DNA of 64,000 bases from Sporomusaceae bacterium (GTDB taxonomy: Bacteria > Bacillota > Negativicutes > Acidaminococcales > JAJUGR01): NCBI GenBank assembly GCA_029265905.1, contig JAJUGR010000006.1, positions 1 to 64,000 on the forward strand, in the 5' to 3' direction. The position numbers were made by a program, and so were the translations under genes. The notes under the pieces were generated by a model. It had not been told where the DNA came from, searched no databases, and was given only the letters and a program-made list of their open reading frames with translations. Below, piece after piece: positions 1 to 64,000 of the stretch. Each line of letters begins with the position of its first letter. The first letter of the stretch is position 1.

Positions 1-63
1 CTGAAGGGGCCGAAATCCTTCCTGTTCGAAGCGTTGCAGGGGCTTTCGAGTGCGCTGGCGTAG
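1..63 (+). CDS. C-terminal end of an unidentified gene (partial)
   Basis: Frame 1 is open from the window edge for 20 codons and ends at TAG (61-63), giving a tail ending ...GLSSALA. The product cannot be identified from so short a piece. It lies on the same strand as the T-box aminotransferase that follows. The reading could also be chance, as the open stretch is only 60 bases. Confidence 0.4.
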   Translation: MKGPKSFLFEALQGLSSALA

Positions 64-204
64 CGGTCGGTGCCTTTACTCGTTCTTTGGTGCGGTCACT
101 TCTTCTTAAAAAAACTACAACAGTGCCTTGACACTATCAAATCATATTTTCCCACTTGTCAAACAGGAATTGATATGATAAAGTACTTATTAAGTTAATA
201 TACT
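64..204 (+). promoter_or_regulatory. AT-rich intergenic region with a possible promoter for the T-box transcript
   Basis: This stretch carries no gene and is much more AT-rich than its neighbours. TATACT at 199-204 is a reasonable -10 element and would place the start of transcription near 211, just ahead of the first T-box stem. No well-placed -35 box is obvious; TTGTCA (156-161) and TTGATA (170-175) are at poor distances. Confidence 0.35.
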
Positions 205-210
205 TGAGCT

Positions 211-447
211 ATGAACGGAAGAAGTAAGCGAGCTGCGTTAACCTCGAGAGAGCCGGGTTAGGTGAAAGCCGGCGGTTAGTGCGCGCTGAAAGCCACCCGT
301 GAGCTGCAGTTGACGAAATTGCCGTTTCACTCGCGTTAAGAGCTGTAGAGGGTTTGCCGTCCGGCCGGCGGCAGACTGAATGTGGGTGGTACCACGGATG
401 ACAATCGTCTCCGTCCTATGCAAAGCATAGGACGGATTTTTTATTTC
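211..447 (+). promoter_or_regulatory. T-box riboswitch, alanine-type specifier (GCC)
   Basis: Stem I features are present: AGTA of the specifier-loop 5' side (222-225), the GAGAG...GGTGAAAGCC distal part (247-270), and GAAAGCC (288-294), which aligns with the GAAAGGC specifier segment of glyQS and so reads GCC, an alanine codon. The T-box sequence GGGTGGTACCACGG lies at 383-396. Its variable base is U, which pairs with A73, the discriminator of bacterial tRNA-Ala. A terminator follows. Uncharged tRNA-Ala would be expected to favour the antiterminator and switch on the aminotransferase. Confidence 0.9.
410..446 (+). terminator. T-box intrinsic terminator
   Basis: An 11-bp perfect stem, CCGTCCTATGC / GCATAGGACGG, with an AAA loop is followed by ATTTTTTATTT. 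This is the terminator half of the T-box switch, and its 5' arm would compete with antiterminator formation. Confidence 0.9.
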
Positions 448-466
448 GATGAAAGAGGTGCTAATT

Positions 467-1642
467 ATGATTAACTGGAAAAACAGACTGTCCCCCACGG
501 TGCAAGCGCTCCCCCCTTCCGGATTGAAGAAGTTCTTTGATATTTGCCAAGTCATGGAGGACGTGACGACGCTCGGCGTCGGCGAACCCGACTTTGTCAC
601 GCCGGAGGTTATTTTGAACGGCTGCGTTTCCGCCCTGCAGCGCGGCGACACCGGCTATACTTCCAGCTACGGACTGCCCCAGCTGCGCCGGGCGATCACG
701 CGGGACGTTGAAAAGCATTACGGCGTCACGTACAGTCCTGAGAGCGAAGTGCTGGTCACGATCGGCGTCAGCGAGGCGCTGGACATGGCCCTGCGCGCCA
801 TCCTGGCCCCCGGCGACGAAGTCCTCCTGCCAGAACCCTGCTATGTGGCGAACAAAGCCTGCGTCATTTTGGCCGGCGGCGTGCCAGTCCCGGTTGTGAC
901 TTATGCCGAAGAGGGGTTCGTCGTCAACGAGGAACGGCTTGCCAAAGCCGTCACCCCGCGTACTAAAGCGATCGTCATCGGCTACCCCAACAACCCGACC
1001 GGCGCAACCATGTCGGCCGACGAGCTGGCCGCGGTCGCCCGAATCGCCGAGCAGCACGATTTGCTGGTGATTTCCGACGAACTGTATGCGCACTTGACGT
1101 TTGAAGGAAGCCATACCTGCTTCTCCGCCCTGCCCGGCATGAAGGACCGCACGCTCTTATTGAATGGGTTCTCCAAATCTTATGCCATGACCGGACAGCG
1201 GATCGGTTACGCGCTCGGCCCGTCTGAACTGATTGAGGCGATGGTCAGCATCCATCAGTATGGAATCATCTGCGCGCCTGTCGCCTCGCAGTGGGCGGCG
1301 GTAGCGGCGCTTGAGCATGCCGACGAGGATCGCGACCGGATGATGCAAGCCTACCAGCAGCGCCGTCTAATTATGATCGAAGGCTGCAAGCGCCTCGGCC
1401 TGCCTACCTTTGCTCCCAAAGGCGCCTTTTATATTTTTCCGTCCATAAAGGAAACCGGACTGACCAGCGCTGATTTTGCCGAACAGCTGCTCATGGCCAA
1501 TCGCGTCGCCGTCATCCCCGGCAGCGCTTTTGGCGACAGCGGCGAGGGGTACATCCGCTGTGCATACGCCTCCTCGGAGGAAAACCTCCGCAAAGCCCTG
1601 GACCGCATGGACCAGTTCCTCCAGTCGCTGCGTCAAAAATAA
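467..1642 (+). CDS. Class I/II PLP-dependent aminotransferase, probably alanine-linked
   Basis: A fold-type I aminotransferase of 391 residues that transfers amino groups between amino acids and 2-oxoacids with PLP in the cytosol. Visible motifs are the N-terminal GVGEPDF, YPNNPTG in the middle, SDELYAH (PLP-binding Asp/Tyr region) and NGFSKSYAMTGQRIGY containing the Schiff-base lysine. I chose ATG 467 because AGAGGTG (454-460) lies 6 bases ahead; the ORF-track start at 449 has no ribosome binding site. It sits alone behind a T-box that reads tRNA-Ala, which suggests a role in alanine synthesis. Sequence alone cannot separate alanine, aspartate and aromatic aminotransferases, so substrate is inferred from regulation. 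A bidirectional terminator follows. Confidence 0.95.
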   Translation: MINWKNRLSPTVQALPPSGLKKFFDICQVMEDVTTLGVGEPDFVTPEVILNGCVSALQRGDTGYTSSYGLPQLRRAITRDVEKHYGVTYSPESEVLVTIGVSEALDMALRAILAPGDEVLLPEPCYVANKACVILAGGVPVPVVTYAEEGFVVNEERLAKAVTPRTKAIVIGYPNNPTGATMSADELAAVARIAEQHDLLVISDELYAHLTFEGSHTCFSALPGMKDRTLLLNGFSKSYAMTGQRIGYALGPSELIEAMVSIHQYGIICAPVASQWAAVAALEHADEDRDRMMQAYQQRRLIMIEGCKRLGLPTFAPKGAFYIFPSIKETGLTSADFAEQLLMANRVAVIPGSAFGDSGEGYIRCAYASSEENLRKALDRMDQFLQSLRQK

Positions 1643-1653
1643 CCTGGCAGCTG

Positions 1654-1699
1654 AAAAAAAGACTTGGCAGTTCGAAAATCGAACCGTCAAGTCTTTTTT
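1654..1699. terminator. Bidirectional intrinsic terminator between convergent genes
   Basis: AAAAAAAGACTTGGCAGTTCG and its near-complement ending GTCTTTTTT form a 14-bp stem with an A tract on one side and a T tract on the other. It can end both the aminotransferase transcript and the converging minus-strand transcript. Confidence 0.85.
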
Positions 1700-1700
1700 G

Positions 1701-2186
1701 TTAGCGCGAAGCAGGTGAAAACCCCACTCTACCCCATACCTGATGGATGGCAAGACGATAGAGCTTCTCCAACGCCGCCTTCTGCAGCCGCTTGATTTCG
1801 ACGCACGAAGACAAAAACAGCTTTGTCGCCGGATGCGGCTCGTTGGCCTGCGCCTGCCGATAATAATCAATCAGCAGGTCGTACGCTGCGGTCAGCGCGC
1901 CCAACCGCAGCAATTGTCCGCTGGCCAGCCCTTGCAGCTGCAGTTCGGTCAGTTCATCTTTCCAAATGCGCTCCGGCAACAGCAGCAGTTCTTTTTCCAC
2001 CGTCGGGTAGACGGGAAAAGCCTCAGTTGCTGCCGCAGCTTGCCGCAGCAGGTCGAGCCACTTGTCCTGCCCCGTTTCATGCAGCGCAAAAGCGCGCGAC
2101 AGCGGCTGGTTGTCCCGTTGTTCCTCCGCCAGCAATTGCTTCAAGGTTTCCTCAAGCTCAATCGCGATTGAAAATGCCGGTAACAT
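1701..2186 (-). CDS. Hypothetical all-helical protein (possibly ferritin-like)
   Basis: A 161-residue protein that I cannot assign. It is predicted mostly helical, with amphipathic stretches such as FSIAIELEETLKQLLAEE near the N-terminus and CVEIKRLQKAALEKLYRL near the C-terminus, reminiscent of a four-helix ferritin-like bundle. The usual ExxH metal ligands are not evident, so a diiron site is doubtful. There is no signal peptide or membrane segment. The ATG at 2186 is preceded by AAAGGGGCGATGGG. It lies 12 bases downstream of the tautomerase gene and is the last gene of a three-gene minus-strand set. It ends at the bidirectional terminator. Confidence 0.75.
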   Translation of the reverse strand: MLPAFSIAIELEETLKQLLAEEQRDNQPLSRAFALHETGQDKWLDLLRQAAAATEAFPVYPTVEKELLLLPERIWKDELTELQLQGLASGQLLRLGALTAAYDLLIDYYRQAQANEPHPATKLFLSSCVEIKRLQKAALEKLYRLAIHQVWGRVGFSPASR

Positions 2187-2198
2187 CCCATCGCCCCT

Positions 2199-2384
2199 TT
2201 ACATGTCGCTGAATAAAACGCCGCCTTTGGCAATATGCTCCTTGTCCATTTCGCGAATCACGATGGACACGGCCTCTTTTTTGCACTGGATCGTTTCCAC
2301 CAGCACGTCAGTCACTTTTTCCACCATGGCGCGTTTTTGCTCCACCGTTCTCCCCTTGACCATTTCAATCTGTACGATCGGCAT
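2199..2384 (-). CDS. 4-oxalocrotonate tautomerase family enzyme
   Basis: A 61-residue member of the small tautomerase superfamily, which use an N-terminal proline as catalytic base after removal of Met1. After Met the protein starts PIVQIEMVKGRT, so both Pro1 and Arg11 of the 4-OT family are present, and the length is typical of the hexameric enzymes. A GAGGAGG ribosome binding site precedes ATG 2384. It begins 2 bases after the TVP38-family gene ends, so the two are probably cotranscribed. The physiological substrate is unknown; nothing nearby suggests aromatic catabolism, so the 4-oxalocrotonate label is only a family name. Confidence 0.9.
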   Translation of the reverse strand: MPIVQIEMVKGRTVEQKRAMVEKVTDVLVETIQCKKEAVSIVIREMDKEHIAKGGVLFSDM

Positions 2385-2386
2385 AT

Positions 2387-3127
2387 TTACTCCTCCTCTT
2401 CTTGACTCTTGGTCAATTCATCAGCATTTCTGCGCTTATACCAGATCAAACCGGCGTAGGCGAGCATGACCAGCATTACGGTAATCGCCAGCCGGTTCAT
2501 ATTCTGCTGAAAATTGACAATATCATGGCCTATCACGACTTCCAAAGCCGTGGACGGAAACTTGCCGATGAACGTGGCGATTACGTAATCGCGCAGGCTG
2601 ATTTGGCTGATGGCGCCCAGCGCGGTCAGAATTCCCGAAGGAAAATAAGGCAGCGTGCGGGCCATCAGCATCAGCTGCAGGCCGTTTTCGCCGCTGAAGT
2701 TGTCGATATCCTGCAGCCGGCGGCTTTTTTTTATCACCAGCATGGCGTGTTCGCGGAAAATAAACCGCATCAACAGGAAGCTTATGATAACCCCCACCGA
2801 TTCGGCCAGCCACGAAACCAATACGCCGAGCGGCACGCCGAACAAAAGGCCATTGGCAGTTGAAAGAAAGATCGAGGGGAGAAAGCCCAGCGCGTTGACC
2901 AGCACGTCGACGAAAAAGCTGACGATCAACGCCCACTTGCCGAACGAACGCAAAAACTGCAGCGTCTCCTCGATATCGCCGCTAGTGGAAAGTTGCCAAA
3001 CGGTCGTGTAAAACTTCGGTTCGACCAGGTAAATGACCAACAAAACCAAGGCCAATAAAGCGAACGACCCGGCCTGGATTTTGCGTTCAGCCGTCATGTC
3101 CCACAGCGGCTCGCGATTTTTCTTCAT
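2387..3127 (-). CDS. TVP38/TMEM64 (DedA-like) family integral membrane protein
   Basis: A 246-residue polytopic membrane protein of the TVP38/TMEM64 (VTT-domain) family, related to DedA proteins implicated in lipid translocation and membrane homeostasis. Hydrophobic segments are visible near residues 20-37, 68-90, 95-117, 150-175 and 215-235. The family signature region with LPYFPSGILTALGAISQIS is present. The C-terminus is short and charged (DELTKSQEEEE). The start at 3127 has GGAGAT at a rather long distance (about 13 bases), so initiation may be weak. It is the first gene of the set with the tautomerase and the helical unknown. Exact function is not known for this family in Firmicutes. Confidence 0.88.
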   Translation of the reverse strand: MKKNREPLWDMTAERKIQAGSFALLALVLLVIYLVEPKFYTTVWQLSTSGDIEETLQFLRSFGKWALIVSFFVDVLVNALGFLPSIFLSTANGLLFGVPLGVLVSWLAESVGVIISFLLMRFIFREHAMLVIKKSRRLQDIDNFSGENGLQLMLMARTLPYFPSGILTALGAISQISLRDYVIATFIGKFPSTALEVVIGHDIVNFQQNMNRLAITVMLVMLAYAGLIWYKRRNADELTKSQEEEE

Positions 3128-3215
3128 ATAATGTAGGTCATCTCCATAACAAAATCATACTACCCCGCATTTACTATACTAGACCACTGCTAAAAGCGCA
3201 AGCAGCGTTTGCATC

Positions 3216-5267
3216 CTAGACGGGAAAGAGCGTTTGGAAGCGCTTGTCGAACTGGGCGGCAATGGCATGCCGCAGCTCCGCGTCGCGGCCTTGCACCAGC
3301 AGCTCATTCGCCGCCTCACGCGCCGCGCGCAGCACAGCGCCGTCGCGGAACAAATCGGCCAGCCTCATGTCCGGCAGGCCATGCTGGCGCGTTCCGAACA
3401 ATTCCCCCGGTCCGCGCAGCTCCAGATCTTTTTCCGCCAGCAAAAAACCGTCGCTGATGTCGCGCATGTAGGCCAGGCGCTGCGAGGCGATTTCACCGTC
3501 GCTGTCGCTGATCAATACGCAGTAGGAAGCATATTCGCCGCGCCCGATCCGCCCCCGCAATTGGTGAAGCTGGGCCAGGCCGAAGCGCTCCGCCCCTTCG
3601 ACAATCATCAGCGAGGCGTTCGGCACATTGACGCCAACTTCAATAACGGTCGTCGCCAGCAGGACCTGGATTTCATTGGCGCAAAACGCCTTCATAACCG
3701 CGTCCTTGTCGGCCTGCTTCATTTTGCCGTGCAGCACCGCGCACTTCAGGCCCGCCAGGTAGCCGTTGGACAACTCCTCGTAGAGGCCCTCAACCGTGGC
3801 TAAGTCAAAGCCGTCCTGCTCTTCGATCATCGGGCAAACGACGTATGCCTGGCGTCCCTGTCCTGCTTGCCGCACCACCCCGGCGTAGACCTCGCCGCGT
3901 CTCGACGAACGGTACACAAGCGTCGTGATCGGCTTTCTGCCCGGCGGCAGGTGCTTGATCGAAGACACGTCCAGGTCGCCGTATACCGTGATCGCCATCG
4001 TCCTTGGAATCGGCGTGGCGGTCATAATCAGGCAGTCAGGCGCCAATTCGCCTTTTTGGGCAAGCATCGCCCGCTGCCGCACGCCGAAGCGATGCTGCTC
4101 GTCGGTAATCACAAGCGACAGCTGCTGGAAAACCACCGTTTCTTGCAGCAGAGCATGCGTGCCGATCAGCACGTCGATAATGCCTTCGGCAAGCTGAGCG
4201 AGGATTTTTTTGCGCACCGCCGCCGGCGTACTGCCGGTCAAAAGGGCAATCTTAACGCCGCAGGGGCTGAGAAAGCCGGACAAGGTGTGGAAATGCTGGT
4301 TGGCCAAAATCTCCGTCGGCGCCATCAGACAGCCCTGGTAGCCGCTTTCTTTGGCTTTGGCCAGGGCCAGCGCCGCCACCACAGTCTTGCCGGAGCCGAC
4401 ATCGCCCTGCAGGAGACGGTACATCGGCTTGGGCTGCTCCATATCGCAAAAAATCTCGACAACCGCCTGTTGCTGGTCCGGCGTCAGGGAGAAAGGCAAG
4501 TGCGCATAGACTTGCCGCAGCAACTCGCCTGAGTGGCCGTGCCGCACGCCCTGCACCTGCTCCACCTGCAAGCGGCGGTTCATCAGCAGCGCGCCCTGCA
4601 GCAAGAAGAGCTCTTCAAAGACAAGCCGCCGTTTGGCATCTGCCAGCGCGTCATAGTCGGCAGGAAAATGCAGGTCATGAAAAGCCTGGCGGCGGTTGCA
4701 AAAAGCAAAACGGCCAAGCAAATCCGCCGGCAGCGTCTCAAAAACCCCCGCCTCCTCCGCCAGCGCCAGGGCCTGCTTGACCAATTTCCGCATTGCGGTC
4801 TGCGTCAGCCCTTCCGTCAGCGGATAAACCGGCAGCAGGCCGGCGGCGCGCTCGGCCTGTTCAATCTCCGCATCCGCTATCATCCAGGCGGCGGTCCGCC
4901 CTTTTTGCACTTTTCCGCGAAACAAGTACCAAGAGCCGGGCCGGACTTGCCGCAGGCGGTAGCGCTGCCCGCCAAACCAATATACCTCCGCCTGCCGCCC
5001 GCTGCCGTCGTCGAGCAGCAAATAGGCATAGCTCTTGCCCCGTCCGGAGCGTTTTTCCCGAGCCTCGCGCACCGCGGCCGAAAACAGCTGCGTTGCCCCG
5101 GGCGTAAGGTCCGCCAGGCGATGGATGCGGCGAAAGTCAAGGTACTGGTCCTGGCGGGGAAAATACGACAGCAGGTCGCCAATCGTGTGAATCTTGAGTC
5201 TTGCTAAGGAGTAGGCCGTTTTAGCACCGACGCCTTTTAGTGATTGTATTGATTTGTGCCACCACAT
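3216..5267 (-). CDS. recG: ATP-dependent DNA helicase RecG
   Basis: A 683-residue RecG, full length for the family. RecG remodels stalled forks and branched recombination intermediates. The N-terminal wedge/OB region (about 1-230) is followed by a superfamily 2 helicase core: GDVGSGKT (Walker A), a DEQH box in ITDEQHRFGVRQR, TATPIPRT, and HQLRGRIGRGEY (motif VI). The C-terminal domain contains ELRGPGELFGTRQHG, typical of RecG. The start is ATG 5267 with GGGGGT upstream. The gene is divergent from rpmB, as in several Firmicutes. No clear promoter was found for it in the 110-base intergenic region. Confidence 0.97.
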   Translation of the reverse strand: MWWHKSIQSLKGVGAKTAYSLARLKIHTIGDLLSYFPRQDQYLDFRRIHRLADLTPGATQLFSAAVREAREKRSGRGKSYAYLLLDDGSGRQAEVYWFGGQRYRLRQVRPGSWYLFRGKVQKGRTAAWMIADAEIEQAERAAGLLPVYPLTEGLTQTAMRKLVKQALALAEEAGVFETLPADLLGRFAFCNRRQAFHDLHFPADYDALADAKRRLVFEELFLLQGALLMNRRLQVEQVQGVRHGHSGELLRQVYAHLPFSLTPDQQQAVVEIFCDMEQPKPMYRLLQGDVGSGKTVVAALALAKAKESGYQGCLMAPTEILANQHFHTLSGFLSPCGVKIALLTGSTPAAVRKKILAQLAEGIIDVLIGTHALLQETVVFQQLSLVITDEQHRFGVRQRAMLAQKGELAPDCLIMTATPIPRTMAITVYGDLDVSSIKHLPPGRKPITTLVYRSSRRGEVYAGVVRQAGQGRQAYVVCPMIEEQDGFDLATVEGLYEELSNGYLAGLKCAVLHGKMKQADKDAVMKAFCANEIQVLLATTVIEVGVNVPNASLMIVEGAERFGLAQLHQLRGRIGRGEYASYCVLISDSDGEIASQRLAYMRDISDGFLLAEKDLELRGPGELFGTRQHGLPDMRLADLFRDGAVLRAAREAANELLVQGRDAELRHAIAAQFDKRFQTLFPV

Positions 5268-5290
5268 GCAAGATTACCCCCATTATGCTA

Positions 5291-5319
5291 TTGAAATCAT
5301 CAACCTACTATGGTAGAAT
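5291..5319 (+). promoter_or_regulatory. Sigma-A-type promoter of rpmB
   Basis: TTGAAA (5291-5296), a 17-base spacer and TAGAAT (5314-5319) form a near-consensus vegetative promoter. It lies 58 bases upstream of the rpmB start and fits a short monocistronic transcript. Confidence 0.75.
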
Positions 5320-5376
5320 ACAAATGTTATAAGCAAGTTGAGTTTGTTGCCCATATCCAAAGGAGGTGGAAATACA

Positions 5377-5568
5377 ATGGCAAGTCTTTGCGAAGTTTGT
5401 GGCAAAGGTGAAAGAAGCGGCTTCAATGTCAGCCATTCACATTTGAAGACAAAACGGACGTGGAAACCCAACATCCAACGGGTAAAAGCGGCAGTTGACG
5501 GCGAAATCAAGAAAGTCAACGTATGCACTCGTTGCCTGCGTTCTGGTAAAGTTACCCGTGCAATCTAA
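5377..5568 (+). CDS. rpmB: 50S ribosomal protein L28 (zinc-binding type)
   Basis: A 63-residue L28 of the large ribosomal subunit. The protein begins MASLCEVCGKGERSG and carries two CxxC pairs (CEVC and CTRC), the Cys4 zinc-binding form of the family; Zur-regulated paralogues usually lack these cysteines. ATG 5377 is chosen because of the perfect AAGGAGGTGG at 5360-5369; the ORF-track start at 5338 is an in-frame extension. It is one of only two plus-strand genes, with its own promoter and terminator. In B. subtilis rpmB likewise stands alone between rpe and recG. Confidence 0.97.
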   Translation: MASLCEVCGKGERSGFNVSHSHLKTKRTWKPNIQRVKAAVDGEIKKVNVCTRCLRSGKVTRAI

Positions 5569-5588
5569 TGCCCCAGCCTATGGTGATA

Positions 5589-5625
5589 AATAAACCAGCA
5601 TCGAAAGATGCTGGTTTATTTTATT
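5589..5625. terminator. Bidirectional terminator between rpmB and the downstream minus-strand gene
   Basis: AATAAACCAGCATC, a GAAA loop and GATGCTGGTTTATT followed by TTATTTT form a 14-bp perfect stem. The stop codon of the converging minus-strand gene lies inside the stem, so it can serve both transcripts. Confidence 0.85.
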
Positions 5626-6170
5626 TTGCTTTCCTTCAGCCATTGGTTGAAGACCATGACCCGTCCTTCTTCGCGAATCCCGACTAGAGATTGCCGGGGG
5701 CCTTCGCGGCGCAGGCTCTCGAACAGGCCGTCCACGAACATTTCGCCTTGAAACCACATTTCCTCGTCGTCGGCTGCCGGACCCTTTTCCACCAGCAGGC
5801 TTGTCCCCAGAAGGTCGTTGAGTAACCCGATGACCAGCGAGATCTCCGGCAGGCTGACCGACTTCAAATCCCGCTCCAGCGTCAAGCGCATCACGCCGTC
5901 GAGCTGGGTCCAGCTGGTTGACAAAATCTCGGCTTTTTCATGCGTCAGCGCCAGGAAAGCGGCAAGATGCCTGTTCAGGCTGGTTTCCACCCTCTCGGCA
6001 TCAAATGACGACGCCTCGGCAGGCCGGACATAGAAATGCAGCAGCAGGGAGCGGGTATCAGGCAAATAGCGCAGACTCCCTATTTCGGGGAAGCGGATGA
6101 GGAGCGAGATTAACAGGCGCAGTCCAGCGGCATTTTCTTTTTCCAGCGCCTCATTCTCACGTTCCGACAC
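5616..6170 (-). CDS. Conserved hypothetical protein downstream of rny
   Basis: A protein of about 184 residues that I do not recognise. It is soluble and acidic, with helical stretches (RLLISLLIRFPEIG, SLNRHLAAFLALTHEKAEI) and a central LERDLKSVSLPEISLVIGLLND segment, and no signal peptide or metal motif. The ORF track starts at GTG 6179, but AGAAGGTG overlaps that codon. GTG 6170 sits 6 bases after the same AGAAGGTG and is the better start. It follows rny on the same strand but is separated from it by a terminator hairpin, so it may depend on read-through. Codon use and base composition match the neighbours, and nothing suggests transfer. Confidence 0.75.
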   Translation of the reverse strand: MSERENEALEKENAAGLRLLISLLIRFPEIGSLRYLPDTRSLLLHFYVRPAEASSFDAERVETSLNRHLAAFLALTHEKAEILSTSWTQLDGVMRLTLERDLKSVSLPEISLVIGLLNDLLGTSLLVEKGPAADDEEMWFQGEMFVDGLFESLRREGPRQSLVGIREEGRVMVFNQWLKESKIK

Positions 6171-6209
6171 GGATATCACCTTCTTTTCGTCTCACTTGTA
6201 TCAGAAAGA

Positions 6210-6240
6210 GAAGAAACGACCCGCAAAAGGTCGTTTCTTC
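6210..6240 (-). terminator. Intrinsic terminator after rny
   Basis: Read on the minus strand, GAAGAAACGACC and GGTCGTTTCTTC form a 12-bp stem with a 7-base loop, followed by TCTTTCT. It lies 6 bases after the rny stop codon. Confidence 0.75.
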
Positions 6241-6245
6241 CGCCA

Positions 6246-7784
6246 TCATTTTGCATACTCAACCGCACGGGTTTCACGAATAACTGTGACTTTTATCTGA
6301 CCGGGATAATCAAGCTCATCCTCAATCTTTTTCACAATATCGCGCGCCAAGCGGACGGACAGCAAGTCGTCCACTTTATCCGGTTTGACCATAATGCGAA
6401 CTTCGCGGCCAGCTTGGATCGCAAAGGATTTTTCAACCCCATCAAATGATTCGGCTATTTCTTCCAATCGAGTCAAGCGTTTTAAATAGCTTTCCAACGT
6501 TTCACGCCGCGCACCTGGGCGGGCAGCCGAAACAGCGTCTGCGGCCGCAATAAGCACCGCCTGCACCGTCGTGGGCTCTACGTCGCCGTGATGAGCCATG
6601 ATTGCGTTGATAACATCCTTAGACTCACGATACTTCTTGGCGATTTCGCCGCCAAGCTCGATATGCGTACCCTCCATGTCATGATCGACAGCTTTGCCGA
6701 TGTCATGCAACAGACCGGCCCGTTTCGCCAAAATCGGATCAACGCCCAGCTCGGTAGCCATAAGGCCAGCCAAATGCGCCACTTCAATCGAATGATTGAG
6801 CACGTTTTGACCATAGCTAGTGCGGTATCTGAGACGGCCAAGCAGTTTGATCAGCTCAGGATGCAGCCCGTGAACGCCGACCGCAAAGGTCGCCTGCTCA
6901 CCCGCTTCTTTAATCCGTTGCTCAACTTCTTTTTGCGCCTTCTCAACCATTTCCTCAATGCGCGCCGGGTGGATACGGCCATCGGTAATTAGTTTTTCCA
7001 AAGCAATACGAGCGACTTCACGTCGAACGGGATCGAAACCGGACAAAATAACAGCCTCAGGCGTATCGTCGATAATCAAATCTACGCCGGTCAAGGTCTC
7101 AAGCGTACGGATGTTTCGCCCTTCACGGCCAATGATGCGACCTTTCATTTCGTCATTAGGCAAGGCCACAACCGAAACGGTCGTCTCCGCCACATGATCG
7201 GCGGCGCACCGCTGAATGGCAAGCGAAATAATTTCTCTCGCCTTCTTGTCGGCGTCTTCCTTCGCCTGCTGCTCAAGGTCTTTAATCATAATCGCCATTT
7301 CGTGCTTGATTTCTTCTTCTACGTTGCTCAAGAGCTCCTTGCGGGCTTCATCAAAGGTAAGTCCGGACAGCCTTTCCAGCTCAGCCAGTTGCTTTTGATG
7401 CAACTCATTGATGCTCTCCTGGCTTTTCTCGAGATCGGCCTCCCTGCGTTGGAGCTGTTCCTCCTTCTTTTCGAAAGAGTCGAGTTTTCGATCCAGGTTC
7501 TCCTCTTTTTGCACCAGGCGGCGCTCCAGACGCTGCAATTCGCTGCGGCGCTCCTTCTGTTCGCGTTCCACCTCTGAGCGAAGCTTGTGGATTTCCTCCT
7601 TAGCTTCAACCAGCGCTTCCTTTTTCTTCGCTTCCCCGGCCTTTTCCGCTTCTTCTAGAATGCGGGCGGCGGCAACCTCGGCGGTTGCGATTTTCGCCTC
7701 AGCCAAGTGTTTTCGAATAAAATAGCCAACTCCCAAACCTGCTGCACCTATTGCAACAGCAATCAATATCGTTTGCGAATTAAT
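6246..7784 (-). CDS. rny: Ribonuclease Y, apparently initiated at ATT
   Basis: The membrane-anchored endoribonuclease that starts bulk mRNA decay in Firmicutes. An N-terminal membrane helix ([18 protein letters not shown]) leads into a long charged coiled coil (about 30-200), a KH domain ([15 protein letters not shown]) and an HD domain with [12 protein letters not shown], ending ...[12 protein letters not shown]. The length of about 512 is normal. The ORF track begins at TTG 7766, which has no ribosome binding site. GGAGGAGGTG lies 5 bases upstream of an in-frame ATT (7782-7784) that would give (M)[10 protein letters not shown], and no in-frame ATG, GTG or TTG lies between that site and the next upstream stop. 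I therefore place the start at ATT 7784. It is transcribed from its own near-consensus promoter. Confidence 0.96.
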
Positions 7785-7826
7785 GGTTTCACCTCCTCCC
7801 TCTTAACGGCAAAAATACATAAAGAA

Positions 7827-7854
7827 GGCGTCGCGCGATCGATCGCAAAACGCC
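7827..7854 (-). promoter_or_regulatory. Hairpin in the rny 5' leader
   Basis: In the roughly 107-base untranslated leader of rny, GGCGT and ACGCC close a structure around the palindrome GCGATCGATCGC, followed on the minus strand by TTCTTT. It resembles a weak attenuator or a processing/stability hairpin. No known riboswitch family is recognised. Confidence 0.4.
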
Positions 7855-7897
7855 CAAATGCTGTACGCCCCGTTTGTTTACACGATTGGATGCTTTC

Positions 7898-7926
7898 ATT
7901 GTAAGTGTTTTTAATAATTGTGTCAA
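7898..7926 (-). promoter_or_regulatory. Sigma-A-type promoter of rny
   Basis: On the minus strand TTGACA, a 17-base spacer and TACAAT form an almost perfect vegetative promoter. The -35 box overlaps the last codons of recX. Transcription would begin near 7891, leaving a 5' leader of about 107 bases. Confidence 0.85.
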
Positions 7927-8402
7927 GATAAGCCAATTTCCGGCGTCGACGGCACCTCTGCCAGGGCGCGTTGCGCCAAGGAAAGGGAAAAGCCTCGCCG
8001 GACCAAATAGGCCAGCAGTTTTTCCCGCCAGCGTTCGTCGCCGCGGTCGATCCTGCGACGGGCAATCGCCCGTCTCGCATGCTCCAGCTCTTCGTCTTCG
8101 CTAACCTGGCGCAGCATTTCCGCCTGCAAACTCGCGTCAACGCCCTGCGCCCGCAACGTCGCTGACAGCTTGGCGCTTCCGGTCGTTGCACTGCGCCGCC
8201 ACATCCGCACCAGCCGTTCGCTGCTGCGCCGGTCGTTTAGATAGCCTCTTTCCCGCAAGCGGGCAACCGCCGCCTGCGCTATTTCTTCCGGGCAGCCGCG
8301 CTGGCGCAATTTCAGCAACAAGGCTGCCTGCGTTATGTCGCAGGCAGCCAGTCGCTTCAGGCAATATTCCAGTGCTGTATCAATCGTCAAGATTGGTTTC
8401 AT
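7923..8402 (-). CDS. recX: Regulatory protein RecX
   Basis: A 159-residue RecX, which binds RecA filaments and modulates recombinase and coprotease activity. It shows the all-helical tandem three-helix pattern, with [29 protein letters not shown] in the first repeat and a C-terminal [16 protein letters not shown] repeat. ATG 8402 lies within the 3' end of recA, a 23-base overlap, so the two are probably translationally coupled and share the SOS promoter upstream of recA. The gene is slightly short but complete. Identification rests on both the helical repeat pattern and the position directly after recA. Confidence 0.93.
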
Positions 8403-9420
8403 CTTCCACTTCCACCGTTTCTCTCTGCGGCAAGGGGGTCAGGACGGCCGCCGCCCGAATTTTCGCTTCGATTTCCTTGGCAATTTCCAGGTTTTGCTTC
8501 AGGAAGTCTTTCACGTTTTCCTTGCCTTGCCCCAGGCGATGTTCGCCATACGAATACCAGGCGCCGCTTTTGGCGATGATGTCATACTGCGCGCCCAGGT
8601 CAACCAGGCAGCCTTCGTGCGAGACGCCGTAGCCATACATGATGTCAAACTCCGCTTGCTTAAACGGCGGTGCGATCTTGTTTTTGACCACTTTCACCCG
8701 CGTGCGATTGCCGACAATGTCGTTGCCGTTTTTAATTTGTTCTGTTCTCCGCACTTCCATCCGCACGGAGGAGTAGAATTTCAGCGCCCGGCCGCCGGTG
8801 GTTGTTTCCGGATTGCCGAACATGACGCCCACTTTTTCGCGGATCTGGTTGATGAAGATCATGGCGGTGCGCGACTTGCTGATGATGCCCGTAAGCTTTC
8901 TGAGCGCCTGGCTCATCAGGCGGGCCTGCAAGCCGACATGCGAATCGCCCATGTCGCCCTCGATTTCCGCCCGCGGCACCAGCGCCGCCACCGAGTCGAC
9001 GACAATGATGTCGATCGCGCCGCTGCGCACCAGGGCGTCGGCGATTTCCAGCGCCTGCTCGCCATTGTCCGGTTGCGAAATGAGCAGGTTGTCAATATCG
9101 ACGCCCAGCCGCTTGGCATACTCGGGGTCAAGCGCATGCTCCGCGTCGATAAAGGCGGCGAAGCCGCCCAGCTTTTGCGCCTCAGCAATCATATGCAGCG
9201 CGACGGTTGTTTTGCCGGACGATTCCGGCCCGTAAATTTCTATCACCCGTCCGCGCGGTATGCCGCCCGTCCCAAGTGCAATATCAAGCGACAACGTGCC
9301 GCTTGGGATGACTTCCAGATTCATTTTTGTTGACGCTTCACCCAGCTTCATGATCGAGCCTTTGCCAAAATCCTTTTCGATTTGGCGCATCGCCATTTCC
9401 AGCGCTTTGCTTTTATCCAT
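8380..9420 (-). CDS. recA: Recombinase RecA
   Basis: A 346-residue RecA that forms ATP-dependent filaments on single-stranded DNA for homologous recombination and triggers LexA cleavage. Motifs are GPESSGKT (Walker A), [18 protein letters not shown] (Walker B and following loop), the L2 region [17 protein letters not shown], and a short acidic C-terminus ending [12 protein letters not shown] 9420 is used because GAGGTG lies 9 bases upstream; the ORF-track GTG at 9432 is part of that ribosome binding site. It has its own promoter with a LexA box, and recX overlaps its 3' end. Confidence 0.99.
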
Positions 9421-9453
9421 TACCGACAGCACCTCTTTTCCTCGTCTGGTTCA

Positions 9454-9482
9454 ATTATATACACAAACATTCGTTCGGTCAA
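9454..9482 (-). promoter_or_regulatory. Promoter of recA-recX
   Basis: On the minus strand TTGACC, 17 bases and TATAAT form a strong vegetative promoter. The spacer contains a LexA operator, so it would be repressed until DNA damage. The -35 box lies just upstream (on the minus strand) of the region following the hslO stop codon. Confidence 0.85.
9464..9477 (-). promoter_or_regulatory. LexA (DinR) SOS operator of recA
   Basis: CGAACGAATGTTTG matches the Bacillus-type consensus CGAACRNRYGTTYC at 13 of 14 positions and sits between the -35 and -10 boxes, the position expected for direct repression. Confidence 0.8.
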
Positions 9483-9488
9483 GGTGCG

Positions 9489-10352
9489 TCAGGCGGAACG
9501 CCGGCGCTTTTTTTCGGCCTCCAGCTCCTCTGGCGTCAGCAAATAGACGTCGTTGCAGAAATGGCAGCGGATTTCGGCCGCGCCCTCGGCGATCATTTCT
9601 TCCAGATCCCCTTCGCTCACGGTGCCCAGCAGCTCAAGCGCCCGCGCCCGCGAGCACAGGCACCGGAAGAAGAGCGGCTGCTCGTCGTGAATCGTGAACG
9701 GCAAATCACCGGCAATAGCGGCAACAATCTCTTCCAGCGTTTTTCCGCCGGACAGCAGGGCGGTCACCGGCGGCAACGCCAGCACCGTCTGCGTCAGGTA
9801 CTCCAGCAAGACAGGATTGCTGTCCGGCATCGCCTGGATGAAGTAGCCGCCGGCTGCTGATACGCTTCCGTCCGGCTCGACAAGCACCCCCAGCGCGATG
9901 CTGGAGGGAGTTTGTTCAGACACATATAAGTAATTGGTCAAGTCCTCAGCGATTTCGCCGCTGACCAGTTCCGCCGAGCCGGTAAATGGCATGGCGGACG
10001 CCAGCACGCGGCTGACAGACAGTTGGCCGCGACCGACTGCTTCCCCCACCGCCAGCTTTCCGTTTTTCAACGGCAGGTCGACATCCGGGTGCAGAACGTA
10101 GCCGCGCGCCTGTCCCTCGGAAGCGTCGGCAACGATAAGTCCAAGCGGGCCGTCGCCGTCAATCCGAATGGTGATGCGCTCTTTTTCCTTCATAGTTGCC
10201 GCCAAGAGCAGCGCTCCGGTCAAGGCTCGGCCAAGAGCGGCCGCCGCCACCGGCAGGCAGGCGTGGCGCTGCCGGGCTTCATCGACCAAAGCGGTGGTCT
10301 GGGCGACATAAACGCGTATGCCAGACAACGTGGCCCGCACTAAACGATCCAT
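9489..10352 (-). CDS. hslO: Hsp33 redox-regulated chaperone
   Basis: A 287-residue Hsp33, a cytosolic holdase activated by oxidation. The C-terminal zinc motif is intact: CLC in the segment FFRCLCSRARA and CHFC near residue 270, giving the CxC...CxxC tetrad whose disulfides switch the chaperone on. The N-terminal domain begins MDRLVRATLSGIRVYV, typical of the family. ATG 10352 is preceded by GAGAGGAGC, while the ORF-track start at 10385 overlaps ribH. It follows ribH by 29 bases and could be read through from the riboflavin operon, but the strong recA promoter comes after it. Confidence 0.96.
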   Translation of the reverse strand: MDRLVRATLSGIRVYVAQTTALVDEARQRHACLPVAAAALGRALTGALLLAATMKEKERITIRIDGDGPLGLIVADASEGQARGYVLHPDVDLPLKNGKLAVGEAVGRGQLSVSRVLASAMPFTGSAELVSGEIAEDLTNYLYVSEQTPSSIALGVLVEPDGSVSAAGGYFIQAMPDSNPVLLEYLTQTVLALPPVTALLSGGKTLEEIVAAIAGDLPFTIHDEQPLFFRCLCSRARALELLGTVSEGDLEEMIAEGAAEIRCHFCNDVYLLTPEELEAEKKRRRSA

Positions 10353-10381
10353 AGCAAAATAGCTCCTCTCACGCCGGCAAG

Positions 10382-10855
10382 TCAATTGGCAGGCGGCACA
10401 TTCGACAAGACATCAATCATTTCCAGGGCGCCCAGCATCGCATCGCTGCCCTTGTTGCCCGCCTTTGTGCCGGCCCGTTCAACCGCCTGCTCAATGCTCT
10501 CCGTGGTCAATACGCCGAACATGACCGGCAGCGAACGGTGCAGGGAGACGCTTGCCACCCCTTTGGAAACCTCAGCGCAAACATAATCAAAATGCGGCGT
10601 GCTGCCGCGGATAACGGCGCCGAGGCAGACAATCGCGTCGTACTGGCCGGAAGCCGCCAGGCGGTCGGCGGCAAGCGGTATTTCAAACGCGCCCGGCACC
10701 CAGGCCAGCGTCAAGTCGTCGTCGCTGCCGCCGTGGCGTCGGAACATGTCTTCCGCTCCCTCGATCAGACGGGCGGTGATGAAGGAATTGAAGCGGGCGG
10801 CCACAATCGCGATTTTTTTCCCTTGGGCGGATAATTGACCTTCAATTGTTTTCAT
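10382..10855 (-). CDS. ribH: 6,7-dimethyl-8-ribityllumazine synthase
   Basis: A 157-residue lumazine synthase that condenses the ribitylamino-uracil product of the RibD branch with the four-carbon unit from RibBA. Family motifs are ARFNSFIT near the N-terminus, [28 protein letters not shown] and [24 protein letters not shown]. It has an AAGGAGCGC ribosome binding site. It is the last gene of the FMN-riboswitch-controlled operon ribD-ribE-ribBA-ribH. The length is standard for the family, and the enzyme normally assembles into large oligomers or capsids. Confidence 0.98.
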
Positions 10856-10883
10856 AGCAAAGCGCTCCTTTATTTTCTAATCT

Positions 10884-12104
10884 TTATTGATTGTTGGCGT
10901 CAGCCGGCGCATTCGACTGGAACATATGTCCCAGCTTTTGCTGCTTGCAGGACAAATAACGTTCATTGTAGCAGTTCGGCGTCATGATCAGGGGCACGCG
11001 CTCCGTAATTTCAATGCCGTAGCCGGCCAGCCCGGCGCGCTTTTTGGGATTGTTGGTGATCAGGCGGATGCTGGACAGGCCCAAGTCCGCGAGGATCTGG
11101 GCGCCGATGCCGTAATCGCGCAGGTCAGCGGCAAACCCCAGCGACAAGTTGGCCTCCACCGTATCCTTGCCCTGGTCCTGCAGCGCATAGGCTTTAATTT
11201 TATTCGCCAGGCCGATGCCGCGCCCTTCCTGTCGCATATAGACGACAACGCCGCACCCCTCTTTTTCAATCATCTCCAGGGCGGAAGCCAGCTGGTCGCC
11301 GCAGTCGCAGCGCAATGATCCCAGCACGTCGCCGGTCAGGCATTCCGAATGCATGCGCACCAGCACGGACTCGCGGTTCTGCACGTCGCCCTTGACGATC
11401 GCGATATGGCATTCGTTGTCGATGTCGTTCTCATAGGCAACGATGCGGAAATCGCCGTAGCGGGTCGGCAATTCCGCTTCCGCAACGCGGCGAACCAGTT
11501 TTTCATTGCCCTTGCGGTAGGCAATCAAATCGGCGATGGTAATGATCTTCAGGTTGTGTTTTTGGGCAAACGCCAGCAGTTCCGGCACCCGCGCCATGGT
11601 CCCGTCTTCGTTCATGATCTCGCAAATCACGCCCGCCGGCGTGCAGCCGGCCAAAACGGCCAGATCGACAGCCGCTTCCGTATGCCCGGTCCGCCGCAGA
11701 ACCCCGCCCTCCCGCGCTTGCAGCGGGAAAATGTGGCCGGGGCGGCGCAGGTCGTGCGGCTTTGTCGCCGGATCGATCAGCGCCTTGATCGTTTCGGCCC
11801 GTTCAAAGGCGGAGATGCCGGTCGTGCAGGAGGCCGCGTCCACCGATACGGTAAAGGCCGTGCCGTGGTGGTCCGTGTTTTTCGTCACCATCTGCGGCAA
11901 GTCCAGCTGCGCGAGCCGTGCGCCGGTCATCGGCACGCAGATTAACCCGCGGCCGTGCATCGCCATGAAGTTAATCGCCTCCGGCGTGGCGTGATCGGCG
12001 GCCATGAGCAGGTCGCCTTCATTTTCGCGGTCCTCGTCGTCTACGACGATGACGATTCGTCCGGCCTTAATGTCCTTTATTGCCTCTTCGATACGTGCAA
12101 ACAT
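10884..12104 (-). CDS. ribBA: Bifunctional DHBP synthase / GTP cyclohydrolase II
   Basis: A 406-residue fusion of two riboflavin enzymes. The N-terminal half (about 1-200) is 3,4-dihydroxy-2-butanone-4-phosphate synthase, with [11 protein letters not shown] and the substrate loop [10 protein letters not shown]. The C-terminal half is GTP cyclohydrolase II, with the zinc site in [20 protein letters not shown] and catalytic RQEGRGIGL. The protein supplies both precursors of the pathway, which is the usual arrangement in Firmicutes. GGGAGACG precedes ATG 12104. The C-terminus is slightly extended ([11 protein letters not shown]). Confidence 0.98.
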
Positions 12105-12137
12105 CTATGCTCGTCTCCCTTCTTTGTTGCGCCAGGA

Positions 12138-12788
12138 TTAGGCAAAACCGTTGCGTTGCAGCGCCGCAAGCGTCAGCCCGGATGCTTGCGGTGCTGCCGG
12201 TTTGGCCGACAGCAATTTCTCAACATAGCGGGCCAATAGGTCCGTCTCGAGGTTGACCTCATCGCCCGGCCGTTTCTTGCCTAAAGTCGTCACTTTTGCC
12301 GTGTGCGGGATAATGGAAACACTGAAGGATTTGTCATTGACGTCGACCACCGTCAGGCTGATGCCGTCGATCGCGATCGAGCCTTTGGCCACGACATAGC
12401 GCAGCACCGCCGGAGTGCAGTTGACGCGGTAGCGCCAGGCAATATCATCGGCCTTATACTCGCTGATGACGCCGATGCCGTCCACGTGCCCGCTGACCAA
12501 ATGCCCCTCCAGGCGTCCGCCGTAAGCCAGCGGCCTCTCCAGGTTGACCGGCGCGCCGGCCTGCAGTTGCTTAAAAGTTGTCTGCTGCACCGTTTCCGGC
12601 ATCACGTCGGCGGTAAACAGCTTGTCGTGCAGGGCGACAACTGTCAGGCATGCGCCGTTGACAGCGATGCTGTCGCCGAGGCGGAGGGTTTCCAGCACCT
12701 TGTCCGCCTTGATGGTCAGCAATATGGATTTCGCCGTGCGTTGTATTGCCGTGACGGCGCCCATTTCTTCAATTAACCCTGTAAACAA
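12138..12788 (-). CDS. ribE: Riboflavin synthase alpha chain
   Basis: A 216-residue riboflavin synthase that dismutates two lumazine molecules to riboflavin. The two lumazine-binding repeats are visible: MFTGLIEEMG...NGACLTV...GHLVSGHVDG, then a second with IDGISLTVV and SIIPHTAKVTTLG. The start is TTG 12788, preceded by GGAGGAG, and overlaps the 3' end of ribD by 16 bases, indicating translational coupling. B. subtilis uses the same gene order. Confidence 0.97.
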   Translation of the reverse strand: MFTGLIEEMGAVTAIQRTAKSILLTIKADKVLETLRLGDSIAVNGACLTVVALHDKLFTADVMPETVQQTTFKQLQAGAPVNLERPLAYGGRLEGHLVSGHVDGIGVISEYKADDIAWRYRVNCTPAVLRYVVAKGSIAIDGISLTVVDVNDKSFSVSIIPHTAKVTTLGKKRPGDEVNLETDLLARYVEKLLSAKPAAPQASGLTLAALQRNGFA

Positions 12789-13903
12789 GACCGCTCCTCC
12801 TTCTCCTCCGGCAGAGGGTAGGCTGTAATCAGCAAATCGGTATCCACCGTCTGGCAGTCCGTGATGGCAAAGCGCTGCGCCAGGGCCAGGCTGGCGACGC
12901 CCTCGCCACCGACCGGTCCCGGACTCGCTTTGCCGCCGATAACCAGCGGCGCCAAATAAACTTGCGCCTTATCGATCAAGTGTGCGGCAAAAAAGCTGCC
13001 CAGCACCGTCGCCCCGCCCTCTACCAGCAAGGAAGTCACCTGCTCCTCCCCCAGCAGCGCCAGCAGGTCCGGCAGGGACACGCGCCCGTTTTCATCCGCG
13101 GGAACGGCGATGACGGTCACGTGCTTGTGCCTGGCCAGCGCGCCAGCGAGCTTCTCTGCTCCAGATGCGGTCGTGGCGACCAGGGTCTTGGCATCCGGCA
13201 CGGTTACGACATGCGCCTCAAGCGGGATGCGCCCTTTGGAATCGACGATAATCCGCAGCGGCTGCCGCCCCTTCGGCAAGCGGCAGGTCAGGGCCGGGTT
13301 GTCCGCAATCACGGTGTCGACGCCGACCAAAATGCCGTCTAGCTCATGGCGCAGCTGCTGCACGCGCGCCCGCGAGGCCGCCGAGGAAATCCATTTTGAT
13401 TCGCCGGTGGCCGTGGCGATTTTGCCATCCATCGTCATGGCGTATTTGGCCACGCAAAACGGCCGCCGCTGCGTAATCCAGTGAAAAAAAATCTCATTGA
13501 GCTTCCACGCCTGTTCGGCCAGCACGCCTTCTTTCACCGTCAGGCCGGCGTCCTTGAGCCGCTGGACGCCGCGTCCGGCCACGCGCGGGTTGGGGTCACG
13601 CACCGCCAGGACGACTTCTTTGATTCCGGCCTGAATAATCGCTTCCGTGCAAGGGCCTGTTCGCCCCCAGTGCGAACAAGGCTCGAGCGTCACATAAATG
13701 ACGGCGCCTTCGGCCTTTTCCCCGGCCTTTTGCAGGGCATGGACCTCGGCATGCGGCTCGCCGGCCCGTTCATGCCAGCCTTCCCCGACGATTTCGCCGT
13801 TGCGGACGACGACGGCGCCGACCATGGGGTTCGGACTCGTCGTTCCCCGCCCGCGGGCCGCCAGCGCCAGCGCGCGCCGCATAAATACTTCGTCTTGCTG
13901 CAT
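12773..13903 (-). CDS. ribD: Bifunctional riboflavin deaminase-reductase RibD
   Basis: A 376-residue two-domain enzyme. The N-terminal deaminase carries the zinc motif HAEVHAL and CSHWGRTGPC; the C-terminal reductase starts about residue 145 (FCVAKYAMTMDGKIATATGESKWIS) and includes VEGGATVLGSFF. It carries out the second and third steps from GTP. ATG 13903 is used because GAGGTG lies 6 bases upstream; the GTG used by the ORF track (13912) overlaps that site. It is the first gene of the operon and lies directly behind the FMN riboswitch. Confidence 0.97.
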   Translation of the reverse strand: MQQDEVFMRRALALAARGRGTTSPNPMVGAVVVRNGEIVGEGWHERAGEPHAEVHALQKAGEKAEGAVIYVTLEPCSHWGRTGPCTEAIIQAGIKEVVLAVRDPNPRVAGRGVQRLKDAGLTVKEGVLAEQAWKLNEIFFHWITQRRPFCVAKYAMTMDGKIATATGESKWISSAASRARVQQLRHELDGILVGVDTVIADNPALTCRLPKGRQPLRIIVDSKGRIPLEAHVVTVPDAKTLVATTASGAEKLAGALARHKHVTVIAVPADENGRVSLPDLLALLGEEQVTSLLVEGGATVLGSFFAAHLIDKAQVYLAPLVIGGKASPGPVGGEGVASLALAQRFAITDCQTVDTDLLITAYPLPEEKEERSCLQG

Positions 13904-13933
13904 AGAATCCACCTCGTTTGATGCGCGGCAAAC

Positions 13934-13974
13934 AAAAAAGTGTATGCGCCCTCATGCCAATGGGACACATACAC
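13934..13974 (-). terminator. FMN-riboswitch terminator
   Basis: On the minus strand GTGTATGTGTCCC pairs with GGGCGCATACAC (two G-U pairs), followed by TTTTTTG. It lies between the aptamer and ribD and would end transcription when FMN is bound. Confidence 0.9.
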
Positions 13975-13994
13975 CTATAACAGTTAACCTGTCG

Positions 13995-14112
13995 CGCCTT
14001 TTTTCATCCAGACTTTACTGTCGGTTCCGGAATCTAACCGGATCTGCCATACGGCTCGCGGACTATACCGCCGGTAGGGAATTAGCTTTCGCTTCACCCT
14101 GCCCCAAAGGCT
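13995..14112 (-). promoter_or_regulatory. FMN riboswitch (RFN element)
   Basis: The minus strand contains the conserved RFN blocks in order: GGGGCAGGGTGAA, ATTCCCTACCGGCGGT, AGTCCGCGAGC, ATTCCGGAACCGACAGT and AAAGTCTGGATG. It controls the riboflavin operon by transcription termination in response to FMN. Confidence 0.97.
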
Positions 14113-14128
14113 TTATTTAACTGCATAC

Positions 14129-14157
14129 ATAGTACCACTACGGAAAAAAAAACGCAA
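14129..14157 (-). promoter_or_regulatory. Promoter of the rib operon
   Basis: On the minus strand TTGCGT, a 17-base spacer rich in T, and TACTAT form a plausible vegetative promoter about 10 bases ahead of the RFN element. Confidence 0.65.
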
Positions 14158-14163
14158 CCCTTT

Positions 14164-14811
14164 TCATGCCTGGCGCAGGCCGGCGATCGCCGCCGCCAGG
14201 TCAGGCGCGCCAAACACCGCTGACCCGGCAACCAGCACGTTTGCCCCCGCCTTGCGGACAAGCGCTGCCGTCTCGGCGTTGACGCCGCCGTCAACCTGCA
14301 GATCGATTGCGCGCCCGCTTTCATCGATCATCTGTCGAAGCAGGCTGATTTTCTCCAGCGCCCGGCCAATAAATTTTTGGCCGCCAAAGCCCGGATTGAC
14401 GCTCATCACCAAAACCAGATCGGCTAAGTCGAGCACCTCCGACACGGCCGAAACCGGTGTTCCCGGATTGATCGACACGCCGGCTTTAACGCCCTGTTCC
14501 TTTATCATCTGCAGCAAGCGATGCAAGTGGCAGGTCGCTTCCGCATGGACAACAATCATATCCGCGCCGGCTTTGACGAATTCTGCAATCCGCGCCTCCG
14601 GATTCGCCACCATCAGGTGGCAGTCAAACGGCAGCTTCGTGTAAGGGCGCAGGCTGGCGACCACCGGCGCGCCGAAGGTGAGATTCGGAACAAAATGGCC
14701 GTCCATCACGTCGATATGAATCCAGTCTGCGCCGGCGGCTTCCAGCCGCTTGATCTCCTCGCCAAGACGGGAAAAATCAGCAGATAAAATGGAGGGGGCG
14801 ATTAATGTCAT
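14164..14811 (-). CDS. rpe: Ribulose-phosphate 3-epimerase
   Basis: A 215-residue TIM-barrel epimerase that interconverts ribulose-5-phosphate and xylulose-5-phosphate. Motifs are [43 protein letters not shown] and LQVDGGVN; the catalytic Asp pair and metal-binding His are in place. It begins 4 bases after rsgA, with the ribosome binding site AAAGGAAG lying in the last codons of rsgA. The prkC-rsgA-rpe order is the same as in B. subtilis. Confidence 0.98.
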
Positions 14812-14815
14812 TGGT

Positions 14816-15715
14816 TCATCTTCCTTTCGCCTGCCGTATTTCGGCTAGTATCGTCAAGTAGGACTCATAGCGGGAGGCGGCAATCAGCCCAGCCTCCCGG
14901 GCCGCCTTGACCGCGCAGTTCGGCTCATGGTCGTGCGTACAGGGCTGGAAACGGCACTGCCCGGCATAGGCGTGAAACTCCGGGAAGCACTCGGCCAATT
15001 GCCCGGGGGTGACATGGGTAAAGTCCACCACGCTGAAGCCAGGCGTGTCGGCGACGAAGCCGCCGCCCGGCAGCGGCAGCAACTGCGTGAAGCGCGTTGT
15101 ATGCCGTCCGCGGCCGATCTTTTCGCTCACTTCCCCCGTCTCAAGCTGCCAGACAGGAAACAAGGCGTTGAGCAGCGTTGACTTACCGACCCCGGAGGGG
15201 CCTGACAAAACGGAGGTCTTGTTGTGCAGGCAGGCGCGGATGGCATCGAGCCCCTTGTTTTCCTTAGACGAAAAAGCAATGACCTCATAGCCTGCGCGGC
15301 TGTACAAATCAACCCAGTGCCGCACGACTTCCTCGGGCGCTTCGTCCGCTTTGCTCAGGCATAAAACGGCCGGCAGGCCCGCCAGTTCAGCAACCGCTAG
15401 AAAACGGTCCATCTGCAGCGGGTGCGGCTCAGGGTTGCTCAGCGCAAACACGACCAGCACCTGGTCCAGATTGGCTATGGCGGGCTTTAACAGTGCGTTT
15501 TTGCGCGGCAGCGCGGCGTGGATGCGCCCCTCGCCGGCGCCGGCCGGCGGCTCAAATTGAACCAGATCGCCGGCCACAAGCGAATAACGGCTTTGCTTCA
15601 GCTTTCCGCGGATCTTGCACGCCACGAGTGCGGCATCGCTCGCGGCGCCGGTTTCCAAAATATAATAGTAGCCATTGTAAGCCTTAATAATGGTTCCCTG
15701 TTTAATTTCAGCCAT
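14816..15715 (-). CDS. rsgA: Ribosome small subunit GTPase A (RsgA)
   Basis: A 299-residue circularly permuted GTPase that helps mature the 30S subunit. It has an N-terminal OB fold (about 1-65), G4 as LSKADE, G1 as GPSGVGKST and G3 as DTPGF, and a C-terminal zinc domain with [14 protein letters not shown]. The G-motif order G4-G1-G3 is the signature of the family. GGAGGCG precedes the ATG, which is 12 bases from the end of prkC. In B. subtilis this protein is a PrkC substrate, consistent with its neighbour. Confidence 0.98.
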
Positions 15716-15727
15716 ACAACGCCTCCG

Positions 15728-17611
15728 CTACAGCTTTTTCTCTTCGATCATGCGCCCATTGCTGTACAACTGGATGCGAATCGAGCCGACGCCCTCCACG
15801 GTCGTACGAATGCGATCGCCTGGTTTGTGCGCATTTTCATACACGGTGCGGCGGCTCCGCGCATCAGTGACAACCACTTGGATTTGCTGTGCTGCGGCGC
15901 CTTCCGGCACAACGAATTCCACCAAGGCCTGCTTGGGCTGTTCGCTTTCCGGCCGCGCAATTGTCAGCTGCACGGCATCGCCCTCCTTGGCCTCCTTGCC
16001 CGGCGCCGGGCGCTGGTCAGCCACGCTGCCGGACGGATAGGCAGTGCCGTACGCTTCGGTCACCTCGCCGAGGGCCAGCTTCAGCGCCCCCAGCTTGATC
16101 TTGACTTCGTTTAGGGACAGGCCCCGGAAGTCAGGCACGACAACGGGCTTGGCCTGCGCCTTGACGATCACAATGTCGATCACGGAGCCTCTGGCCAGCT
16201 GCGATCCGGGCTGCGGATTCTGGCTGAGGATCGTGCCCGGGTTCTTCGTTTTGTCTTCCTGCTCCGTCACCTGGCCGATTTTCAAGCCAAGTCGCTGGAG
16301 CTGCGTTTCGGCATTTTGCTGCAGAAGTCCGCGCAGGTCCGGGACAAGCGACAACTCGCGCCCTTTGCTGACAATCAGCGTAATTTGGCGTTCTTCTTTG
16401 ACGACCGTGCCCGGCTCCGGTTTCTGACCGAGCACCGTGCCAGCCGGCACTTTATCGTCAAAAACCTCCGACAGGGTGACGCGGAGCTTTTGCTGCGTCA
16501 ACTGCATCTGGGCGTCAGCCACTTTCATCCCGACCAGGTTGGGGACTTTGACCTCTGCGCCGCTCCAAAACTTGCCGTAAGAGAAGAAGAGGCCGAGCAA
16601 AAAGCCAACTGCCAGCAACGCGGCCAAGGTTAAGAAAAACTTCTTCCGGCTGGGCTTGTCGGCGGCCGGCGGTTCTGATGCCGGCGGCACATAGGGCGCT
16701 TCCAGCACGGCCGTCTCCTCGCTTTGCTCTCCGGCGCTGACCCTGGGCAACAGGCGCGTTTGGTCGGTCTCATCGTCCAGTTCCGCCGAGCTCAGGCGGC
16801 GCAGCACCGCCTTCAAATCCTGGATTGCGACCGAAGCGGTCGGATACCGGTCGGTCGGATTCTTCGCCAGCAGCCGCGAGACGATCGCGTCGAGCAGCAA
16901 AGGCAGTTCCGGCGCCTTGTCCGCCAGGGATGGCGCCTTGGCCTGCACGTGCATAAGCGCAATCGCCACGGCGGATTCGCCGCTGAACGGCAATTCGCCG
17001 GTCAGCATTTCGTACAAAACAACCCCCAGCGAATATAAATCAGACTGCAGGGTGATTTTCTCGCCTTTCGCTTGCTCCGGCGAAAGATAGTGAACCGACC
17101 CCATAATGGTGCTTGAAGTTGTCGCCGTCGCCGCCGAAATGGCCTTAGCGATGCCGAAGTCGGCGACCTTGGGGAAAAAGTCAGGGGTCAGCAAAATGTT
17201 GTGCGGCTTGATGTCGCAATGCACCACGCCGCGGTCATGGGCATGCTCTAACGCGGAGGCGATCCCGATGGCAATGGCGACGGCGCGAGCGGCGGGCAGC
17301 TTGCCCTGTCGGGCGATCGCCGTCTTCAAGGTTTCGCCGGCAACATATTCCATAACAATATAATGGCGATGGTTGTCCTCGCCGACGTCGTAAATGTTGA
17401 CGATGGAAGGATTGGAAAGGCGTGCCGCCGCCTTTGCCTCCCGCCGGAATCGCGTAATAAACTCGTCGTCGGAGGAAAACTGGGGGCGCAGGATTTTAAC
17501 GGCTACCTGCCTGTCAAGCAGTTGATCGTGGGCCAGATAGACCTCCGCCATGCCGCCGCTGCCAATATGTTGTTCAAGACGATATCGATTGTTTAACAGC
17601 TGTTTTTCCAT
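15728..17611 (-). CDS. prkC: PASTA-domain Ser/Thr protein kinase (PrkC/PknB family)
   Basis: A 627-residue transmembrane kinase. The kinase domain (about 10-270) has GSGGMAEVY, Lys39 in VAVKIL, HCDIKPHN (131-138), DFGIAK (151-156) and SPEQA. A membrane helix lies near 326-346, followed by three extracellular PASTA repeats (VPNLVGM..., VPDLRGL..., VPDFRGL...) and a beta-rich tail. The residue before the catalytic Asp is Cys rather than the usual Arg. It probably senses muropeptides and controls cell-wall synthesis and translation factors. Its partner phosphatase stp lies two genes upstream, with FtsW/RodA and a PBP between them. Confidence 0.97.
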   Translation of the reverse strand: MEKQLLNNRYRLEQHIGSGGMAEVYLAHDQLLDRQVAVKILRPQFSSDDEFITRFRREAKAAARLSNPSIVNIYDVGEDNHRHYIVMEYVAGETLKTAIARQGKLPAARAVAIAIGIASALEHAHDRGVVHCDIKPHNILLTPDFFPKVADFGIAKAISAATATTSSTIMGSVHYLSPEQAKGEKITLQSDLYSLGVVLYEMLTGELPFSGESAVAIALMHVQAKAPSLADKAPELPLLLDAIVSRLLAKNPTDRYPTASVAIQDLKAVLRRLSSAELDDETDQTRLLPRVSAGEQSEETAVLEAPYVPPASEPPAADKPSRKKFFLTLAALLAVGFLLGLFFSYGKFWSGAEVKVPNLVGMKVADAQMQLTQQKLRVTLSEVFDDKVPAGTVLGQKPEPGTVVKEERQITLIVSKGRELSLVPDLRGLLQQNAETQLQRLGLKIGQVTEQEDKTKNPGTILSQNPQPGSQLARGSVIDIVIVKAQAKPVVVPDFRGLSLNEVKIKLGALKLALGEVTEAYGTAYPSGSVADQRPAPGKEAKEGDAVQLTIARPESEQPKQALVEFVVPEGAAAQQIQVVVTDARSRRTVYENAHKPGDRIRTTVEGVGSIRIQLYSNGRMIEEKKL

Positions 17612-17623
17612 CTGTATTTCCTC

Positions 17624-19057
17624 CTAGTCAAGCGCTGCTTGCAATAATCTGGCCGCAATCGGGGCGGCTACCGCACCGCCGCCACCGCCGTTTTCAACCA
17701 AAACAGCAATCGCAACCGACGGTTTTTCTAGTGGCGCAAAGCCAATGAACCACGCATGAGGCTGTCCGGCGGCATTCTCCGCGGTGCCGGTTTTGCCGGC
17801 GACCGTTACGCCGCGCAGCGCCGCGCCGCCAGCGGTTCCCTCCCGCACAGCCAGCGCCATCATTTTCCCGACCGCCTTAGCCTGCCCGGCTGAAGCGATT
17901 TTCCCCCACGGCGCCGGCGCTGCCAATCTCCGGCTGCCGCCTTCTTCCTGCAAAGCCGACACCAAGTAGGGGCGCATCATGACGCCATCATTGGCGACCG
18001 CCGCCGCCAGGGCGGCCATGTGGAGCGGCGTAACCGCCAGGGTTCCTTGCCCAATCGCCGTTTGCGCCAGTTCCCCGTCCGGGAGACGCGCAAAATCAGG
18101 GAAAAGCGGTTTTTCAATATTCAAAGCGTCTTTGTCCGAGCCTTCCAGCCAGGACGTTTGGCGAAAGAGCTTGTGCATGCCGTTGCCGCCTAGTCGCAGG
18201 CCAATCGTTCCAAAAGCAACATTGCAGGATTCGGCTAACGCTTGGGACAAGGTTATTGCGCCATGCCCCCTCGGGTTGGCATCCTCCAGCCGATAGTCGC
18301 CGATCTGTAAAAAACCCTGACAGGAAAGCAGTGATTGTTCCGGCTTCAGCGCCAATTGTTCCAGGGCGCCTACGGCCAGCAGGACTTTCATCGTCGAACC
18401 AGGCGGGTACAGGCCTTGTGCCGCCCGGTTAAGAAGCGGCGCGTCCTGGCGTCCCGCCACACGCTCCCACGCCTCATCCACTACGGAAGGATCAACGGAC
18501 GGCGCGCTGGCCATAGCCAGTATAGCACCTGTGGCAGGTTCCAACAAGACAATCGCCCCGCGCCGGCCGCCCAGCGCTTGGTAAGCCAACTGCTGCAGGC
18601 GGGCGTCGACCGTCAGTTGCAGACTCGCCTTTGTCCGGTCGGCGCGCGGCAGCAGCGGGCCAAACCACTGCACAGCATCATCCCCGGCCGTCAGGGCCGT
18701 ATTCCAGGCGGCTTCCGTCCCGCCGTTGCCGTGGCGGTAAGTGCTGTAGCCCGTGACCGCCGCGCCGGCGGCGCCCAAAGGATAGCGGCGCTCATACGTC
18801 CCGTCCGCCAAGCGGACGCTCGTGGCCAGGACACGTCCCTCCCGGTCAAGGAGCTTCGCTCTGGCAGCGGCGGCCGCCGCTGAGCGCGGATTGCCTGGCG
18901 CCGCTGCGTATTGTTCCGTCTGAAAGCCCTGCAGGTAAACGGCCCAGGCAAATATACAAGCAAACAGCAAAATGAAAAAGCGCTGCAGTTGCAAAACCGC
19001 CTGCTGCGGCACGCTTATCCAATTGTCCGTCCGGTCACGATCGTTTGGCGACGGCAT
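17624..19057 (-). CDS. Class B penicillin-binding protein (transpeptidase)
   Basis: A 477-residue peptidoglycan transpeptidase of the FtsI/PbpA group. It has one N-terminal membrane helix (about 25-45), a short pedestal and a penicillin-binding domain with STMK (active Ser), SCN and KTGTAEN. The compact size without a long dimerisation domain resembles actinobacterial PbpA. ATG 19057 lies inside the 3' end of the FtsW/RodA gene (23-base overlap), so the polymerase and transpeptidase are translationally coupled, as expected for a SEDS-bPBP pair. Whether it acts in division or elongation cannot be told from sequence. Confidence 0.95.
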   Translation of the reverse strand: MPSPNDRDRTDNWISVPQQAVLQLQRFFILLFACIFAWAVYLQGFQTEQYAAAPGNPRSAAAAAARAKLLDREGRVLATSVRLADGTYERRYPLGAAGAAVTGYSTYRHGNGGTEAAWNTALTAGDDAVQWFGPLLPRADRTKASLQLTVDARLQQLAYQALGGRRGAIVLLEPATGAILAMASAPSVDPSVVDEAWERVAGRQDAPLLNRAAQGLYPPGSTMKVLLAVGALEQLALKPEQSLLSCQGFLQIGDYRLEDANPRGHGAITLSQALAESCNVAFGTIGLRLGGNGMHKLFRQTSWLEGSDKDALNIEKPLFPDFARLPDGELAQTAIGQGTLAVTPLHMAALAAAVANDGVMMRPYLVSALQEEGGSRRLAAPAPWGKIASAGQAKAVGKMMALAVREGTAGGAALRGVTVAGKTGTAENAAGQPHAWFIGFAPLEKPSVAIAVLVENGGGGGAVAAPIAARLLQAALD

Positions 19058-20294
19058 ACACTAACCCCCACAGTAAAAACGAAGATACAAGCGAGCTTCC
19101 GCCGTAACTGACGAAAGGCAAGGTAACGCCGGTCAGCGGCGCCAATTTCATCACGCCCCCGGCGATCATAAACGTCTGCAAGCCAAACAGCGCGCCAAAG
19201 CCGCAGCAAACGAGCAGGGAAAACAATGATTTTTGCCGCAAGGCCAGCTGAAACAGCGCAAAAATCAACAGCCAGTAAATGCTGATCAGCGAGGCGACGG
19301 CAAGCAAGCCCCACTCCTCGCCAATTGCCGCCAAAATAAAGTCGGTATGAACAGCGGGTATGCTGGTCGGCATGCCCTGCCCGAGACCGGTGCCGAACAA
19401 TCTTCCGCCGGCAAAGGCATACAGGGACTGCACGACCTGATAGCTGGCCCCGTACGGGTCTTGGAACGGATCCAGCCATACCGAAAAGCGTGTGCGCACA
19501 TGCGCGAACAGCCGGTAGCAGACCAGCGCTCCGGCCGCAAAAGCGCCGATGCCGCCAAACAGGTAATAAATCCGGCCGGACGCCGCGTAAATCATCATCA
19601 CGGCCGTTCCGTAAAACAAAAGCGCCGCGCCTAGATCGCGCTGCAAGACCAACAAGCCCATGCTCAGCGCCCAAAACAGCAGCAAGGGGCTGACCGCCTG
19701 CAAAAAAGGGCGCCAGAAGTCACGCCGGCCAAAGGGCAGGCGCTGCATGACGGTTGCTTGCTTGTCCGTCAGGAAGCCCGCCAAAAACAAAACGAAAAAG
19801 AGTCGCGCAAGTTCAGACGGCTGAAACCGAAGCGGCCCCATGACAATCCAGTTGCGGTTTCCGCCTATGTCGCTGCCGAACAGCATCGTCGCCAATAGCA
19901 GCAGGGCGGCGGTCAGGCCCAATAAATACTTGTAGCGCTGCAAAACAAGGATCGTCGGCAGCCTTGCGGCCAGAAGCGCAAACAGCGACAAGCCCAGGAG
20001 CAGCCACAGGATCTGATGCATAAACAGCGCCGGCGCCAAACGCCATAAAAACAGCAAGCCGACATGGCTCAAGACCGCCAGGCTGGGCAAAATCCACCAG
20101 GTACCCCGACGATCATTATCCGGCAAAAACCACGCCAACAGGCAAAAGGCGGCTGTCACAAGCAGGCCGTACAGCCAGTTTTGGGGATCAGACGCCGGCT
20201 TGCCGGCAAACGACAGGGCTCCGCCGGCATAGATCAGTCCGGCTGACAAGCAGCCGGCGACGGAAGCGCCGCGGCCCTTGCCGGGCGCAATCAT
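19035..20294 (-). CDS. SEDS peptidoglycan glycosyltransferase (FtsW/RodA/SpoVE family)
   Basis: A 419-residue polytopic membrane protein of the SEDS family, which polymerises lipid II. About ten hydrophobic segments are visible, along with GGNRNWIVMGPLRFQPSELAR, LQRDLGAALLF, and a C-terminal TGVTLPFVSYGGSSLV block. ATG 20294 overlaps the stp stop as ATGA, with GGGGGGGCG ahead; the ORF-track start at 20507 is an out-of-context extension into stp. It pairs with the overlapping PBP. In the equivalent actinobacterial cluster this gene is rodA. Confidence 0.95.
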   Translation of the reverse strand: MIAPGKGRGASVAGCLSAGLIYAGGALSFAGKPASDPQNWLYGLLVTAAFCLLAWFLPDNDRRGTWWILPSLAVLSHVGLLFLWRLAPALFMHQILWLLLGLSLFALLAARLPTILVLQRYKYLLGLTAALLLLATMLFGSDIGGNRNWIVMGPLRFQPSELARLFFVLFLAGFLTDKQATVMQRLPFGRRDFWRPFLQAVSPLLLFWALSMGLLVLQRDLGAALLFYGTAVMMIYAASGRIYYLFGGIGAFAAGALVCYRLFAHVRTRFSVWLDPFQDPYGASYQVVQSLYAFAGGRLFGTGLGQGMPTSIPAVHTDFILAAIGEEWGLLAVASLISIYWLLIFALFQLALRQKSLFSLLVCCGFGALFGLQTFMIAGGVMKLAPLTGVTLPFVSYGGSSLVSSFLLWGLVYAVAKRS

Positions 20295-21022
20295 ACAAAC
20301 GCCCCCCCGTGCACCGCGCAAATGACTGTAATGTTGTCCTTGCCGCCCCTTGCGTTCGCCTCTGTGATCAAACGCTGTACCAGCGCTTCCGGATCGCTTG
20401 CGCCATCGGCCAGCAAGGACTCGATTTGCGCATCCTCCAGCATGCTTGTCAATCCGTCCGTGCAAAGCAGCACAGCATCGCCCGCCTGCCATTCGACAAC
20501 GCCGCAATCGATCTTTACCTCGTCGGAAGTGCCGACTGCCCTGGTGATGACATTGCGGCGCGGGTGATTAGCGGCTTCAGCTTCGGTCAGGTAGCCGTGA
20601 CGGAGCATTTCCGCCACCAAAGAATGATCAAGCGTGATTTGACGCAGTTTTCCCTGGCTGAATAGATATAAGCGGCTGTCCCCGACATGGGCGTAGAACA
20701 CTTTATCCGGTGCCAGACGCGCAAGCGTCAGCGTCGTCCCCATGCCGGCATAAGCCGCTTGTTTTGACAGGCCATATACGCGGCGATTGGCCGCCGCTAC
20801 CGCCATCGTGAGCTGGGCGCAAACCGCCTGCTCATCTAGCCCGGCAGCATCATCTGACAAAAGGCTTTTCACGGTTTCCAGCGCTTGCTGGCTCGCTACT
20901 TCGCCAGCGGCATGGCCCCCCATGCCATCGGCAACGGCAATAACATCCGGTTCGATAACAAGCAGGCTGTCCTCATTACCATCACGAACCCGTCCCAAGT
21001 CAGTGCGCGCAGCAATATACAT
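20291..21022 (-). CDS. stp: PP2C-family Ser/Thr phosphatase (Stp/PrpC)
   Basis: A 243-residue PPM phosphatase that reverses PrkC phosphorylation. The metal-binding motifs are present: RDGNEDS, VADGMGGHAAGE, AHVGDSRLYL, LCTDGL and GGKDNITVI. AGAGGTGATG precedes the ATG at 21022. It starts 6 bases after the small FHA-domain gene ends, and its stop overlaps the start of the FtsW/RodA gene. The length is typical of bacterial single-domain PP2C enzymes. Confidence 0.97.
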   Translation of the reverse strand: MYIAARTDLGRVRDGNEDSLLVIEPDVIAVADGMGGHAAGEVASQQALETVKSLLSDDAAGLDEQAVCAQLTMAVAAANRRVYGLSKQAAYAGMGTTLTLARLAPDKVFYAHVGDSRLYLFSQGKLRQITLDHSLVAEMLRHGYLTEAEAANHPRRNVITRAVGTSDEVKIDCGVVEWQAGDAVLLCTDGLTSMLEDAQIESLLADGASDPEALVQRLITEANARGGKDNITVICAVHGGAFV

Positions 21023-21028
21023 GATTCA

Positions 21029-21469
21029 TCACCTCTTAAATATAAAGCTGACAGGACCGATGCCGATCAAATCACCGTCAGTCAGCACGGTGTCTTTTTC
21101 ACAGGGGATGCCGTTGACTGTCGAACCGTTCCGGCTCCCCAGGTCAATCAGCACATATTGCTTTTTTTGCAGAATGATGCAAGCATGTTCATGCGATACA
21201 TAGGGTTCGTTGACAACCACATCATTAGTCGGGGCCCGGCCAAAGGACAAGGCGTCGCTAAAGCGGTAACGGCCGCCAACAGCCAGCCCCCCGCCCGCTA
21301 TTTTGACAATCACCATGGCTTGCTCGGCGGAAGACGGCGCGGCTTTCTCCGGCACCGGGCGCCCGCGCAGCATGCTCACGGCCAGCCAGCAGGCAAAACC
21401 GGCCAGCAGGGCCAGCGCTGCATAATGAAAAATAACGCCCAGCCAATGGGCTGTCAGTACGCTATTCAT
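21029..21469 (-). CDS. Membrane-anchored FHA-domain protein (FhaB-like)
   Basis: A 146-residue protein with an N-terminal membrane helix (WLGVIFHYAALALLAGFACWLAV cut short here) and a C-terminal FHA domain (about 65-140) containing SFGRAPTNDVVV, VSHEHACI and LGSRNGSTVNG, the phosphothreonine-binding elements. The start is ATG 21469, overlapping the upstream stop as TGATG and preceded by GAGGTGC; the ORF-track extension to 21595 lies inside the upstream gene. Size and order match FhaB/FipA of actinobacteria. It probably reads PrkC phosphorylation at the envelope. Confidence 0.92.
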   Translation of the reverse strand: MNSVLTAHWLGVIFHYAALALLAGFACWLAVSMLRGRPVPEKAAPSSAEQAMVIVKIAGGGLAVGGRYRFSDALSFGRAPTNDVVVNEPYVSHEHACIILQKKQYVLIDLGSRNGSTVNGIPCEKDTVLTDGDLIGIGPVSFIFKR

Positions 21470-22182
21470 CAGTCCTGCACCTCGGCGAAGGAAAGGATGC
21501 TTTGGCCCATCCGGATGGCATCGCCGGTTTGAAGGCCGGCGCGCACGATCCGTTTGCCATTCAGGTACGTGCCGTTTAGGCTGTCGGCGTCGCACAGGAC
21601 AAACCGGCCGTCCTCGCAGCGCAGATAAGCGTGCAGGCGCGACGCACTATCGTCAAACAAGCAAAAATCCTGTTCCTTGCTGCGTCCGATTGTAATGACC
21701 GCCTTGCAAAAACGAATTTCCGTGCCCGCAGCGGGCCCTGCCAGCGCTTTTAAAACAAAGGCCGGCGGTCGCGCCAGGGCTGGCTCCGTACAGGCCGTGC
21801 GGCTGAATTTGCGCGTCAGTTCCTGCTCCACCGCCTCAATCTGGTACAGACCTTCAGGCGAACAGCCGTCCACTACCTCCAAGGTCCAATCGTATTCGTG
21901 CGCTTTGTCGACCCCCAACCGCGCGTTGATATCCTGCCGCAGCTGAACCGCGAGGTCTAAAGCCGAGCGTGATTGCTTAAGTCCGGCATAGCGCAGCCTG
22001 TCTAACGCCACAAAAACGCGGTAACTGGCAAGCTTGTCAAAGCCGCCAGCCGCGGCCGCCCTTTGCCGGCGGGTCACTTCATCCAGCAGTTCTTCATAAG
22101 GCACAACCGCGTCATCGCCGTTGCCGGAACGCTTATCCAATTTTTCTCTCATCCAATTTTCTGCTTTATCAAGCCAAAACAA
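21469..22182 (-). CDS. FHA-domain protein with N-terminal helical domain (FhaA-like)
   Basis: A 237-residue protein with a C-terminal FHA domain (TIGRSKEQDFCLFDDSASR, DADSLNGTYLNG) and an N-terminal domain of about 130 residues that resembles the DUF3662 region of FhaA in position and length only. I place the start at TTG 22182 because GGAGG lies 8 bases upstream; the ORF-track start (22254) is inside rlmN. Order and domain layout match fhaA-fhaB-pstP in actinobacteria. Expected role is phosphothreonine-dependent assembly of cell-wall enzymes. Confidence 0.88.
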   Translation of the reverse strand: MFWLDKAENWMREKLDKRSGNGDDAVVPYEELLDEVTRRQRAAAAGGFDKLASYRVFVALDRLRYAGLKQSRSALDLAVQLRQDINARLGVDKAHEYDWTLEVVDGCSPEGLYQIEAVEQELTRKFSRTACTEPALARPPAFVLKALAGPAAGTEIRFCKAVITIGRSKEQDFCLFDDSASRLHAYLRCEDGRFVLCDADSLNGTYLNGKRIVRAGLQTGDAIRMGQSILSFAEVQD

Positions 22183-22195
22183 GTCTTCCGCCTCC

Positions 22196-23254
22196 TCAAT
22201 GCCGCGCTGCCGTGTCAAGGCGCTGTGCACGCAGTTGTCCGCAAGCCGCAGCAATGTCGTCGCCCATCGTTTTCCGAACTGATACGGGAATGCCCTTTTT
22301 CTCCAGCGCTTCGGCGAACGACCGGACAGCCGCTGCGGTGGGCGGGTAAAAGCCCTTTTCCCGAATCGGGTTGACAGGGATCAAGTTGACGTGGGACAAG
22401 TGCCCCGCCATGAGCCCGGCCAAGGCGTCAGCCTGCTGCAAGCTGCTGTTGATGCCTTCGATCATCGTGTATTCATACGTGACCCGCCGGCCGGTTTTGT
22501 CAGCATAGCGCTTGGCGGCCGCCAAGACCTGGCTGATGGGATGCCGTAGATTCACGGGCATCAGCTTTGAGCGGGTCTCGTCGTCGGAAGCGTGAAGCGA
22601 GATGGCCAAATTAATCGGCACCCCTTCCGCCGCCAGCCGATCGATCCCGTCCACCAGCCCGCAGGTTGAAAGCGTTATATGGCGGTAGCTCATGCCGATG
22701 ACGCCGGGGTCATGCAGCAGCCGGATAAAGGCCAGCACCTCGTCATAATTCAGCATCGGCTCGCCCGAACCCATGATGACGACGCGCGACACAGGCGCAT
22801 GTTCCTTGTGGAAGTGAAACACCTGCCGCAGCATCTCGCCGCGTGAGAGATTACGCTGGCAGCCGCCCTTCGTGCTGGCGCAAAAGGCGCACCCCATGGC
22901 GCAGCCGACCTGGCTGGAGACGCAGACGCTGTTGCCGTAGCTTTGGCGCATGAGCACCGTCTCAATTTCCGCGCCGTCCGCCAGCTGCAGCAGCGCTTTT
23001 TCCGTCTGCCGATCATTCGACACGAGGTTCGCCACAACGACAGGCAAAGCAAATGTCATTCCCGCCGCTTCGCGCAACGCTTCGCGCAAGCCTTGCGGCA
23101 GATTTGTCATATCCGCAAAAGAGGCGGCGCCGCGCTTATACAGCCACTCGGCGAGCTGGCGGCCGCGAAAAGCCGGCTGCTTGAACCGCGCCTTCATCAA
23201 GTCGGCCAGCTCTTGCGGCGACCGGCCCCAAAAGTCAAGGTTGTTCATGTCCAT
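22196..23254 (-). CDS. rlmN: Dual-specificity 23S rRNA/tRNA methyltransferase RlmN
   Basis: A 352-residue radical SAM enzyme that makes 2-methyladenosine at 23S A2503 and tRNA A37. The cluster motif is CAMGCAFC (CxxxCxxC); the accessory cysteines lie in DDIAAACGQL near the C-terminus and at [16 protein letters not shown] precedes ATG 23254. One small deviation is MGSGEP in place of the common MGMGEP. It is followed by the FhaA-like gene, as in other Clostridia-type clusters. A hairpin separates it from rsmB. Confidence 0.98.
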   Translation of the reverse strand: MDMNNLDFWGRSPQELADLMKARFKQPAFRGRQLAEWLYKRGAASFADMTNLPQGLREALREAAGMTFALPVVVANLVSNDRQTEKALLQLADGAEIETVLMRQSYGNSVCVSSQVGCAMGCAFCASTKGGCQRNLSRGEMLRQVFHFHKEHAPVSRVVIMGSGEPMLNYDEVLAFIRLLHDPGVIGMSYRHITLSTCGLVDGIDRLAAEGVPINLAISLHASDDETRSKLMPVNLRHPISQVLAAAKRYADKTGRRVTYEYTMIEGINSSLQQADALAGLMAGHLSHVNLIPVNPIREKGFYPPTAAAVRSFAEALEKKGIPVSVRKTMGDDIAAACGQLRAQRLDTAARH

Positions 23255-23283
23255 TAACGTCTTCTCCCATCAGCAAGTACACG

Positions 23284-23320
23284 AAAACGACCAACAGGGA
23301 GCCAGCCTGCCGGTCGTTTT
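23284..23320 (-). terminator. Inverted repeat between rsmB and rlmN, possible terminator
   Basis: AAAACGACC and GGTCGTTTT flank a GC-rich inner pairing (CAGG/CCTG). On the minus strand only four Ts follow, so termination may be partial; it could separate the def-fmt-rsmB and rlmN-rpe units. Confidence 0.5.
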
Positions 23321-23323
23321 TGA

Positions 23324-24700
23324 TTATTTGTCGCCTTTTTCCAGGCAAGCGATAAAAAAGCCGTCCGTTCCGTCCAGATGCGGCCACAACTGCAGCCACG
23401 GCTCGGATTTTTCCCTGCCCAGCGGATGCGCCACCGCAACCGGCTTAAACTCAGGATGCTTGGCCAGGAAGGCCTCGACCACCGCCTGGTTTTCGCCCGG
23501 TTCCGTCGTGCAAGTGCTGTAAACAAGCCGGCCGCCTGGCTTTACCATCTCGCTGGCGCTGATCAAAATAGACAGCTGCAGAGCCGGCAGCTGCGCAAGC
23601 TCCGCCTCGTTTTTGTTCCAGCGGGCATCCGCCTTGCGGCGCAGCACGCCCAGCCCTGAGCAAGGCGCATCGACCAGCACGCGGTCGAAAGTCCGCGCCC
23701 AGGCCTGCGGCAGCTTGCGGGCGTCCATGGCCTGGGCCCGGACATTCGCAAGGCCCTGGCGGTGCGCATTCTCCTGCACCAACTGCACTTTGTGGGGATG
23801 AATGTCAAGCGCCACGACTTCGCCGGTGCCGTTCAGCAGGGACGCCAGGTGCGTTGTCTTGCCGCCCGGAGCGCTGCACACGTCCAAGATCCGCTCCCCG
23901 GCTTGCGGCGCAACGACATGCGCGACCAGCATGGACGCTTCGTCCTGAATTTGCAGTACGCCTTGCTGCAATAACGGCAGCGCGTTTAACGGCCCCTCGA
24001 GCTCCCGGCAGACAATGCCGTCCGGCACGATGGCCGACGGCGAAAACACGCCGTACTGGCTGTTCAAGGCGTCCAGCGCCTCATCCCGGCCCAATGCATT
24101 CGTGTTGACGCGAAACGACAGGGGCGGCGTATCGTTGTCCAAGCGGCAGAGCTGCTCCGCCCCCTCTAAGCCGAGCTGCGCAATCCATCGCCGCGTAAGC
24201 CAAACCGGATGGGACGTGACAACGCTCAGTGCTTCCGCCGGGTCAGCGGCAGTTTTTACGTCCGGCCAAGGCAGCGCCTCTTTCTCCGCCGCCACCTTGC
24301 GCAACACGGCATTGACAAGGCGCGCTGCTGCGGCATGAGCGTATTTCTTCGCCAGCGTCACGCTTTCATTGCAGGCCGCCGAAACGGGTATTTTCTCCAA
24401 ATACAGCAGCTGGTAAGCGCCAAGCATTAAAATAGCCTGGACGATCGGCGCCAACTTGTCCGGCCGAGGCAAATGGCGCTTTAGCACCCAGGCTAAGGAA
24501 AGTTTTGCCTTTATCGTACCATAGACCAACTCGGTAGTAAATCGCCGGTCAATGTCAGTTAACTTAGTTTCTCTTATAAAATCAGCCACCGCCAGATTGG
24601 CATAAGCGCCATGCTGGTTGACTGACAAAATCAGGTGCAGGGCCGCCTCCCTCGCTGTCGCGGCCTTGCGATAGCGCCGGTCATCTTTTTTCATTGTCAT
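23324..24700 (-). CDS. rsmB: 16S rRNA m5C967 methyltransferase RsmB
   Basis: A 458-residue SAM-dependent rRNA methyltransferase. The N-terminal NusB-like helical domain covers about 1-160; the catalytic domain has CSAPGGKTTHLA (SAM binding), VDAPCSGLGVLRR (first Cys) and LVYSTCTTEPGENQ (catalytic Cys). GGAGGAAG precedes ATG 24700, which overlaps the end of the DUF116 gene by 20 bases. The fmt-rsmB-rlmN order is the same as in B. subtilis apart from the inserted DUF116 gene. Confidence 0.98.
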   Translation of the reverse strand: MTMKKDDRRYRKAATAREAALHLILSVNQHGAYANLAVADFIRETKLTDIDRRFTTELVYGTIKAKLSLAWVLKRHLPRPDKLAPIVQAILMLGAYQLLYLEKIPVSAACNESVTLAKKYAHAAAARLVNAVLRKVAAEKEALPWPDVKTAADPAEALSVVTSHPVWLTRRWIAQLGLEGAEQLCRLDNDTPPLSFRVNTNALGRDEALDALNSQYGVFSPSAIVPDGIVCRELEGPLNALPLLQQGVLQIQDEASMLVAHVVAPQAGERILDVCSAPGGKTTHLASLLNGTGEVVALDIHPHKVQLVQENAHRQGLANVRAQAMDARKLPQAWARTFDRVLVDAPCSGLGVLRRKADARWNKNEAELAQLPALQLSILISASEMVKPGGRLVYSTCTTEPGENQAVVEAFLAKHPEFKPVAVAHPLGREKSEPWLQLWPHLDGTDGFFIACLEKGDK

Positions 24701-25466
24701 GCACTTCTTCCTCCGGCAATCCGATCATCGTGCGGACCGTCTTTTCCACGCGCTGGATGTCAACCTGCGTATTGCAGCAGGGCCCGTACGGCCGCTCGTT
24801 CAGCACGCCGATAACAGGCAGCGGGAAAACGTCTTGAATGCCGCTTGTTAAATCCCGCTCGCAGGCAATCGCCAAAATAGCCTTCGGGCGCAGCCCCTTC
24901 ACCACCTGGCGCGCCAGCGTTCCGCCGGTCACCACCGCCACGCGGACGCCGTATTTTTTCGCCAGGCCGACAAGGCCGCTGATCGGGCAAGCGCCGCATT
25001 CCTTGCAATTGAAAATCTCCCGCGTGATTTTATGCGGACAGGATTCAAGCTGCAGGCAGTGGGGCGTCAATATCAGCAGGCGGTCGGCTGGAACCGTGAG
25101 TTTGCGCATTTTCACCAATTGGTTGCTGAGTTCAATGAACGAGCGCTCGACCTGCTCTTTTTCAAAGTCAAGCAAGCGCCCGATGCGTACCGCCAGCGGA
25201 AAAAGCCAATTGGCCACCGTCCAGGAAAAGGACTGAAAAACCGGCAGCGTCGGCAGGCCAAGGAGGGCCAGCACCATGCCCAAAATGCTGAGCAGCGCCG
25301 CCAAACCCACGACGGCCGCCAGGACGCCCAACACCCACGGCAGATATTGGCTGATGCTTGCCAGGCCGGGCAGGGAAACGCGCCAAATGCCGTACGCGGC
25401 AAGCACCGCCAGGCAAAAGCTGGCCAACAGCAAGGCCAAAAACAAACGTTTTTTTGTTCGTGTCAT
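24681..25466 (-). CDS. DUF116 family membrane protein with cysteine-rich domain
   Basis: A 261-residue protein of the DUF116 family. Two hydrophobic segments (about 7-27 and 42-72) anchor it in the membrane. The soluble part has a cysteine cluster CLQLESCPHKITREIFNCKEC (shortened: C..C..C..C) plus CGACP and a later PCCNTQVD, suggesting a metal or Fe-S site. Function is unknown; it commonly lies between fmt and rsmB in anaerobic Firmicutes. The ATG at 25466 has only a distant GGAGAAGGG, so expression may rely on coupling with fmt. Confidence 0.9.
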   Translation of the reverse strand: MTRTKKRLFLALLLASFCLAVLAAYGIWRVSLPGLASISQYLPWVLGVLAAVVGLAALLSILGMVLALLGLPTLPVFQSFSWTVANWLFPLAVRIGRLLDFEKEQVERSFIELSNQLVKMRKLTVPADRLLILTPHCLQLESCPHKITREIFNCKECGACPISGLVGLAKKYGVRVAVVTGGTLARQVVKGLRPKAILAIACERDLTSGIQDVFPLPVIGVLNERPYGPCCNTQVDIQRVEKTVRTMIGLPEEEVHDNEKR

Positions 25467-25490
25467 CGTAGAACCATCATGCCCTTCTCC

Positions 25491-26432
25491 TCAAATTAAG
25501 CGGTCGCCAACCTTCAAGCCATAACCGCGCGCGTAGCTGAGGGCGGACATTTTGCCGCGGGAGGCAGGCTGCACCACAAGAACTTCTATGACGCCATCGC
25601 CGGTCACCACCAAAATGCCGTCATCCGTTTGCCCAATGATCAAGCCCGGTTCGGCGTCATCCGGCACCTCGATGCCGGTCATGCGCGCCTCCCAGATTTT
25701 CAGCATCAGGCCATCCTGGGTGGTCGTGTAGGCGCCCGGCCAAGGGTTTAAGCCTCGCACCTGATTGTATATTTGCGTAACAGAGACCGTCCAGTCCAGG
25801 CGCTCGATCGCCCGATCAAGGCGGGGCGCGTAAGTCGCCAGGTTGTCGTCCTGCATCTGCGGATCCGGCATGACGCCGGACTCCAGTTCGGCCAGGACAT
25901 CCGTCAGCAATCTCGCCCCGACATGCATCAATTTGTCGTGCAACTGTCCGACCGTGTCCGTCTCTGAAATTGACACGCGCTCCGACGCCAGGACGGGGCC
26001 GGTGTCCATGCCAGCATCCATCTGCATTATCGCAATGCCGGTTTCCGTTTCGCCGTTTAAAATGGCCCAGTGAATGGGCGCCGCGCCGCGGTAGGCCGGC
26101 AAGAGCGAAGCATGCACATTCAGGCAGCCGAATTTCGGCAAAGAAAGGATCGCTTCCGGCAAAATTTGGCCGTAGGCGACGACAACAATGACGTCCGGCT
26201 GCAGAGCGCTCAGCTCCAGCAGCACGCCCGGGTCGCGAATTTTCTCCGGTTGGATCACATGCAGTCCGTGCCGCAAAGCCGCCTCCTTGACCGGCGAATA
26301 GGCCAGTTTCTTGCCCCGTCCTTTCGGGCGGTCGGGCTGGGTCACTACCGCGGCCACTTCGTGGCCCTCGACTAGAATCGCCTCGAGTGTCGCTACGGCG
26401 AAATCCGGCGTCCCCATAAACACAACGCGCAT
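25491..26432 (-). CDS. fmt: Methionyl-tRNA formyltransferase
   Basis: A 313-residue enzyme that formylates initiator Met-tRNA using 10-formyl-THF. The N-terminal catalytic domain has VFMGTPDFAV, NVHASLLPAYRGAAPIHWAI (catalytic Asn and His) and MDAGMDTGPVL; the C-terminal tRNA-binding domain includes RGLNPWPGAYT. ATG 26432 is preferred over the ORF-track GTG (26441), which overlaps AAGGAG. It starts 5 bases after def, an arrangement conserved in most bacteria. Confidence 0.98.
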   Translation of the reverse strand: MRVVFMGTPDFAVATLEAILVEGHEVAAVVTQPDRPKGRGKKLAYSPVKEAALRHGLHVIQPEKIRDPGVLLELSALQPDVIVVVAYGQILPEAILSLPKFGCLNVHASLLPAYRGAAPIHWAILNGETETGIAIMQMDAGMDTGPVLASERVSISETDTVGQLHDKLMHVGARLLTDVLAELESGVMPDPQMQDDNLATYAPRLDRAIERLDWTVSVTQIYNQVRGLNPWPGAYTTTQDGLMLKIWEARMTGIEVPDDAEPGLIIGQTDDGILVVTGDGVIEVLVVQPASRGKMSALSYARGYGLKVGDRLI

Positions 26433-26437
26433 CTTGC

Positions 26438-26902
26438 TCACTCCTTGTCGGTTGCTTTCGTCAAGGTGATAGCCTTGTCGGTAAACAACACGCCTTCAAG
26501 ATGATCGATTTCATGCTGCAGCGCCCGCGCCAGCAGGCCTTCCCCCGTAACCTGAAACCGCTTGCCCTGCCTGTTCAAGGCCTCCACCCGGACACGCGCA
26601 TAGCGCTCTACTTCGCCATAATACCCCGTCACGCTCAGGCAGCCTTCTTGTCCCCGCTCTGCCCCTTCGTGATGGACAAGTTCCGGATTGATCAGCTCCA
26701 GCAAGCCGTCGCCGACGTCGATAACAACCACCCGCAACGAAACGCCTACTTGCGGCGCCGCCAGGCCCACGCCTTCCGCCGCGTCCATCGTCGCCACCAT
26801 ATCGTCCAACAATTTATGAATTGTCCGGTCAATCTTTTTGACCGGTTCGGCTTTCAGGCGCAAGACCGGCTCCCCAGCCTGTTTAATCGATAAAACCGCC
26901 AC
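26438..26902 (-). CDS. def: Peptide deformylase
   Basis: A 154-residue iron-dependent deformylase that removes the N-formyl group from nascent proteins. All three motifs are present: GVGLAAPQVG, EGCLS (metal Cys) and QHEIDHLEG (two metal His and catalytic Glu). I place the start at GTG 26902, 6 bases after GAGGTG, giving (M)AVLSIKQAGEPVLR, the usual length. ATG 26908 abuts the ribosome binding site and is an alternative. The ORF-track start (26956) lacks one. It leads a def-fmt-DUF116-rsmB operon. Confidence 0.97.
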   Translation of the reverse strand: MAVLSIKQAGEPVLRLKAEPVKKIDRTIHKLLDDMVATMDAAEGVGLAAPQVGVSLRVVVIDVGDGLLELINPELVHHEGAERGQEGCLSVTGYYGEVERYARVRVEALNRQGKRFQVTGEGLLARALQHEIDHLEGVLFTDKAITLTKATDKE

Positions 26903-26957
26903 TTTCATCACCTCATGAATAATCTCGCCGGCAGCATATTTACATGATGCCATCAAT

Positions 26958-26966
26958 ATTGTAACA
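26958..26966 (-). promoter_or_regulatory. Possible extended -10 promoter for def
   Basis: The minus strand reads TGTTACAAT about 55 bases before def, an extended -10 (TGn plus TACAAT). The -35 region is weak. It lies in the gap between priA and def, where an operon start is plausible. Confidence 0.4.
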
Positions 26967-26999
26967 CAGAATTATTTTCCCTTCCACGGCTGCCCCAAT

Positions 27000-29414
27000 T
27001 CAAAAGAGGCGGAAAGGATTAATATCGAGCCGTACGCCCTGCGCCGACAGGATCCCGCTTGTCCGCAGCGCCGACTGCCAGGCCTTCGGGCGGTCCGTTT
27101 TCAGCAGCACGATGTAATGATAGACGTCTTTCACCCGGGCGATCGTCGACGGCAGGGGGCCGTACAACTCATTCTTCCCCTCTATGGCAGCCGCGCACTG
27201 CTGCAGCTTTTGCCGCCAAACCTGCGCCAGAGCCTGTGCGCCCGGCTCCTCGGCGTGCTGGCACGTCAGCAAAAACAGGGTGGCGAACGGCGGATAAAAC
27301 AAGGCGCGGCGCAAAGCGATCTCCGTTTGGAAAAAAGCCTCATAGTCCTGGCGCTGGGCCGCGACAATGGCCGGATGCTCCGGCAAATAGCTTTGCACGA
27401 TCACGCGCCCCCGCCGCTGACCGCGGCCGGACCGCCCGGCGGTCTGGGTAATCAGCGCAAAGGTCCGCTCGGCCGAACGGAAGTCGGGCAAATGCAGCAA
27501 AGAGTCAGCGGCAAGAATGGCCGACAAGGTAACCGCGGGGAAATCATGTCCTTTCGACACCATCTGCGTGCCGAGCAAAATATCGTACTCGTGGCGCCGA
27601 AAAGCGTTGAGCAGCTTGTCGTGCCCGAATTTTCCCCCGGTCGTATCCTGGTCCATGCGCAGGATGCGCGCCTCGGGGAAAAGCTTTTCCAACTCCTCGA
27701 CGGCTTTTTGCGTGCCGGTGCCGAAATAACGGATTCTGCGGCTCTGGCAGGCCGGACAGACATCGGGCGCCGCCTGCGTATGCCCGCAGTAATGGCACTT
27801 CAAGGACTGCTGGGGCCGGTGATAAACCAGGGACACGCTGCAATGCGGGCACTGCACCACCTGCCCGCAGTCGCGGCACATGACGAACGTCGAATAGCCG
27901 CGGCGGTTCAGCAAAATGATGACCTGCTCCCGCTTTTGCAGCGTCTCGGCCAACGCCGCCTGCAAGGCCGTGGAAAAAACGCCCCGGTTGCCGGACGCCA
28001 GTTCAGCCCGCATGTCGACGACCGAAACATCCGCCAGCTCCGCGCCATCGACTCGTTCGGGCAGCGTCAGCAGCTCGTATTTTTCTTCCTGCGCCCATTG
28101 GTACGACTCCAAATCCGGCGTGGCGCTGCCCAGCAGGACAAGCGCGCCCTGGCGCTCGGCGCGGGCGATGGCCACCTCCCGCGCATGGTAGCCGGGCATT
28201 TCCTCCTGCCGGTAGCTAAACTCATGCTCCTCGTCCAGGACAATCAGGCCCAGGCGCTGAAACGGCGCGAACGCGGCTGAACGGGGGCCGATCACGATGT
28301 CGACCGTGTTTTGCCTGATCCTTTCCCACGTGTCGTAGCGCTCGGCCAGCGACAGCCGGCTGTGCAGCACCGCGACGCGCTCGTGAAAGCGCGCCTGAAA
28401 GCGGGTGACAAGCTGGCCCGTCAAGCCGATTTCCGGGATGAGGACAAGCGCCTGCTTGTTCCTTGCCAGCGCCTGCGCGGCCGCTTCCATATAGATCTCT
28501 GTTTTTCCGCTGCCTGTGATGCCGTGCAGCAAAAAGGGCCGGCGGCCGGCCGGATTTTCCAGGCCGGCGCGGAGGCGGGCAAAAACCGCCTGCTGAGCGC
28601 CGCTCAGCGCCACCGCCGGTTGGGACGTGCGGTCCAGTTCGCTGTAGCTGTCGCGCCAGACGCGCCGCGTTTCTTTGTCCAACAGCCCTTTTTGGCACGC
28701 GCGCTTAACGACATCCGGCGAAAAGCCAGCCGCCGCCAAACGCGCCGGCGTGGACGGACCCTGAGCGGCAAGCCAGGCCAGCAGTTGCGCCTGCTTGGCT
28801 GTCATTTTTTCTTCCCTGGCCGTGCCGCCCGGCGCGGCGGAATAAACCGTTTCAAAGCGCTCCTTGCTCCGGCGCACCGCTTCGGATTGGCGGTTGACCA
28901 GGCCAAGCTTCACCAGTTTGCGCGCCAGGAGCGTCCCGGCCTCGCCGAAACGCTCCTGAATGTCGGCCGCCAGCGCCCCCTGCCCGCCCCTGGCCTGCAG
29001 CCAGTCATAAAGAACCCGTTCTGGTTCCGCCAAGCCCTCGCAAGCGTCGCATAAAGTTTCCGGCCGGTCCGCCAAGCAGTAATGGTATTGAATCGCCAGC
29101 CCGCTCTTGCCGGGGATAAACAGCGCCAGGCAAGAAGCCAGACGCGCCACATAATGCCGGCTCATCCACCAGGCCGTGTCGAGCATTTCCGGCGTGAACC
29201 AGGCTTCCTCGTCCGGCGTCCCGGCCACCTCCTTGTAGGTAGCGCCGCCGTCATCCGCCCGCTTGGCCCAAACAAACCCTTCTGCCGTGCGCGGGCCGAA
29301 GGGCACGATCACGCGCCACCCCTTGTCAATATGCGACAACTCGGACGGCAGGCGATACGTGAACCAATCCGTATCCGCCTTGTAAACTGTGTTGACACAA
29401 ACATCCACCAGCAT
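27000..29414 (-). CDS. priA: Primosomal protein N' (replication restart helicase PriA)
   Basis: An 804-residue PriA that recognises stalled forks and reloads the replisome. An N-terminal DNA-binding region (about 1-110) precedes the helicase core: GITGSGKTEIY, VLDEEHEFSYRQ, LLGSATPDLES, and QTAGRSGRGQRRG. The zinc-binding insert has CRDCG, CPHC, CHYCG and CPAC. ATG 29414 follows AGGGGCGATGTT. An intrinsic terminator lies just ahead of the ribosome binding site, so it may have limited transcription from metK. The coaBC-priA-def order is that of B. subtilis, with metK inserted. Confidence 0.97.
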   Translation of the reverse strand: MLVDVCVNTVYKADTDWFTYRLPSELSHIDKGWRVIVPFGPRTAEGFVWAKRADDGGATYKEVAGTPDEEAWFTPEMLDTAWWMSRHYVARLASCLALFIPGKSGLAIQYHYCLADRPETLCDACEGLAEPERVLYDWLQARGGQGALAADIQERFGEAGTLLARKLVKLGLVNRQSEAVRRSKERFETVYSAAPGGTAREEKMTAKQAQLLAWLAAQGPSTPARLAAAGFSPDVVKRACQKGLLDKETRRVWRDSYSELDRTSQPAVALSGAQQAVFARLRAGLENPAGRRPFLLHGITGSGKTEIYMEAAAQALARNKQALVLIPEIGLTGQLVTRFQARFHERVAVLHSRLSLAERYDTWERIRQNTVDIVIGPRSAAFAPFQRLGLIVLDEEHEFSYRQEEMPGYHAREVAIARAERQGALVLLGSATPDLESYQWAQEEKYELLTLPERVDGAELADVSVVDMRAELASGNRGVFSTALQAALAETLQKREQVIILLNRRGYSTFVMCRDCGQVVQCPHCSVSLVYHRPQQSLKCHYCGHTQAAPDVCPACQSRRIRYFGTGTQKAVEELEKLFPEARILRMDQDTTGGKFGHDKLLNAFRRHEYDILLGTQMVSKGHDFPAVTLSAILAADSLLHLPDFRSAERTFALITQTAGRSGRGQRRGRVIVQSYLPEHPAIVAAQRQDYEAFFQTEIALRRALFYPPFATLFLLTCQHAEEPGAQALAQVWRQKLQQCAAAIEGKNELYGPLPSTIARVKDVYHYIVLLKTDRPKAWQSALRTSGILSAQGVRLDINPFRLF

Positions 29415-29427
29415 AACATCGCCCCTG

Positions 29428-29460
29428 CAAAAAGAAGAGAGGACCAATCGTCCCCTCTTC
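29428..29460 (-). terminator. Intrinsic terminator after metK
   Basis: On the minus strand GAAGAGGGGAC and GTCCTCTCTTC (with a G-U pair) are followed by TTTTTG. It lies only about 15 bases before the priA start codon. Confidence 0.8.
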
Positions 29461-29517
29461 CAAACTCTTTTTAACAATGAATATTCTCGCTAACAGCAAG
29501 CGCTCCTGCCGCCAGCC

Positions 29518-30711
<1,194 letters not shown>

Positions 30712-30753
30712 TACTGATTGAGTCCTCCTTCAATTTTCCCTCGCTTAATAAAC

Positions 30754-30778
30754 GAAAAAGCTCCCATCAAAGGGAGCC
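30754..30778 (-). terminator. SAM-riboswitch terminator
   Basis: On the minus strand GCTCCC, a six-base loop and GGGAGC are followed by TTTTTCG. It lies between the aptamer and metK. Confidence 0.85.
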
Positions 30779-30794
30779 AGACTTTCGTCATGCA

Positions 30795-30914
30795 CATCTC
30801 TCCCATCTTGCGGACATAAGATTCCTCCGCCGGAATTGGCACCATTTTGGCGCAAAAACGCCACTGGTTGCCGCAGCTTCACTGGGCCTGTCCCTCCACT
30901 GCTCTTGATGAGAT
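30795..30914 (-). promoter_or_regulatory. SAM-I riboswitch (S-box)
   Basis: The minus strand shows the S-box signature: ATCAAGAGCAGTGGAGGGAC, AGGCCCAGTGAAGC, CGGCAACCAG, GGTGCCAATTCC and GGGAGAGAT, with the P1 arms ATCTC/GAGAT closing it. It controls metK by termination when SAM is high. Confidence 0.96.
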
Positions 30915-30935
30915 ATTCATTTTTTCGCTGAAGAC

Positions 30936-30964
30936 ATTATATCGTAAAGAAACGAACAATTCAA
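30936..30964 (-). promoter_or_regulatory. Promoter of metK
   Basis: On the minus strand TTGAAT, 17 bases and TATAAT precede the riboswitch by about 20 bases. The -35 box overlaps the stop codon of coaBC. Confidence 0.75.
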
Positions 30965-32172
30965 GCCTGTCTTGCGTTGGCGGGCAGTCGCTTGACAACC
31001 TCGTCAAACAGCTTGTCGGCAACCTCGCGTTTGGGCAGGCAGGCCAATTCGGCCTTGCTGCCGTCGGGAAAGAGAAACTTGACGATATTTGTCTCCGTGC
31101 CGAACCCAGCGCCGCTTGCTGTCACGTCATTGGCGACGATCATGTCCAGGTTCTTCTTGGCGATCTTTTCCTTCGCGTAGGCTTCCAGGTCATGCGTCTC
31201 CGCGGCGAAACCTACCAGGAACTGGTGGGTTTTCCGGCTGCCCAACTCTTGCAAAATGTCGGGGTTGCGCTGCAAAACGATCGTCAGCGAGTCATCCGCC
31301 GCCTTCTTGATCTTTTTGTCGGCCACGATCATCGGACGATAGTCGGCGACAGCCGCCGCTTTGATGACGATGTCGGCCGCGTCATACGCCGCCATTACGG
31401 CCTGCCGCATTTCTTCGGCTGATTCAACCTTGATTACCGTCGCGCCAGCCGGCGACGGCAGCGATGCCGTGGAAACCAGCGTGACAGACGCCCCTCTGGC
31501 CAGCGCGGCCTCGGCAATGGCGTAGCCCATTTTGCCGCTGGAGCGGTTGCCGATGTAGCGCACCGGATCAATCGCCTCGCGCGTGCCGCCCGCCGTCACC
31601 AGGACGTGATTGCCGCGCAAATCGAGCGAGCGGGCAAAATGACCCTCGATCGCCGTTACGATTTCCGCCGGCTCCGGCAAGCGGCCCGGGCCGGTTGTAC
31701 CGCACGCCATCAGCCCGTAGCCGGGTTCCATGATGAAGAAACCCCGCCCCTTCAAGGTGGCCAGGTTCTGCTGCGTAACGGCATTGGTGTACATGTTCGA
31801 GTTCATCGCCGGGCATACGAGCACCGGCGCATTGGTCGCCATTACGGTTGTCGACAGCATGTCGTCGGCAATGCCGGCGGCCATTTTCCCGATAATGTTT
31901 GCTGTAGCCGGCGCGACCACGAACAAATCGGCCCACGCCGCCAGCGCAATGTGTTCAATCGAATATTCGTGGATCTCGTCCCACATGCTGACCACAACCG
32001 GGTTGGCGCTGATTTCCTGAAAGGTGAGCGGGGCAACAAATTTTGTTGCCGACTGGGTCATAACGACCTTCACTTCAGCCTTTTGCTTCCGCAGACGGCT
32101 GACAAGGTCGACTGCCTTGTAAACGGCAATGCCGCCCGTTACGCCAAGAACTATTTTTTTTCCGGCTAGCAC
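30961..32172 (-). CDS. coaBC: Bifunctional phosphopantothenoylcysteine decarboxylase/synthetase
   Basis: A 403-residue fusion enzyme of CoA synthesis. The N-terminal flavoprotein CoaC (about 1-190) has the substrate motif PAMNSNMY and catalytic His in EYSIEHI; the C-terminal CoaB domain begins VLVTAGGTREAIDPVRYIGNRSSG and includes AAAVADYRP, with the later K-rich KIKK segment. The start is GTG 32172 with GGGGAGGG 7 bases upstream. It follows rpoZ by 26 bases in the remA-gmk-rpoZ-coaBC operon. Confidence 0.98.
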   Translation of the reverse strand: MLAGKKIVLGVTGGIAVYKAVDLVSRLRKQKAEVKVVMTQSATKFVAPLTFQEISANPVVVSMWDEIHEYSIEHIALAAWADLFVVAPATANIIGKMAAGIADDMLSTTVMATNAPVLVCPAMNSNMYTNAVTQQNLATLKGRGFFIMEPGYGLMACGTTGPGRLPEPAEIVTAIEGHFARSLDLRGNHVLVTAGGTREAIDPVRYIGNRSSGKMGYAIAEAALARGASVTLVSTASLPSPAGATVIKVESAEEMRQAVMAAYDAADIVIKAAAVADYRPMIVADKKIKKAADDSLTIVLQRNPDILQELGSRKTHQFLVGFAAETHDLEAYAKEKIAKKNLDMIVANDVTASGAGFGTETNIVKFLFPDGSKAELACLPKREVADKLFDEVVKRLPANARQA

Positions 32173-32198
32173 GTTCGGTCCCTCCCCAATAGAAAACC

Positions 32199-32405
32199 TT
32201 ATTTAATGCCCGCTTTGGTCCGTTCAAAGGAGATCTTTTTCGCGAAAATTTCGTGCAGCGCAATGCTGACGGGCTTGTTTGTCCGGCACTCCACCAAGGG
32301 CGCAGCCCCGTCCATCAATTCACGGGCCCGTTTTGCCGCCAGCACGACAAGGGTGTATTTGCTGTCCACCTGCTTGACCAAAAGGTCGATTGACGGATTA
32401 ACCAT
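32199..32405 (-). CDS. rpoZ: RNA polymerase omega subunit
   Basis: A 68-residue omega subunit that stabilises RNA polymerase assembly through the beta-prime subunit. The pattern VDSKYTLVVLAAKRARELMDG is the conserved core of the family. AAGGAGGAGC precedes ATG 32405, which overlaps the end of gmk by 8 bases. The gmk-rpoZ pairing is widespread in bacteria. Confidence 0.97.
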   Translation of the reverse strand: MVNPSIDLLVKQVDSKYTLVVLAAKRARELMDGAAPLVECRTNKPVSIALHEIFAKKISFERTKAGIK

Positions 32406-33039
32406 GTTGCTCCTCCTTTTGCGCCAACAAAAACGACTGGCACACTTTGTCGATTAAATCGCAATTGCGTGCGACACGATTTTTTTCCGCGGTGATGATT
32501 GCCGAGACCTTGGCTGTCGCCACGTCCACCTGGTCGTTGACAACCAGGTAATCGTATTTGGAAGCGCAGGCCAGCTCAGCCGCCGCCGCCGACAAGCGCT
32601 TGTCGATGACTTCCTGGCTGTCGGTGCCGCGCTTGTGAATGCGGTCCGAGAGCTCTTCCGGCGAGGGCGGCACGACAAACACGAACACGCCTTCGGGAAA
32701 CTTCTTTTTAATCTGCATCGCGCCCTGGGGGTCAATCTCCAGCACCACATCACAGCCCTGGGAAAGCTTTTCCTCTACATACTGGCGCGGCGTGCCGTAA
32801 TAATTGCCGTAGACGGACGCGTATTCCAACAGCTCGTCGTTTTGGATCATTTCCTCAAACCGGTCTTTGGAGATAAAAAAGTAATTTACGCCATCCTTTT
32901 CCCCTGCGCGCGGCTGCCGCGTAGTGGCGGAAACCGAATAGCACATGTCGGGCCGGCTTTTCAGCAACGCCTGGCAGATCGTTCCCTTTCCCGCGCCGGA
33001 TGGCCCGGATAATACAAGCAGCACGCCACGAACCTTCAC
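32398..33039 (-). CDS. gmk: Guanylate kinase
   Basis: A 213-residue enzyme that phosphorylates GMP to GDP. Motifs are LSGPSGAGKGT (P-loop), SATTRQPRAGEKDGVNYFF (GMP binding) and YGTPRQYVEE. The usual EIDVQG reads EIDPQG here, a single deviation. GTG 33039 has GGAGGG 6 bases upstream and gives (M)KVRGVLLVLSG; the ORF-track ATG at 33060 would add seven residues that include the ribosome binding site. It overlaps rpoZ and follows remA by 37 bases. Confidence 0.97.
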   Translation of the reverse strand: MKVRGVLLVLSGPSGAGKGTICQALLKSRPDMCYSVSATTRQPRAGEKDGVNYFFISKDRFEEMIQNDELLEYASVYGNYYGTPRQYVEEKLSQGCDVVLEIDPQGAMQIKKKFPEGVFVFVVPPSPEELSDRIHKRGTDSQEVIDKRLSAAAAELACASKYDYLVVNDQVDVATAKVSAIITAEKNRVARNCDLIDKVCQSFLLAQKEEQHG

Positions 33040-33076
33040 AGCCAACCCTCCCGTTTCCATAAATTGCTTATTCCCT

Positions 33077-33343
33077 TTATTCAGCGGAGTCGTCGTTGTT
33101 GTCGCGCGACGTCAGTCGATGCGCAACTGTCTCCGGCTGCACAGCGGACAAAATAATATGGCCGCTGTCCGTAATAATAACTGCGCGCGTCCGGCGCCCG
33201 TAAGTAGCGTCGACAAGCACGCCGTTATCGCGCGCTTCCTGAATGATTCTTTTAATCGGCGCCGATTCCGGGCTAATGATCGAAATAATCCGGTTAGCGG
33301 AAACGATGTTGCCGAAACCGATGTTGATAAGGCGAATATCCAT
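33077..33343 (-). CDS. remA: RemA/DUF370 family regulatory protein
   Basis: An 88-residue DNA-binding protein of the RemA family, which in B. subtilis activates biofilm-matrix and osmoprotection genes. The conserved start [22 protein letters not shown] and the central [20 protein letters not shown] match the family, while the C-terminus ([10 protein letters not shown]) is a short acidic tail. GAGGAGGGG precedes the ATG. The yicC-remA-gmk-rpoZ order is the same as in B. subtilis. The role in this organism is unknown. Confidence 0.96.
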
Positions 33344-33387
33344 CTTTCAATCCCCTCCTCTATCTTGCTAAAAAGTGTCGTAAAAGA

Positions 33388-34293
33388 TCACTCGACGTTT
33401 TGCACCTGCTCGCGAATTTTCTCCAATTCGCTTTTTATGTCGACAACCATGTGCGCTACTGACGAATCATTGGCCTTGGAGGCAATCGTATTCGCCTCGC
33501 GATTCATTTCCTGCACGATAAAGTCCAGCTTCCGGCCAATGACGCCGCCGGTTTCGATAACATGGCGGAATTGTTTCATGTGGCTGCGGAGCCGCACCAT
33601 TTCTTCCGTCACGCTGGTTTTGTCGGCGAACAGCACCACCTCCTGGGCCACACGGGCTGGATCGACCATAATGCTGCTGTCCTTGGCCAAGACGTCGGCC
33701 AGGCGGTCCCGCAGCCGTTTTTCATAATCGACGACGACTTCCGGCATGCGCGTTTCCACCCGGGAGACGAGTTGATCAAGCAGATCGATCCGGCCGCACA
33801 GGTCAAGCGCAATGTGGTCGCCTTCCCGTTGACGCATTTCCACTAAATGCGCCCGCGCCGCTTTCAGCGCGATCAACAGCGGTTCCCAGTAGCCTTCCGC
33901 ATCGCCCTCAAGCTGCGTAGTGCTCAACAGCTCCGGATAACGCAGCAACTGGATGAACTGTTCCTTGGAAGACATGGCGTCCAAATCCAGGCCTGCTACA
34001 GCTGCCAGTTCTCTTAAGGCATTATGGTAAGCGAAAGCCAATTCTTTGTCAACACTTACTGTCTTCAACCCGGGCCGGCGGTCTTCGAGCGTGATAAACA
34101 AATCGACCCGCCCGCGGCTGATCTCATCGGCGACATGGCGCCTAATCCGGTCTTCCAACGCATTCAACACGCGCGGCATCCGGACAACCGTCTCGTTGTA
34201 GCGGTGATTGACAGCCTTGATTTCCACCACGATATCAAGACCGTCGGCACGATACTCACCGCGGCCGAACCCAGTCATGCTTTTTAATGACAT
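33388..34293 (-). CDS. yicC: YicC/YloC family endoribonuclease
   Basis: A 301-residue protein of the YicC family; E. coli YicC is an endoribonuclease implicated in degradation of small RNAs. The N-terminus (SMTGFGRGEYRADG) and EIKAVNHRYNE are the family signature, and the C-terminal DUF1732 region has FIVQEMNREANTIASKAND, including conserved acidic residues. AAGGATGGG precedes ATG 34293. It is the first gene of the conserved block leading into remA-gmk-rpoZ-coaBC. Confidence 0.97.
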   Translation of the reverse strand: MSLKSMTGFGRGEYRADGLDIVVEIKAVNHRYNETVVRMPRVLNALEDRIRRHVADEISRGRVDLFITLEDRRPGLKTVSVDKELAFAYHNALRELAAVAGLDLDAMSSKEQFIQLLRYPELLSTTQLEGDAEGYWEPLLIALKAARAHLVEMRQREGDHIALDLCGRIDLLDQLVSRVETRMPEVVVDYEKRLRDRLADVLAKDSSIMVDPARVAQEVVLFADKTSVTEEMVRLRSHMKQFRHVIETGGVIGRKLDFIVQEMNREANTIASKANDSSVAHMVVDIKSELEKIREQVQNVE

Positions 34294-34329
34294 TGTCTAA
34301 CCCATCCTTTCATAAAACCAAAGGCGCGC

Positions 34330-34941
34330 TCAGCCCATCCCCGCCAGCGGCAAGGCATAGCGCCGAGCATTCTGCCCCTGCTCAAAAACCAGGAGTCCTG
34401 CGGCCGAATCGGGATCGACCTGGCCCTGCGGGAAGTAAAAATAAACCCGCGCTTCATACGCCGCCGGCGCGCCTGTGTCCGCTGGCGCAATCGGCGCCGG
34501 CGCATCTGCATGCACGTAGTGCGGCTTTACCTGCCGGCTGCCTTGCTGCACCAGCGCGGCGAGCGAGGCGGTAAAGCCGGGCTGGCTGCCCCGCAAAATC
34601 ACGCAAAGTACGAAATGGCCTTCATACGACTTCAGCATCCCGGCGATTTGCGCTTCACCCAGCGCCTGATTTTGCTGCAGCGCTTGTTTTTTCTCCATCG
34701 CCACCAGCAAAAAAGGCGTGTACACAACGGCCCGTTCCGCCGGCGGCTTGAGAATCGGGCTCTTTTCTTCATAAACGGTCCAGGGAGCCAAAAAGGCATC
34801 CCAATCCAAATTCCGATGCGTGACGGCATAAACCTCCGCCGCCTGCAGCAAGGCCTTATCCGGCATTTTATAAGCCAACGCCTCGCCCGCGCCAAGGCCG
34901 GACAGAAAGAGGGTGAGCAAAATTGCGCAAACAAGTTTCAC
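34330..34941 (-). CDS. Hypothetical exported protein
   Basis: A 203-residue protein I do not recognise. It begins with a clear signal peptide (MKLVCAILLTLFLSGLGAGEALA, cut after ALA) and no lipobox, so it is probably exported across the inner membrane. The mature part is mixed alpha/beta, with YTPFLLVAMEKKQAL and VYFYFPQGQVDPDSAAG segments. The start is GTG 34941, preceded by GGAGGTG, rather than the ORF-track ATG at 34974. It lies between dapF and yicC, where B. subtilis has unrelated genes, and may be lineage-specific. Confidence 0.8.
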   Translation of the reverse strand: MKLVCAILLTLFLSGLGAGEALAYKMPDKALLQAAEVYAVTHRNLDWDAFLAPWTVYEEKSPILKPPAERAVVYTPFLLVAMEKKQALQQNQALGEAQIAGMLKSYEGHFVLCVILRGSQPGFTASLAALVQQGSRQVKPHYVHADAPAPIAPADTGAPAAYEARVYFYFPQGQVDPDSAAGLLVFEQGQNARRYALPLAGMG

Positions 34942-35014
34942 AAAACACACCTCCGCGCTTTCATTGCGCCCCATCGGGCTGAAATCCCGCTGATAAGCTT
35001 TAAGGCGCCTAAAA

Positions 35015-35857
35015 TTAGCGGTTAAGCCACTCGCCGCGGAAAACTTCCGTTGTCGGCCCGGTCATGAAGACGCTGGCATCGTCAGCCGGCCATTCTATTT
35101 CCAGGTCGCCGCCATCAAGGCGCACCGCCGCTTTGCGCGACAGGCGCCCGGTCAGCACGCCTGCCACCAGCGTCGCACAGGATCCGGTGCCGCACGCCAG
35201 GGTGATGCCGGCGCCTCTCTCCCACACCCGCATGCGAACGGCATCGGGGGCTAACACCTGGGCAAACTCGACATTGATCTTCTTGGGGAACAGCGGGTGC
35301 GTTTCAATCTGCGGTCCGACGGCCGCCAAATCTACCGCCGCCATATCGTCGACGAAAATGACAACGTGCGGATTGCCCATCGACACCGCCGTACCCACAA
35401 ACGTTTGTCCGTCGGCCAGGGTGATGTTGATCGGATTGGCCTGCGCCGCCGGCTCGCCGGCGACCGGAATCTCTCCTTTTGTCAGGCGCGGACGCCCCAT
35501 ATCGACCCTCACCCGCACGACCTTGCCGTCTTCCACGATCAATTCCGGGCGCATGATGCCGGCCAGGGTTTCCACCGTCAGGCTCGTGCGGCTCGTGATG
35601 CCGGCTTCATAGGCGTACCGCGCCACGCACCGGATCAAGTTGCCGCACATTTCCGCTTCGCTGCCGTCGTTGTTGATCAGGCGCATGCGCAGATCGGCCG
35701 TCGTTGAGCTTTCAATCAACGCCAGCCCGTCGGCGCCGATGCCGAAATGTCGGTCGCACAGCTTTATGCTCCATTGTGCCGGATTGTCCAGCGGTTTTTC
35801 CCGACAATCCAGAATAACAAAATCATTGCCAAGTCCTTGCCATTTGCTAAAGCGCAC
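35015..35857 (-). CDS. dapF: Diaminopimelate epimerase
   Basis: A 280-residue epimerase that makes meso-DAP for lysine and peptidoglycan. Both catalytic cysteines are present: NNDGSEAEMCGNLIRC and LACGTGSCATLVAG. The first motif reads CGNLIR in place of the usual CGNGIR. The substrate-binding KWQGLGNDFVILD is at the N-terminus. GTG 35857 is used because the AAAGGCGGTG just upstream is its ribosome binding site and the protein then starts (M)RFSKWQGLG; the ORF-track start at 35947 includes the promoter region. Confidence 0.97.
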   Translation of the reverse strand: MRFSKWQGLGNDFVILDCREKPLDNPAQWSIKLCDRHFGIGADGLALIESSTTADLRMRLINNDGSEAEMCGNLIRCVARYAYEAGITSRTSLTVETLAGIMRPELIVEDGKVVRVRVDMGRPRLTKGEIPVAGEPAAQANPINITLADGQTFVGTAVSMGNPHVVIFVDDMAAVDLAAVGPQIETHPLFPKKINVEFAQVLAPDAVRMRVWERGAGITLACGTGSCATLVAGVLTGRLSRKAAVRLDGGDLEIEWPADDASVFMTGPTTEVFRGEWLNR

Positions 35858-35902
35858 GCTAGCACCGCCTTTCTCGTTTTTACGCGTACGATCATTTAAC
35901 TG

Positions 35903-35931
35903 ATTGTACCACAGATTGATTTGCCAGACAA
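35903..35931 (-). promoter_or_regulatory. Promoter of dapF
   Basis: On the minus strand TTGTCT, 17 bases and TACAAT lie between dut and dapF, about 40 bases before the GTG start. The ORF-track extension of dapF runs across it. Confidence 0.7.
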
Positions 35932-35952
35932 CGCGCCCGAACGGCATTCAGG

Positions 35953-36402
35953 CTAAAAGCCGGTGCTGCCGAACCCGCCTTGGCGTACGGCATCCGCCCC
36001 CTCGTCATCATCCGCCACCAGATACCGGTAAAAAATCCCTTGCGCAATCCGCTCGCCGGCCTCGATCGTGACGCTGTCCGGGCCGGGATTGAAGACGGCG
36101 ATCATGATATGTCCCTCGTTGTCCGGATTATCGTAGTAATCGGCGTCGATCACCCCTTGGCCGTTGACAAGCATCAGCTTTTTTTTGATCGACAGGCCGG
36201 AACGGATATGAATGCCTAAGTATTCCTGCGGCAGCATGTACGCCTTTAAACCGGTCGGGATCAGCGCCACGGCTTGCGGTTCGACGGTTACCGTATCCGC
36301 CGCAGCCAGATCATAGCCGGCGCTGTGTTTTGTTTTTCGCTGCGGCAGCGCTACGCCTGCCGGCTGATAAGCCGAAACAACTGCAAATCCACGCTTTTTC
36401 AT
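35953..36402 (-). CDS. dut: dUTP diphosphatase
   Basis: A 149-residue trimeric dUTPase that keeps dUTP low and supplies dUMP. All five motifs can be read: AGYDLAAAD, RSGLSIKKKL, NGQGVIDADYYDNPDNEG, GERIAQGIF and RQGGFGSTG at the C-terminus. ATG 36402 overlaps the end of the M16 peptidase gene by 4 bases, so the two are coupled. Full length. Confidence 0.98.
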   Translation of the reverse strand: MKKRGFAVVSAYQPAGVALPQRKTKHSAGYDLAAADTVTVEPQAVALIPTGLKAYMLPQEYLGIHIRSGLSIKKKLMLVNGQGVIDADYYDNPDNEGHIMIAVFNPGPDSVTIEAGERIAQGIFYRYLVADDDEGADAVRQGGFGSTGF

Positions 36403-37640
36403 GGTTTTTTCCCCTTCTTCAACTTCGGCCCCAGGCTCAGACGGCTGAAGGGCCGGCTTAATAGTTCCCGCGCCACGGCATTCACTTCCGCCAGGGAAGT
36501 GCCCTCTATTTTATCAACGAACGCTTCCGCCGACCACAGGGGCAAGCCGTAAAGCTCCATTTTGGCGGCCCGGTTCATGCGCCCAAGCGAGCTTTCCAGT
36601 CCCATCAGCAAATTGCTGATCACCTGTTCTTTCGCCCGCTGCAACTCATCCTCCTGCACCCCGTCCGCCTGCACCTGCTTCAGCAGCGTATCAATCGCCG
36701 CCAGCAACGCTTCCGTCTGCTGCGGGCTCGCCGCGGCCGTGATTTGAAACAAACCGCAGTCATGGAAACAGGTCAGGCCCGAGCCGATCGAATACGTCAG
36801 GCCCAGTTCCTCGCGCACCGTCTGGAACAACCGCGAGCTGACGCTGCCGCCCAAAATTGTGTTGAAAAGCTGCGCCGCAAACCATCGTTCGTCAGTGTGG
36901 CTGAAGCCTTCCGTCCCCATGACCAGTTGAACCTGTTCCAGCTTCTTGACGACATGTTCATCAACGGAAACAAACGCCGGCGGCGCTGCGTCAACCGCGT
37001 GCGGTCCGCCGGCCGGAATATGGCGCAGGTACTTCTTGCTCAGCCGCATCAGGTCCGCCTGCGTGCACGCCCCGGCAGCCGTGACAAGCAATTGCCCGGC
37101 ATGATAGTGCTTGGCGTGGAAGCGCAGCAGCTTTTCCCGGCTGAAGGCCTGTATGCTGGCCCGCGAGCCGAGAATATTCCGGCCCAGCGGGTGCGACGGC
37201 CAGACCTTCTGATAATAAAGGTCCTGGAGCAGCTCTTCCGGCGTATCCTCATACATGTCGTATTCCTGCAAAATGACCGTTTTTTCCTTCTCGATCTCCT
37301 GTTCGTCCCAAATCGACTCAAACAGCATTTCCGCCAGCAGGGCAAACGCCTCTTCGAGATGGCGGTCGAGCACGCACACGCAATAGGCCGTATACTCGGC
37401 GGCCGTGAAGGCGTTCAACTGCCCGCCCATTGCATCGATGCGCATGGCCAATTGCGCCGCCGTGTGCTTTTTGGTGCCCTTGAAGGCCATATGTTCCAGC
37501 AAATGAGCCAGCCCCTCTTCGCCGCTTTGCTCATCGCGGGCGCCCGCGGCTACCCAAAACCCCAGCGCCACAGTCCGTGCTTCCTTCATCGAATCAGTGA
37601 TAATGCGAAGCCCGTTGTGCAAAATTGTCTTTTCCAGCAT
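36399..37640 (-). CDS. M16 family zinc metallopeptidase (pitrilysin-like)
   Basis: A 413-residue peptidase of the M16B (processing-peptidase-like) type. The inverted zinc motif HLLEH (HxxEH, in GLAHLLEHMAFKGT) with the downstream Glu in EKTVILQEYDMYED forms the active site; the C-terminal half has the R/Y pair region around SSRLFQTVREELGLTYSIG. ATG 37640 is preceded by AAAGAGGTTGG. The gene follows pnp, as its B. subtilis counterpart (mlpA) does. No signal peptide, so cytosolic. The physiological substrate is unknown. Confidence 0.95.
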   Translation of the reverse strand: MLEKTILHNGLRIITDSMKEARTVALGFWVAAGARDEQSGEEGLAHLLEHMAFKGTKKHTAAQLAMRIDAMGGQLNAFTAAEYTAYCVCVLDRHLEEAFALLAEMLFESIWDEQEIEKEKTVILQEYDMYEDTPEELLQDLYYQKVWPSHPLGRNILGSRASIQAFSREKLLRFHAKHYHAGQLLVTAAGACTQADLMRLSKKYLRHIPAGGPHAVDAAPPAFVSVDEHVVKKLEQVQLVMGTEGFSHTDERWFAAQLFNTILGGSVSSRLFQTVREELGLTYSIGSGLTCFHDCGLFQITAAASPQQTEALLAAIDTLLKQVQADGVQEDELQRAKEQVISNLLMGLESSLGRMNRAAKMELYGLPLWSAEAFVDKIEGTSLAEVNAVARELLSRPFSRLSLGPKLKKGKKP

Positions 37641-37666
37641 CGTCCAACCTCTTTTACCCAGCGTGC

Positions 37667-37702
37667 AAAACAAGGGACCGGCACATCAGCACCAGCCCCT
37701 TG
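37667..37702 (-). terminator. Intrinsic terminator after pnp
   Basis: On the minus strand CAAGGGGCTGGTGC and GCCGGTCCCTTG pair imperfectly around a short loop and are followed by TTTTGC. It lies between pnp and the M16 peptidase gene. Confidence 0.6.
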
Positions 37703-37736
37703 CTCTCATGACTGTCTCTTTCCTCCGGTCACCGCA

Positions 37737-39827
37737 TCACTCCGCCGCTTGTTCAGCCCGAAGCACGGCGCTGCGCGACAAATTGACGCGGCCCTGGCGA
37801 TCGATTTCCGTAACCTTGACGGTAATCTCATCGCCGACGGCGACAACATCCTCAACCTTGCCAACACGCTCGAGCGCGAGTTGGGAAATATGCACCAGAC
37901 CTTCTTTGCCCGGCAGGATTTCGACGAAGGCGCCAAAATTCATCAGGCGGGTGACGCGTCCTTTATAGATTTTGCCCACTTCCACATCAGCGGTCAGGCC
38001 TTCAATGATCGCAATCGCTTTTTGCGCGCCTTGCTGATCGACGGCCGCGATATAAACCATGCCGTCGTCCTCGATATCGATTTTGACGCCGGTTTCTTCA
38101 ATAATCTTCTTGATGATCTTGCCGCCTGGTCCGATTACGTCGCGGATCTTGTCCGGATGAATGGACAGGGTCAGAATGCGCGGCGCAAACGCCGACAACT
38201 CCGGCCGCGGTGCGGAAATCGCTTCCATCATGCGTTCCATGATGAAGGCGCGGCCGCGTTTGGCCTGGGCCAGCGCCGCTTCAAAAATTTCGCGCGTAAT
38301 GCCGGCGATTTTAATATCCATCTGAATGGCCGTAATGCCTTTTTCCGTGCCGGCCACTTTAAAGTCCATGTCGCCCAAGGCGTCTTCCATGCCTTGGATG
38401 TCGGTCAAAATGGTAAAGTTGTCGCCGTCCTTGACCAGGCCCATGGCGATGCCGGCCACCGGCGCCTTAATCGGCACACCCGCATCCATCAGCGACAAGG
38501 TGCTGCCGCAGACGCTGCCCATGGAGGAAGAGCCGTTTGACTCCAGCACCTCCGACACCAGGCGAATCGCATACGGGAACTCCGCCTCCGACGGCAAAAC
38601 CGGCACTAAGGCCCGTTCCGCCAAAGCGCCGTGGCCGATCTCACGCCGGCCCGGCGAGCGGAGCGGTCTTGCCTCGCCGACGCTGTACGGCGGGAAGTTG
38701 TAGTGATGCATATAGCGTTTGCCGGTCTCCAAGCTGATGCCGTCCAAGATTTGCCCGTCGCCAAGCGAACCCAGCGTCGTCAAGGTCAGAACCTGCGTTT
38801 GCCCGCGGGTAAACAAGCCGGAGCCGTGCGTGCGCGGAATCAGGCCCGCTTCACAGGCAACCGGGCGCACTTCTTCCAGGCCGCGGCCGTCAGGACGGAT
38901 CTTGTCGACCGTGATCATTTTCCGAACCAGCTTCTTGAGCATTTTGTGGAAAATGGCGCCTATATCCTTGCCGTTCTCGGGATACTGCGCGATGAACTTG
39001 GCCATTGCTTCTTGACGCACGGCCTCGATCGCTTCTTCGCGCGCCAGTTTTTCCGGCACGACGATTGCTTTTTCCAAGGCCGGAAGAACCTCTTCCGTCA
39101 TCGCCGCGACAATTTCCGCCGGCGGCTGGTAAACGTTGATTTCCCGTTTCGGTTTGCCGATTTCAGCCACCATCTTGTCCTGGAAGGCGACGATCTCTTT
39201 AATGACGTCGTGGCCGAACATGATGGCGCCCAGCATCGTTTCTTCCGAAACTTCCTGCGCGCCTGCCTCAACCATCAGCACCGCATCGCGCGTGCCGGCG
39301 ACAGCCAGGTTCAGTTCGCTGACCTCCTGCTGGGCGATCGTGGGGTTGATGATATACTCGCCGTCGATCAAGCCGACGCGAACGCCGCCAATCGGGCCCT
39401 CAAAGGGAATGTCGGAAATCGATAAAGCGCAGGAGGTGCCGATCATCGCCGCGATTTCCGCCGGATTGTCCTGCTCGACGGACAAAACCGTCGCGATAAC
39501 CTGGACATCGTTGCGGAAACCATCCGGGAACAGCGGACGGATCGGGCGGTCGATCAGGCGGCTGGCCAAAATGGCCGCTTCACTTGGCCGCCCCTCGCGT
39601 TTAATAAAGCCGCCGGGAATTTTGCCGACGGAATACATTTTTTCTTCAAAATCAACTGTCAAAGGGAAAAAGTCAATCCCCTGCCGCGGCGCCGCGGAGC
39701 AGGTTGCGGCGACCAGGACGACCGTGTCGCCGTAGCGCACTAAAACCGAGCCGCTCGCCTGCTTGGCCAGCTTGCCCGTCTCGACGGTCAGTGTTCGACC
39801 GCCTAGTTCCATACTGTAGGTGTTCAT
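37737..39827 (-). CDS. pnp: Polyribonucleotide nucleotidyltransferase (PNPase)
   Basis: A 696-residue trimeric 3'-5' phosphorolytic exoribonuclease. Two RNase PH domains flank an all-helical linker; the active region has GTHSG-like [16 protein letters not shown] and [18 protein letters not shown]. The C-terminal KH ([16 protein letters not shown]) and S1 ([33 protein letters not shown]) domains are complete. ATG 39827 has GGGAGGC upstream; the ORF-track start at 39926 is not supported. It follows rpsO, as in most bacteria, but with a terminator between. Confidence 0.99.
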
Positions 39828-39946
39828 GAAAGGTGCCTCCCTTTTTTCTTCTAGCCTCTTATTTTGCACCTGTCTTCTATTCGACGCAAAACAGCATTCC
39901 CCTGCTGCATTTCGGCGAAAAAACAAGCAAAATTGTCATTACGTAC

Positions 39947-39972
39947 GAAAAGAGCGGGCGCAAGCCCGCTCT
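39947..39972 (-). terminator. Terminator between rpsO and pnp
   Basis: On the minus strand AGAGCGGGC, a TTGC loop and GCCCGCTCT are followed by TTTT. It lies 7 bases after the rpsO stop and ahead of pnp. Confidence 0.8.
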
Positions 39973-39978
39973 CGTCAA

Positions 39979-40245
39979 TTATTTGCGGATATTCAGCTTT
40001 TCGATAATCGAACGGTAGCGTTCGATATCGCTCTTCATCAGGTAGTTCAGCAGGCCTCTGCGTTGGCCAACCATTTTCAGCAGACCGCGGCGGGAATGAT
40101 GGTCCTTTTTATGGACTTTCAAGTGTTCCGTCAGGTACTGAATTTTTTCCGTCAGGATCGCAATTTGAACTTCCGGCGAACCGGTGTCATTCTCGTGCGT
40201 GCGGTAGGTGGTGATCAGTTCTAATTTTCTTTCGTTTGTCAACAT
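39979..40245 (-). CDS. rpsO: 30S ribosomal protein S15
   Basis: An 88-residue S15, a primary binder of the 16S central domain. The conserved core is intact: [49 protein letters not shown]. An AAAGGAGGG site precedes the ATG. It has its own promoter and a structured leader, and is followed by a terminator and pnp. S15 represses its own mRNA in many bacteria. Confidence 0.99.
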
Positions 40246-40332
40246 GGGAATACCCTCCTTTAATTTTCAATCCCTGCAGCCTAGACGTCGTCGGAGACTC
40301 GATCATCCAAGCAACAGTTCCATTGACGACTA

Positions 40333-40361
40333 ATTATAGCACGCGGCCGGCCGTCTGTAAA
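40333..40361 (-). promoter_or_regulatory. Promoter of rpsO
   Basis: On the minus strand TTTACA, a 17-base GC-rich spacer and TATAAT form a strong promoter between ribF and rpsO. The leader that follows is about 80 bases long and has GTCGTC (40325-40330 region) and GACGAC (40287-40292) arms. Confidence 0.75.
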
Positions 40362-40364
40362 TGC

Positions 40365-41291
40365 TTATTGGATTGACAAGGCAGCCTGCGCCGCCCGCCG
40401 ATCAGCCTCCAGCTGCGCAACAAGCCGCTCGGCAGAAGAAAAGCGAATCATGTCGCGCAGCCGCGCCACAAACTGAATGGTAATCTGCCGGCCGTACAGA
40501 TCCTCCTGCCAGTCAAACAGGTGTATTTCAAACCGCCGCTGGTCGACCCGAAAGGTCGGGTTGCAGCCAATGCTGGCCATGCCATCGATCCGGCGGCCAT
40601 CAATGATCAAATTAACCGCGTACACGCCGTCGCCGGGCAGCAGCAACCGCTCCGGAACCTGAATGTTGGCCGTCGGAAAGCCAAGCTGCCGTCCCCGGCC
40701 GTCGCCGTTGATGACAACGCCCAGCAGGTGATATTTCCGCCCCAGCAAGTGGGCCGCCCCCCGGACGTCACCCAGTTTGACCAGTTCCCTGATCGCAGTG
40801 CTGCTGGCGGTCCGGCCGTCCTGCACGACCAGCTCTTTTACAACCACGCGAAAATGGTTTTGCTCGCCCGCCTGCCGCAAGGTATCCTGGTTGCCAGCGC
40901 CGAAGCGGCCGTAGGTATAGTTGCTGCCGACTACGACAGCGGCCGGCGAAAACTGCCTTATTAAAAAAGAGATGAATTCTTCCGGCGTCAGCCGGGAAAA
41001 GTCCGTCGAGAAAGGCACCTGGCACAAAATGTCGACGCCCCATTCAGACAGCAACGCTTCCTTGTCCGGCTGTGACAAGAGCATTGGCGGACAATTGAGG
41101 GGATCAAGCGTTTGGGCGGGATGGGAGGAAAAGGTGAAAACCAGGGAAGGCCCCCCTATTGTTTTGGCGAGCTCGACGGCTGTTTTAATAATGCTTTGAT
41201 GCCCTAGATGAAGGCCATCAAAAGTACCGAGTGCGATCGTCGCTTGTCGTATGCTGCCACTTTGGGCATCCAACTCATTAATAATCCTCAT
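40365..41291 (-). CDS. ribF: Bifunctional riboflavin kinase / FAD synthetase
   Basis: A 308-residue enzyme that turns riboflavin into FMN and FAD. The N-terminal adenylyltransferase domain has GTFDGLHLGHQSII and the later SSTAIRELV; the C-terminal kinase domain has GRGRQLGFPTANI and GVYAV. The flavin loop reads VVVGSNYTYGRFGAGN, a variant of the usual DFRFG pattern. GGAAGG lies about 10 bases before the ATG. It follows truB by 21 bases, as in B. subtilis. Confidence 0.97.
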   Translation of the reverse strand: MRIINELDAQSGSIRQATIALGTFDGLHLGHQSIIKTAVELAKTIGGPSLVFTFSSHPAQTLDPLNCPPMLLSQPDKEALLSEWGVDILCQVPFSTDFSRLTPEEFISFLIRQFSPAAVVVGSNYTYGRFGAGNQDTLRQAGEQNHFRVVVKELVVQDGRTASSTAIRELVKLGDVRGAAHLLGRKYHLLGVVINGDGRGRQLGFPTANIQVPERLLLPGDGVYAVNLIIDGRRIDGMASIGCNPTFRVDQRRFEIHLFDWQEDLYGRQITIQFVARLRDMIRFSSAERLVAQLEADRRAAQAALSIQ

Positions 41292-41312
41292 GAGCGCTTA
41301 TCCTTCCGTTGA

Positions 41313-42209
41313 TTATCTGTGCACCGCATGTGTTCCGGCATCAGGCAAAACCTTGACTGGCCGCAGGCCATTGGCCTGCCACCTGCCCATGCCTAAAAAA
41401 TGCGCGTATTCATCGTACACCCGGACAACCGTGCCGGACGACAACTGTTCCTGTGGCAAAACAACCGTTCTGCCGATGGCGAAATCAACAACCGCCGCCG
41501 CCGGCAACCGCACCGCCTCGATAAAAGCCATGTACTGATCGGCCGGTTTGAGCAATGCCGCGCCCTGAGCTTTGATTTCCTCCAAAGTGCTTGCCTCGTT
41601 CAGCCCGAAAGGGCCGGCTTCCGTACGGAGCAAAAAGGTTACCGTTCCGGCCATCCCCAGCCGCTGGGCAATGGCCTCCGCCAGGGTGCGGATGTAGGTC
41701 CCTTTGGAGCAGTCCGCCTCCACCAAGATCCGGTCTTGCTCCTGCTTGACTAATTGCAGGCGCCGGATGACGATCGACCGCGGGGCGCGTTCGACAACCT
41801 GCCCGGCCCGCGCCAGTTCATAAAGCCTTTTGCCTTGGTGGTGAACGGCAGAGTACATCGGCGGTATTTGTTCCTGCGGTCCCGTCAGCGCCGCCAGAAC
41901 CTGCTCGATCTCCGACCCGCCCAAAGAGCGTACGTCGCTTGTGGCAATAACGCGGCCGCTGTCGTCGCCGGTGTCCGTTTGTTCGCCAAAGCTCAGCCAG
42001 AACCGATATGTTTTGTCGTGACCGTCAAAATACTCGATGAACCGCGTCGCCAAACCGCAGAACACCGGCAGCACGCCCGCCGCATCGGGATCAAGCGTGC
42101 CGGCATGGCCGACACGCCGAATTCCCAACGTCCGCCGCACGAAGCTGATCACGTCATGCGAGGTCATGCCAGGGGGTTTGAGAACGTTCAAGACGCCGTC
42201 ACAGCCCAT
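41313..42209 (-). CDS. truB: tRNA pseudouridine-55 synthase
   Basis: A 298-residue enzyme that makes pseudouridine-55 in the T loop of tRNAs. The catalytic Asp lies in GHAGTLDPDAAGVLP, and motifs KPPGMTSHDVI and KGTYIRTLAE are present. ATG 42209 is used with GGAGG 9 bases upstream; the ORF-track TTG at 42215 is close to the ribosome binding site. It overlaps the end of nrnA by 11 bases. Confidence 0.97.
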   Translation of the reverse strand: MGCDGVLNVLKPPGMTSHDVISFVRRTLGIRRVGHAGTLDPDAAGVLPVFCGLATRFIEYFDGHDKTYRFWLSFGEQTDTGDDSGRVIATSDVRSLGGSEIEQVLAALTGPQEQIPPMYSAVHHQGKRLYELARAGQVVERAPRSIVIRRLQLVKQEQDRILVEADCSKGTYIRTLAEAIAQRLGMAGTVTFLLRTEAGPFGLNEASTLEEIKAQGAALLKPADQYMAFIEAVRLPAAAVVDFAIGRTVVLPQEQLSSGTVVRVYDEYAHFLGMGRWQANGLRPVKVLPDAGTHAVHR

Positions 42210-43161
42210 TGTCAATCGCCTCCGACAGCGTTTTTAAAATGACCGCTTTCGCTTCGTCCAGGGGACGCGGTATCGTGCAGCCAGCCGCCCGCTTGTGTCC
42301 GCCGCCGCCGTACTGCAAGGCGACCGCGCTCACATCCAGTTCCTTTGAACGCATGCTGACCCGCGTCACGTCCGGCGCAACGCTTTTAAGCAAGACCGCC
42401 ACTTCCACCCCTTCGATGTAGCGAGGATAGCGGATAAACGAATCCGAATCAGTTTCCGGGTCGTACTGATCCAAAGGAATGCTGATCAACGCCACCCGTC
42501 CGTCGCTGTGCATTTCCAGCCCGGACAAGACATTGGCCAATTTGCTGACCGTCTGGACCGGCTGCGTCTCTATGCGGTCGGAAACCACATTCGGCTGCAC
42601 GCCCGCCTCCAAGAGGCGCGCCGCCAGCCGCATCGTCCTGGGGGTCGTGTTGGCGTAGCGGAAAAAACCGCAATCCGTGGCGATGCCCGTGTAGAGCGCC
42701 TCCGCTACGCCCGTTTTCGCATAGTCATACTGCCAATAATCCGCCAGTTGCGCAATCATTTCCGCCGTGGCGGCCGCGCGGACGTCAAGCCAGCGCATCT
42801 CGCTGAAGCCGGTGTTTGAAACATGGTGGTCAATGTTGAGCACCGGCAGCCCCGGCGCGACCATTTGGCGCACGCGACCGATTCGCCCGTCGTCGCTGGC
42901 ATCAAGCACGACAAGCAAATCGGCGTCAAGCTGCTCCTCCGATACCGGTTTGATCAGCTCCGCCCCCAGCAAGTTTTGAAATACCGCCGGAACGGAATCA
43001 TCGACCACCATGACCGGACGGCAGCCTTTTTCAAGCAACAGCCAGTACAAACCTAGCATAGCCCCGATGGCATCGCCATCGGGGCTCACATGCACGGTCA
43101 AGACTGGTTTCTGACTGGCTAACAATCGCTCAGCCGCACCCGCAAGCTCCATCTCAACCAT
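42199..43161 (-). CDS. nrnA: DHH/DHHA1 phosphoesterase (NrnA-like oligoribonuclease)
   Basis: A 320-residue DHH-family phosphoesterase; homologues degrade short RNA oligonucleotides and pAp. Metal motifs are HVSPDGDAIGAM, VLDASD, NIDHHVSN and a C-terminal DHHA1 GGGGHKRAAGC. ATG 43161 has GGGGAG upstream and overlaps rbfA by 8 bases; the ORF-track start (43371) is a false extension across rbfA. Position between rbfA and truB is typical of Firmicutes. It could instead act on cyclic dinucleotide products, which sequence cannot settle. Confidence 0.95.
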   Translation of the reverse strand: MVEMELAGAAERLLASQKPVLTVHVSPDGDAIGAMLGLYWLLLEKGCRPVMVVDDSVPAVFQNLLGAELIKPVSEEQLDADLLVVLDASDDGRIGRVRQMVAPGLPVLNIDHHVSNTGFSEMRWLDVRAAATAEMIAQLADYWQYDYAKTGVAEALYTGIATDCGFFRYANTTPRTMRLAARLLEAGVQPNVVSDRIETQPVQTVSKLANVLSGLEMHSDGRVALISIPLDQYDPETDSDSFIRYPRYIEGVEVAVLLKSVAPDVTRVSMRSKELDVSAVALQYGGGGHKRAAGCTIPRPLDEAKAVILKTLSEAIDNGL

Positions 43162-43519
43162 TATTTTTCTCCCCATCTTCACGCTGCACCTGCAGCAGCA
43201 AGCGCTGAATATGCTCGCTATACGCCAGCGATTCATCCAAATGGAAAGACAACTCCGGCGTACAGCGCAGCCGGATGCGGCGACCGATCTCCGAGCGCAG
43301 GAACCCGGCGGCTTTTTGCAAAGCCTGCCAGGTTTCCTTTTTCTCTTCATCCGTGCCGTAGAGACTGACAAAGACTTTCGCCTGCCGCAAGTCAGCCGTA
43401 GCTTCGACGCCGGTCACAGTCACGAAATGAATGCGAGGGTCCTTCATTTCGTTTAAGATGATCTGGCTGATTTCCTGCTTAATAAACTCTTGAACCTTTT
43501 CAACGCGTACCTTAGACAT
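43154..43519 (-). CDS. rbfA: 30S ribosome-binding factor A
   Basis: A 121-residue KH-fold protein that binds the immature 30S subunit for 16S 5'-end maturation. It shows the family pattern: KVQEFIKQEISQIILNEMKDPRIHFVTVTGVEATADLRQAKVFVS (abridged: MKDPRI...VEATADLRQAKV) and the C-terminal RTPELSFHLDESL-type segment here RCTPELSFHLDES. AGGGGGT precedes the ATG. It follows infB by 16 bases. Confidence 0.97.
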   Translation of the reverse strand: MSKVRVEKVQEFIKQEISQIILNEMKDPRIHFVTVTGVEATADLRQAKVFVSLYGTDEEKKETWQALQKAAGFLRSEIGRRIRLRCTPELSFHLDESLAYSEHIQRLLLQVQREDGEKNNG

Positions 43520-43535
43520 ATTCTACCCCCTGCAA

Positions 43536-46058
43536 TCAGCGGATTTCCTCCATCGTGAAGGCTTCCAGCACGTCGCCCGGTTTGAAATCGCGGAATTTTT
43601 CAAGCATGATCCCGCATTCGTAACCGGTTGCCACTTCTTTGACGTCATCTTTAAAGCGCCGCAACGAGTCTATCTCGCCTTCGTGAATGACGATACCGTC
43701 GCGAATGACGCGCATCTGCGACGACCGCGTGATTTTGCCTTCCAGCACATAGCAGCCGGCAATCACGGTCTTGGAAATGGTAATCAACTGGCGCACTTCC
43801 GCCTTGCCTTGAATGACTTCTTTATATTTCGGGGCCAGCATGCCCTTCATGGCCGCTTCCATATCCTCAATCGCCTCATAAATGACGCGGTAGAGGCGGA
43901 TGTCAACCTTCTCCTGATCGGCCGCTTTTCTGGCGTTGTTGTCGGGCCGCACGTTGTAGCCAATGATAATCGCATTGGATGCGGAAGCCAGCATGACGTC
44001 GGACTCGTTGATGGCGCCCACGCCCGCATGAACAACAACAACCCGCACTTCTTCGTTTCTGATGTTTTGCAGCGATTGGCGCAGAGCCTCAACCGTACCC
44101 TGCACGTCGGCCTTGACGACGATATTGAGCTCCTTTAGCTTGCCCTCTTGGATCTGGCGGAAAATATCGTCAAGCGACACTTTTTGCGCCAACTGGAGCT
44201 CGTCCGTCCGTTTCTTGGCAATCCGTTTCTCCGCGACAGAACGGGCTGTTTTTTCATCGGTTACATACAAAATATCGCCGGCCTGGGGAACATCAGCCAA
44301 GCCCAGGACTTCGACCGGCGTGGAGGGCAGGGCTTTTTTGACTTTTTCCCCGCGTTCATTGATCATGGCCCGTACCTTGCCATAGGCGACGCCGGCAATA
44401 ATCGTGTCGCCTATGTGCAGCGTGCCCTTTTGCACAAGCACAGTGGCAACCGGTCCGCGGCCCTTGTCAAGCTGCGCTTCGATAATCGCGCCTTGCGCCG
44501 CACGGTTGGGATTGGCTTTCAGCTCCTGCATTTCCGAGACGAGCAAAATCATCTCCAATAGCGAAGTGATGCCGATTTTTTGCCGCGCGGAAACCGGAAC
44601 CATGATGGTGTCGCCGCCCCAGTCCTCCGCAATCAGCCCATACTCGGACAGCTGCTGCTTGATTCTGTCGGGATTGGCGTCCGGCTTGTCGATCTTGTTG
44701 ATCGCCACAATAATCGGCACGCCTGCCGACTTGGCATGGTTGATCGCCTCAATCGTCTGCGGCATGACGCCGTCGTCCGCAGCGACCACCAAAATGGCCA
44801 CGTCCGTAACCAGGGCGCCGCGGGCGCGCATCGAAGTGAAGGCGGCGTGTCCGGGCGTATCCAAGAAGGTGATTTTCTTGCCCTGGTAGTTGACCTGGTA
44901 GGCGCCGATATGCTGCGTGATGCCGCCCGCTTCGCGCGCGGTAACGTTCGTTTTGCGGATGACATCCAAGAGGGACGTTTTGCCATGGTCGACGTGGCCC
45001 ATGACCACGACAACCGGCGGACGCGGCTGCAGGGTTTCCGGTTCGTCGACGATTTCCGGCACTTCCGTCGGGTCCTGTTCCGGCGGCAGCGCTTCTACCG
45101 CCACCTGGTATTCGCCCGCCACGATGACAGCCGTATCAAAGTCTACCTCTTGGTTTATGGTAACCATGACGCCCAGCATCAGCAGCTTTTTCATGACATC
45201 GCCCACTTCGCGATGCATTTTTTCTGCCAATTCTTTGACCGTTATCGATTCGCCAATGACGATTTTGGTCGGTTTTGGCACTTCAACGCGTGGCGCGGCC
45301 GGCGATTTTCCGCCGCGATGCGTGCCGCCGCGATGCGTGCCGCCGCGTGCGCCGCCAAAAGCAGCGCCGCCGCGACGCTCGCTCTTTTTGTCCCCTTTGT
45401 CCCCTTTGTCCCCTTTGTCCCGGTCCTTGTCGCGGAACTGTTCGCTGCGGCCCTTTGCAGGAGCGGCGGGACGCGAAACAGGTGCAACCGGGGCAACCGG
45501 CGCGGCCGCCGGACGCGGTCCCTGCGGCCTGTCAAATCCGCCTTGCGGGCGCGGTCCTTGCGCTCTGTCGAACCCGCCTTGCGGGCGAGCGCCCGTTGGG
45601 CGCTGCCCCTGGAACTCACCGGCGCCCTGCGGCCGGCCGCCTTGCGGGCGATTGAAACCGCCTTGCGGACGCGGTCCTTGTCCTGCCTGTGCCGGGCGCT
45701 GCTGCCCGCCTCGAGGAGCGGCGCCCCCCTGCGGCGGGCGTTGTTGGGGACGATCCTGACCCGCTTGTGCAGCCTGCGGCCGGAAAGGCGGGCGGTCCTG
45801 CGGTTGGGCAGGCCGGGCTTGCTGCTGCCCGGCGGCCGGTACCGGCCGGCTCGGCTGGGCCGGTGCGGCGGCAGGCTGTTTGGGCGCCGCCTGAGGTGCT
45901 TTTTTGGCAAAGGCTTTTATAATAATCGCCTTTTCTTCGTCATCAACAACGCTCATATGATTGCGTGCCGGACGATTATTACGTTCGAGCAAATCCAAAA
46001 TAACCTTGCTCGTTGTTTCGAACTCTTTTGCTAATTCAAAGATTCTATACTTGGACAT
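43536..46058 (-). CDS. infB: Translation initiation factor IF-2
   Basis: An 840-residue GTPase that places fMet-tRNA on the 30S subunit. An N-terminal IF2N domain (about 1-55) is followed by a 200-residue Pro/Gln/Arg/Gly-rich linker with repeated RPQGGF-type units and GDKGDKGDK, then a second IF2N domain (about 265-320). The G domain shows [13 protein letters not shown] and NKIDKP, and domains II-IV follow. It is downstream of nusA-ylxR-ylxQ, as in Bacillus. The linker is encoded by repetitive DNA, so its length could vary between strains. Confidence 0.99.
45391..45417. repeat. Tandem 9-bp repeat in the infB linker
   Basis: Three exact copies of TCCCCTTTG on the plus strand (a fourth is partial) encode GDKGDKGDK in IF-2. 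Just beside it, around 45317-45346, a 15-bp unit encoding GGTHR is present twice. Such repeats can expand or contract by slippage without a frameshift. Confidence 0.85.
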
Positions 46059-46071
46059 TCATCCACCCCCA

Positions 46072-46410
46072 TTATTCTTGACTTGATGCGCACTGCTCCA
46101 TCTCATCCAGACGTTTGATAATCATGGTTGCCAACCCTGTATCAGTCACGGCAGCCGCGGCTCGCGTTCCTTTGCCAATCGCGCCGCCCATTTCATTTTT
46201 CTGCAAAGCAAAGCGCCAGGGCGCTTCATAGTAAATGGCCATGCTTTGGTAACGATCAATCGTCGCCGCGGAGGCATCGGAAGCGATTAACAGCAATTTC
46301 GCCTTGCCGCTGCGCACACATTGTTCAACCGCCATTTCACCTGAGACCAGCTTGCCAGCGCGCTTGGCCAAGCCAATTGCAGACAAAACCTGCAGACGCG
46401 CCTTATTCAT
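46072..46410 (-). CDS. ylxQ: L7Ae-family RNA-binding protein (YlxQ)
   Basis: A 112-residue L7Ae/L30e-fold protein that is expected to bind kink-turn RNA. It has the family pattern LSAIGLAKRAGKLVSGEMAVEQCVRSGKAKLLLIASDAS (abridged). ATG 46410 overlaps the end of ylxR by 8 bases; the ORF-track start is an extension into ylxR with no ribosome binding site. Its place between ylxR and infB is conserved in Firmicutes. Confidence 0.94.
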   Translation of the reverse strand: MNKARLQVLSAIGLAKRAGKLVSGEMAVEQCVRSGKAKLLLIASDASAATIDRYQSMAIYYEAPWRFALQKNEMGGAIGKGTRAAAAVTDTGLATMIIKRLDEMEQCASSQE

Positions 46411-46672
46411 CTTCCAGCACGTCCACAAGCAAAGTCTCATAAATTTCCGGGCTTACCGCTTGCTCCAGCGCCCGGTCGAAGCGCTTTTCCTTATAGGCTT
46501 TCCGCACGCAGGAACGCTTGGCGCACACATAAACGCCCCGTCCGGCCTTCTTGCCGGTCGTATCAAGGACAATTTCCCCCTCCGGCGTTCTCACAACGCG
46601 GATGAGTTCCTTTTTGGGGAACATCTGCTGGCATCCGACACACATCCGTTGCGGGATTTTTCTTACCTTCAC
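46403..46672 (-). CDS. ylxR: YlxR/RnpM family RNA-binding protein
   Basis: An 89-residue DUF448 protein; B. subtilis YlxR (RnpM) binds the RNase P RNA and modulates its activity. The protein has the family core KIPQRMCVGCQQMFPKKELIRVVR and GRGVYVCAKRSCVRKA, including two paired cysteines (CVGC, and C...C in the second). The start is GTG 46672, overlapping the nusA stop by 4 bases (GTGA). Translational coupling to nusA is expected. Confidence 0.95.
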   Translation of the reverse strand: MKVRKIPQRMCVGCQQMFPKKELIRVVRTPEGEIVLDTTGKKAGRGVYVCAKRSCVRKAYKEKRFDRALEQAVSPEIYETLLVDVLEDE

Positions 46673-47727
46673 AGCAGTTCATCCTCCTGCAGTTCGCTTG
46701 CCTGCGACTCGCTCTTGATGTCAATTTTCCAGCCGGTCAGCTTCGCCGCCAGACGGGCGTTTTGCCCTTCCTTGCCAATGGCAAGCGACAGTTGGTAATC
46801 CGGCACAATGACGCGGCAAATTTTTTCCGCTTCGTTTGCCTCCACGCTCACGACCTTCGCCGGGCTCAGCGCATTGGCGACATAAACGGCAGGATCGGTG
46901 CTGTACTTCACGATGTCGATTTTCTCGCCGCGCAGCTCATTGACAATCGTCTGCACGCGCATGCCCTTATGTCCGACGCAGGCGCCGACCGGATCGACAT
47001 TTTCGTCCTTCGTGTACACCGCAATCTTCGAGCGCAAGCCAGACTCGCGGGCAACCGCCTTGATTTCCACCACGCCGTCATGGATTTCCGGCACTTCCAA
47101 CTCAAACAAGCGCTTGAGCAAGCCCGGATGGGTGCGGGACACCATGATCTGCGGCCCCTTCGTCGTCTTCTTGACTTCAATGATGTACGTCTTGATGCGG
47201 TCCAGGTGGTGATAGATCTCGCCCGGAATTTGCTCGCTCGGCGTCAAAATGGCCTCCGCCCGTCCCAAGTCGATAAACACGTTCTTTTGCTCGACCCGTT
47301 GCACGATGCCGGTCACGATGTCGCTCTCGCGATTGGAAAATTTCTCGTAAACCATGCCGCGCTCCGCTTCGCGAATGCGCTGCACGACGACCTGTTTAGC
47401 AGTCTGCGCGGCAATGCGGCCGAAATTCCGCGGCGTCACTTCAATTTCGACAATGTCGCCGACGACATAGCGGGGATCAAGCAGGAGCGCTTCCTGCAGC
47501 GTGATTTCCAGGTTGGCGTCCTCGATGTTGTCCACCACCAGTTTGCGTCCGAACACATGGATGTCGCCGGTTTGGCGGTCAAGGCTGACACGGACATTCT
47601 GCGCCGAGCCAAAATTGCGCTTATAGGCGGAGATGAGCGCCGCCTCCACCGCTTCAAATAAGATGTCAGGCACAATGCCCTTTTCCTTGCCTATTTCCTG
47701 CACTGCTTGCATGAACTCTGCATTCAC
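46669..47727 (-). CDS. nusA: Transcription elongation/termination factor NusA
   Basis: A 352-residue NusA. It has an N-terminal polymerase-binding domain (about 1-125), an S1 domain (VTGIVQRVEQKNVFIDLGRAEAILTPSEQIPGE) and two KH domains (VGACVGHKGMRVQTIVNEL and LAIGKEGQNARLAAKLTGW). It lacks the C-terminal acidic repeats of proteobacterial NusA, the normal Firmicutes form. The start is GTG 47727 with AGGAGGAAC upstream. It is the second gene of the rimP-nusA-ylxR-ylxQ-infB-rbfA operon. Confidence 0.99.
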   Translation of the reverse strand: MNAEFMQAVQEIGKEKGIVPDILFEAVEAALISAYKRNFGSAQNVRVSLDRQTGDIHVFGRKLVVDNIEDANLEITLQEALLLDPRYVVGDIVEIEVTPRNFGRIAAQTAKQVVVQRIREAERGMVYEKFSNRESDIVTGIVQRVEQKNVFIDLGRAEAILTPSEQIPGEIYHHLDRIKTYIIEVKKTTKGPQIMVSRTHPGLLKRLFELEVPEIHDGVVEIKAVARESGLRSKIAVYTKDENVDPVGACVGHKGMRVQTIVNELRGEKIDIVKYSTDPAVYVANALSPAKVVSVEANEAEKICRVIVPDYQLSLAIGKEGQNARLAAKLTGWKIDIKSESQASELQEDELL

Positions 47728-47767
47728 ACCGATGTTCCTCCTACCATTTTTATCCTAGATTTTTTGG

Positions 47768-48226
47768 TTAAAATTCCAGATGCAGACGAACCAAAGCGAC
47801 ATCCTGCCGGTCCACAACAACCGATTCGTCCCCGACCAGCAGCGTGATTGTTTCCGGCGAGTGATCGGCCAGGACGCCGACCAGCTGCTTTTTGCCATTT
47901 TGGGGTGCAAAAAAAGTGACCTCCACTTTGCTGCCCTTATGACGAATAAAATCCTTCTCCTTTTTGAGCGGCCGGTCAAGCCCTGGCGAAGATACCTCCA
48001 GGTAATAGCTCTCGCGGATCGGATCTTTGGCATCAAGCAAAGTCTCCAGTTTTTCACTTACCATCTGGCAGTCATCAATCTCTATGCCGCCCGCTTTATC
48101 AAGATAGACACGAAGATACCAGTCTCTTTCCCTGACAAACTCCACATCCACCAGTTCCAGATTTGTCCCCTGCAGGATCTCCAGCGTCCAATCCGTTACG
48201 ATCTTTTCAATGTCTTCTCTTGCCAT
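47768..48226 (-). CDS. rimP: Ribosome maturation factor RimP
   Basis: A 152-residue factor needed to assemble the 30S subunit. The family signature is VDVEFVRERDWYLRVYLDKAGGIEIDDC and LEVSSPGLDRPLK. ATG 48226 follows GGGAGGTG; the ORF-track start at 48247 adds residues that span that site. It is the first gene of the operon with nusA and infB and lies behind its own promoter and a leader hairpin. Confidence 0.97.
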   Translation of the reverse strand: MAREDIEKIVTDWTLEILQGTNLELVDVEFVRERDWYLRVYLDKAGGIEIDDCQMVSEKLETLLDAKDPIRESYYLEVSSPGLDRPLKKEKDFIRHKGSKVEVTFFAPQNGKKQLVGVLADHSPETITLLVGDESVVVDRQDVALVRLHLEF

Positions 48227-48265
48227 CCATTTCACCTCCCTGATCATTAAAGCCCCTGAGTAAAC

Positions 48266-48296
48266 CGAGAGAGTGGGTTGTCAACCCACTCTCTCG
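48266..48296 (-). promoter_or_regulatory. Strong hairpin in the rimP-nusA leader (terminator-like)
   Basis: CGAGAGAGTGGGTT and AACCCACTCTCTCG are exact 14-base complements separated by three bases. On the minus strand the hairpin is followed by GGTTTACTC, a weak T-run. It lies downstream of the presumed promoter and 40 bases before rimP, so it could be an attenuator; alternatively it ends polC transcripts. Confidence 0.65.
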
Positions 48297-48320
48297 TAAA
48301 AAGCCTTCAGTTCACTAACC

Positions 48321-48350
48321 ATTGTACCACTATTACCCTAGCATTGACAA
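48321..48350 (-). promoter_or_regulatory. Promoter of the rimP-nusA-infB operon
   Basis: On the minus strand TTGTCA, 18 bases and TACAAT lie in the gap between polC and rimP. The spacing is one base longer than ideal. Confidence 0.6.
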
Positions 48351-48372
48351 CACCAAACTTTTGAATTCCCCG

Positions 48373-51300
48373 TTAGCCAAATAACGCCAGTTGGTCGCTC
48401 TCGGGCAGGCCCGCCAAGCAGCCGTGCCCGCGCAGCAGTTCGACAATCGTTTTTGAGACGTGCGAACGGTTCCGCAGATCGTCGATTGACAAAAACTCCC
48501 GCTGGGCGCGCGCCTCGGCGATGTTCTTCGCAGCGTTGTCCCCCACGCCCTGCAGGGCGGACAAAGGCGGCAGGAGGCCGTCTTCTCGCACCTGAAAGCG
48601 GATGGGGTCCGATTTGTACAGGTCGATCGGATAAAGGCAAAAACCGCGCAGGTACATTTCCAGCGCCACTTCCAGGATCGTTTGCAGGCTCTTTTCCTTG
48701 ACGCTCGCCTTGTTGCCAAGCTGTTCGAGCTCGCGCAGGCGGTTTTTAATGGCGTCCTTGCCTTGAACAATTAAATCAGCATCGAAATCATCAGCCCGGA
48801 TGCTGAAGTAAGCGGCGTAAAAAGCCAGCGGATGATGCACTTTGCAGTAGGCGATGCGGTAGGCCATCAGCACGTATGCCACCGCATGCGCCTTGGGGAA
48901 CATGTATTTGATCTTTTGGCACGACTCGATATACCACTCCGGGACGTTTTTTGCCCGCATGGCCGCGCACTGGTCGGGGTTGACGCCCTTGCCTTTACGC
49001 ACGGACTCCATGATCTTGAATGCCAGTCCCGGTTCCAGACCCTTTTGAATCAAATAGACCATGATGTCGTCGCGGGCGGAAATCGTCTCTGAAACCTTGG
49101 CCGTACCGCTGCGGATCAAGTCCTGCGCATTGTTGAGCCATACGTCCGTGCCGTGGGAAAAGCCGCTGACGCGGACCAATTCGCTAAAGCCGGTCGGCTT
49201 GATGTCCTCAAGCATCTGGCGGACGAACTTGGTGCCGAACTCCGGTATGCCGTACGTGCCAACCGAGGAGCCGAGTTCCTTGGGCGACACGCCCAGCGCG
49301 TCGGTCGAGGAAAACAGCGACATCGTCGCCTGGTCGGCGATCGGTATGGTGCGCGGCGGAATGCGCGTGATGTCTTCCAGCATTTTGATCACGGTCGGAT
49401 CGTCATGCCCCAGAATATCAAGCTTGACCAAGCGGCTGCTGATCGAATGGTAGTCAAAATGGGTGGTGACGGTTGTGGCGTTTTTGTCGTCCGCCGGATA
49501 CTGAATCGGGGTGAAAAAATGCACGTCCATGTTGCGCGGCACGACCATGATGCCGCCCGGGTGCTGGCCGGTCGTCCGCTTGACGCCCGTGCAGCCGGGA
49601 ACAAGGCCGTTGATGCGCGCCTGGCGGCACTTGATGCCTTTGCCTTCAAAATACTTGCTGACGAAGCCGAAGGCGGTTTTATCGGCGATCGTCGCAATTG
49701 TGCCGGCGCGAAAGACGTTGTCGCGGCCGAACAGCTCCTCGGTATATTTATGCGCCACAGGCTGGTACTCGCCCGAGAAATTCAGATCGATATCCGGCAC
49801 CTTGTCGCCATGAAAGCCGAGGAAGACAGCAAACGGAATGTCGTGTCCGTCCCGCACCATCGGCTTATGGCAGCGCGGGCAGTCCTTGTCCGGCAGATCA
49901 AAGCCGGAGCCGGCGCTGCCGTCTAGGACAAATTCGCTGTGGCGGCAGGTTTCGCAGCGCCAGTGCGGCGGCAGCGGGTTGACCTCGGTGATATCCGTCA
50001 TCGTCGCAACAAACGACGAGCCGACGGACCCCCGCGACCCGACCAGATAGCCGTCATCGAGGGACTTTTTCACCAGCTTATGGGCAATAAGATACAAAAC
50101 GGCAAAGCCGTTGTTGATGATCGAATTCAGTTCCATCGTCAGCCGGTCCTGGACAAGCTGCGGCAGCTCGTCGCCGTACAGGCGCCGGGCATTTTCGTAA
50201 GCCATGTTGTAAATGTCGTCTTCCGCGCCTGGGATTTCCGGGGAATACAATTCGTCGGGAATCGGCTTAAACGTTTCCATGGCATCAGCAAGTTTGCGAG
50301 TGTTCTCGACAACCACTTCATAGGCCTTCCTTTCGCCCAGGTAAGAAAAAGCGGCCAGCATTTCTTCGGTGGTACGGAAAAAAACCGGCGGCTGCAGATC
50401 GGCGTCGCTGTAGCCCTGCCCCCCCATCAAGACGCGCCGGTAAACCTCGTCGCGCTCGTCCAAAAAGTGCACGTCGCAGGTGGCGACGACTGGCAAGGAC
50501 AGCTCTTCGCCCAAAGCGCAGATCCGGCGATTCAGGTCTTCCAGCGCCTTTTCGCCGGCCACTTTGCCTTGCCGGATCAAAAAGGCGTTGTTGCCCGTCG
50601 GCTGGATTTCCAAATAATCGTAGAAGCGGGCGATTTGCCGGACCTTCTCCTCCGGCTCCCCCTCCAACAGCGCTTGGTAAAGTTCGCCGGCCTCGCAGGC
50701 CGATCCGAGGACCAGCCCTTCACGGTACTGCTCCAGCAAAAAGCGCGGTATCCGCGGCTTGCGGTGGAAATACTGCAAATGCGACAGCGAGACCAGCCGG
50801 TACATGTTATGCAGGCCCACCAGGTTCTTGGCCAAAATCACAATGTGCCAGTACTCATTGATGTTGTCGTCAAAAAGATAGCCTTCCAAGCCGTAAATGA
50901 GCTTGATGCCGCATTTTTCCGCCGTCTCATAGGCTTCGGGGAAAGCCTGCACAACACCGTGGTCGGTGATGGCCACGGCCGGATGCCCCCATTTGGCGGC
51001 CCGCTTGATGAAATCCTTGATCGGCACCACCGAGTCCATCGAGCTCATGCGCGTGTGCGCATGCAGTTCGACCCGCTTCACGTCTGCCGAATCCTGACGG
51101 ACTTCCTTTTCCGTCAGCATGAGCGCCTCGACAAACAAAATCAGCTCATAGTCGTTGAACTTGTCGTGCTTTACGTCGCCGCTGACTTGCGCCATTTGGC
51201 CATTTGCCAATTTTTTCAGCACGCGTTCAGCTTCGTCCGCCTCCTCAAAAAAGACTTTGCAGCTGATGCCGTCCGTATCGTCGGCAATTTCAAACGTGAC

Positions 51301-52062
51301 CAAGGTTTTGCCGCTTTTGAGCACCCGGCTCTCCAGGTTAAAGATCGCGCCCTGCACGGTGACCTTATTTTCTTCCTCCTGAATCTCCATCAGCGGGCGC
51401 GGCTCGCCGCGCAAACGCTTGCCGAACAGCAACGGATTTTTGCTTTTCGTCGACTCTTGCGCCGTTTCCGCCGCTACGGCCAGCTGCGCCGCCCGGTAGG
51501 CCTCCGTTTGCCATTGCTCCTCCTCCGCCTCGCAATTGAGTTCGGCGGCTGGGGCGCTGGTCAGCAAGACGCGCCACGGCTGCCCGCTCATGGCTTCCAT
51601 CAAGGCGGAAAGCCGCTCGTCAAGCCCCTGCTCGAGCAAGTAATCGCGCACCATATCGCCCGGCATTTCCAGCGTCAGCCGCTGGTCATCCCACTGCCAC
51701 AGGGCCTGGGCCAAAAACCGAACCGAGGCTGGCTCCTGTCCCTCCAAAGCCGCCATGACCACTTGCTTGTCCAACGGCTTGGCAATTCTTCGCACCAGCG
51801 TAAGCTGGGGCTGTTGCAGCAAAAAGGAAACCTTGTCGAGCCCGCACTGCTGGCATAAAGCCTCCGCTACCGGCTGCAGCGCCGCTTCACTGATGGGCAA
51901 AGCCGTTTTTAAATAAATCCGCCATTGCGGCGGCTCCTCTTGTATCTCAACTTTTTCAATTGCGCTTTTACGCAACGCCTGTTGAACGGCAGCGGGCAAC
52001 GACAAGCCGGACAAAAAAGACCAAAACGCAGCCGAGTCGTCCGGTATCAAGCAGTAATTCAT
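48373..52062 (-). CDS. polC: DNA polymerase III PolC-type alpha subunit lacking the inserted exonuclease domain
   Basis: A 1229-residue PolC replicase, about 200 shorter than B. subtilis PolC. An N-terminal region (1-220) and an OB domain (about 232-310) precede the PHP domain, which has HAH (334-336), D343, H368 in ITDHG, E393, H406, C456 and DVH (530-532), all nine expected metal ligands. The DnaQ-like exonuclease that normally interrupts PHP between the GLEA and YHATLLA segments is absent: GLEGYLFDD runs directly into EYWHIVILAKN. The polymerase core has VPDIDLNFSGEY (D757, D759) and a zinc site CETC...CPRC. AGGAGGGG precedes the ATG. Confidence 0.98.
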   Translation of the reverse strand: MNYCLIPDDSAAFWSFLSGLSLPAAVQQALRKSAIEKVEIQEEPPQWRIYLKTALPISEAALQPVAEALCQQCGLDKVSFLLQQPQLTLVRRIAKPLDKQVVMAALEGQEPASVRFLAQALWQWDDQRLTLEMPGDMVRDYLLEQGLDERLSALMEAMSGQPWRVLLTSAPAAELNCEAEEEQWQTEAYRAAQLAVAAETAQESTKSKNPLLFGKRLRGEPRPLMEIQEEENKVTVQGAIFNLESRVLKSGKTLVTFEIADDTDGISCKVFFEEADEAERVLKKLANGQMAQVSGDVKHDKFNDYELILFVEALMLTEKEVRQDSADVKRVELHAHTRMSSMDSVVPIKDFIKRAAKWGHPAVAITDHGVVQAFPEAYETAEKCGIKLIYGLEGYLFDDNINEYWHIVILAKNLVGLHNMYRLVSLSHLQYFHRKPRIPRFLLEQYREGLVLGSACEAGELYQALLEGEPEEKVRQIARFYDYLEIQPTGNNAFLIRQGKVAGEKALEDLNRRICALGEELSLPVVATCDVHFLDERDEVYRRVLMGGQGYSDADLQPPVFFRTTEEMLAAFSYLGERKAYEVVVENTRKLADAMETFKPIPDELYSPEIPGAEDDIYNMAYENARRLYGDELPQLVQDRLTMELNSIINNGFAVLYLIAHKLVKKSLDDGYLVGSRGSVGSSFVATMTDITEVNPLPPHWRCETCRHSEFVLDGSAGSGFDLPDKDCPRCHKPMVRDGHDIPFAVFLGFHGDKVPDIDLNFSGEYQPVAHKYTEELFGRDNVFRAGTIATIADKTAFGFVSKYFEGKGIKCRQARINGLVPGCTGVKRTTGQHPGGIMVVPRNMDVHFFTPIQYPADDKNATTVTTHFDYHSISSRLVKLDILGHDDPTVIKMLEDITRIPPRTIPIADQATMSLFSSTDALGVSPKELGSSVGTYGIPEFGTKFVRQMLEDIKPTGFSELVRVSGFSHGTDVWLNNAQDLIRSGTAKVSETISARDDIMVYLIQKGLEPGLAFKIMESVRKGKGVNPDQCAAMRAKNVPEWYIESCQKIKYMFPKAHAVAYVLMAYRIAYCKVHHPLAFYAAYFSIRADDFDADLIVQGKDAIKNRLRELEQLGNKASVKEKSLQTILEVALEMYLRGFCLYPIDLYKSDPIRFQVREDGLLPPLSALQGVGDNAAKNIAEARAQREFLSIDDLRNRSHVSKTIVELLRGHGCLAGLPESDQLALFG

Positions 52063-52084
52063 TGCCTACCCCTCCTGAAAACAA

Positions 52085-52756
52085 TTAATCGCGCAACGCA
52101 GGGTTTTCTACGCCAATGACGCCGTCCTGCTCGCTCAAATCAAGCAGCACCCTGCGCAACGGCTCGCGCCTGTCCATAATCAAAAACAGGTCGAGCGTCA
52201 GAATCCCCGCACCGGCGTGGTGCGTAAAATTCAAGGTTTTGACTCTTATGCTGCGCTCTTCAAAAAAACGCAGTATGCGGGACATGCTGCCCGGCGCATC
52301 CTTGAGGCTGACCCGCACCTGGTGCTTGGCCACGCGAAAAAAATGCTTCTCTAGCTTTGCAAACATCGATAAAGTCACAACCATGATCAGCGTGGCAAAT
52401 GCCGCCGTGGCGTACATCCCCGTCCCCACCGCCAGACCGACGGCCGCCACCATCCACAGGCTGGCAGCTGTCGTCAGCCCCTTGACCGTCAGGCCTTCAT
52501 GCAAAATGGTGCCCGCCCCCAAAAAGCCGATGCCGCTGACAACCTGGGCGGCCAGGCGCGCCGGATCCTTCGGTTCTGAAAAGCCGGCAAAGCCGTACAT
52601 CGAGACCACCATGACGAGCGCCGAACCGGTGCAAACAAGAATATGCGTGCGGAAGCCAGCCGGACGATCCCAGTTTTCCCGTTCCATGCCGATTAACCCG
52701 CCCAATACGCAGGCGACAATCAGACGCAGGGCAATTTCATAGTCAAGTCCGGTCAT
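52085..52756 (-). CDS. MgtC/SapB family membrane protein
   Basis: A 223-residue protein of the MgtC/SapB family. Four to five hydrophobic helices in the first 135 residues carry the family motif LGGLIGMERENWDRPAGFRTHILVCTGSALV (abridged) and GIGFLGAGTIL; a C-terminal ACT-like domain (about 145-223) has VSLKDAPGSMSRILRFFEERSI. AAGGGGGGC precedes ATG 52756, and the ORF-track extension (53002) overlaps proS. Roles proposed for the family include Mg2+ homeostasis and regulation of membrane ATPase; none can be assigned here. It stands between proS and polC, an unusual insertion. Confidence 0.92.
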   Translation of the reverse strand: MTGLDYEIALRLIVACVLGGLIGMERENWDRPAGFRTHILVCTGSALVMVVSMYGFAGFSEPKDPARLAAQVVSGIGFLGAGTILHEGLTVKGLTTAASLWMVAAVGLAVGTGMYATAAFATLIMVVTLSMFAKLEKHFFRVAKHQVRVSLKDAPGSMSRILRFFEERSIRVKTLNFTHHAGAGILTLDLFLIMDRREPLRRVLLDLSEQDGVIGVENPALRD

Positions 52757-52790
52757 GGCCAGCCCCCCTTTTTCGAAAACACTCATTGTC

Positions 52791-52799
52791 ATTATAACA
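52791..52799 (-). promoter_or_regulatory. Possible extended -10 promoter for the mgtC-like gene
   Basis: The minus strand reads TGTTATAAT about 35 bases before the gene. The -35 region is weak. It follows the proS terminator, so a new transcript start here is plausible. Confidence 0.45.
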
Positions 52800-52815
52800 C
52801 ATGGTGGAAACGCAG

Positions 52816-52847
52816 AAAAAGAATGAGACGAATCCCGCGGATTCGTC
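52816..52847 (-). terminator. Intrinsic terminator after proS
   Basis: On the minus strand GACGAATCC, a GCG loop and GGATTCGTC are followed by TCATTCTTTTT. It lies 15 bases after the proS stop codon. Confidence 0.75.
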
Positions 52848-52862
52848 CCACATAAACAAGCT

Positions 52863-54581
52863 TTACTCCGCCTTGGGCTGGTCAACGGCCGCCAACAGGC
52901 GTTCGACCTCCGGCAGATAGCCTTCCAGCGGCAAGAACACAGTCTCGCCCGTGCGGCGGAGCCGCACCTCCAGTTGCCCCTGCTCGGCCGTTTTCGGCCC
53001 AATCGTGATGCGAAGCGGATAGCCGATCAAATCGGCATCCTTGAATTTAACGCCGGCCCGCTCGGGACGGTCGTCCAAGAGCGCGTCCACGCCGCATTTT
53101 TTCAAGCTGGCATATACTGACTCGGCCAGCGCCATCTGCCCAGCATCTTTGGCGTTGACAGGCACGACGACTACCGAATACGGCGCAATCGCGACTGGCC
53201 AAATGATGCCGTCGGCGTCATTGTTTTGCTCGATAGCCGCAGCCATCGTCCGGCTCACGCCCACGCCGTAGCAGCCCATGACCAACGGTTTTTCCTTGCC
53301 GTTTTCGTCCAGGAAAGTCGCATTGAGCGCCTGGCTGTATTTGGTGAAGAGCTTGAACACCTGCCCCACTTCGATGCCGCGCGCTTTCTTGACCGGCGCG
53401 CCGCAATGGGGGCAGGGGTCGCCCTGCTGGATCAAGCGAAGGTCAGCCACCTTGTCCGGCGTGAAGTCACGCAGCGGTTCGACATGCAGCAGGTGGCGGT
53501 CGGGGGCATTGGCGCCCGCTACCGCGTCATGCATCGCCATCACCGACAAGTCGGCGATAACCGTGGCGTTTTTCAGTCCAACCGGTCCAATGAAGCCCGG
53601 CACGCCGCCGCACGCGGCAATATCAGCCTCGCCGGCCAGCTCAAGCGCAATCGCGCCGCACTCGTTCAGCACCTTGATTTCATTGACCTCGTGGTCGCCA
53701 CGGACCAAGGCCACCACAACGCCCTTCTCGCTGGTATAGGCGACCGCTTTAATCGTCTGCTCCGCCTTGACCTGCAGGAAATCGGCCACTTCCTGGATCG
53801 TTTTGCAGCCTGGCGTGTCAACCGACACCGCCGCCGGCCCGGCAGGCAGATCGGATTGGATCACATGCAGATCCGCTTTTTCCACATTGGCCGCATAGTC
53901 GCACGCGCTGCAGTAGACGATTTCGGCTTCGCCCGCTTCGGCGATAACCATGAATTCATGGGAGCCGCTGCCGCCGATCGCGCCGGAATCAGCCTCCACC
54001 GGCCGGAAGCGCAAGCCGCAGCGGTTGAAAATATTGGTGTACGCGTCATACATGGCGCGGTAGGAAGCGTCAAGCGCTTCTTCGTCGCGGTCAAAGGAAT
54101 ACAAGTCCTTCATGATGAATTCGCGGCCGCGCATCAGCCCAAAGCGGGGCCGGCGCTCATCGCGGTATTTGTTTTGGATTTGATACAGGCGGACCGGCAG
54201 TTGCTTGTAGGAGCGGATTTCCGAGCGCACCAGCGTCGTGATCATCTCCTCATGCGTCGGACCAAGGCAAAACGGGCGGTCGTGGCGATCCTTGACCCGG
54301 AACATCTCATCGCCGTATACGTCCCAGCGGCCGCTTTCCTGCCAGATTTCCGCCGGCTGCATAATCGGCATCAACAGTTCCTGGCCGCCTTTGGCGTCCA
54401 TTTCTTCCCGGACAATCGCTTCTATTTTTTTCAACACGCGCCAGGCAAGCGGCAAATAGGTGTACAGGCCGCCGGCAGCCTTGCGTATCATGCCCGCTCT
54501 TAGCATGAGCTGATGGCTGATAACTTCCGCTTCAGCCGGTACTTCCCGCAGTGTCGGTGCATATAATTGAGAAACACGCAT
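52863..54581 (-). CDS. proS: Prolyl-tRNA synthetase (bacterial, with editing domain)
   Basis: A 572-residue class II synthetase of the bacterial type. Motif 1 lies around [18 protein letters not shown], motif 2 is [20 protein letters not shown] and motif 3 is [17 protein letters not shown]. The INS (YbaK-like) editing insertion spans about 235-385 ([31 protein letters not shown]) and clears mis-charged Ala-tRNA(Pro). A C-terminal anticodon-binding domain follows. ATG 54581 overlaps the ispG stop (TGATG); the ORF track starts one codon earlier at TTG. Confidence 0.98.
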
Positions 54582-55681
54582 CAATTCGTCGTCCTTTCTT
54601 TTATCAACTGATCAATTTCCTGAAACAGCGCCTCGACGAGTTCGGCTTCCGGCAATTTGCGGATGATTTCCCCTTTGCGGAACAGCAACCCTTCCCCGCA
54701 GCCGCCGGCGATGCCGACATCGGCCTCGCGCGCTTCGCCCGGGCCGTTGACAACGCACCCCATGACAGCCACAGAAATAGGCTCGGTGACCGCCGCCAGC
54801 CGCTGCTCCACCTTCGTCGCCAACCCGACCAAGTCAAGGCTGGTTCTGCCGCAGGTTGGGCAAGAAATAAGCGTCGGCCCGTATTGCTTGAGTCCGAGCG
54901 CCTTCAATATTTCATTCGCCACAATGACCTCTTCAACCGGATCCCCGGTCAAAGAAACGCGGACCGTATCGCCGATCCCCTGCGCCAGCAGCGCGCCGAT
55001 GCCAACGGCCGATTTGATCGTGCCGCTTTTCGGGGTGCCGGCTTCGGTGATGCCCAAATGCAGCGGATAGTCGCAGGCTGCCGCCATCGCTTGATAACTG
55101 GCGATCGTAAGCGGCACGTCATGCGCTTTCAGCGAGACCTTGATCGCGGAAAAATCGCACTCCTCCAGGAGCCTGATATGCCGTTTGGCCGCTTCCACCA
55201 TGGCCTCCGGGGTGGGGCTGCCGTACTTCTCCAGCAAGTCCCGCGGCAGCGAGCCGGCGTTAACGCCGATGCGGATCGGGATATTGCGCCGCAAGGCGCT
55301 GGCTGCCACCTCTTTAACCCGCTGCTGGTCCGTCAGGTTGCCAGGATTGAGGCGCAGTCCGGCCACCCCGGCGTCAACAGCCGCCAAAGCCAGCCGGTAA
55401 TCAAAATGGATATCGGCCACTACCGGCAGGACGCTTTTTTCAACAATCGCCGGCAAAGCTTGCGCCGCCGGCTGGTCAGGCACGGCAACCCGGATGATAT
55501 CGCAGCCCGCAGCGGCCAGGCGGGCAATTTGCGCAAGCGTAGCCGGCACGTCATGCGTCTTCGTGTTGGTCATCGATTGAACGCTGACCGGGGCTTTTCC
55601 GCCGACGAGCACATTTCCCAGCTGCACCGGCCGCGACGGTCTGCGCGCGAACATCGTTGATTCAGCCTTCTCTCTTACCAT
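54581..55681 (-). CDS. ispG: 4-hydroxy-3-methylbut-2-enyl diphosphate synthase (IspG)
   Basis: A 366-residue [4Fe-4S] enzyme, the penultimate step of the MEP isoprenoid pathway. The cluster cysteines are in LISCPTCGR and [11 protein letters not shown], and the barrel domain has [12 protein letters not shown] and ADIHFDY. It overlaps the end of rseP by 7 bases. The start is ATG 55681; MFARR at 55654 is an alternative. It lies between rseP and proS, with dxr of the same pathway two genes upstream. Confidence 0.97.
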
Positions 55682-56706
55682 AATTTCAATTTCCCCAGAT
55701 CATTCGCCGTAGCAAAAATCAGCAGGGACAGCAACAGCGCAATGCCAATCGCCTGGATCCATTGCATCTGTTTGCTTGTCAGCGGTTTGCCCCGCACGCC
55801 CTCAATGAGAAGGGTAATGATATGGCCGCCATCGAGCGCCGGAATCGGCAGCAAATTGATCAGGCCCAAATTGAGGCTGAGGAAAGCGGCAAACTGCACC
55901 AGCGGGATAATGCCTTGCTGCGCAACCTGTCCGGCCATTTGCGCTACGCCGATCGGCCCCGACACCTCAGCATCCACCTTGCCCAGGATCATCTGCGACA
56001 GTTGGCCGATCATCGCGCCCGTCACATAAACGACCTGCTCGAACGCCAGGCCGATAGATTCAAAAAAGCCTGGGTGAAGGGTGATTAATTGCGGCATGAC
56101 GCCAATGACGCCGCGTTCTCCTTTCGGATCGAGAACCGGCGTGACTGCCACGGCGAACTGAGTTCCTTCACGCTCCACTTGGAGCTTTGTCTCTTGATTG
56201 GCCCTGCCGCGCAGCGTGTCAACGATGCTCGACCAATCCGGCGTCGCCACCCCGTCAACCGAAAGGATTCGGTCGCCCGGCAGCAAACCGGCCGTTGCAG
56301 CAGGCCGGTTGGCCATCACCGCCCCTAAAACCGGCTCGTTGTTGGGCTTTTCGACGCCAGAGGAGAAAATGACAATAAAAAACAATAGAATCGGCAGCAG
56401 GAAATTCATGGCCGACCCGGCCGCAATGACCATCAGCCGGGCCGGCACGGACTGCCGAACAAAGGCGCGGCTGTCCAGATCCGGCTCATCCGGATCCATG
56501 CCGGCGATTTTGTTGTAGCCGCCCAAGGGAATCAGCCGAAGCGAGTACAAGGTTTCGCCTTCGCGCACTTGGTATATTTCCGGCCCAAAGCCGATCGCAA
56601 ATTCATCCACGCGCATGCCCGCCGCTTTCGCGGTCAAAAAATGACCCAGCTCATGAACAAAGACCAACAGGCCAAAGACAAAAATAGTCGCTAAAATCGT
56701 GGTCAT
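55675..56706 (-). CDS. rseP: Site-2 intramembrane metalloprotease RseP
   Basis: A 343-residue S2P protease. The zinc motif is HELGH (about 18-22) in the first membrane helix, with the third ligand region in NLLPIPALDGGH near the C-terminus. A PDZ domain (about 115-190, AGLLPGDRILSVDGV) lies between. GGAAGGAG precedes the ATG. It is expected to cleave anti-sigma factors and signal peptide remnants. The cdsA-dxr-rseP order is conserved in Firmicutes. Confidence 0.97.
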   Translation of the reverse strand: MTTILATIFVFGLLVFVHELGHFLTAKAAGMRVDEFAIGFGPEIYQVREGETLYSLRLIPLGGYNKIAGMDPDEPDLDSRAFVRQSVPARLMVIAAGSAMNFLLPILLFFIVIFSSGVEKPNNEPVLGAVMANRPAATAGLLPGDRILSVDGVATPDWSSIVDTLRGRANQETKLQVEREGTQFAVAVTPVLDPKGERGVIGVMPQLITLHPGFFESIGLAFEQVVYVTGAMIGQLSQMILGKVDAEVSGPIGVAQMAGQVAQQGIIPLVQFAAFLSLNLGLINLLPIPALDGGHIITLLIEGVRGKPLTSKQMQWIQAIGIALLLSLLIFATANDLGKLKLW

Positions 56707-56733
56707 GAAGTTTCTCCTTCCAACCTGTTACTT

Positions 56734-57885
56734 TTAACGGCGCTCGCAACATTCGCGGGCTTTTGTTCTGGCCCACGCATCGACAAACTCAATCTCATCC
56801 AGCGCCTCCGCCTTAAACGACTGCGCTTGAGACAGTACCGTTTCCACCACAACCGGTATGGACAAAAACGGCAGGCGCCCAGCTAAAAAGCATTCGACGG
56901 CAATTTCATTTGCCGCATTGAAAATGCAGGGCAGCACGCCGCCGCTGCGGCCAGCCTGATAAGCCAGTTCAAGCATCGGAAAGGCTTCGCGGTCAGGCGC
57001 TTCAAACGTTAATTTGCCGCACGCCGTTAAGTCAAGCTGTTCCCAGGGCGATTCCGGCCGCCGCTTATCCAACAGCGCATACTGGATCGGCAAACGCATG
57101 TCGGGTCTGCCGAGCTGCGCCTTCATCGCCCCGTCGCGGAAGGCGACCAGCGAGTGAATAATGCTCTCCGGATGAACGACAACGTCGATCCGGTCGTAGG
57201 GCAGATTAAACAGCCAATGCGCTTCAATCACTTCCAGACCCTTGTTGGCGAGGGATGCGGAGTCGACCGTTATTTTCCGCCCCATCGACCAGTTGGGGTG
57301 CTGCAGGCACGCTTCAACACTGATGTCCGCCAGTTCGGAGCGCGTTTTGCCCCGGAAGGGTCCGCCCGATGCCGTAAGCAGCAATTTGTCCACGCTGTCG
57401 GCCGCCTCCCCCTGCAGGCACTGCCATAGGGCGCTGTGCTCGCTGTCGACAGGCAGCAGCTGGCACTGATGCTCCCGGGCCAGGCGCGTCACGAGCGCCC
57501 CGGCCGCCACCAGCGTTTCTTTGTTGGCCAAGGCGATGTCCTTGCCCGCCTGTATTGCGGCTACGGTTGGCCGCAGCCCGGCAAAGCCGACAATGCTAGA
57601 TAAGACAAGATTCACTGTCTGATCTGTGACAACTTCCAACAGTCCGTCTTCGCCATAAAGCAGTTTTGTCGGCCCCTTGTAGCGCGACGCAAGTCGCTGA
57701 TAAGCCGCATAATCAGTCAAAACGGCTGCCGCAGGTTGAAAGGACGCCAGTTGCGCTTCCAACAGCGCGTCATTGCTGTGGCAAGTCAAGGCTGCCACGC
57801 CAAGTTCGCCGCGGTGCGCGGCGACTACTTCCAGGGCCTGACGGCCGATTGAACCCGTACTGCCAAGTATCGCAACTTGTTTCAT
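56734..57885 (-). CDS. dxr: 1-deoxy-D-xylulose-5-phosphate reductoisomerase
   Basis: A 383-residue NADPH-dependent enzyme, the first committed step of the MEP pathway. It has GSTGSIGRQALEVV (NADPH binding), ALANKETLVAAG, PVDSEHSALWQCL (metal binding) and TASGGPF. ATG 57885 follows GAGG at 9 bases; the ORF-track start at 57915 lies in cdsA's end. Isoprenoid synthesis by dxr, ispG and uppS is clustered here. Confidence 0.98.
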   Translation of the reverse strand: MKQVAILGSTGSIGRQALEVVAAHRGELGVAALTCHSNDALLEAQLASFQPAAAVLTDYAAYQRLASRYKGPTKLLYGEDGLLEVVTDQTVNLVLSSIVGFAGLRPTVAAIQAGKDIALANKETLVAAGALVTRLAREHQCQLLPVDSEHSALWQCLQGEAADSVDKLLLTASGGPFRGKTRSELADISVEACLQHPNWSMGRKITVDSASLANKGLEVIEAHWLFNLPYDRIDVVVHPESIIHSLVAFRDGAMKAQLGRPDMRLPIQYALLDKRRPESPWEQLDLTACGKLTFEAPDREAFPMLELAYQAGRSGGVLPCIFNAANEIAVECFLAGRLPFLSIPVVVETVLSQAQSFKAEALDEIEFVDAWARTKARECCERR

Positions 57886-57890
57886 CCGCT

Positions 57891-58706
57891 TCATCCTCTC
57901 TGGGCAGGTAGCCACAACCAGGTTAGATAAATATAATAATACACTGTCGGCACGACAAACAGCAAGCTGTCAAAGCGGTCCAACACCCCTCCATGTCCGG
58001 GGAACAACCGCCCGGAGTCCTTGATGCCGGCAAAGCGCTTCAGGGCTGACTCAGCCAAATCCCCGACCGGAGCGGCGATGGCGATCAAAAGCCCCAGCGC
58101 CCACAATTCCCGGGCCGGGAGCGCAAAAACATAAATGCCGCCCAGCAGCACGGCCGCCAGACAGGTAAGCATGCCTCCCAGCGCGCCCTCAACCGTTTTC
58201 GCCGGACTGATATTCTTCGCCAGATAGTGGCGGCCATACCGGCAGCCGACAAAATAGGCGCCGGAATCGCTGGCCCAGGTGCCGATAAGCGCCAGCCAAA
58301 AATAAGGCAGCATCGCATCGACCCGCCGCAGCAGGATGAAATGGGCAAACAGCAGGCCGATGTAGGCAATGCCAAACCAGCTGTAAGCAACTTCCGGCAA
58401 GCGCTCCGGCGTCCCCCGATAAATCCAGAGCCAGAGCAGAAACAGCACCGGTCCCGCCAACGAGTAAAACAGCAATAATTCCAACGGCTGGCCGAACCAG
58501 GCGCAAAGGCCTAAGACAACGACCAGGGCGGCGCCAGCGGCGCGCAGCACCTTGACATGGGCTGCCGCCATCAGGCCGCAAAACTCCTGCCAAGCCGCGA
58601 GGGCTAAGAGAATAACGGAGCTAAAAAAAAGCGGCCCGCCCTGTATCATTAAGTACAAGGCCACGGGAATGCCGATCGCTGCTGTAGTAATACGAAGTTT
58701 TAACAC
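57891..58706 (-). CDS. cdsA: Phosphatidate cytidylyltransferase
   Basis: A 271-residue membrane enzyme that makes CDP-diacylglycerol for phospholipids. About seven hydrophobic segments are visible; the CTP-transferase signature is KDSGRLFPGHGGVLDRFDSLLF at the C-terminus, with ASDSGAYFVGCRYGRHYLAKNISPAKTVEG before it (both shortened in recognition). GTG 58706 with GGAGCGG 8 bases upstream is preferred to the TTG at 58724, which overlaps the uppS stop. Confidence 0.96.
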   Translation of the reverse strand: MLKLRITTAAIGIPVALYLMIQGGPLFFSSVILLALAAWQEFCGLMAAAHVKVLRAAGAALVVVLGLCAWFGQPLELLLFYSLAGPVLFLLWLWIYRGTPERLPEVAYSWFGIAYIGLLFAHFILLRRVDAMLPYFWLALIGTWASDSGAYFVGCRYGRHYLAKNISPAKTVEGALGGMLTCLAAVLLGGIYVFALPARELWALGLLIAIAAPVGDLAESALKRFAGIKDSGRLFPGHGGVLDRFDSLLFVVPTVYYYIYLTWLWLPAQRG

Positions 58707-58720
58707 AAACACCGCTCCAG

Positions 58721-59521
58721 TCAAGTAGACTTTAATCCGCCAAACCGGCGTTCTCGCTGTTGATAGGCTGCCATGGCGCTGCGCAGGTGCTCCGGCGTGA
58801 AATCAGGCCAGAACACATCGGTTAAGTAAATTTCCGTATAAGCAATCTGCCAAAGCAGAAAATTGCTTATGCGCGAATCGCCGCCGGGACGAATCAAGAG
58901 ATCCGGGTCTGGCAGGCCGGCGGTATCGAGCCCGGCTGCAAAATCAGCCTCCGTCAAATCGGCAGCCCGGCATTCGCCTCGCTCGACCCGTTCGGCTAAT
59001 TTGCGGACGCTGCGCATAATTTCCGCCCGTCCGCCGTAGTTGATCGCCAGGTTCAGCACCAAGCCGGTGTTGGCGGCCGTACGTTCTTCAGCGCGCGCCA
59101 TGCTTCTTTTGACCGGGTCTGGCAATTGCTCCCGCTCGCCGATAAACCGCACGCGCACATTTTTAGCCATGAACTCATCCAGCTCGGATCCCAGATATTG
59201 CTCGATCAAGCGCATTAACAGCTGCACTTCCGTATCGGGGCGCTTCCAATTTTCCGTAGAAAAAGCATAGGCCGTAATTGCGCCTACGCCAAGAGCATCC
59301 GCTTCCCGCACAATATCACGCAGCCGTTCGGCCCCCGCTTTATGCCCCATTGTCCGCGGCATACCGCGGCGCTTGGCCCAGCGGCCGTTGCCATCCATGA
59401 TAATGGCGATATGCTTGGGAACATCTATATTTTGCAGCAACTGGCCGCCTGCAGCAACCTCAGTTTCTCCTGCCTGCTGAACATCTTCATTTTTCTGCCA
59501 AAGTTTTTGCCACCAGCCCAT
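58721..59521 (-). CDS. uppS: Undecaprenyl diphosphate synthase
   Basis: A 266-residue cis-prenyltransferase that makes the C55 lipid carrier for peptidoglycan. The family motifs are IIMDGNGRWAKRRG (catalytic Asp), HKAG, YAFSTENWKRP, NLAINYGGRAEI and RPGGDSRISNFLLWQ. An N-terminal extension of about 35 residues is present. GGAGGGACAC precedes the ATG. It lies behind a strong terminator, so transcription may need read-through or an unseen promoter. Confidence 0.98.
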   Translation of the reverse strand: MGWWQKLWQKNEDVQQAGETEVAAGGQLLQNIDVPKHIAIIMDGNGRWAKRRGMPRTMGHKAGAERLRDIVREADALGVGAITAYAFSTENWKRPDTEVQLLMRLIEQYLGSELDEFMAKNVRVRFIGEREQLPDPVKRSMARAEERTAANTGLVLNLAINYGGRAEIMRSVRKLAERVERGECRAADLTEADFAAGLDTAGLPDPDLLIRPGGDSRISNFLLWQIAYTEIYLTDVFWPDFTPEHLRSAMAAYQQRERRFGGLKST

Positions 59522-59557
59522 GTTGCCGTGTCCCTCCTTCTTTTTCCTGCAAGAGAC

Positions 59558-59587
59558 AAAAACCCCCTCGTGCGAGGGGGTTTTTTT
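59558..59587. terminator. Strong terminator between ferredoxin and uppS
   Basis: AAAAACCCCCTCG and CGAGGGGGTTTTTTT form an 8-bp GC stem flanked by A and T tracts, so it can work in both directions. It would end the rpsB-to-ferredoxin transcript. Confidence 0.9.
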
Positions 59588-59590
59588 ACA

Positions 59591-59761
59591 TCAAGGAGCC
59601 TCGATTGCGCTAACCGGGCAAACCGATGCGCAAGCACCGCACTCAATGCACTCGCTCTCGCTGATCACATAGATCGGGGAGCCTTCTTTGATTGCACCAA
59701 CCGGGCAGGTTGCCGCGCAGGTACCGCAAGCAACACAGCTTTCGTTAATTTTGTAGGCCAC
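59591..59761 (-). CDS. 2[4Fe-4S] ferredoxin
   Basis: A 56-residue clostridial-type ferredoxin with two CxxCxxCxxxCP motifs: CVACGTCAATCP and CIECGACASVCP. It carries low-potential electrons in the cytosol, in keeping with an anaerobic lifestyle. GTG 59761 is used because AAGGAGGTG lies about 8 bases ahead; the ORF-track start (59971) is a false extension. The gene sits between frr and uppS, an insertion not found in Bacillus, and overlaps the small ORF upstream by 17 bases. Confidence 0.96.
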   Translation of the reverse strand: MAYKINESCVACGTCAATCPVGAIKEGSPIYVISESECIECGACASVCPVSAIEAP

Positions 59762-59983
59762 TCTCTTGCACCTCCTTTCTTTTTTTCCAAACAGCAATAA
59801 ACTGATATATGCCTTCAGCAGACATATGCTGCCGGACAACAAAACCCTCCGCCGACGCCGGATCAACCGATCCGCGGTCAGCTGACGTCCATGCGACGGT
59901 GAACGGAATTCCCCGCTGCCGGCAATCCTGTTCGGCAAGCGGGAGCGGCCAGCCCACGTAGCACGGTTCAACCATCGCCTGCA

Positions 59984-59987
<4 letters not shown>
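59745..59987 (-). CDS. Small hypothetical protein between frr and ferredoxin
   Basis: An 80-residue ORF, starting MMQAMVEPCYVGWPLPLAEQ. Its ATG overlaps the frr stop (ATGA) with GGAAGT just ahead, and its 3' end overlaps the ferredoxin start, so it is tightly placed and probably translated by coupling. The pattern VGWPLPLAEQDCRQRGIPFTVAW then VVRQHMSAEGIYQFIAVWK (abridged) looks like a compact alpha/beta domain. I do not recognise the family. The other-strand and other-frame alternatives in this gap are weaker. Confidence 0.65.
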
Positions 59988-61319
<1,332 letters not shown>

Positions 61320-61354
61320 CTAGTGAATCCTCTATCGGAAAGAAGAATTTTCAT

Positions 61355-61391
61355 AAAAGAAGAGAACACAATGCTGTGTTCTCTTCTTTTA
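61355..61391. terminator. Terminator between tsf and pyrH
   Basis: AAAAGAAGAGAACACA, a four-base loop and TGTGTTCTCTTCTTTT are exact 16-base complements with A and T tracts at the base. It follows the tsf stop codon on the minus strand. Confidence 0.85.
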
Positions 61392-61401
61392 TTGTTCAAC
61401 C

Positions 61402-62049
61402 TTATTGTTTCGCGAACGCCATAACTTCAGCGGCGAAATCGCTTTCCTTCTTTTCAATGCCTTCGCCCAATTGGAAGCGAGCAAATCTTCTGACCGAGAT
61501 ATTCTCGCCGATTTGCGCAATTTTTTCCGTAACAAGATCTCTTACCGTCTTGTCAGCGTCCTTAATGAACGGTTGCTCAAGCAGGCAAACTTCTTTGTAG
61601 AATTTTTCAATCCGGCCTTCGACCATTTTTTCAACGATCTTTTCCGGCTTGCCTTCGTTGAGCGCTTGGGCGCGAAGGATTTCTTTCTCATGCTCGATCT
61701 GATCAGCCGGAACCTCTTCCTTCGTGACATAGAGCGGATTTGTCGCCGCGATTTGCATCGCTACGTCGCGCGCCAACTCTTTAAAGCCATCGGTTTTGGC
61801 AACAAAGTCGGTTTCGCAGTTGATTTCCAGCAAAACGCCAATTCTGCCGGCGCCATGAATATAGGCTTCAACGAGACCTTCCGCTGCAACACGGCCGGCT
61901 TTTTTAGCGGCGGCAGCCAGACCTTTTTCACGCAGCAGGTCGACAGCCTTCTCCAGATCGCCATTCGTTTCAGTCAGGGCTTTTTTACAATCCATCATGC
62001 CAGCGCCAGTGCGCTCGCGCAGTTCTTTTACCAAAGCTGCTGTTACCAT
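61402..62049 (-). CDS. tsf: Elongation factor Ts
   Basis: A 215-residue nucleotide-exchange factor for EF-Tu. It has the N-terminal UBA-like [21 protein letters not shown] and the core [18 protein letters not shown]; this is the shorter single-repeat core found in many Firmicutes. AGGAGGATAAC precedes ATG 62049; the ORF track adds 13 residues. It follows rpsB by 42 bases. Confidence 0.98.
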
Positions 62050-62090
62050 ATGAATGTTATCCTCCTCGCGATGGTTTTGCTTAGACAAGC

Positions 62091-62807
62091 TTATTCGGTT
62101 ACTTCTGCTGCCTCTTCGAGCTGCTCGCCTTGACGGCCTTCCAGCATGGCGTCGGCCACTTTGGCGGTCAGCAGGCGAACAGCGCGGATTGCGTCGTCGT
62201 TGGCCGGAATAACGTAGTCAACTTCATCCGGATCGCAGTTGGTGTCGACGATAGCAACGATCGGAATGCCAAGCTTTCTCGCTTCTTGGATAGCAATATG
62301 CTCTTTGCGCGGGTCAACGACGAACATCGCGCCCGGCAGTTTTTTCATGTCTTTGATGCCGCCGAGGAATTTTTGCAGGCGTTCCATCTCATGACGGAGG
62401 CCAAGCACTTCTTTTTTCGTCAGCACTTCAAAGGTGCCGTCCGCTTCCATCGTTTCCAGTTTGCGCAGGCGGTCGATCCGCTTTTGAATCGTTTGGAAGT
62501 TGGTCAGCATGCCGCCCAACCAACGCTCGTTAACGTAGAACATGTTGCAACGGAGCGCTTCGTCTTTAATTGCTTCCTGTGCTTGTTTCTTCGTGCCGAC
62601 AAACAGCATCGTCTGGCCGCTGAGGGCAACCTCTTTAACAAAGTTGTATGCTTCTTCAACTTTGCGGACCGTCTTTTGCAGGTCGATGATGTAGATGCCA
62701 TTGCGTTCAGTGAAGATGTACGGAGCCATCTTCGGGTTCCAGCGTCTCGTTTGGTGGCCGAAATGCACACCGGCTTCCAGCAGTTGTTTCATGGAGATAA
62801 TTGCCAT
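62091..62807 (-). CDS. rpsB: 30S ribosomal protein S2
   Basis: A 238-residue S2. Family motifs are [33 protein letters not shown] and [30 protein letters not shown] (abridged). AACAGGAGGAAG precedes ATG 62807; the ORF-track start at 62846 lies in the leader. It has a promoter and a structured leader of about 107 bases. The C-terminus is acidic ([11 protein letters not shown]). Confidence 0.99.
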
Positions 62808-62833
62808 TCTTTTCTTCCTCCTGTTTTTACCTC

Positions 62834-62891
62834 CGCTGTCTTCCAACCCGTTCCAACCGTTTTTGCGGCACAGCGACGGTGCTAGACAGCG
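62834..62891 (-). promoter_or_regulatory. Structured leader of rpsB, candidate S2 autoregulatory site
   Basis: On the minus strand CGCTGTCT (62884-62891) pairs with AGACAGCG (62834-62841), an 8-bp closing helix. The inner part can form a GCAC/GTGC hairpin. The structure ends about 27 bases before the rpsB start, close to the ribosome binding site. Confidence 0.5.
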
Positions 62892-62920
62892 TGTGTATTA
62901 TTGGCTTTTCGCCGGGAATT

Positions 62921-62949
62921 ATTGTACCACAAAAAAAAGAAGTGCACAA
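62921..62949 (-). promoter_or_regulatory. Promoter of rpsB-tsf
   Basis: On the minus strand TTGTGC, a 17-base T-rich spacer and TACAAT. It lies between the SwrB-like gene and rpsB. Confidence 0.65.
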
Positions 62950-62955
62950 GTGCTA

Positions 62956-63576
62956 TCACTCGTGCCTTCGCGCTTGACCGTGCAGCAATTGTTTTGCCAG
63001 CCGCACCTCGCCAATTCCCAGGTTCAGTTGTCTGGCGATGGCCACGTCATCAAGGCCATTTGCGGCGAGTGCGATCACCCTTTCATAGCGGTCCGCTTTG
63101 TCATCGGACAGCGACCCCGCCGCCTTGAAGATGGCGGCAGAAGTGCCGGCCTCGCCCCCCGCTTCTGGCGCCTGGTCTTGCTCGACGTGCGTCTGACTGA
63201 GCTGGTACGCGGCAACCGCTAATTGCCTTGAAAAGGCGATTGCTTCCGGCGGCTTGGCGGCCAGCGGCGCGGCGGCGGTTTCGCCTTCGCGGCCTTGTTC
63301 TGGCTGCCGGTTTTGCCACAACAGCCCCTCCGCCAACTGGGTCCGATAGCGCAATTCCTCGATCGTGGCATTGGCCTGCTCGAGCCGCTCTTCGAGCTGC
63401 AGCACGGCCATTGTCACTTGCTCCGTGCTTTGCTGGGCGACCTGCGTCAGGCGCTGCTCAAACTGGCGAAGCTGCGCTGCCTGCCGTGCGTTTTCCCCGC
63501 CGCCGTTCATGCGCTTGCGCAGCAGGTAAACACAAACAGCGAGGCAAGCCGCTAACATGAGCGTCAATGCCGTCAT
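62956..63576 (-). CDS. Membrane-anchored coiled-coil protein, SwrB-like in position and layout
   Basis: A 206-residue protein with one N-terminal membrane helix (LTLMLAACLAVCVYLLRKR), a Gln/Glu-rich coiled coil (about 30-90), a low-complexity linker and a C-terminal helix-turn-helix-like end (YERVIALAANGLDDVAIARQLNLGIGEVRLAK, abridged), as in the DUF6115 family. In B. subtilis the gene before rpsB at the end of the flagellar operon is swrB, whose product is also a single-pass protein that promotes flagellar basal-body assembly. Homology to SwrB is not demonstrated. AAAGGAGTGACGGAGG precedes the ATG. Confidence 0.82.
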   Translation of the reverse strand: MTALTLMLAACLAVCVYLLRKRMNGGGENARQAAQLRQFEQRLTQVAQQSTEQVTMAVLQLEERLEQANATIEELRYRTQLAEGLLWQNRQPEQGREGETAAAPLAAKPPEAIAFSRQLAVAAYQLSQTHVEQDQAPEAGGEAGTSAAIFKAAGSLSDDKADRYERVIALAANGLDDVAIARQLNLGIGEVRLAKQLLHGQARRHE

Positions 63577-63599
63577 CCTCCGTCACTCCTTTTGCGCCC

Positions 63600-63947
63600 T
63601 CAGAGCATAATATCAATTTTTTTCCCCCGCACCGGATCGCATCCGGCATCCGCGGCCATCGGCTTGTCTGGCTGCCCTGAACCGGGTTCGTCGCGGCGCT
63701 CGCGCTGGCCATGCTGGCGGCCGGAGGGCTGGTTGCCAGCGCCGCCCTCCTTGTCGCGGTGGACGCGCGGCATTTCGACGCGCAGCGTTCCCTGCACCTG
63801 GCCTTGCTGTTCAGCCGCCTGCCGTTGCAGTTGCTCGGCAAATTGCTGCTGCTGGGTTATCTGCTGGTTGTTTTGCGTAGCCTGCATTTTGCCAATATCC
63901 GTCGCATGCGGAATGATAACCTGCAGGTCAATCGGTCGAATATTCAC
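63600..63947 (-). CDS. Gln-rich hypothetical protein of the flagellar-operon end
   Basis: A 115-residue protein starting (M)NIRPIDLQVIIPHATDIGKMQ, followed by Gln-rich and later charged low-complexity sequence (QHGQRERRDEPGSGQPDKP) with a conserved-looking end GKKIDIML. No domain is recognised. Its GTG 63947 has GGAGGG 7 bases upstream. It lies 23 bases before the SwrB-like gene and probably belongs to the tail of a flagellar/chemotaxis operon continuing outside the window, which is inferred from synteny only. Confidence 0.75.
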   Translation of the reverse strand: MNIRPIDLQVIIPHATDIGKMQATQNNQQITQQQQFAEQLQRQAAEQQGQVQGTLRVEMPRVHRDKEGGAGNQPSGRQHGQRERRDEPGSGQPDKPMAADAGCDPVRGKKIDIML

Positions 63948-63974
63948 GCGTCCGCCCTCCTCGTCCGCCTGCCG

Positions 63975-64000
63975 TCACGCGTAGGGACCCATCTTAATTT
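63975..64000 (-). CDS. C-terminal end of an upstream minus-strand gene (partial)
   Basis: One minus-strand frame from the window edge gives ...IKMGPYA and a TGA at 63975-63977, leaving room for the GGAGGG site of the next gene. Another frame runs open to 63946. The first is more likely as it does not cross the ribosome binding site. Product unknown. Confidence 0.35.

Follow-up and report, generated by a model that had tools for sequence, protein, structure and literature searches.

The alaT gene (yugH) of Bacillus subtilis adjoins alaR (yugG), a gene of the Lrp/AsnC family. Its product is reported to be the principal transaminase by which this organism makes alanine, and the knockout to be partially auxotrophic for alanine (PMC12893347, citing Sidiq et al. 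2021). A 2019 survey lists the regulation of B. subtilis alaT as unknown and reports that AlaT is 47% identical to 1DJU (PMC6522883). Class I aminotransferases are promiscuous and reversible, and often accept several substrates (PMC9309667). Among T-boxes, that of alaS has been followed in B. subtilis starved of alanine, where alaS-lacZ is expressed (PMC4695836), and the alanine specifiers collected in TBDB prefer a 3' U (PMC7778990). The passages on alanine T-boxes found in Wels et al. 2008 deal with alanyl-tRNA synthetase and codon usage alone (PMC2494555). No prior account of an alanine regulon of the T-box/Lrp/aminotransferase type was found in the literature searched, a search which did not take in the T-box surveys of 2008 and 2009.

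The locus described here lies near the start of the window, by which we mean the whole 64,000-nucleotide stretch of DNA that was analysed. We propose that its leader (202–442, + strand) senses uncharged tRNA-Ala(GGC) and drives an AlaT-type, alanine-making gene in a feedback loop, and that an Lrp regulator has been lost in the order to which the window belongs; in all likelihood this reading is correct. The switch and the gene under it are each of a kind already known, and the evolutionary story is a modest one, loss of the regulator with retention of the RNA switch.

An earlier note, made from the sequence, had recognised a T-box beginning at 211 upstream of a class I aminotransferase gene. 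The element is real, since the Rfam covariance model RF00230 matches positions 202–421 (+) with 98.6 bits (E 1.8e-20), above the gathering score of 93, but its start had been placed about 9 nt late and it reaches approximately position 442. A candidate promoter (TTGTCA-17-TAAAGT with an extended TG; 156–184, +) was detected by consensus scan only, with 9 of 12 matches; if it is used, transcription would start at about 191, immediately 5' of the T-box. In the RF00230 alignment Stem I, with its GA motif, AG bulge/apical loop and specifier loop, occupies 202–304 (+), and is followed at 305–348 (+) by the Stem IIA/B region and a shortened Stem II in which the alignment has deletions and the AGUA loop E is absent. 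Since loop E is present in most, though not all, T-box RNAs (PMC4695836), it is not a defining requirement. The same shortened Stem II is seen in two relatives from the same order (L021 and L022) which, like the window genome, have no detected Lrp gene, and the AGUA/GAA loop E is kept in other alaT leaders, for example L077.

The antiterminator (383–418, +) is formed by UGGG (383–386) with CCUA (415–418) and by ACGGA (394–398) with UCCGU (410–414), enclosing the T-box bulge UGGUACC (387–393). The intrinsic terminator (410–442, +), found by a terminator scan, consists of a 12-bp stem (410–421/425–436), an AAA loop and six U residues, and its fold is far more stable than those of shuffled sequences (z = -7.56). 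The strand at 410–418 is common to both hairpins, which makes them mutually exclusive. Free folding of Stem I showed no significance against shuffles (z 0.49); it is therefore the covariance model and the conserved motifs that carry the T-box call, and folding energy has no part in it. The Stem I sequences were too diverse for a good MAFFT alignment, and the Rfam model, which sufficed, was used in place of a custom covariance model. Elsewhere in the window are an FMN riboswitch (RF00050; 13992–14115, –; 102 bits) and a SAM riboswitch (RF00162; 30800–30914, –; 80 bits).

The specifier had previously been read as GCC (Ala) by alignment to glyQS, with the suggestion that a covariance model might reveal another triplet. 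That alignment has now been made, and RF00230 places GCC at 292–294, within the 3' strand of the specifier loop (GAA-A-GCC-A; 288–295, +), and no other triplet there. A second GAAAGCC at 264–270 belongs to apical Stem I and was rejected as a decoy. The variable base of the T-box is U (UGGU, 387–390), as the same note had it, and complements the ACCA end of tRNA-Ala(GGC), which is encoded by the window genome, ends in A73-CCA and carries a G3-U70 pair. The latter is the typical identity pair of tRNA-Ala. A tRNA-Ala(GGC) is able to read GCC and GCU alike.

The register was controlled against the other T-boxes of the window genome (G000; 2.42 Mb in 42 contigs), which holds 19 T-box matches. In Rfam alignments the specifiers fit the downstream genes for Trp/trpD, Tyr/tyrS, Leu/leuS, Phe/pheA, Tyr/DAHP synthase, Thr/thrS, Ser/serA and Phe/pheS, and specifier and gene were also matched by eye for Val/valS, Ile/ileS and Gly/glyQ. 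Read in the same manner as these, the window leader gives alanine. A search for the T-box core motif gave nothing near alaS (L099) in the window genome and in two relatives of the order, or upstream of the alanine dehydrogenase gene of the window genome; of the 19 T-boxes, the window leader is thus the sole one for alanine.

Four of the remaining T-box loci in this genome are as follows. L016 (G000:C29:29968-30164:-), with a UCC (Ser) specifier and UGGC, lies ahead of a class V-type aminotransferase gene, the best NCBIfam match of which is BhcA, below the cut-off; by the same T-box logic this may be a serine-pathway enzyme. L018 (G000:C15:27965-28495:-) is a tandem pair, both members of which read CUC (Leu), and its downstream gene resembles, by eye, that for a branched-chain amino acid ABC transporter binding protein. 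L014 (G000:C37:4439-4699:-) is a Trp (UGG) T-box before a membrane protein gene that looks, also by eye, tryptophan transporter-like; its bulge is UGGU, that of the other Trp T-box in the genome (L001) being UGGC. L004 (G000:C7:160387-160606:-) is a Phe (UUC) T-box scoring 115 bits.

Relatives of the aminotransferase at E <= 1e-110 occur in 270 of the 381 genomes of the class that were searched, mostly with 50–61% identity, and are widespread across the phylum as well. Within the clade of this enzyme an alanine specifier was present in every one of the 71 readable upstream T-boxes (62 GCC and 9 GCU), which come from many families of the phylum. This set is made up of 60 leaders called by a codon-blind pattern, in which the specifier is not fixed, together with L166, nine further loci read by the Rfam model, and L022. 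The pattern itself gave an alanine codon in 60 of 61 ortholog leaders. The exception, L166, was read as CTG through a misfire of the pattern, and the Rfam alignment reads GCC there. The nine further loci, when aligned to the Rfam model, were all GCC, and in L021 and L022 a GCC T-box lies directly upstream of the aminotransferase gene. Shifting the register by -1 gives Ser, Cys, Gly, Arg or Thr, and by +1 Pro or Leu, neither keeping one amino acid, and the GCC-to-GCU changes are synonymous in the called register only. In every ortholog leader called by the pattern, UGGN ends in U.

The gene downstream (467–1642, +) specifies an AlaT-like class I aminotransferase of 391 amino acids. The reading frame is open from an ATG at 449 as well, but the ATG at 467 is favoured as the start because it is preceded by a Shine-Dalgarno sequence (AGAGGTG, 453–459) and matches the starts of the orthologs. 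The protein belongs to aminotransferase class I/II (PF00155; 213 bits, 7e-63). Its best NCBIfam match, NF005816/PRK07682, scores 504 bits, under the equivalog cut-off of 620, which was exceeded in one of 14 control genomes. The closest solved structures are those of Pyrococcus, 1GD9 and 1DJU (346 and 344 bits), labelled aspartate or aromatic aminotransferase, with which the PLP lysine and motifs align. A sequence GACTTG...CAAGTC-TTTTTT at 1661–1699 (+) is the probable terminator of what would be a single-gene transcription unit.

From this arrangement we infer the following mechanism. The anticodon of uncharged tRNA-Ala(GGC) would pair with the GCC specifier, and its free ACCA end with UGGU, which would stabilise the antiterminator and permit readthrough into the aminotransferase gene. 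With charged tRNA-Ala the antiterminator would not be stabilised, the terminator would form and transcription would stop. The enzyme would be an AlaT-type transaminase converting pyruvate to alanine; the prediction thus covers tRNA binding, induction when alanine runs short and the use of pyruvate. The result would be a simple feedback, AlaT rising as alanine falls. The two-gene operon of most relatives, an Lrp/AsnC regulator followed by the aminotransferase, would be driven by the same leader.

That the window enzyme makes alanine is very probable, because a T-box with an alanine codon precedes the same enzyme in dozens of relatives. Alanine supply had already been predicted as its task, and this prediction gains support from the alanine codon in 71 of 71 leaders, the Lrp/AsnC gene order and the reported role of B. 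subtilis AlaT (PMC12893347). The accompanying view that homology could not provide such an assignment was overstated, since homology and synteny already point to AlaT. Homology, gene order and T-box all point the same way, and the T-box is confirming rather than the sole evidence; its testimony is still valuable because aminotransferases are promiscuous (PMC9309667).

Two of the alternatives concern the leader. Some T-boxes of the genome have a loop strand of 7 nt; that of the window leader exceeds this by one base and its register is not obvious by eye, so the specifier could conceivably be AGC (Ser) or CCA (Pro). This we regard as scarcely credible: the Rfam alignment places GCC, a single amino acid is kept by the GCC/GCU register only (60 of 61 leaders), and pairing with tRNA-Ser needs UGGC, as in the Ser T-box L010 of the same genome, while the window has UGGU. 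The non-alanine registers were rejected, the neighbouring ones giving mixed amino acids. It is also very unlikely that the leader is a decayed T-box which no longer controls the gene. Its score of 98.6 against a threshold of 93 is moderate, Stem II is shortened and without loop E, and the T-box has been lost in the sister family; but the specifier, UGGU, antiterminator and near-perfect terminator are all intact, a published alaS leader is also without Stem II loop E, and expression of alaS-lacZ is seen in B. subtilis on alanine starvation (PMC4695836).

The other alternative accepts that the T-box senses alanine and gives the enzyme a different alanine-linked main job, either the making of another product with alanine supplying the amino group, or the degradation of alanine. 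The reversible, often multi-substrate character of class I aminotransferases (PMC9309667), the aspartate or aromatic annotation of the closest structures and the presence of an alanine dehydrogenase in the genome speak for it. Since T-boxes activate genes when the cognate amino acid is scarce, however, the control fits synthesis and not breakdown; the alanine specifier is kept across the clade, and AlaT is reported to act in alanine synthesis in B. subtilis (PMC12893347). We judge such a job improbable, and prefer alanine synthesis. Given the alanine dehydrogenase also encoded in the window genome, AlaT may not be its sole source of alanine.

In most relatives the T-box lies approximately 550–700 nt upstream of the aminotransferase gene, and the gap is filled by a gene of the Lrp/AsnC family (Pfam AsnC_trans_reg). 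This adjacency is absent in the window genome, and no Lrp gene was found at E 1e-5 in that genome or in the two T-box-bearing relatives of its order. A quick maximum-likelihood tree, which has long branches and from which no exact loss counts are claimed, groups the window enzyme with other members of the order (support 100), nested inside the clade where T-box and Lrp gene usually occur together (support 98). Since the order is nested in this way and the Lrp gene was not found there, it is most likely that the regulator was lost and the T-box retained upstream of the enzyme. In the sister family of the same order (f4; L023–L025) neither a T-box nor an Lrp gene lies beside the aminotransferase gene. 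A T-box is present and the Lrp gene missing in L129, L156, L176 and L184, which suggests that loss of the regulator has been repeated across lineages. In a large family (f20) many members have the Lrp gene without a T-box, and an Rfam search of the f20 members tested revealed none.

Perhaps, then, an ancient alanine T-box stood on an Lrp/transaminase operon in much of the phylum; several lineages, including the window order, would have dropped the regulator, leaving the RNA as sole local control, and others dropped the RNA and kept the regulator. We lean slightly towards this history. If true and new to the literature, it would represent a clear interchange between tRNA-sensing and protein-based alanine sensors. 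Two loci stand apart: L038 (CAJPFJ010000058.1), on a contig labelled Methanosarcinales archaeon, encodes an aminotransferase of 53% identity just after an Lrp-type gene, with no T-box; either the pair has an archaeal version or the contig was misbinned. L085 (G301:C56), in a genome assigned to f25 which also contains a second match, has an aminotransferase nearly identical to those of family f7; contamination is possible.

These data provide an RNA-based, independently conserved substrate assignment for aminotransferases whose specificity reads poorly from sequence. They also define an alanine regulon within a large group of bacteria, and suggest that an alanine T-box can persist after the Lrp-type regulator gene next to the enzyme gene has gone. 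Among described enzymes, B. subtilis AlaT (YugH) is, like that of the window, a class I aminotransferase, and apparently belongs to the same branch; the Pyrococcus proteins 1GD9 and 1DJU differ in being archaeal, in their aromatic/aspartate annotation and in having no T-box. The window species and its order are without an Lrp gene, unlike B. subtilis alaR-alaT; the T-box/Lrp/aminotransferase order of most relatives resembles that operon (yugG-yugH). Like the window leader, the published alaS T-boxes of B. subtilis and Clostridium acetobutylicum combine an alanine specifier with a UGGU that pairs with ACCA and a transcriptional terminator/antiterminator, and a published alaS leader is likewise without Stem II loop E (PMC4695836). 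They differ in target and codon: the alaS T-box controls alanyl-tRNA synthetase and the window leader a transaminase, and the alaS T-boxes are GCU whereas leaders of the window type are mainly GCC, in contrast to the 3' U preference of alanine specifiers in TBDB (PMC7778990).

Follow-up and report, generated by a model that had tools for sequence, protein, structure and literature searches.

Exonuclease-less PolC in a Negativicutes bacterium: probable recurrent loss of an inserted domain and PHP metal sites as candidate proofreaders

Introduction

Canonical PolC proteins, represented in structure by those of G. kaustophilus (3F2B) and E. faecium (9QPC), carry a DEDDh exonuclease between strands 3 and 4 of the PHP domain. 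In the G. kaustophilus protein the insert is flanked by E405 and H620 of the published ligand table (PMC3666897), and the exonuclease domain was removed from the construct that gave the 3F2B crystal structure. Both solved PolCs have Asn at one of the nine PHP ligand positions (D530 in the numbering used below), and in G. kaustophilus this Asn accompanies an absent PHP exonuclease (PMC3666897).

Proofreading by the PHP domain itself is known from the DnaE1 polymerases of M. tuberculosis and T. aquaticus, which have a complete nine-ligand PHP site, no fused DEDDh domain and a measured exonuclease. Exchange of a single metal aspartate in M. tuberculosis DnaE1 (D23N or D226N) abolishes the activity, and a long loop guides single-stranded DNA to the metal site (PMC5636811). 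The corresponding nine-ligand exonuclease motif has been written as HHDHEH[C/H]DH (PMC12926913). An E. coli PHP domain with restored ligands gained no exonuclease (PMC3666897); a complete ligand set, although required, is thus not enough for activity.

PolCs lacking the inserted exonuclease, here called exo-less, have also been described. Timinskas et al. reported in 2014 that the Exo insertion is missing from 6% of PolCs, nearly all of them from Clostridia and Negativicutes, and from 16% of the PolC+DnaE1 systems in their table, and that the nine PHP positions of PolC show strong conservation; PolCs without the insertion are still classed as PolC, and according to the same survey the division of labour and proofreading in PolC+DnaE1 replisomes had not been experimentally worked out (PMC3919608). 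For Sporomusa ovata PolC1, the authors of a 2015 study recorded a full set of PHP ligands and proposed that the domain might proofread, while reporting just a passenger or candidate mutator mutation and no biochemistry (PMC4632017). This protein is a Negativicutes exo-less PolC, and its residue E587 (PMC4632017) matches the exo-less PolC of our locus L052. Here we compare these systems with the polC locus in a 64,000-nucleotide stretch of a Sporomusaceae genome, referred to as the window.

The polC locus and its empty insertion site

The gene occupies positions 48373..52062 on the minus strand, an open reading frame of 1229 aa that starts with ATG and has AGGAGG upstream. Its product scores far above the NCBIfam cut-offs for PRK00448 (1573.8 bits, cut-off 873) and TIGR01405 (1429.8 bits, cut-off 1043.45), and Pfam places its domains in the order OB (residues 234-308), PHP (332-481), Pol3 alpha, finger and HHH_6. 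As in other PolC proteins, the OB domain (51139..51363, minus; PF01336) lies N-terminal to PHP. Motif inspection found the zinc-binding cysteines, palm aspartates and clamp motif all intact: the catalytic aspartates lie in VPDIDLNF at 755 and KLDILGHDD at 880 (49414..49800, minus; PF07733/PF17657), and the beta-clamp binding motif QLALF forms residues 1224-1228 at the C terminus (48379..48393, minus).

The surroundings are equally conventional. Pfam assignments give the order rseP-ispG-proS-(mgtC)-polC-rimP-nusA-infB, canonical apart from the mgtC-like gene. The usual upstream neighbour proS (52863..54584) and downstream neighbour rimP (47768..48247) are both on the minus strand, followed after rimP by nusA (46669-47727) and infB (43536-46058), with the MgtC-family gene (52085-53002, minus) between proS and polC. 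Given this neighbourhood and the intact motifs, the gene is, as judged from its sequence, the orthologous polC of a Negativicutes bacterium and not a paralogue.

The difference from canonical PolC lies within the PHP domain (PF02811, residues 332-481). Its N-terminal part (residues 330-393; 50884..51075, minus) contributes the ligands H334, H336, D343, H368 and E393, and its C-terminal part (residues 406-545; 50428..50847, minus) contributes H406, C456, D530 and H532. Between E393 and H406 lie just 12 residues, GYLFDDNINEYW (394-405; 50848..50883, minus), where canonical PolC has a DEDDh exonuclease of about 210-213 aa; in E. faecium PolC (9qpc) the flanks of the site are ~207 residues apart. 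An AlphaFold model of the OB and PHP domains (396 residues, mean pLDDT 88.5), whose best structure matches are the PolC entries 3f2b (top) and 9qpc, predicts a strand-turn-strand hairpin with a short turn between two strands at this point. Pfam detects no RNase_T domain anywhere in the chain, and the Pfam and NCBIfam domain scans rule out an exonuclease shifted to another part of it.

An earlier note, made from the letters alone, had described a 1229-residue PolC whose PHP domain reads straight through with 12 residues between Glu393 and His406, with no DEDD exonuclease elsewhere in the polypeptide and all nine PHP ligands kept. The open reading frame, the alignment and the Pfam search bear this description out, each ligand is found at the position given, and the interval named correctly covers the PHP segment of polC.

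The window PolC therefore lacks the DEDDh insert in PHP, a feature that is typical but not universal in the family, and has the other features of PolC. With the canonical proteins it shares the family, the OB-PHP-Pol order and the catalytic motifs, and it differs from them both in the missing exonuclease and in having Asp rather than Asn at position 530. Compared with the exo-less PolC described from Clostridia and Negativicutes (PMC3919608), we found no difference: NTD, OB, uninterrupted PHP, Pol3 and HhH2 are present without an Exo insertion, the PHP ligands are conserved, and the genome combines this PolC core with a DnaE1. The window PolC is thus a further member of that group.

Distribution of exo-less PolC

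The earlier note had implied that such a protein is rare, which does not hold: Negativicutes PolCs are as a rule exo-less, the form is also common among other lineages of the Clostridia type, and a published account dates from 2014 (PMC3919608). All 90 Negativicutes PolCs that we read are exo-less, with 5-33 residues at the insertion site. A PolC match was found in 145 of the 151 class genomes, none of them with a PolC frame longer than 1350 aa, which is too short for the insert. Relatives named in a contig scan (80 in all) come mostly from Sporomusa, Pelosinus, Selenomonas, Anaerovibrio and Mitsuokella, and include Desulfosporosinus, Peptococcaceae and Syntrophomonas.

PolC frame lengths in 300 genomes sampled across the phylum are bimodal, at about 1200-1290 or 1400-1490 aa, and among 199 PolCs taken from loci (one that was incomplete at the site being set aside) the insert measures either 5-33 or 211-217 aa with one exception of 84 aa; every insert of 211-217 aa contains the DxE and HHRxxxD motifs. 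The exception, the exo-less PolC of L162 (G230), has an 84-residue low-complexity segment rich in Ala, Pro, Asp and Glu and no recognisable decayed DEDDh domain.

The published figures of 2014 therefore understate the spread found here, which covers all Negativicutes and many other families. Exo-less PolC is a class-wide and already published property, not a peculiarity of the window genome.

Some Negativicutes encode second or third PolC-like frames (G101:C9:4745-7144, G101:C10:166648-168939, G109:C16:26551-29031, G115:C1:2336480-2338696 and G142:C1:1991394-1993034). Four of the five are short (about 620-900 aa) with 38-54% identity to the window core, and the G109 frame has 1307 aa and 63% identity; they are possibly mobile-element or accessory copies.

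Loss or gain of the exonuclease domain

We built a tree from 71 PolC cores, leaving out the insert columns. Its well-supported branches require a minimum of 6 changes in exonuclease state and parsimony counts 8, and the Negativicutes of the window fall within an entirely exo-less set of 12 rows. The number of changes alone does not discriminate between gain and loss. Among the exo-containing PolCs the insertion site is always the same and insert identity follows core identity (Mantel r=0.67, 0/1000 permutations), indicating that the domain was inherited together with the core and that losses are likelier than gains. The simplest account of these sequences would be that the domain was acquired once, early on, and then lost repeatedly.

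The PHP metal site as candidate proofreader

If the inserted exonuclease was lost, how are these replisomes proofread? We consider it rather probable, judging from the conservation described below, that the proofreading of this replicative, orthologous PolC falls to PHP sites in the protein itself and/or in DnaE1. In the proposed course of events, a Negativicutes lineage would have lost the DEDDh domain from the PHP loop, which closed to a short hairpin, and the trinuclear PHP metal site would carry out 3'-5' proofreading, in PolC and/or in trans from DnaE1, as modelled on the T. aquaticus and M. tuberculosis enzymes. Such proofreading would make the DEDDh insert redundant, so that it could be lost without replacement.

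The ligands HHDHEHCDH are intact in all 151 full-length exo-less PolCs, compared with 43 of 45 exo-containing ones (Fisher p=0.052, phylogenetically uncorrected), and in both exceptions, as in the two solved PolCs, Asn takes the place of D530. The window PolC has Asp there and carries the full nine-ligand motif HHDHEH[C/H]DH. In its complete site and the lack of a fused DEDDh domain it resembles the DnaE1 proteins of M. tuberculosis and T. aquaticus; these are of the DnaE type, with a longer loop by the active site and a measured exonuclease, whereas the window PolC is known from sequence. Between the conserved E and H its loop has 12 residues, short like that of E. coli and unlike the 29-residue loop of M. 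tuberculosis DnaE1, although a long loop is not strictly defining, as its length varies among active PHP enzymes.

Several PolCs from the order of the window (L006-L008, L010, L012 and L013) have a lysine-rich loop of 25-33 aa where the insert is missing (GYLISDSGIEGTDIEPTDSIKKKKGTKTQLD is one such loop), nearly as long as the loop that guides DNA in M. tuberculosis DnaE1. The DNA-path residues K136/W137 of that enzyme were dropped as a marker, W137 not being conserved in T. aquaticus.

At 65-70% Pol identity, PHP identity is slightly higher in exo-less than in exo-containing pairs (0.600 vs 0.582), the pairs being non-independent; a PHP domain clearly more constrained in exo-less PolC is unsupported by so small an effect. 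The domain could also be retained for stability or structure, since exo-containing clostridial PolCs keep the ligands as well.

DnaE1 as a second replicase

The earlier note had held that the replicase must be proofread by a separate exonuclease, by PHP itself or hardly at all. This overlooks that the genome encodes an entire DnaE1 as well (L113:5212-8625), whose nine PHP ligands are intact, as they are in all 20 class genomes checked. With a second replicase present, PolC alone does not fix which polymerase makes the bulk of the DNA. This lends some weight to an alternative in which PolC is minor or specialised and hardly proofread, while DnaE1 replicates the bulk genome and corrects by its own PHP site; Timinskas et al. 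raised DnaE1 as a possible main replicase in PolC+DnaE1 systems (PMC3919608). We regard a subordinate PolC as unlikely, since clamp motif, catalytic residues, zinc-binding cysteines and canonical locus are all preserved and PolC turned up in all but 6 of the 151 class genomes. One Negativicutes genome encodes, besides its main DnaE1, a second DnaE-like polymerase with 39% identity in a frame of 1176 aa (G116:C1:1316530-1318656).

Stand-alone exonucleases

A further alternative places proofreading in trans on a separate DEDDh exonuclease, which in the window genome would be a stand-alone protein of 192 aa (G000:C14:106959-107534; L001:1471-2049, minus). All five catalytic residues are present (D36/E38, AHNAAFD, HHDAASD), the protein matches the PolC exonuclease both in NCBIfam (PRK00448 residues 426-583, E=2e-22) and in the T. 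maritima PolC exonuclease structure 2p1j, its closest families are PolC-exo and DinG-exo, and relatives occur in 79 of 101 class genomes. KapD is also encoded in this genome. Against such proofreading in trans, the gene adjoins GGDEF and amino-acid ABC transporter genes, away from replication genes, and inspection of the protein sequence found neither a clamp-like motif nor a C-terminal extension. Moreover, five near-complete Negativicutes genomes with exo-less PolC (G003, G009, G042, G062 and the single-contig G086) gave neither a 192-aa-type exonuclease nor an RNase_T match and were negative in both searches. Single-genome absences are nevertheless provisional, since searching for RNase_T can overlook a true copy, as in G061, which was negative there although the relative search found its copy.

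Genomes outside the class point in the same direction. RNase_T lies inside the PolC frame in 45/45 exo-containing genomes, which served as positive control for sensitivity, and in 0/41 exo-less ones, and a stand-alone version of the PolC-exo type occurs in just 3 of these 41. Fourteen of the 41, two of them single-contig, have no RNase_T match at all, and stand-alone RNase_T proteins (180-400 aa, hand-counted) are no more frequent in exo-less than in exo-containing genomes (about 20/41 vs 22/45, Fisher p=1). As far as these sequences tell, domain loss is not systematically compensated by a stand-alone enzyme. A single dedicated DnaQ as general replacement is likewise unsupported, being absent from many exo-less genomes and showing no enrichment. 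The search for a stand-alone exonuclease, which the earlier note had suggested, thus succeeded in the window genome, where the enzyme has an intact DEDDh set, and yielded no general answer, with many exo-less genomes lacking one. Proofreading in trans by such an enzyme seems to us quite improbable.

Finally, a deletion introduced by sequencing or assembly, which the earlier note had named as grounds for withdrawing its reading, is excluded for practical purposes by the same gap in the relatives: an identical arrangement of open frame and short loop recurs at 151 independent PolC loci, single-contig genomes included.

Implications for fidelity in PolC+DnaE1 replisomes

The PHP sites of PolC and/or DnaE1 are always present and a stand-alone enzyme is not, which makes PHP the leading candidate proofreader. 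Of the three options in the earlier note, PHP proofreading is the best-supported one and would be the candidate function of the intact site. What is new relative to the 2014 literature is that the loss probably recurred, that no systematic compensation accompanies it and that the PHP ligands are intact throughout the exo-less PolCs. Repeated loss and missing compensation sharpen a testable claim, namely that PHP sites proofread these replisomes, and the large natural exo-less group allows PHP proofreading in PolC to be tested without first removing an inserted exonuclease. There is also relevance to PolC inhibitors, as the PolC of these bacteria has one domain fewer.

More broadly, and tentatively, the PolC+DnaE1 replisomes of Negativicutes and several other Bacillota lineages may have repeatedly dropped DEDDh proofreading with no replacement, leaving fidelity to the PHP sites of PolC and DnaE1. 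If this is true, PHP proofreading would be ancestral and sufficient in these bacteria.
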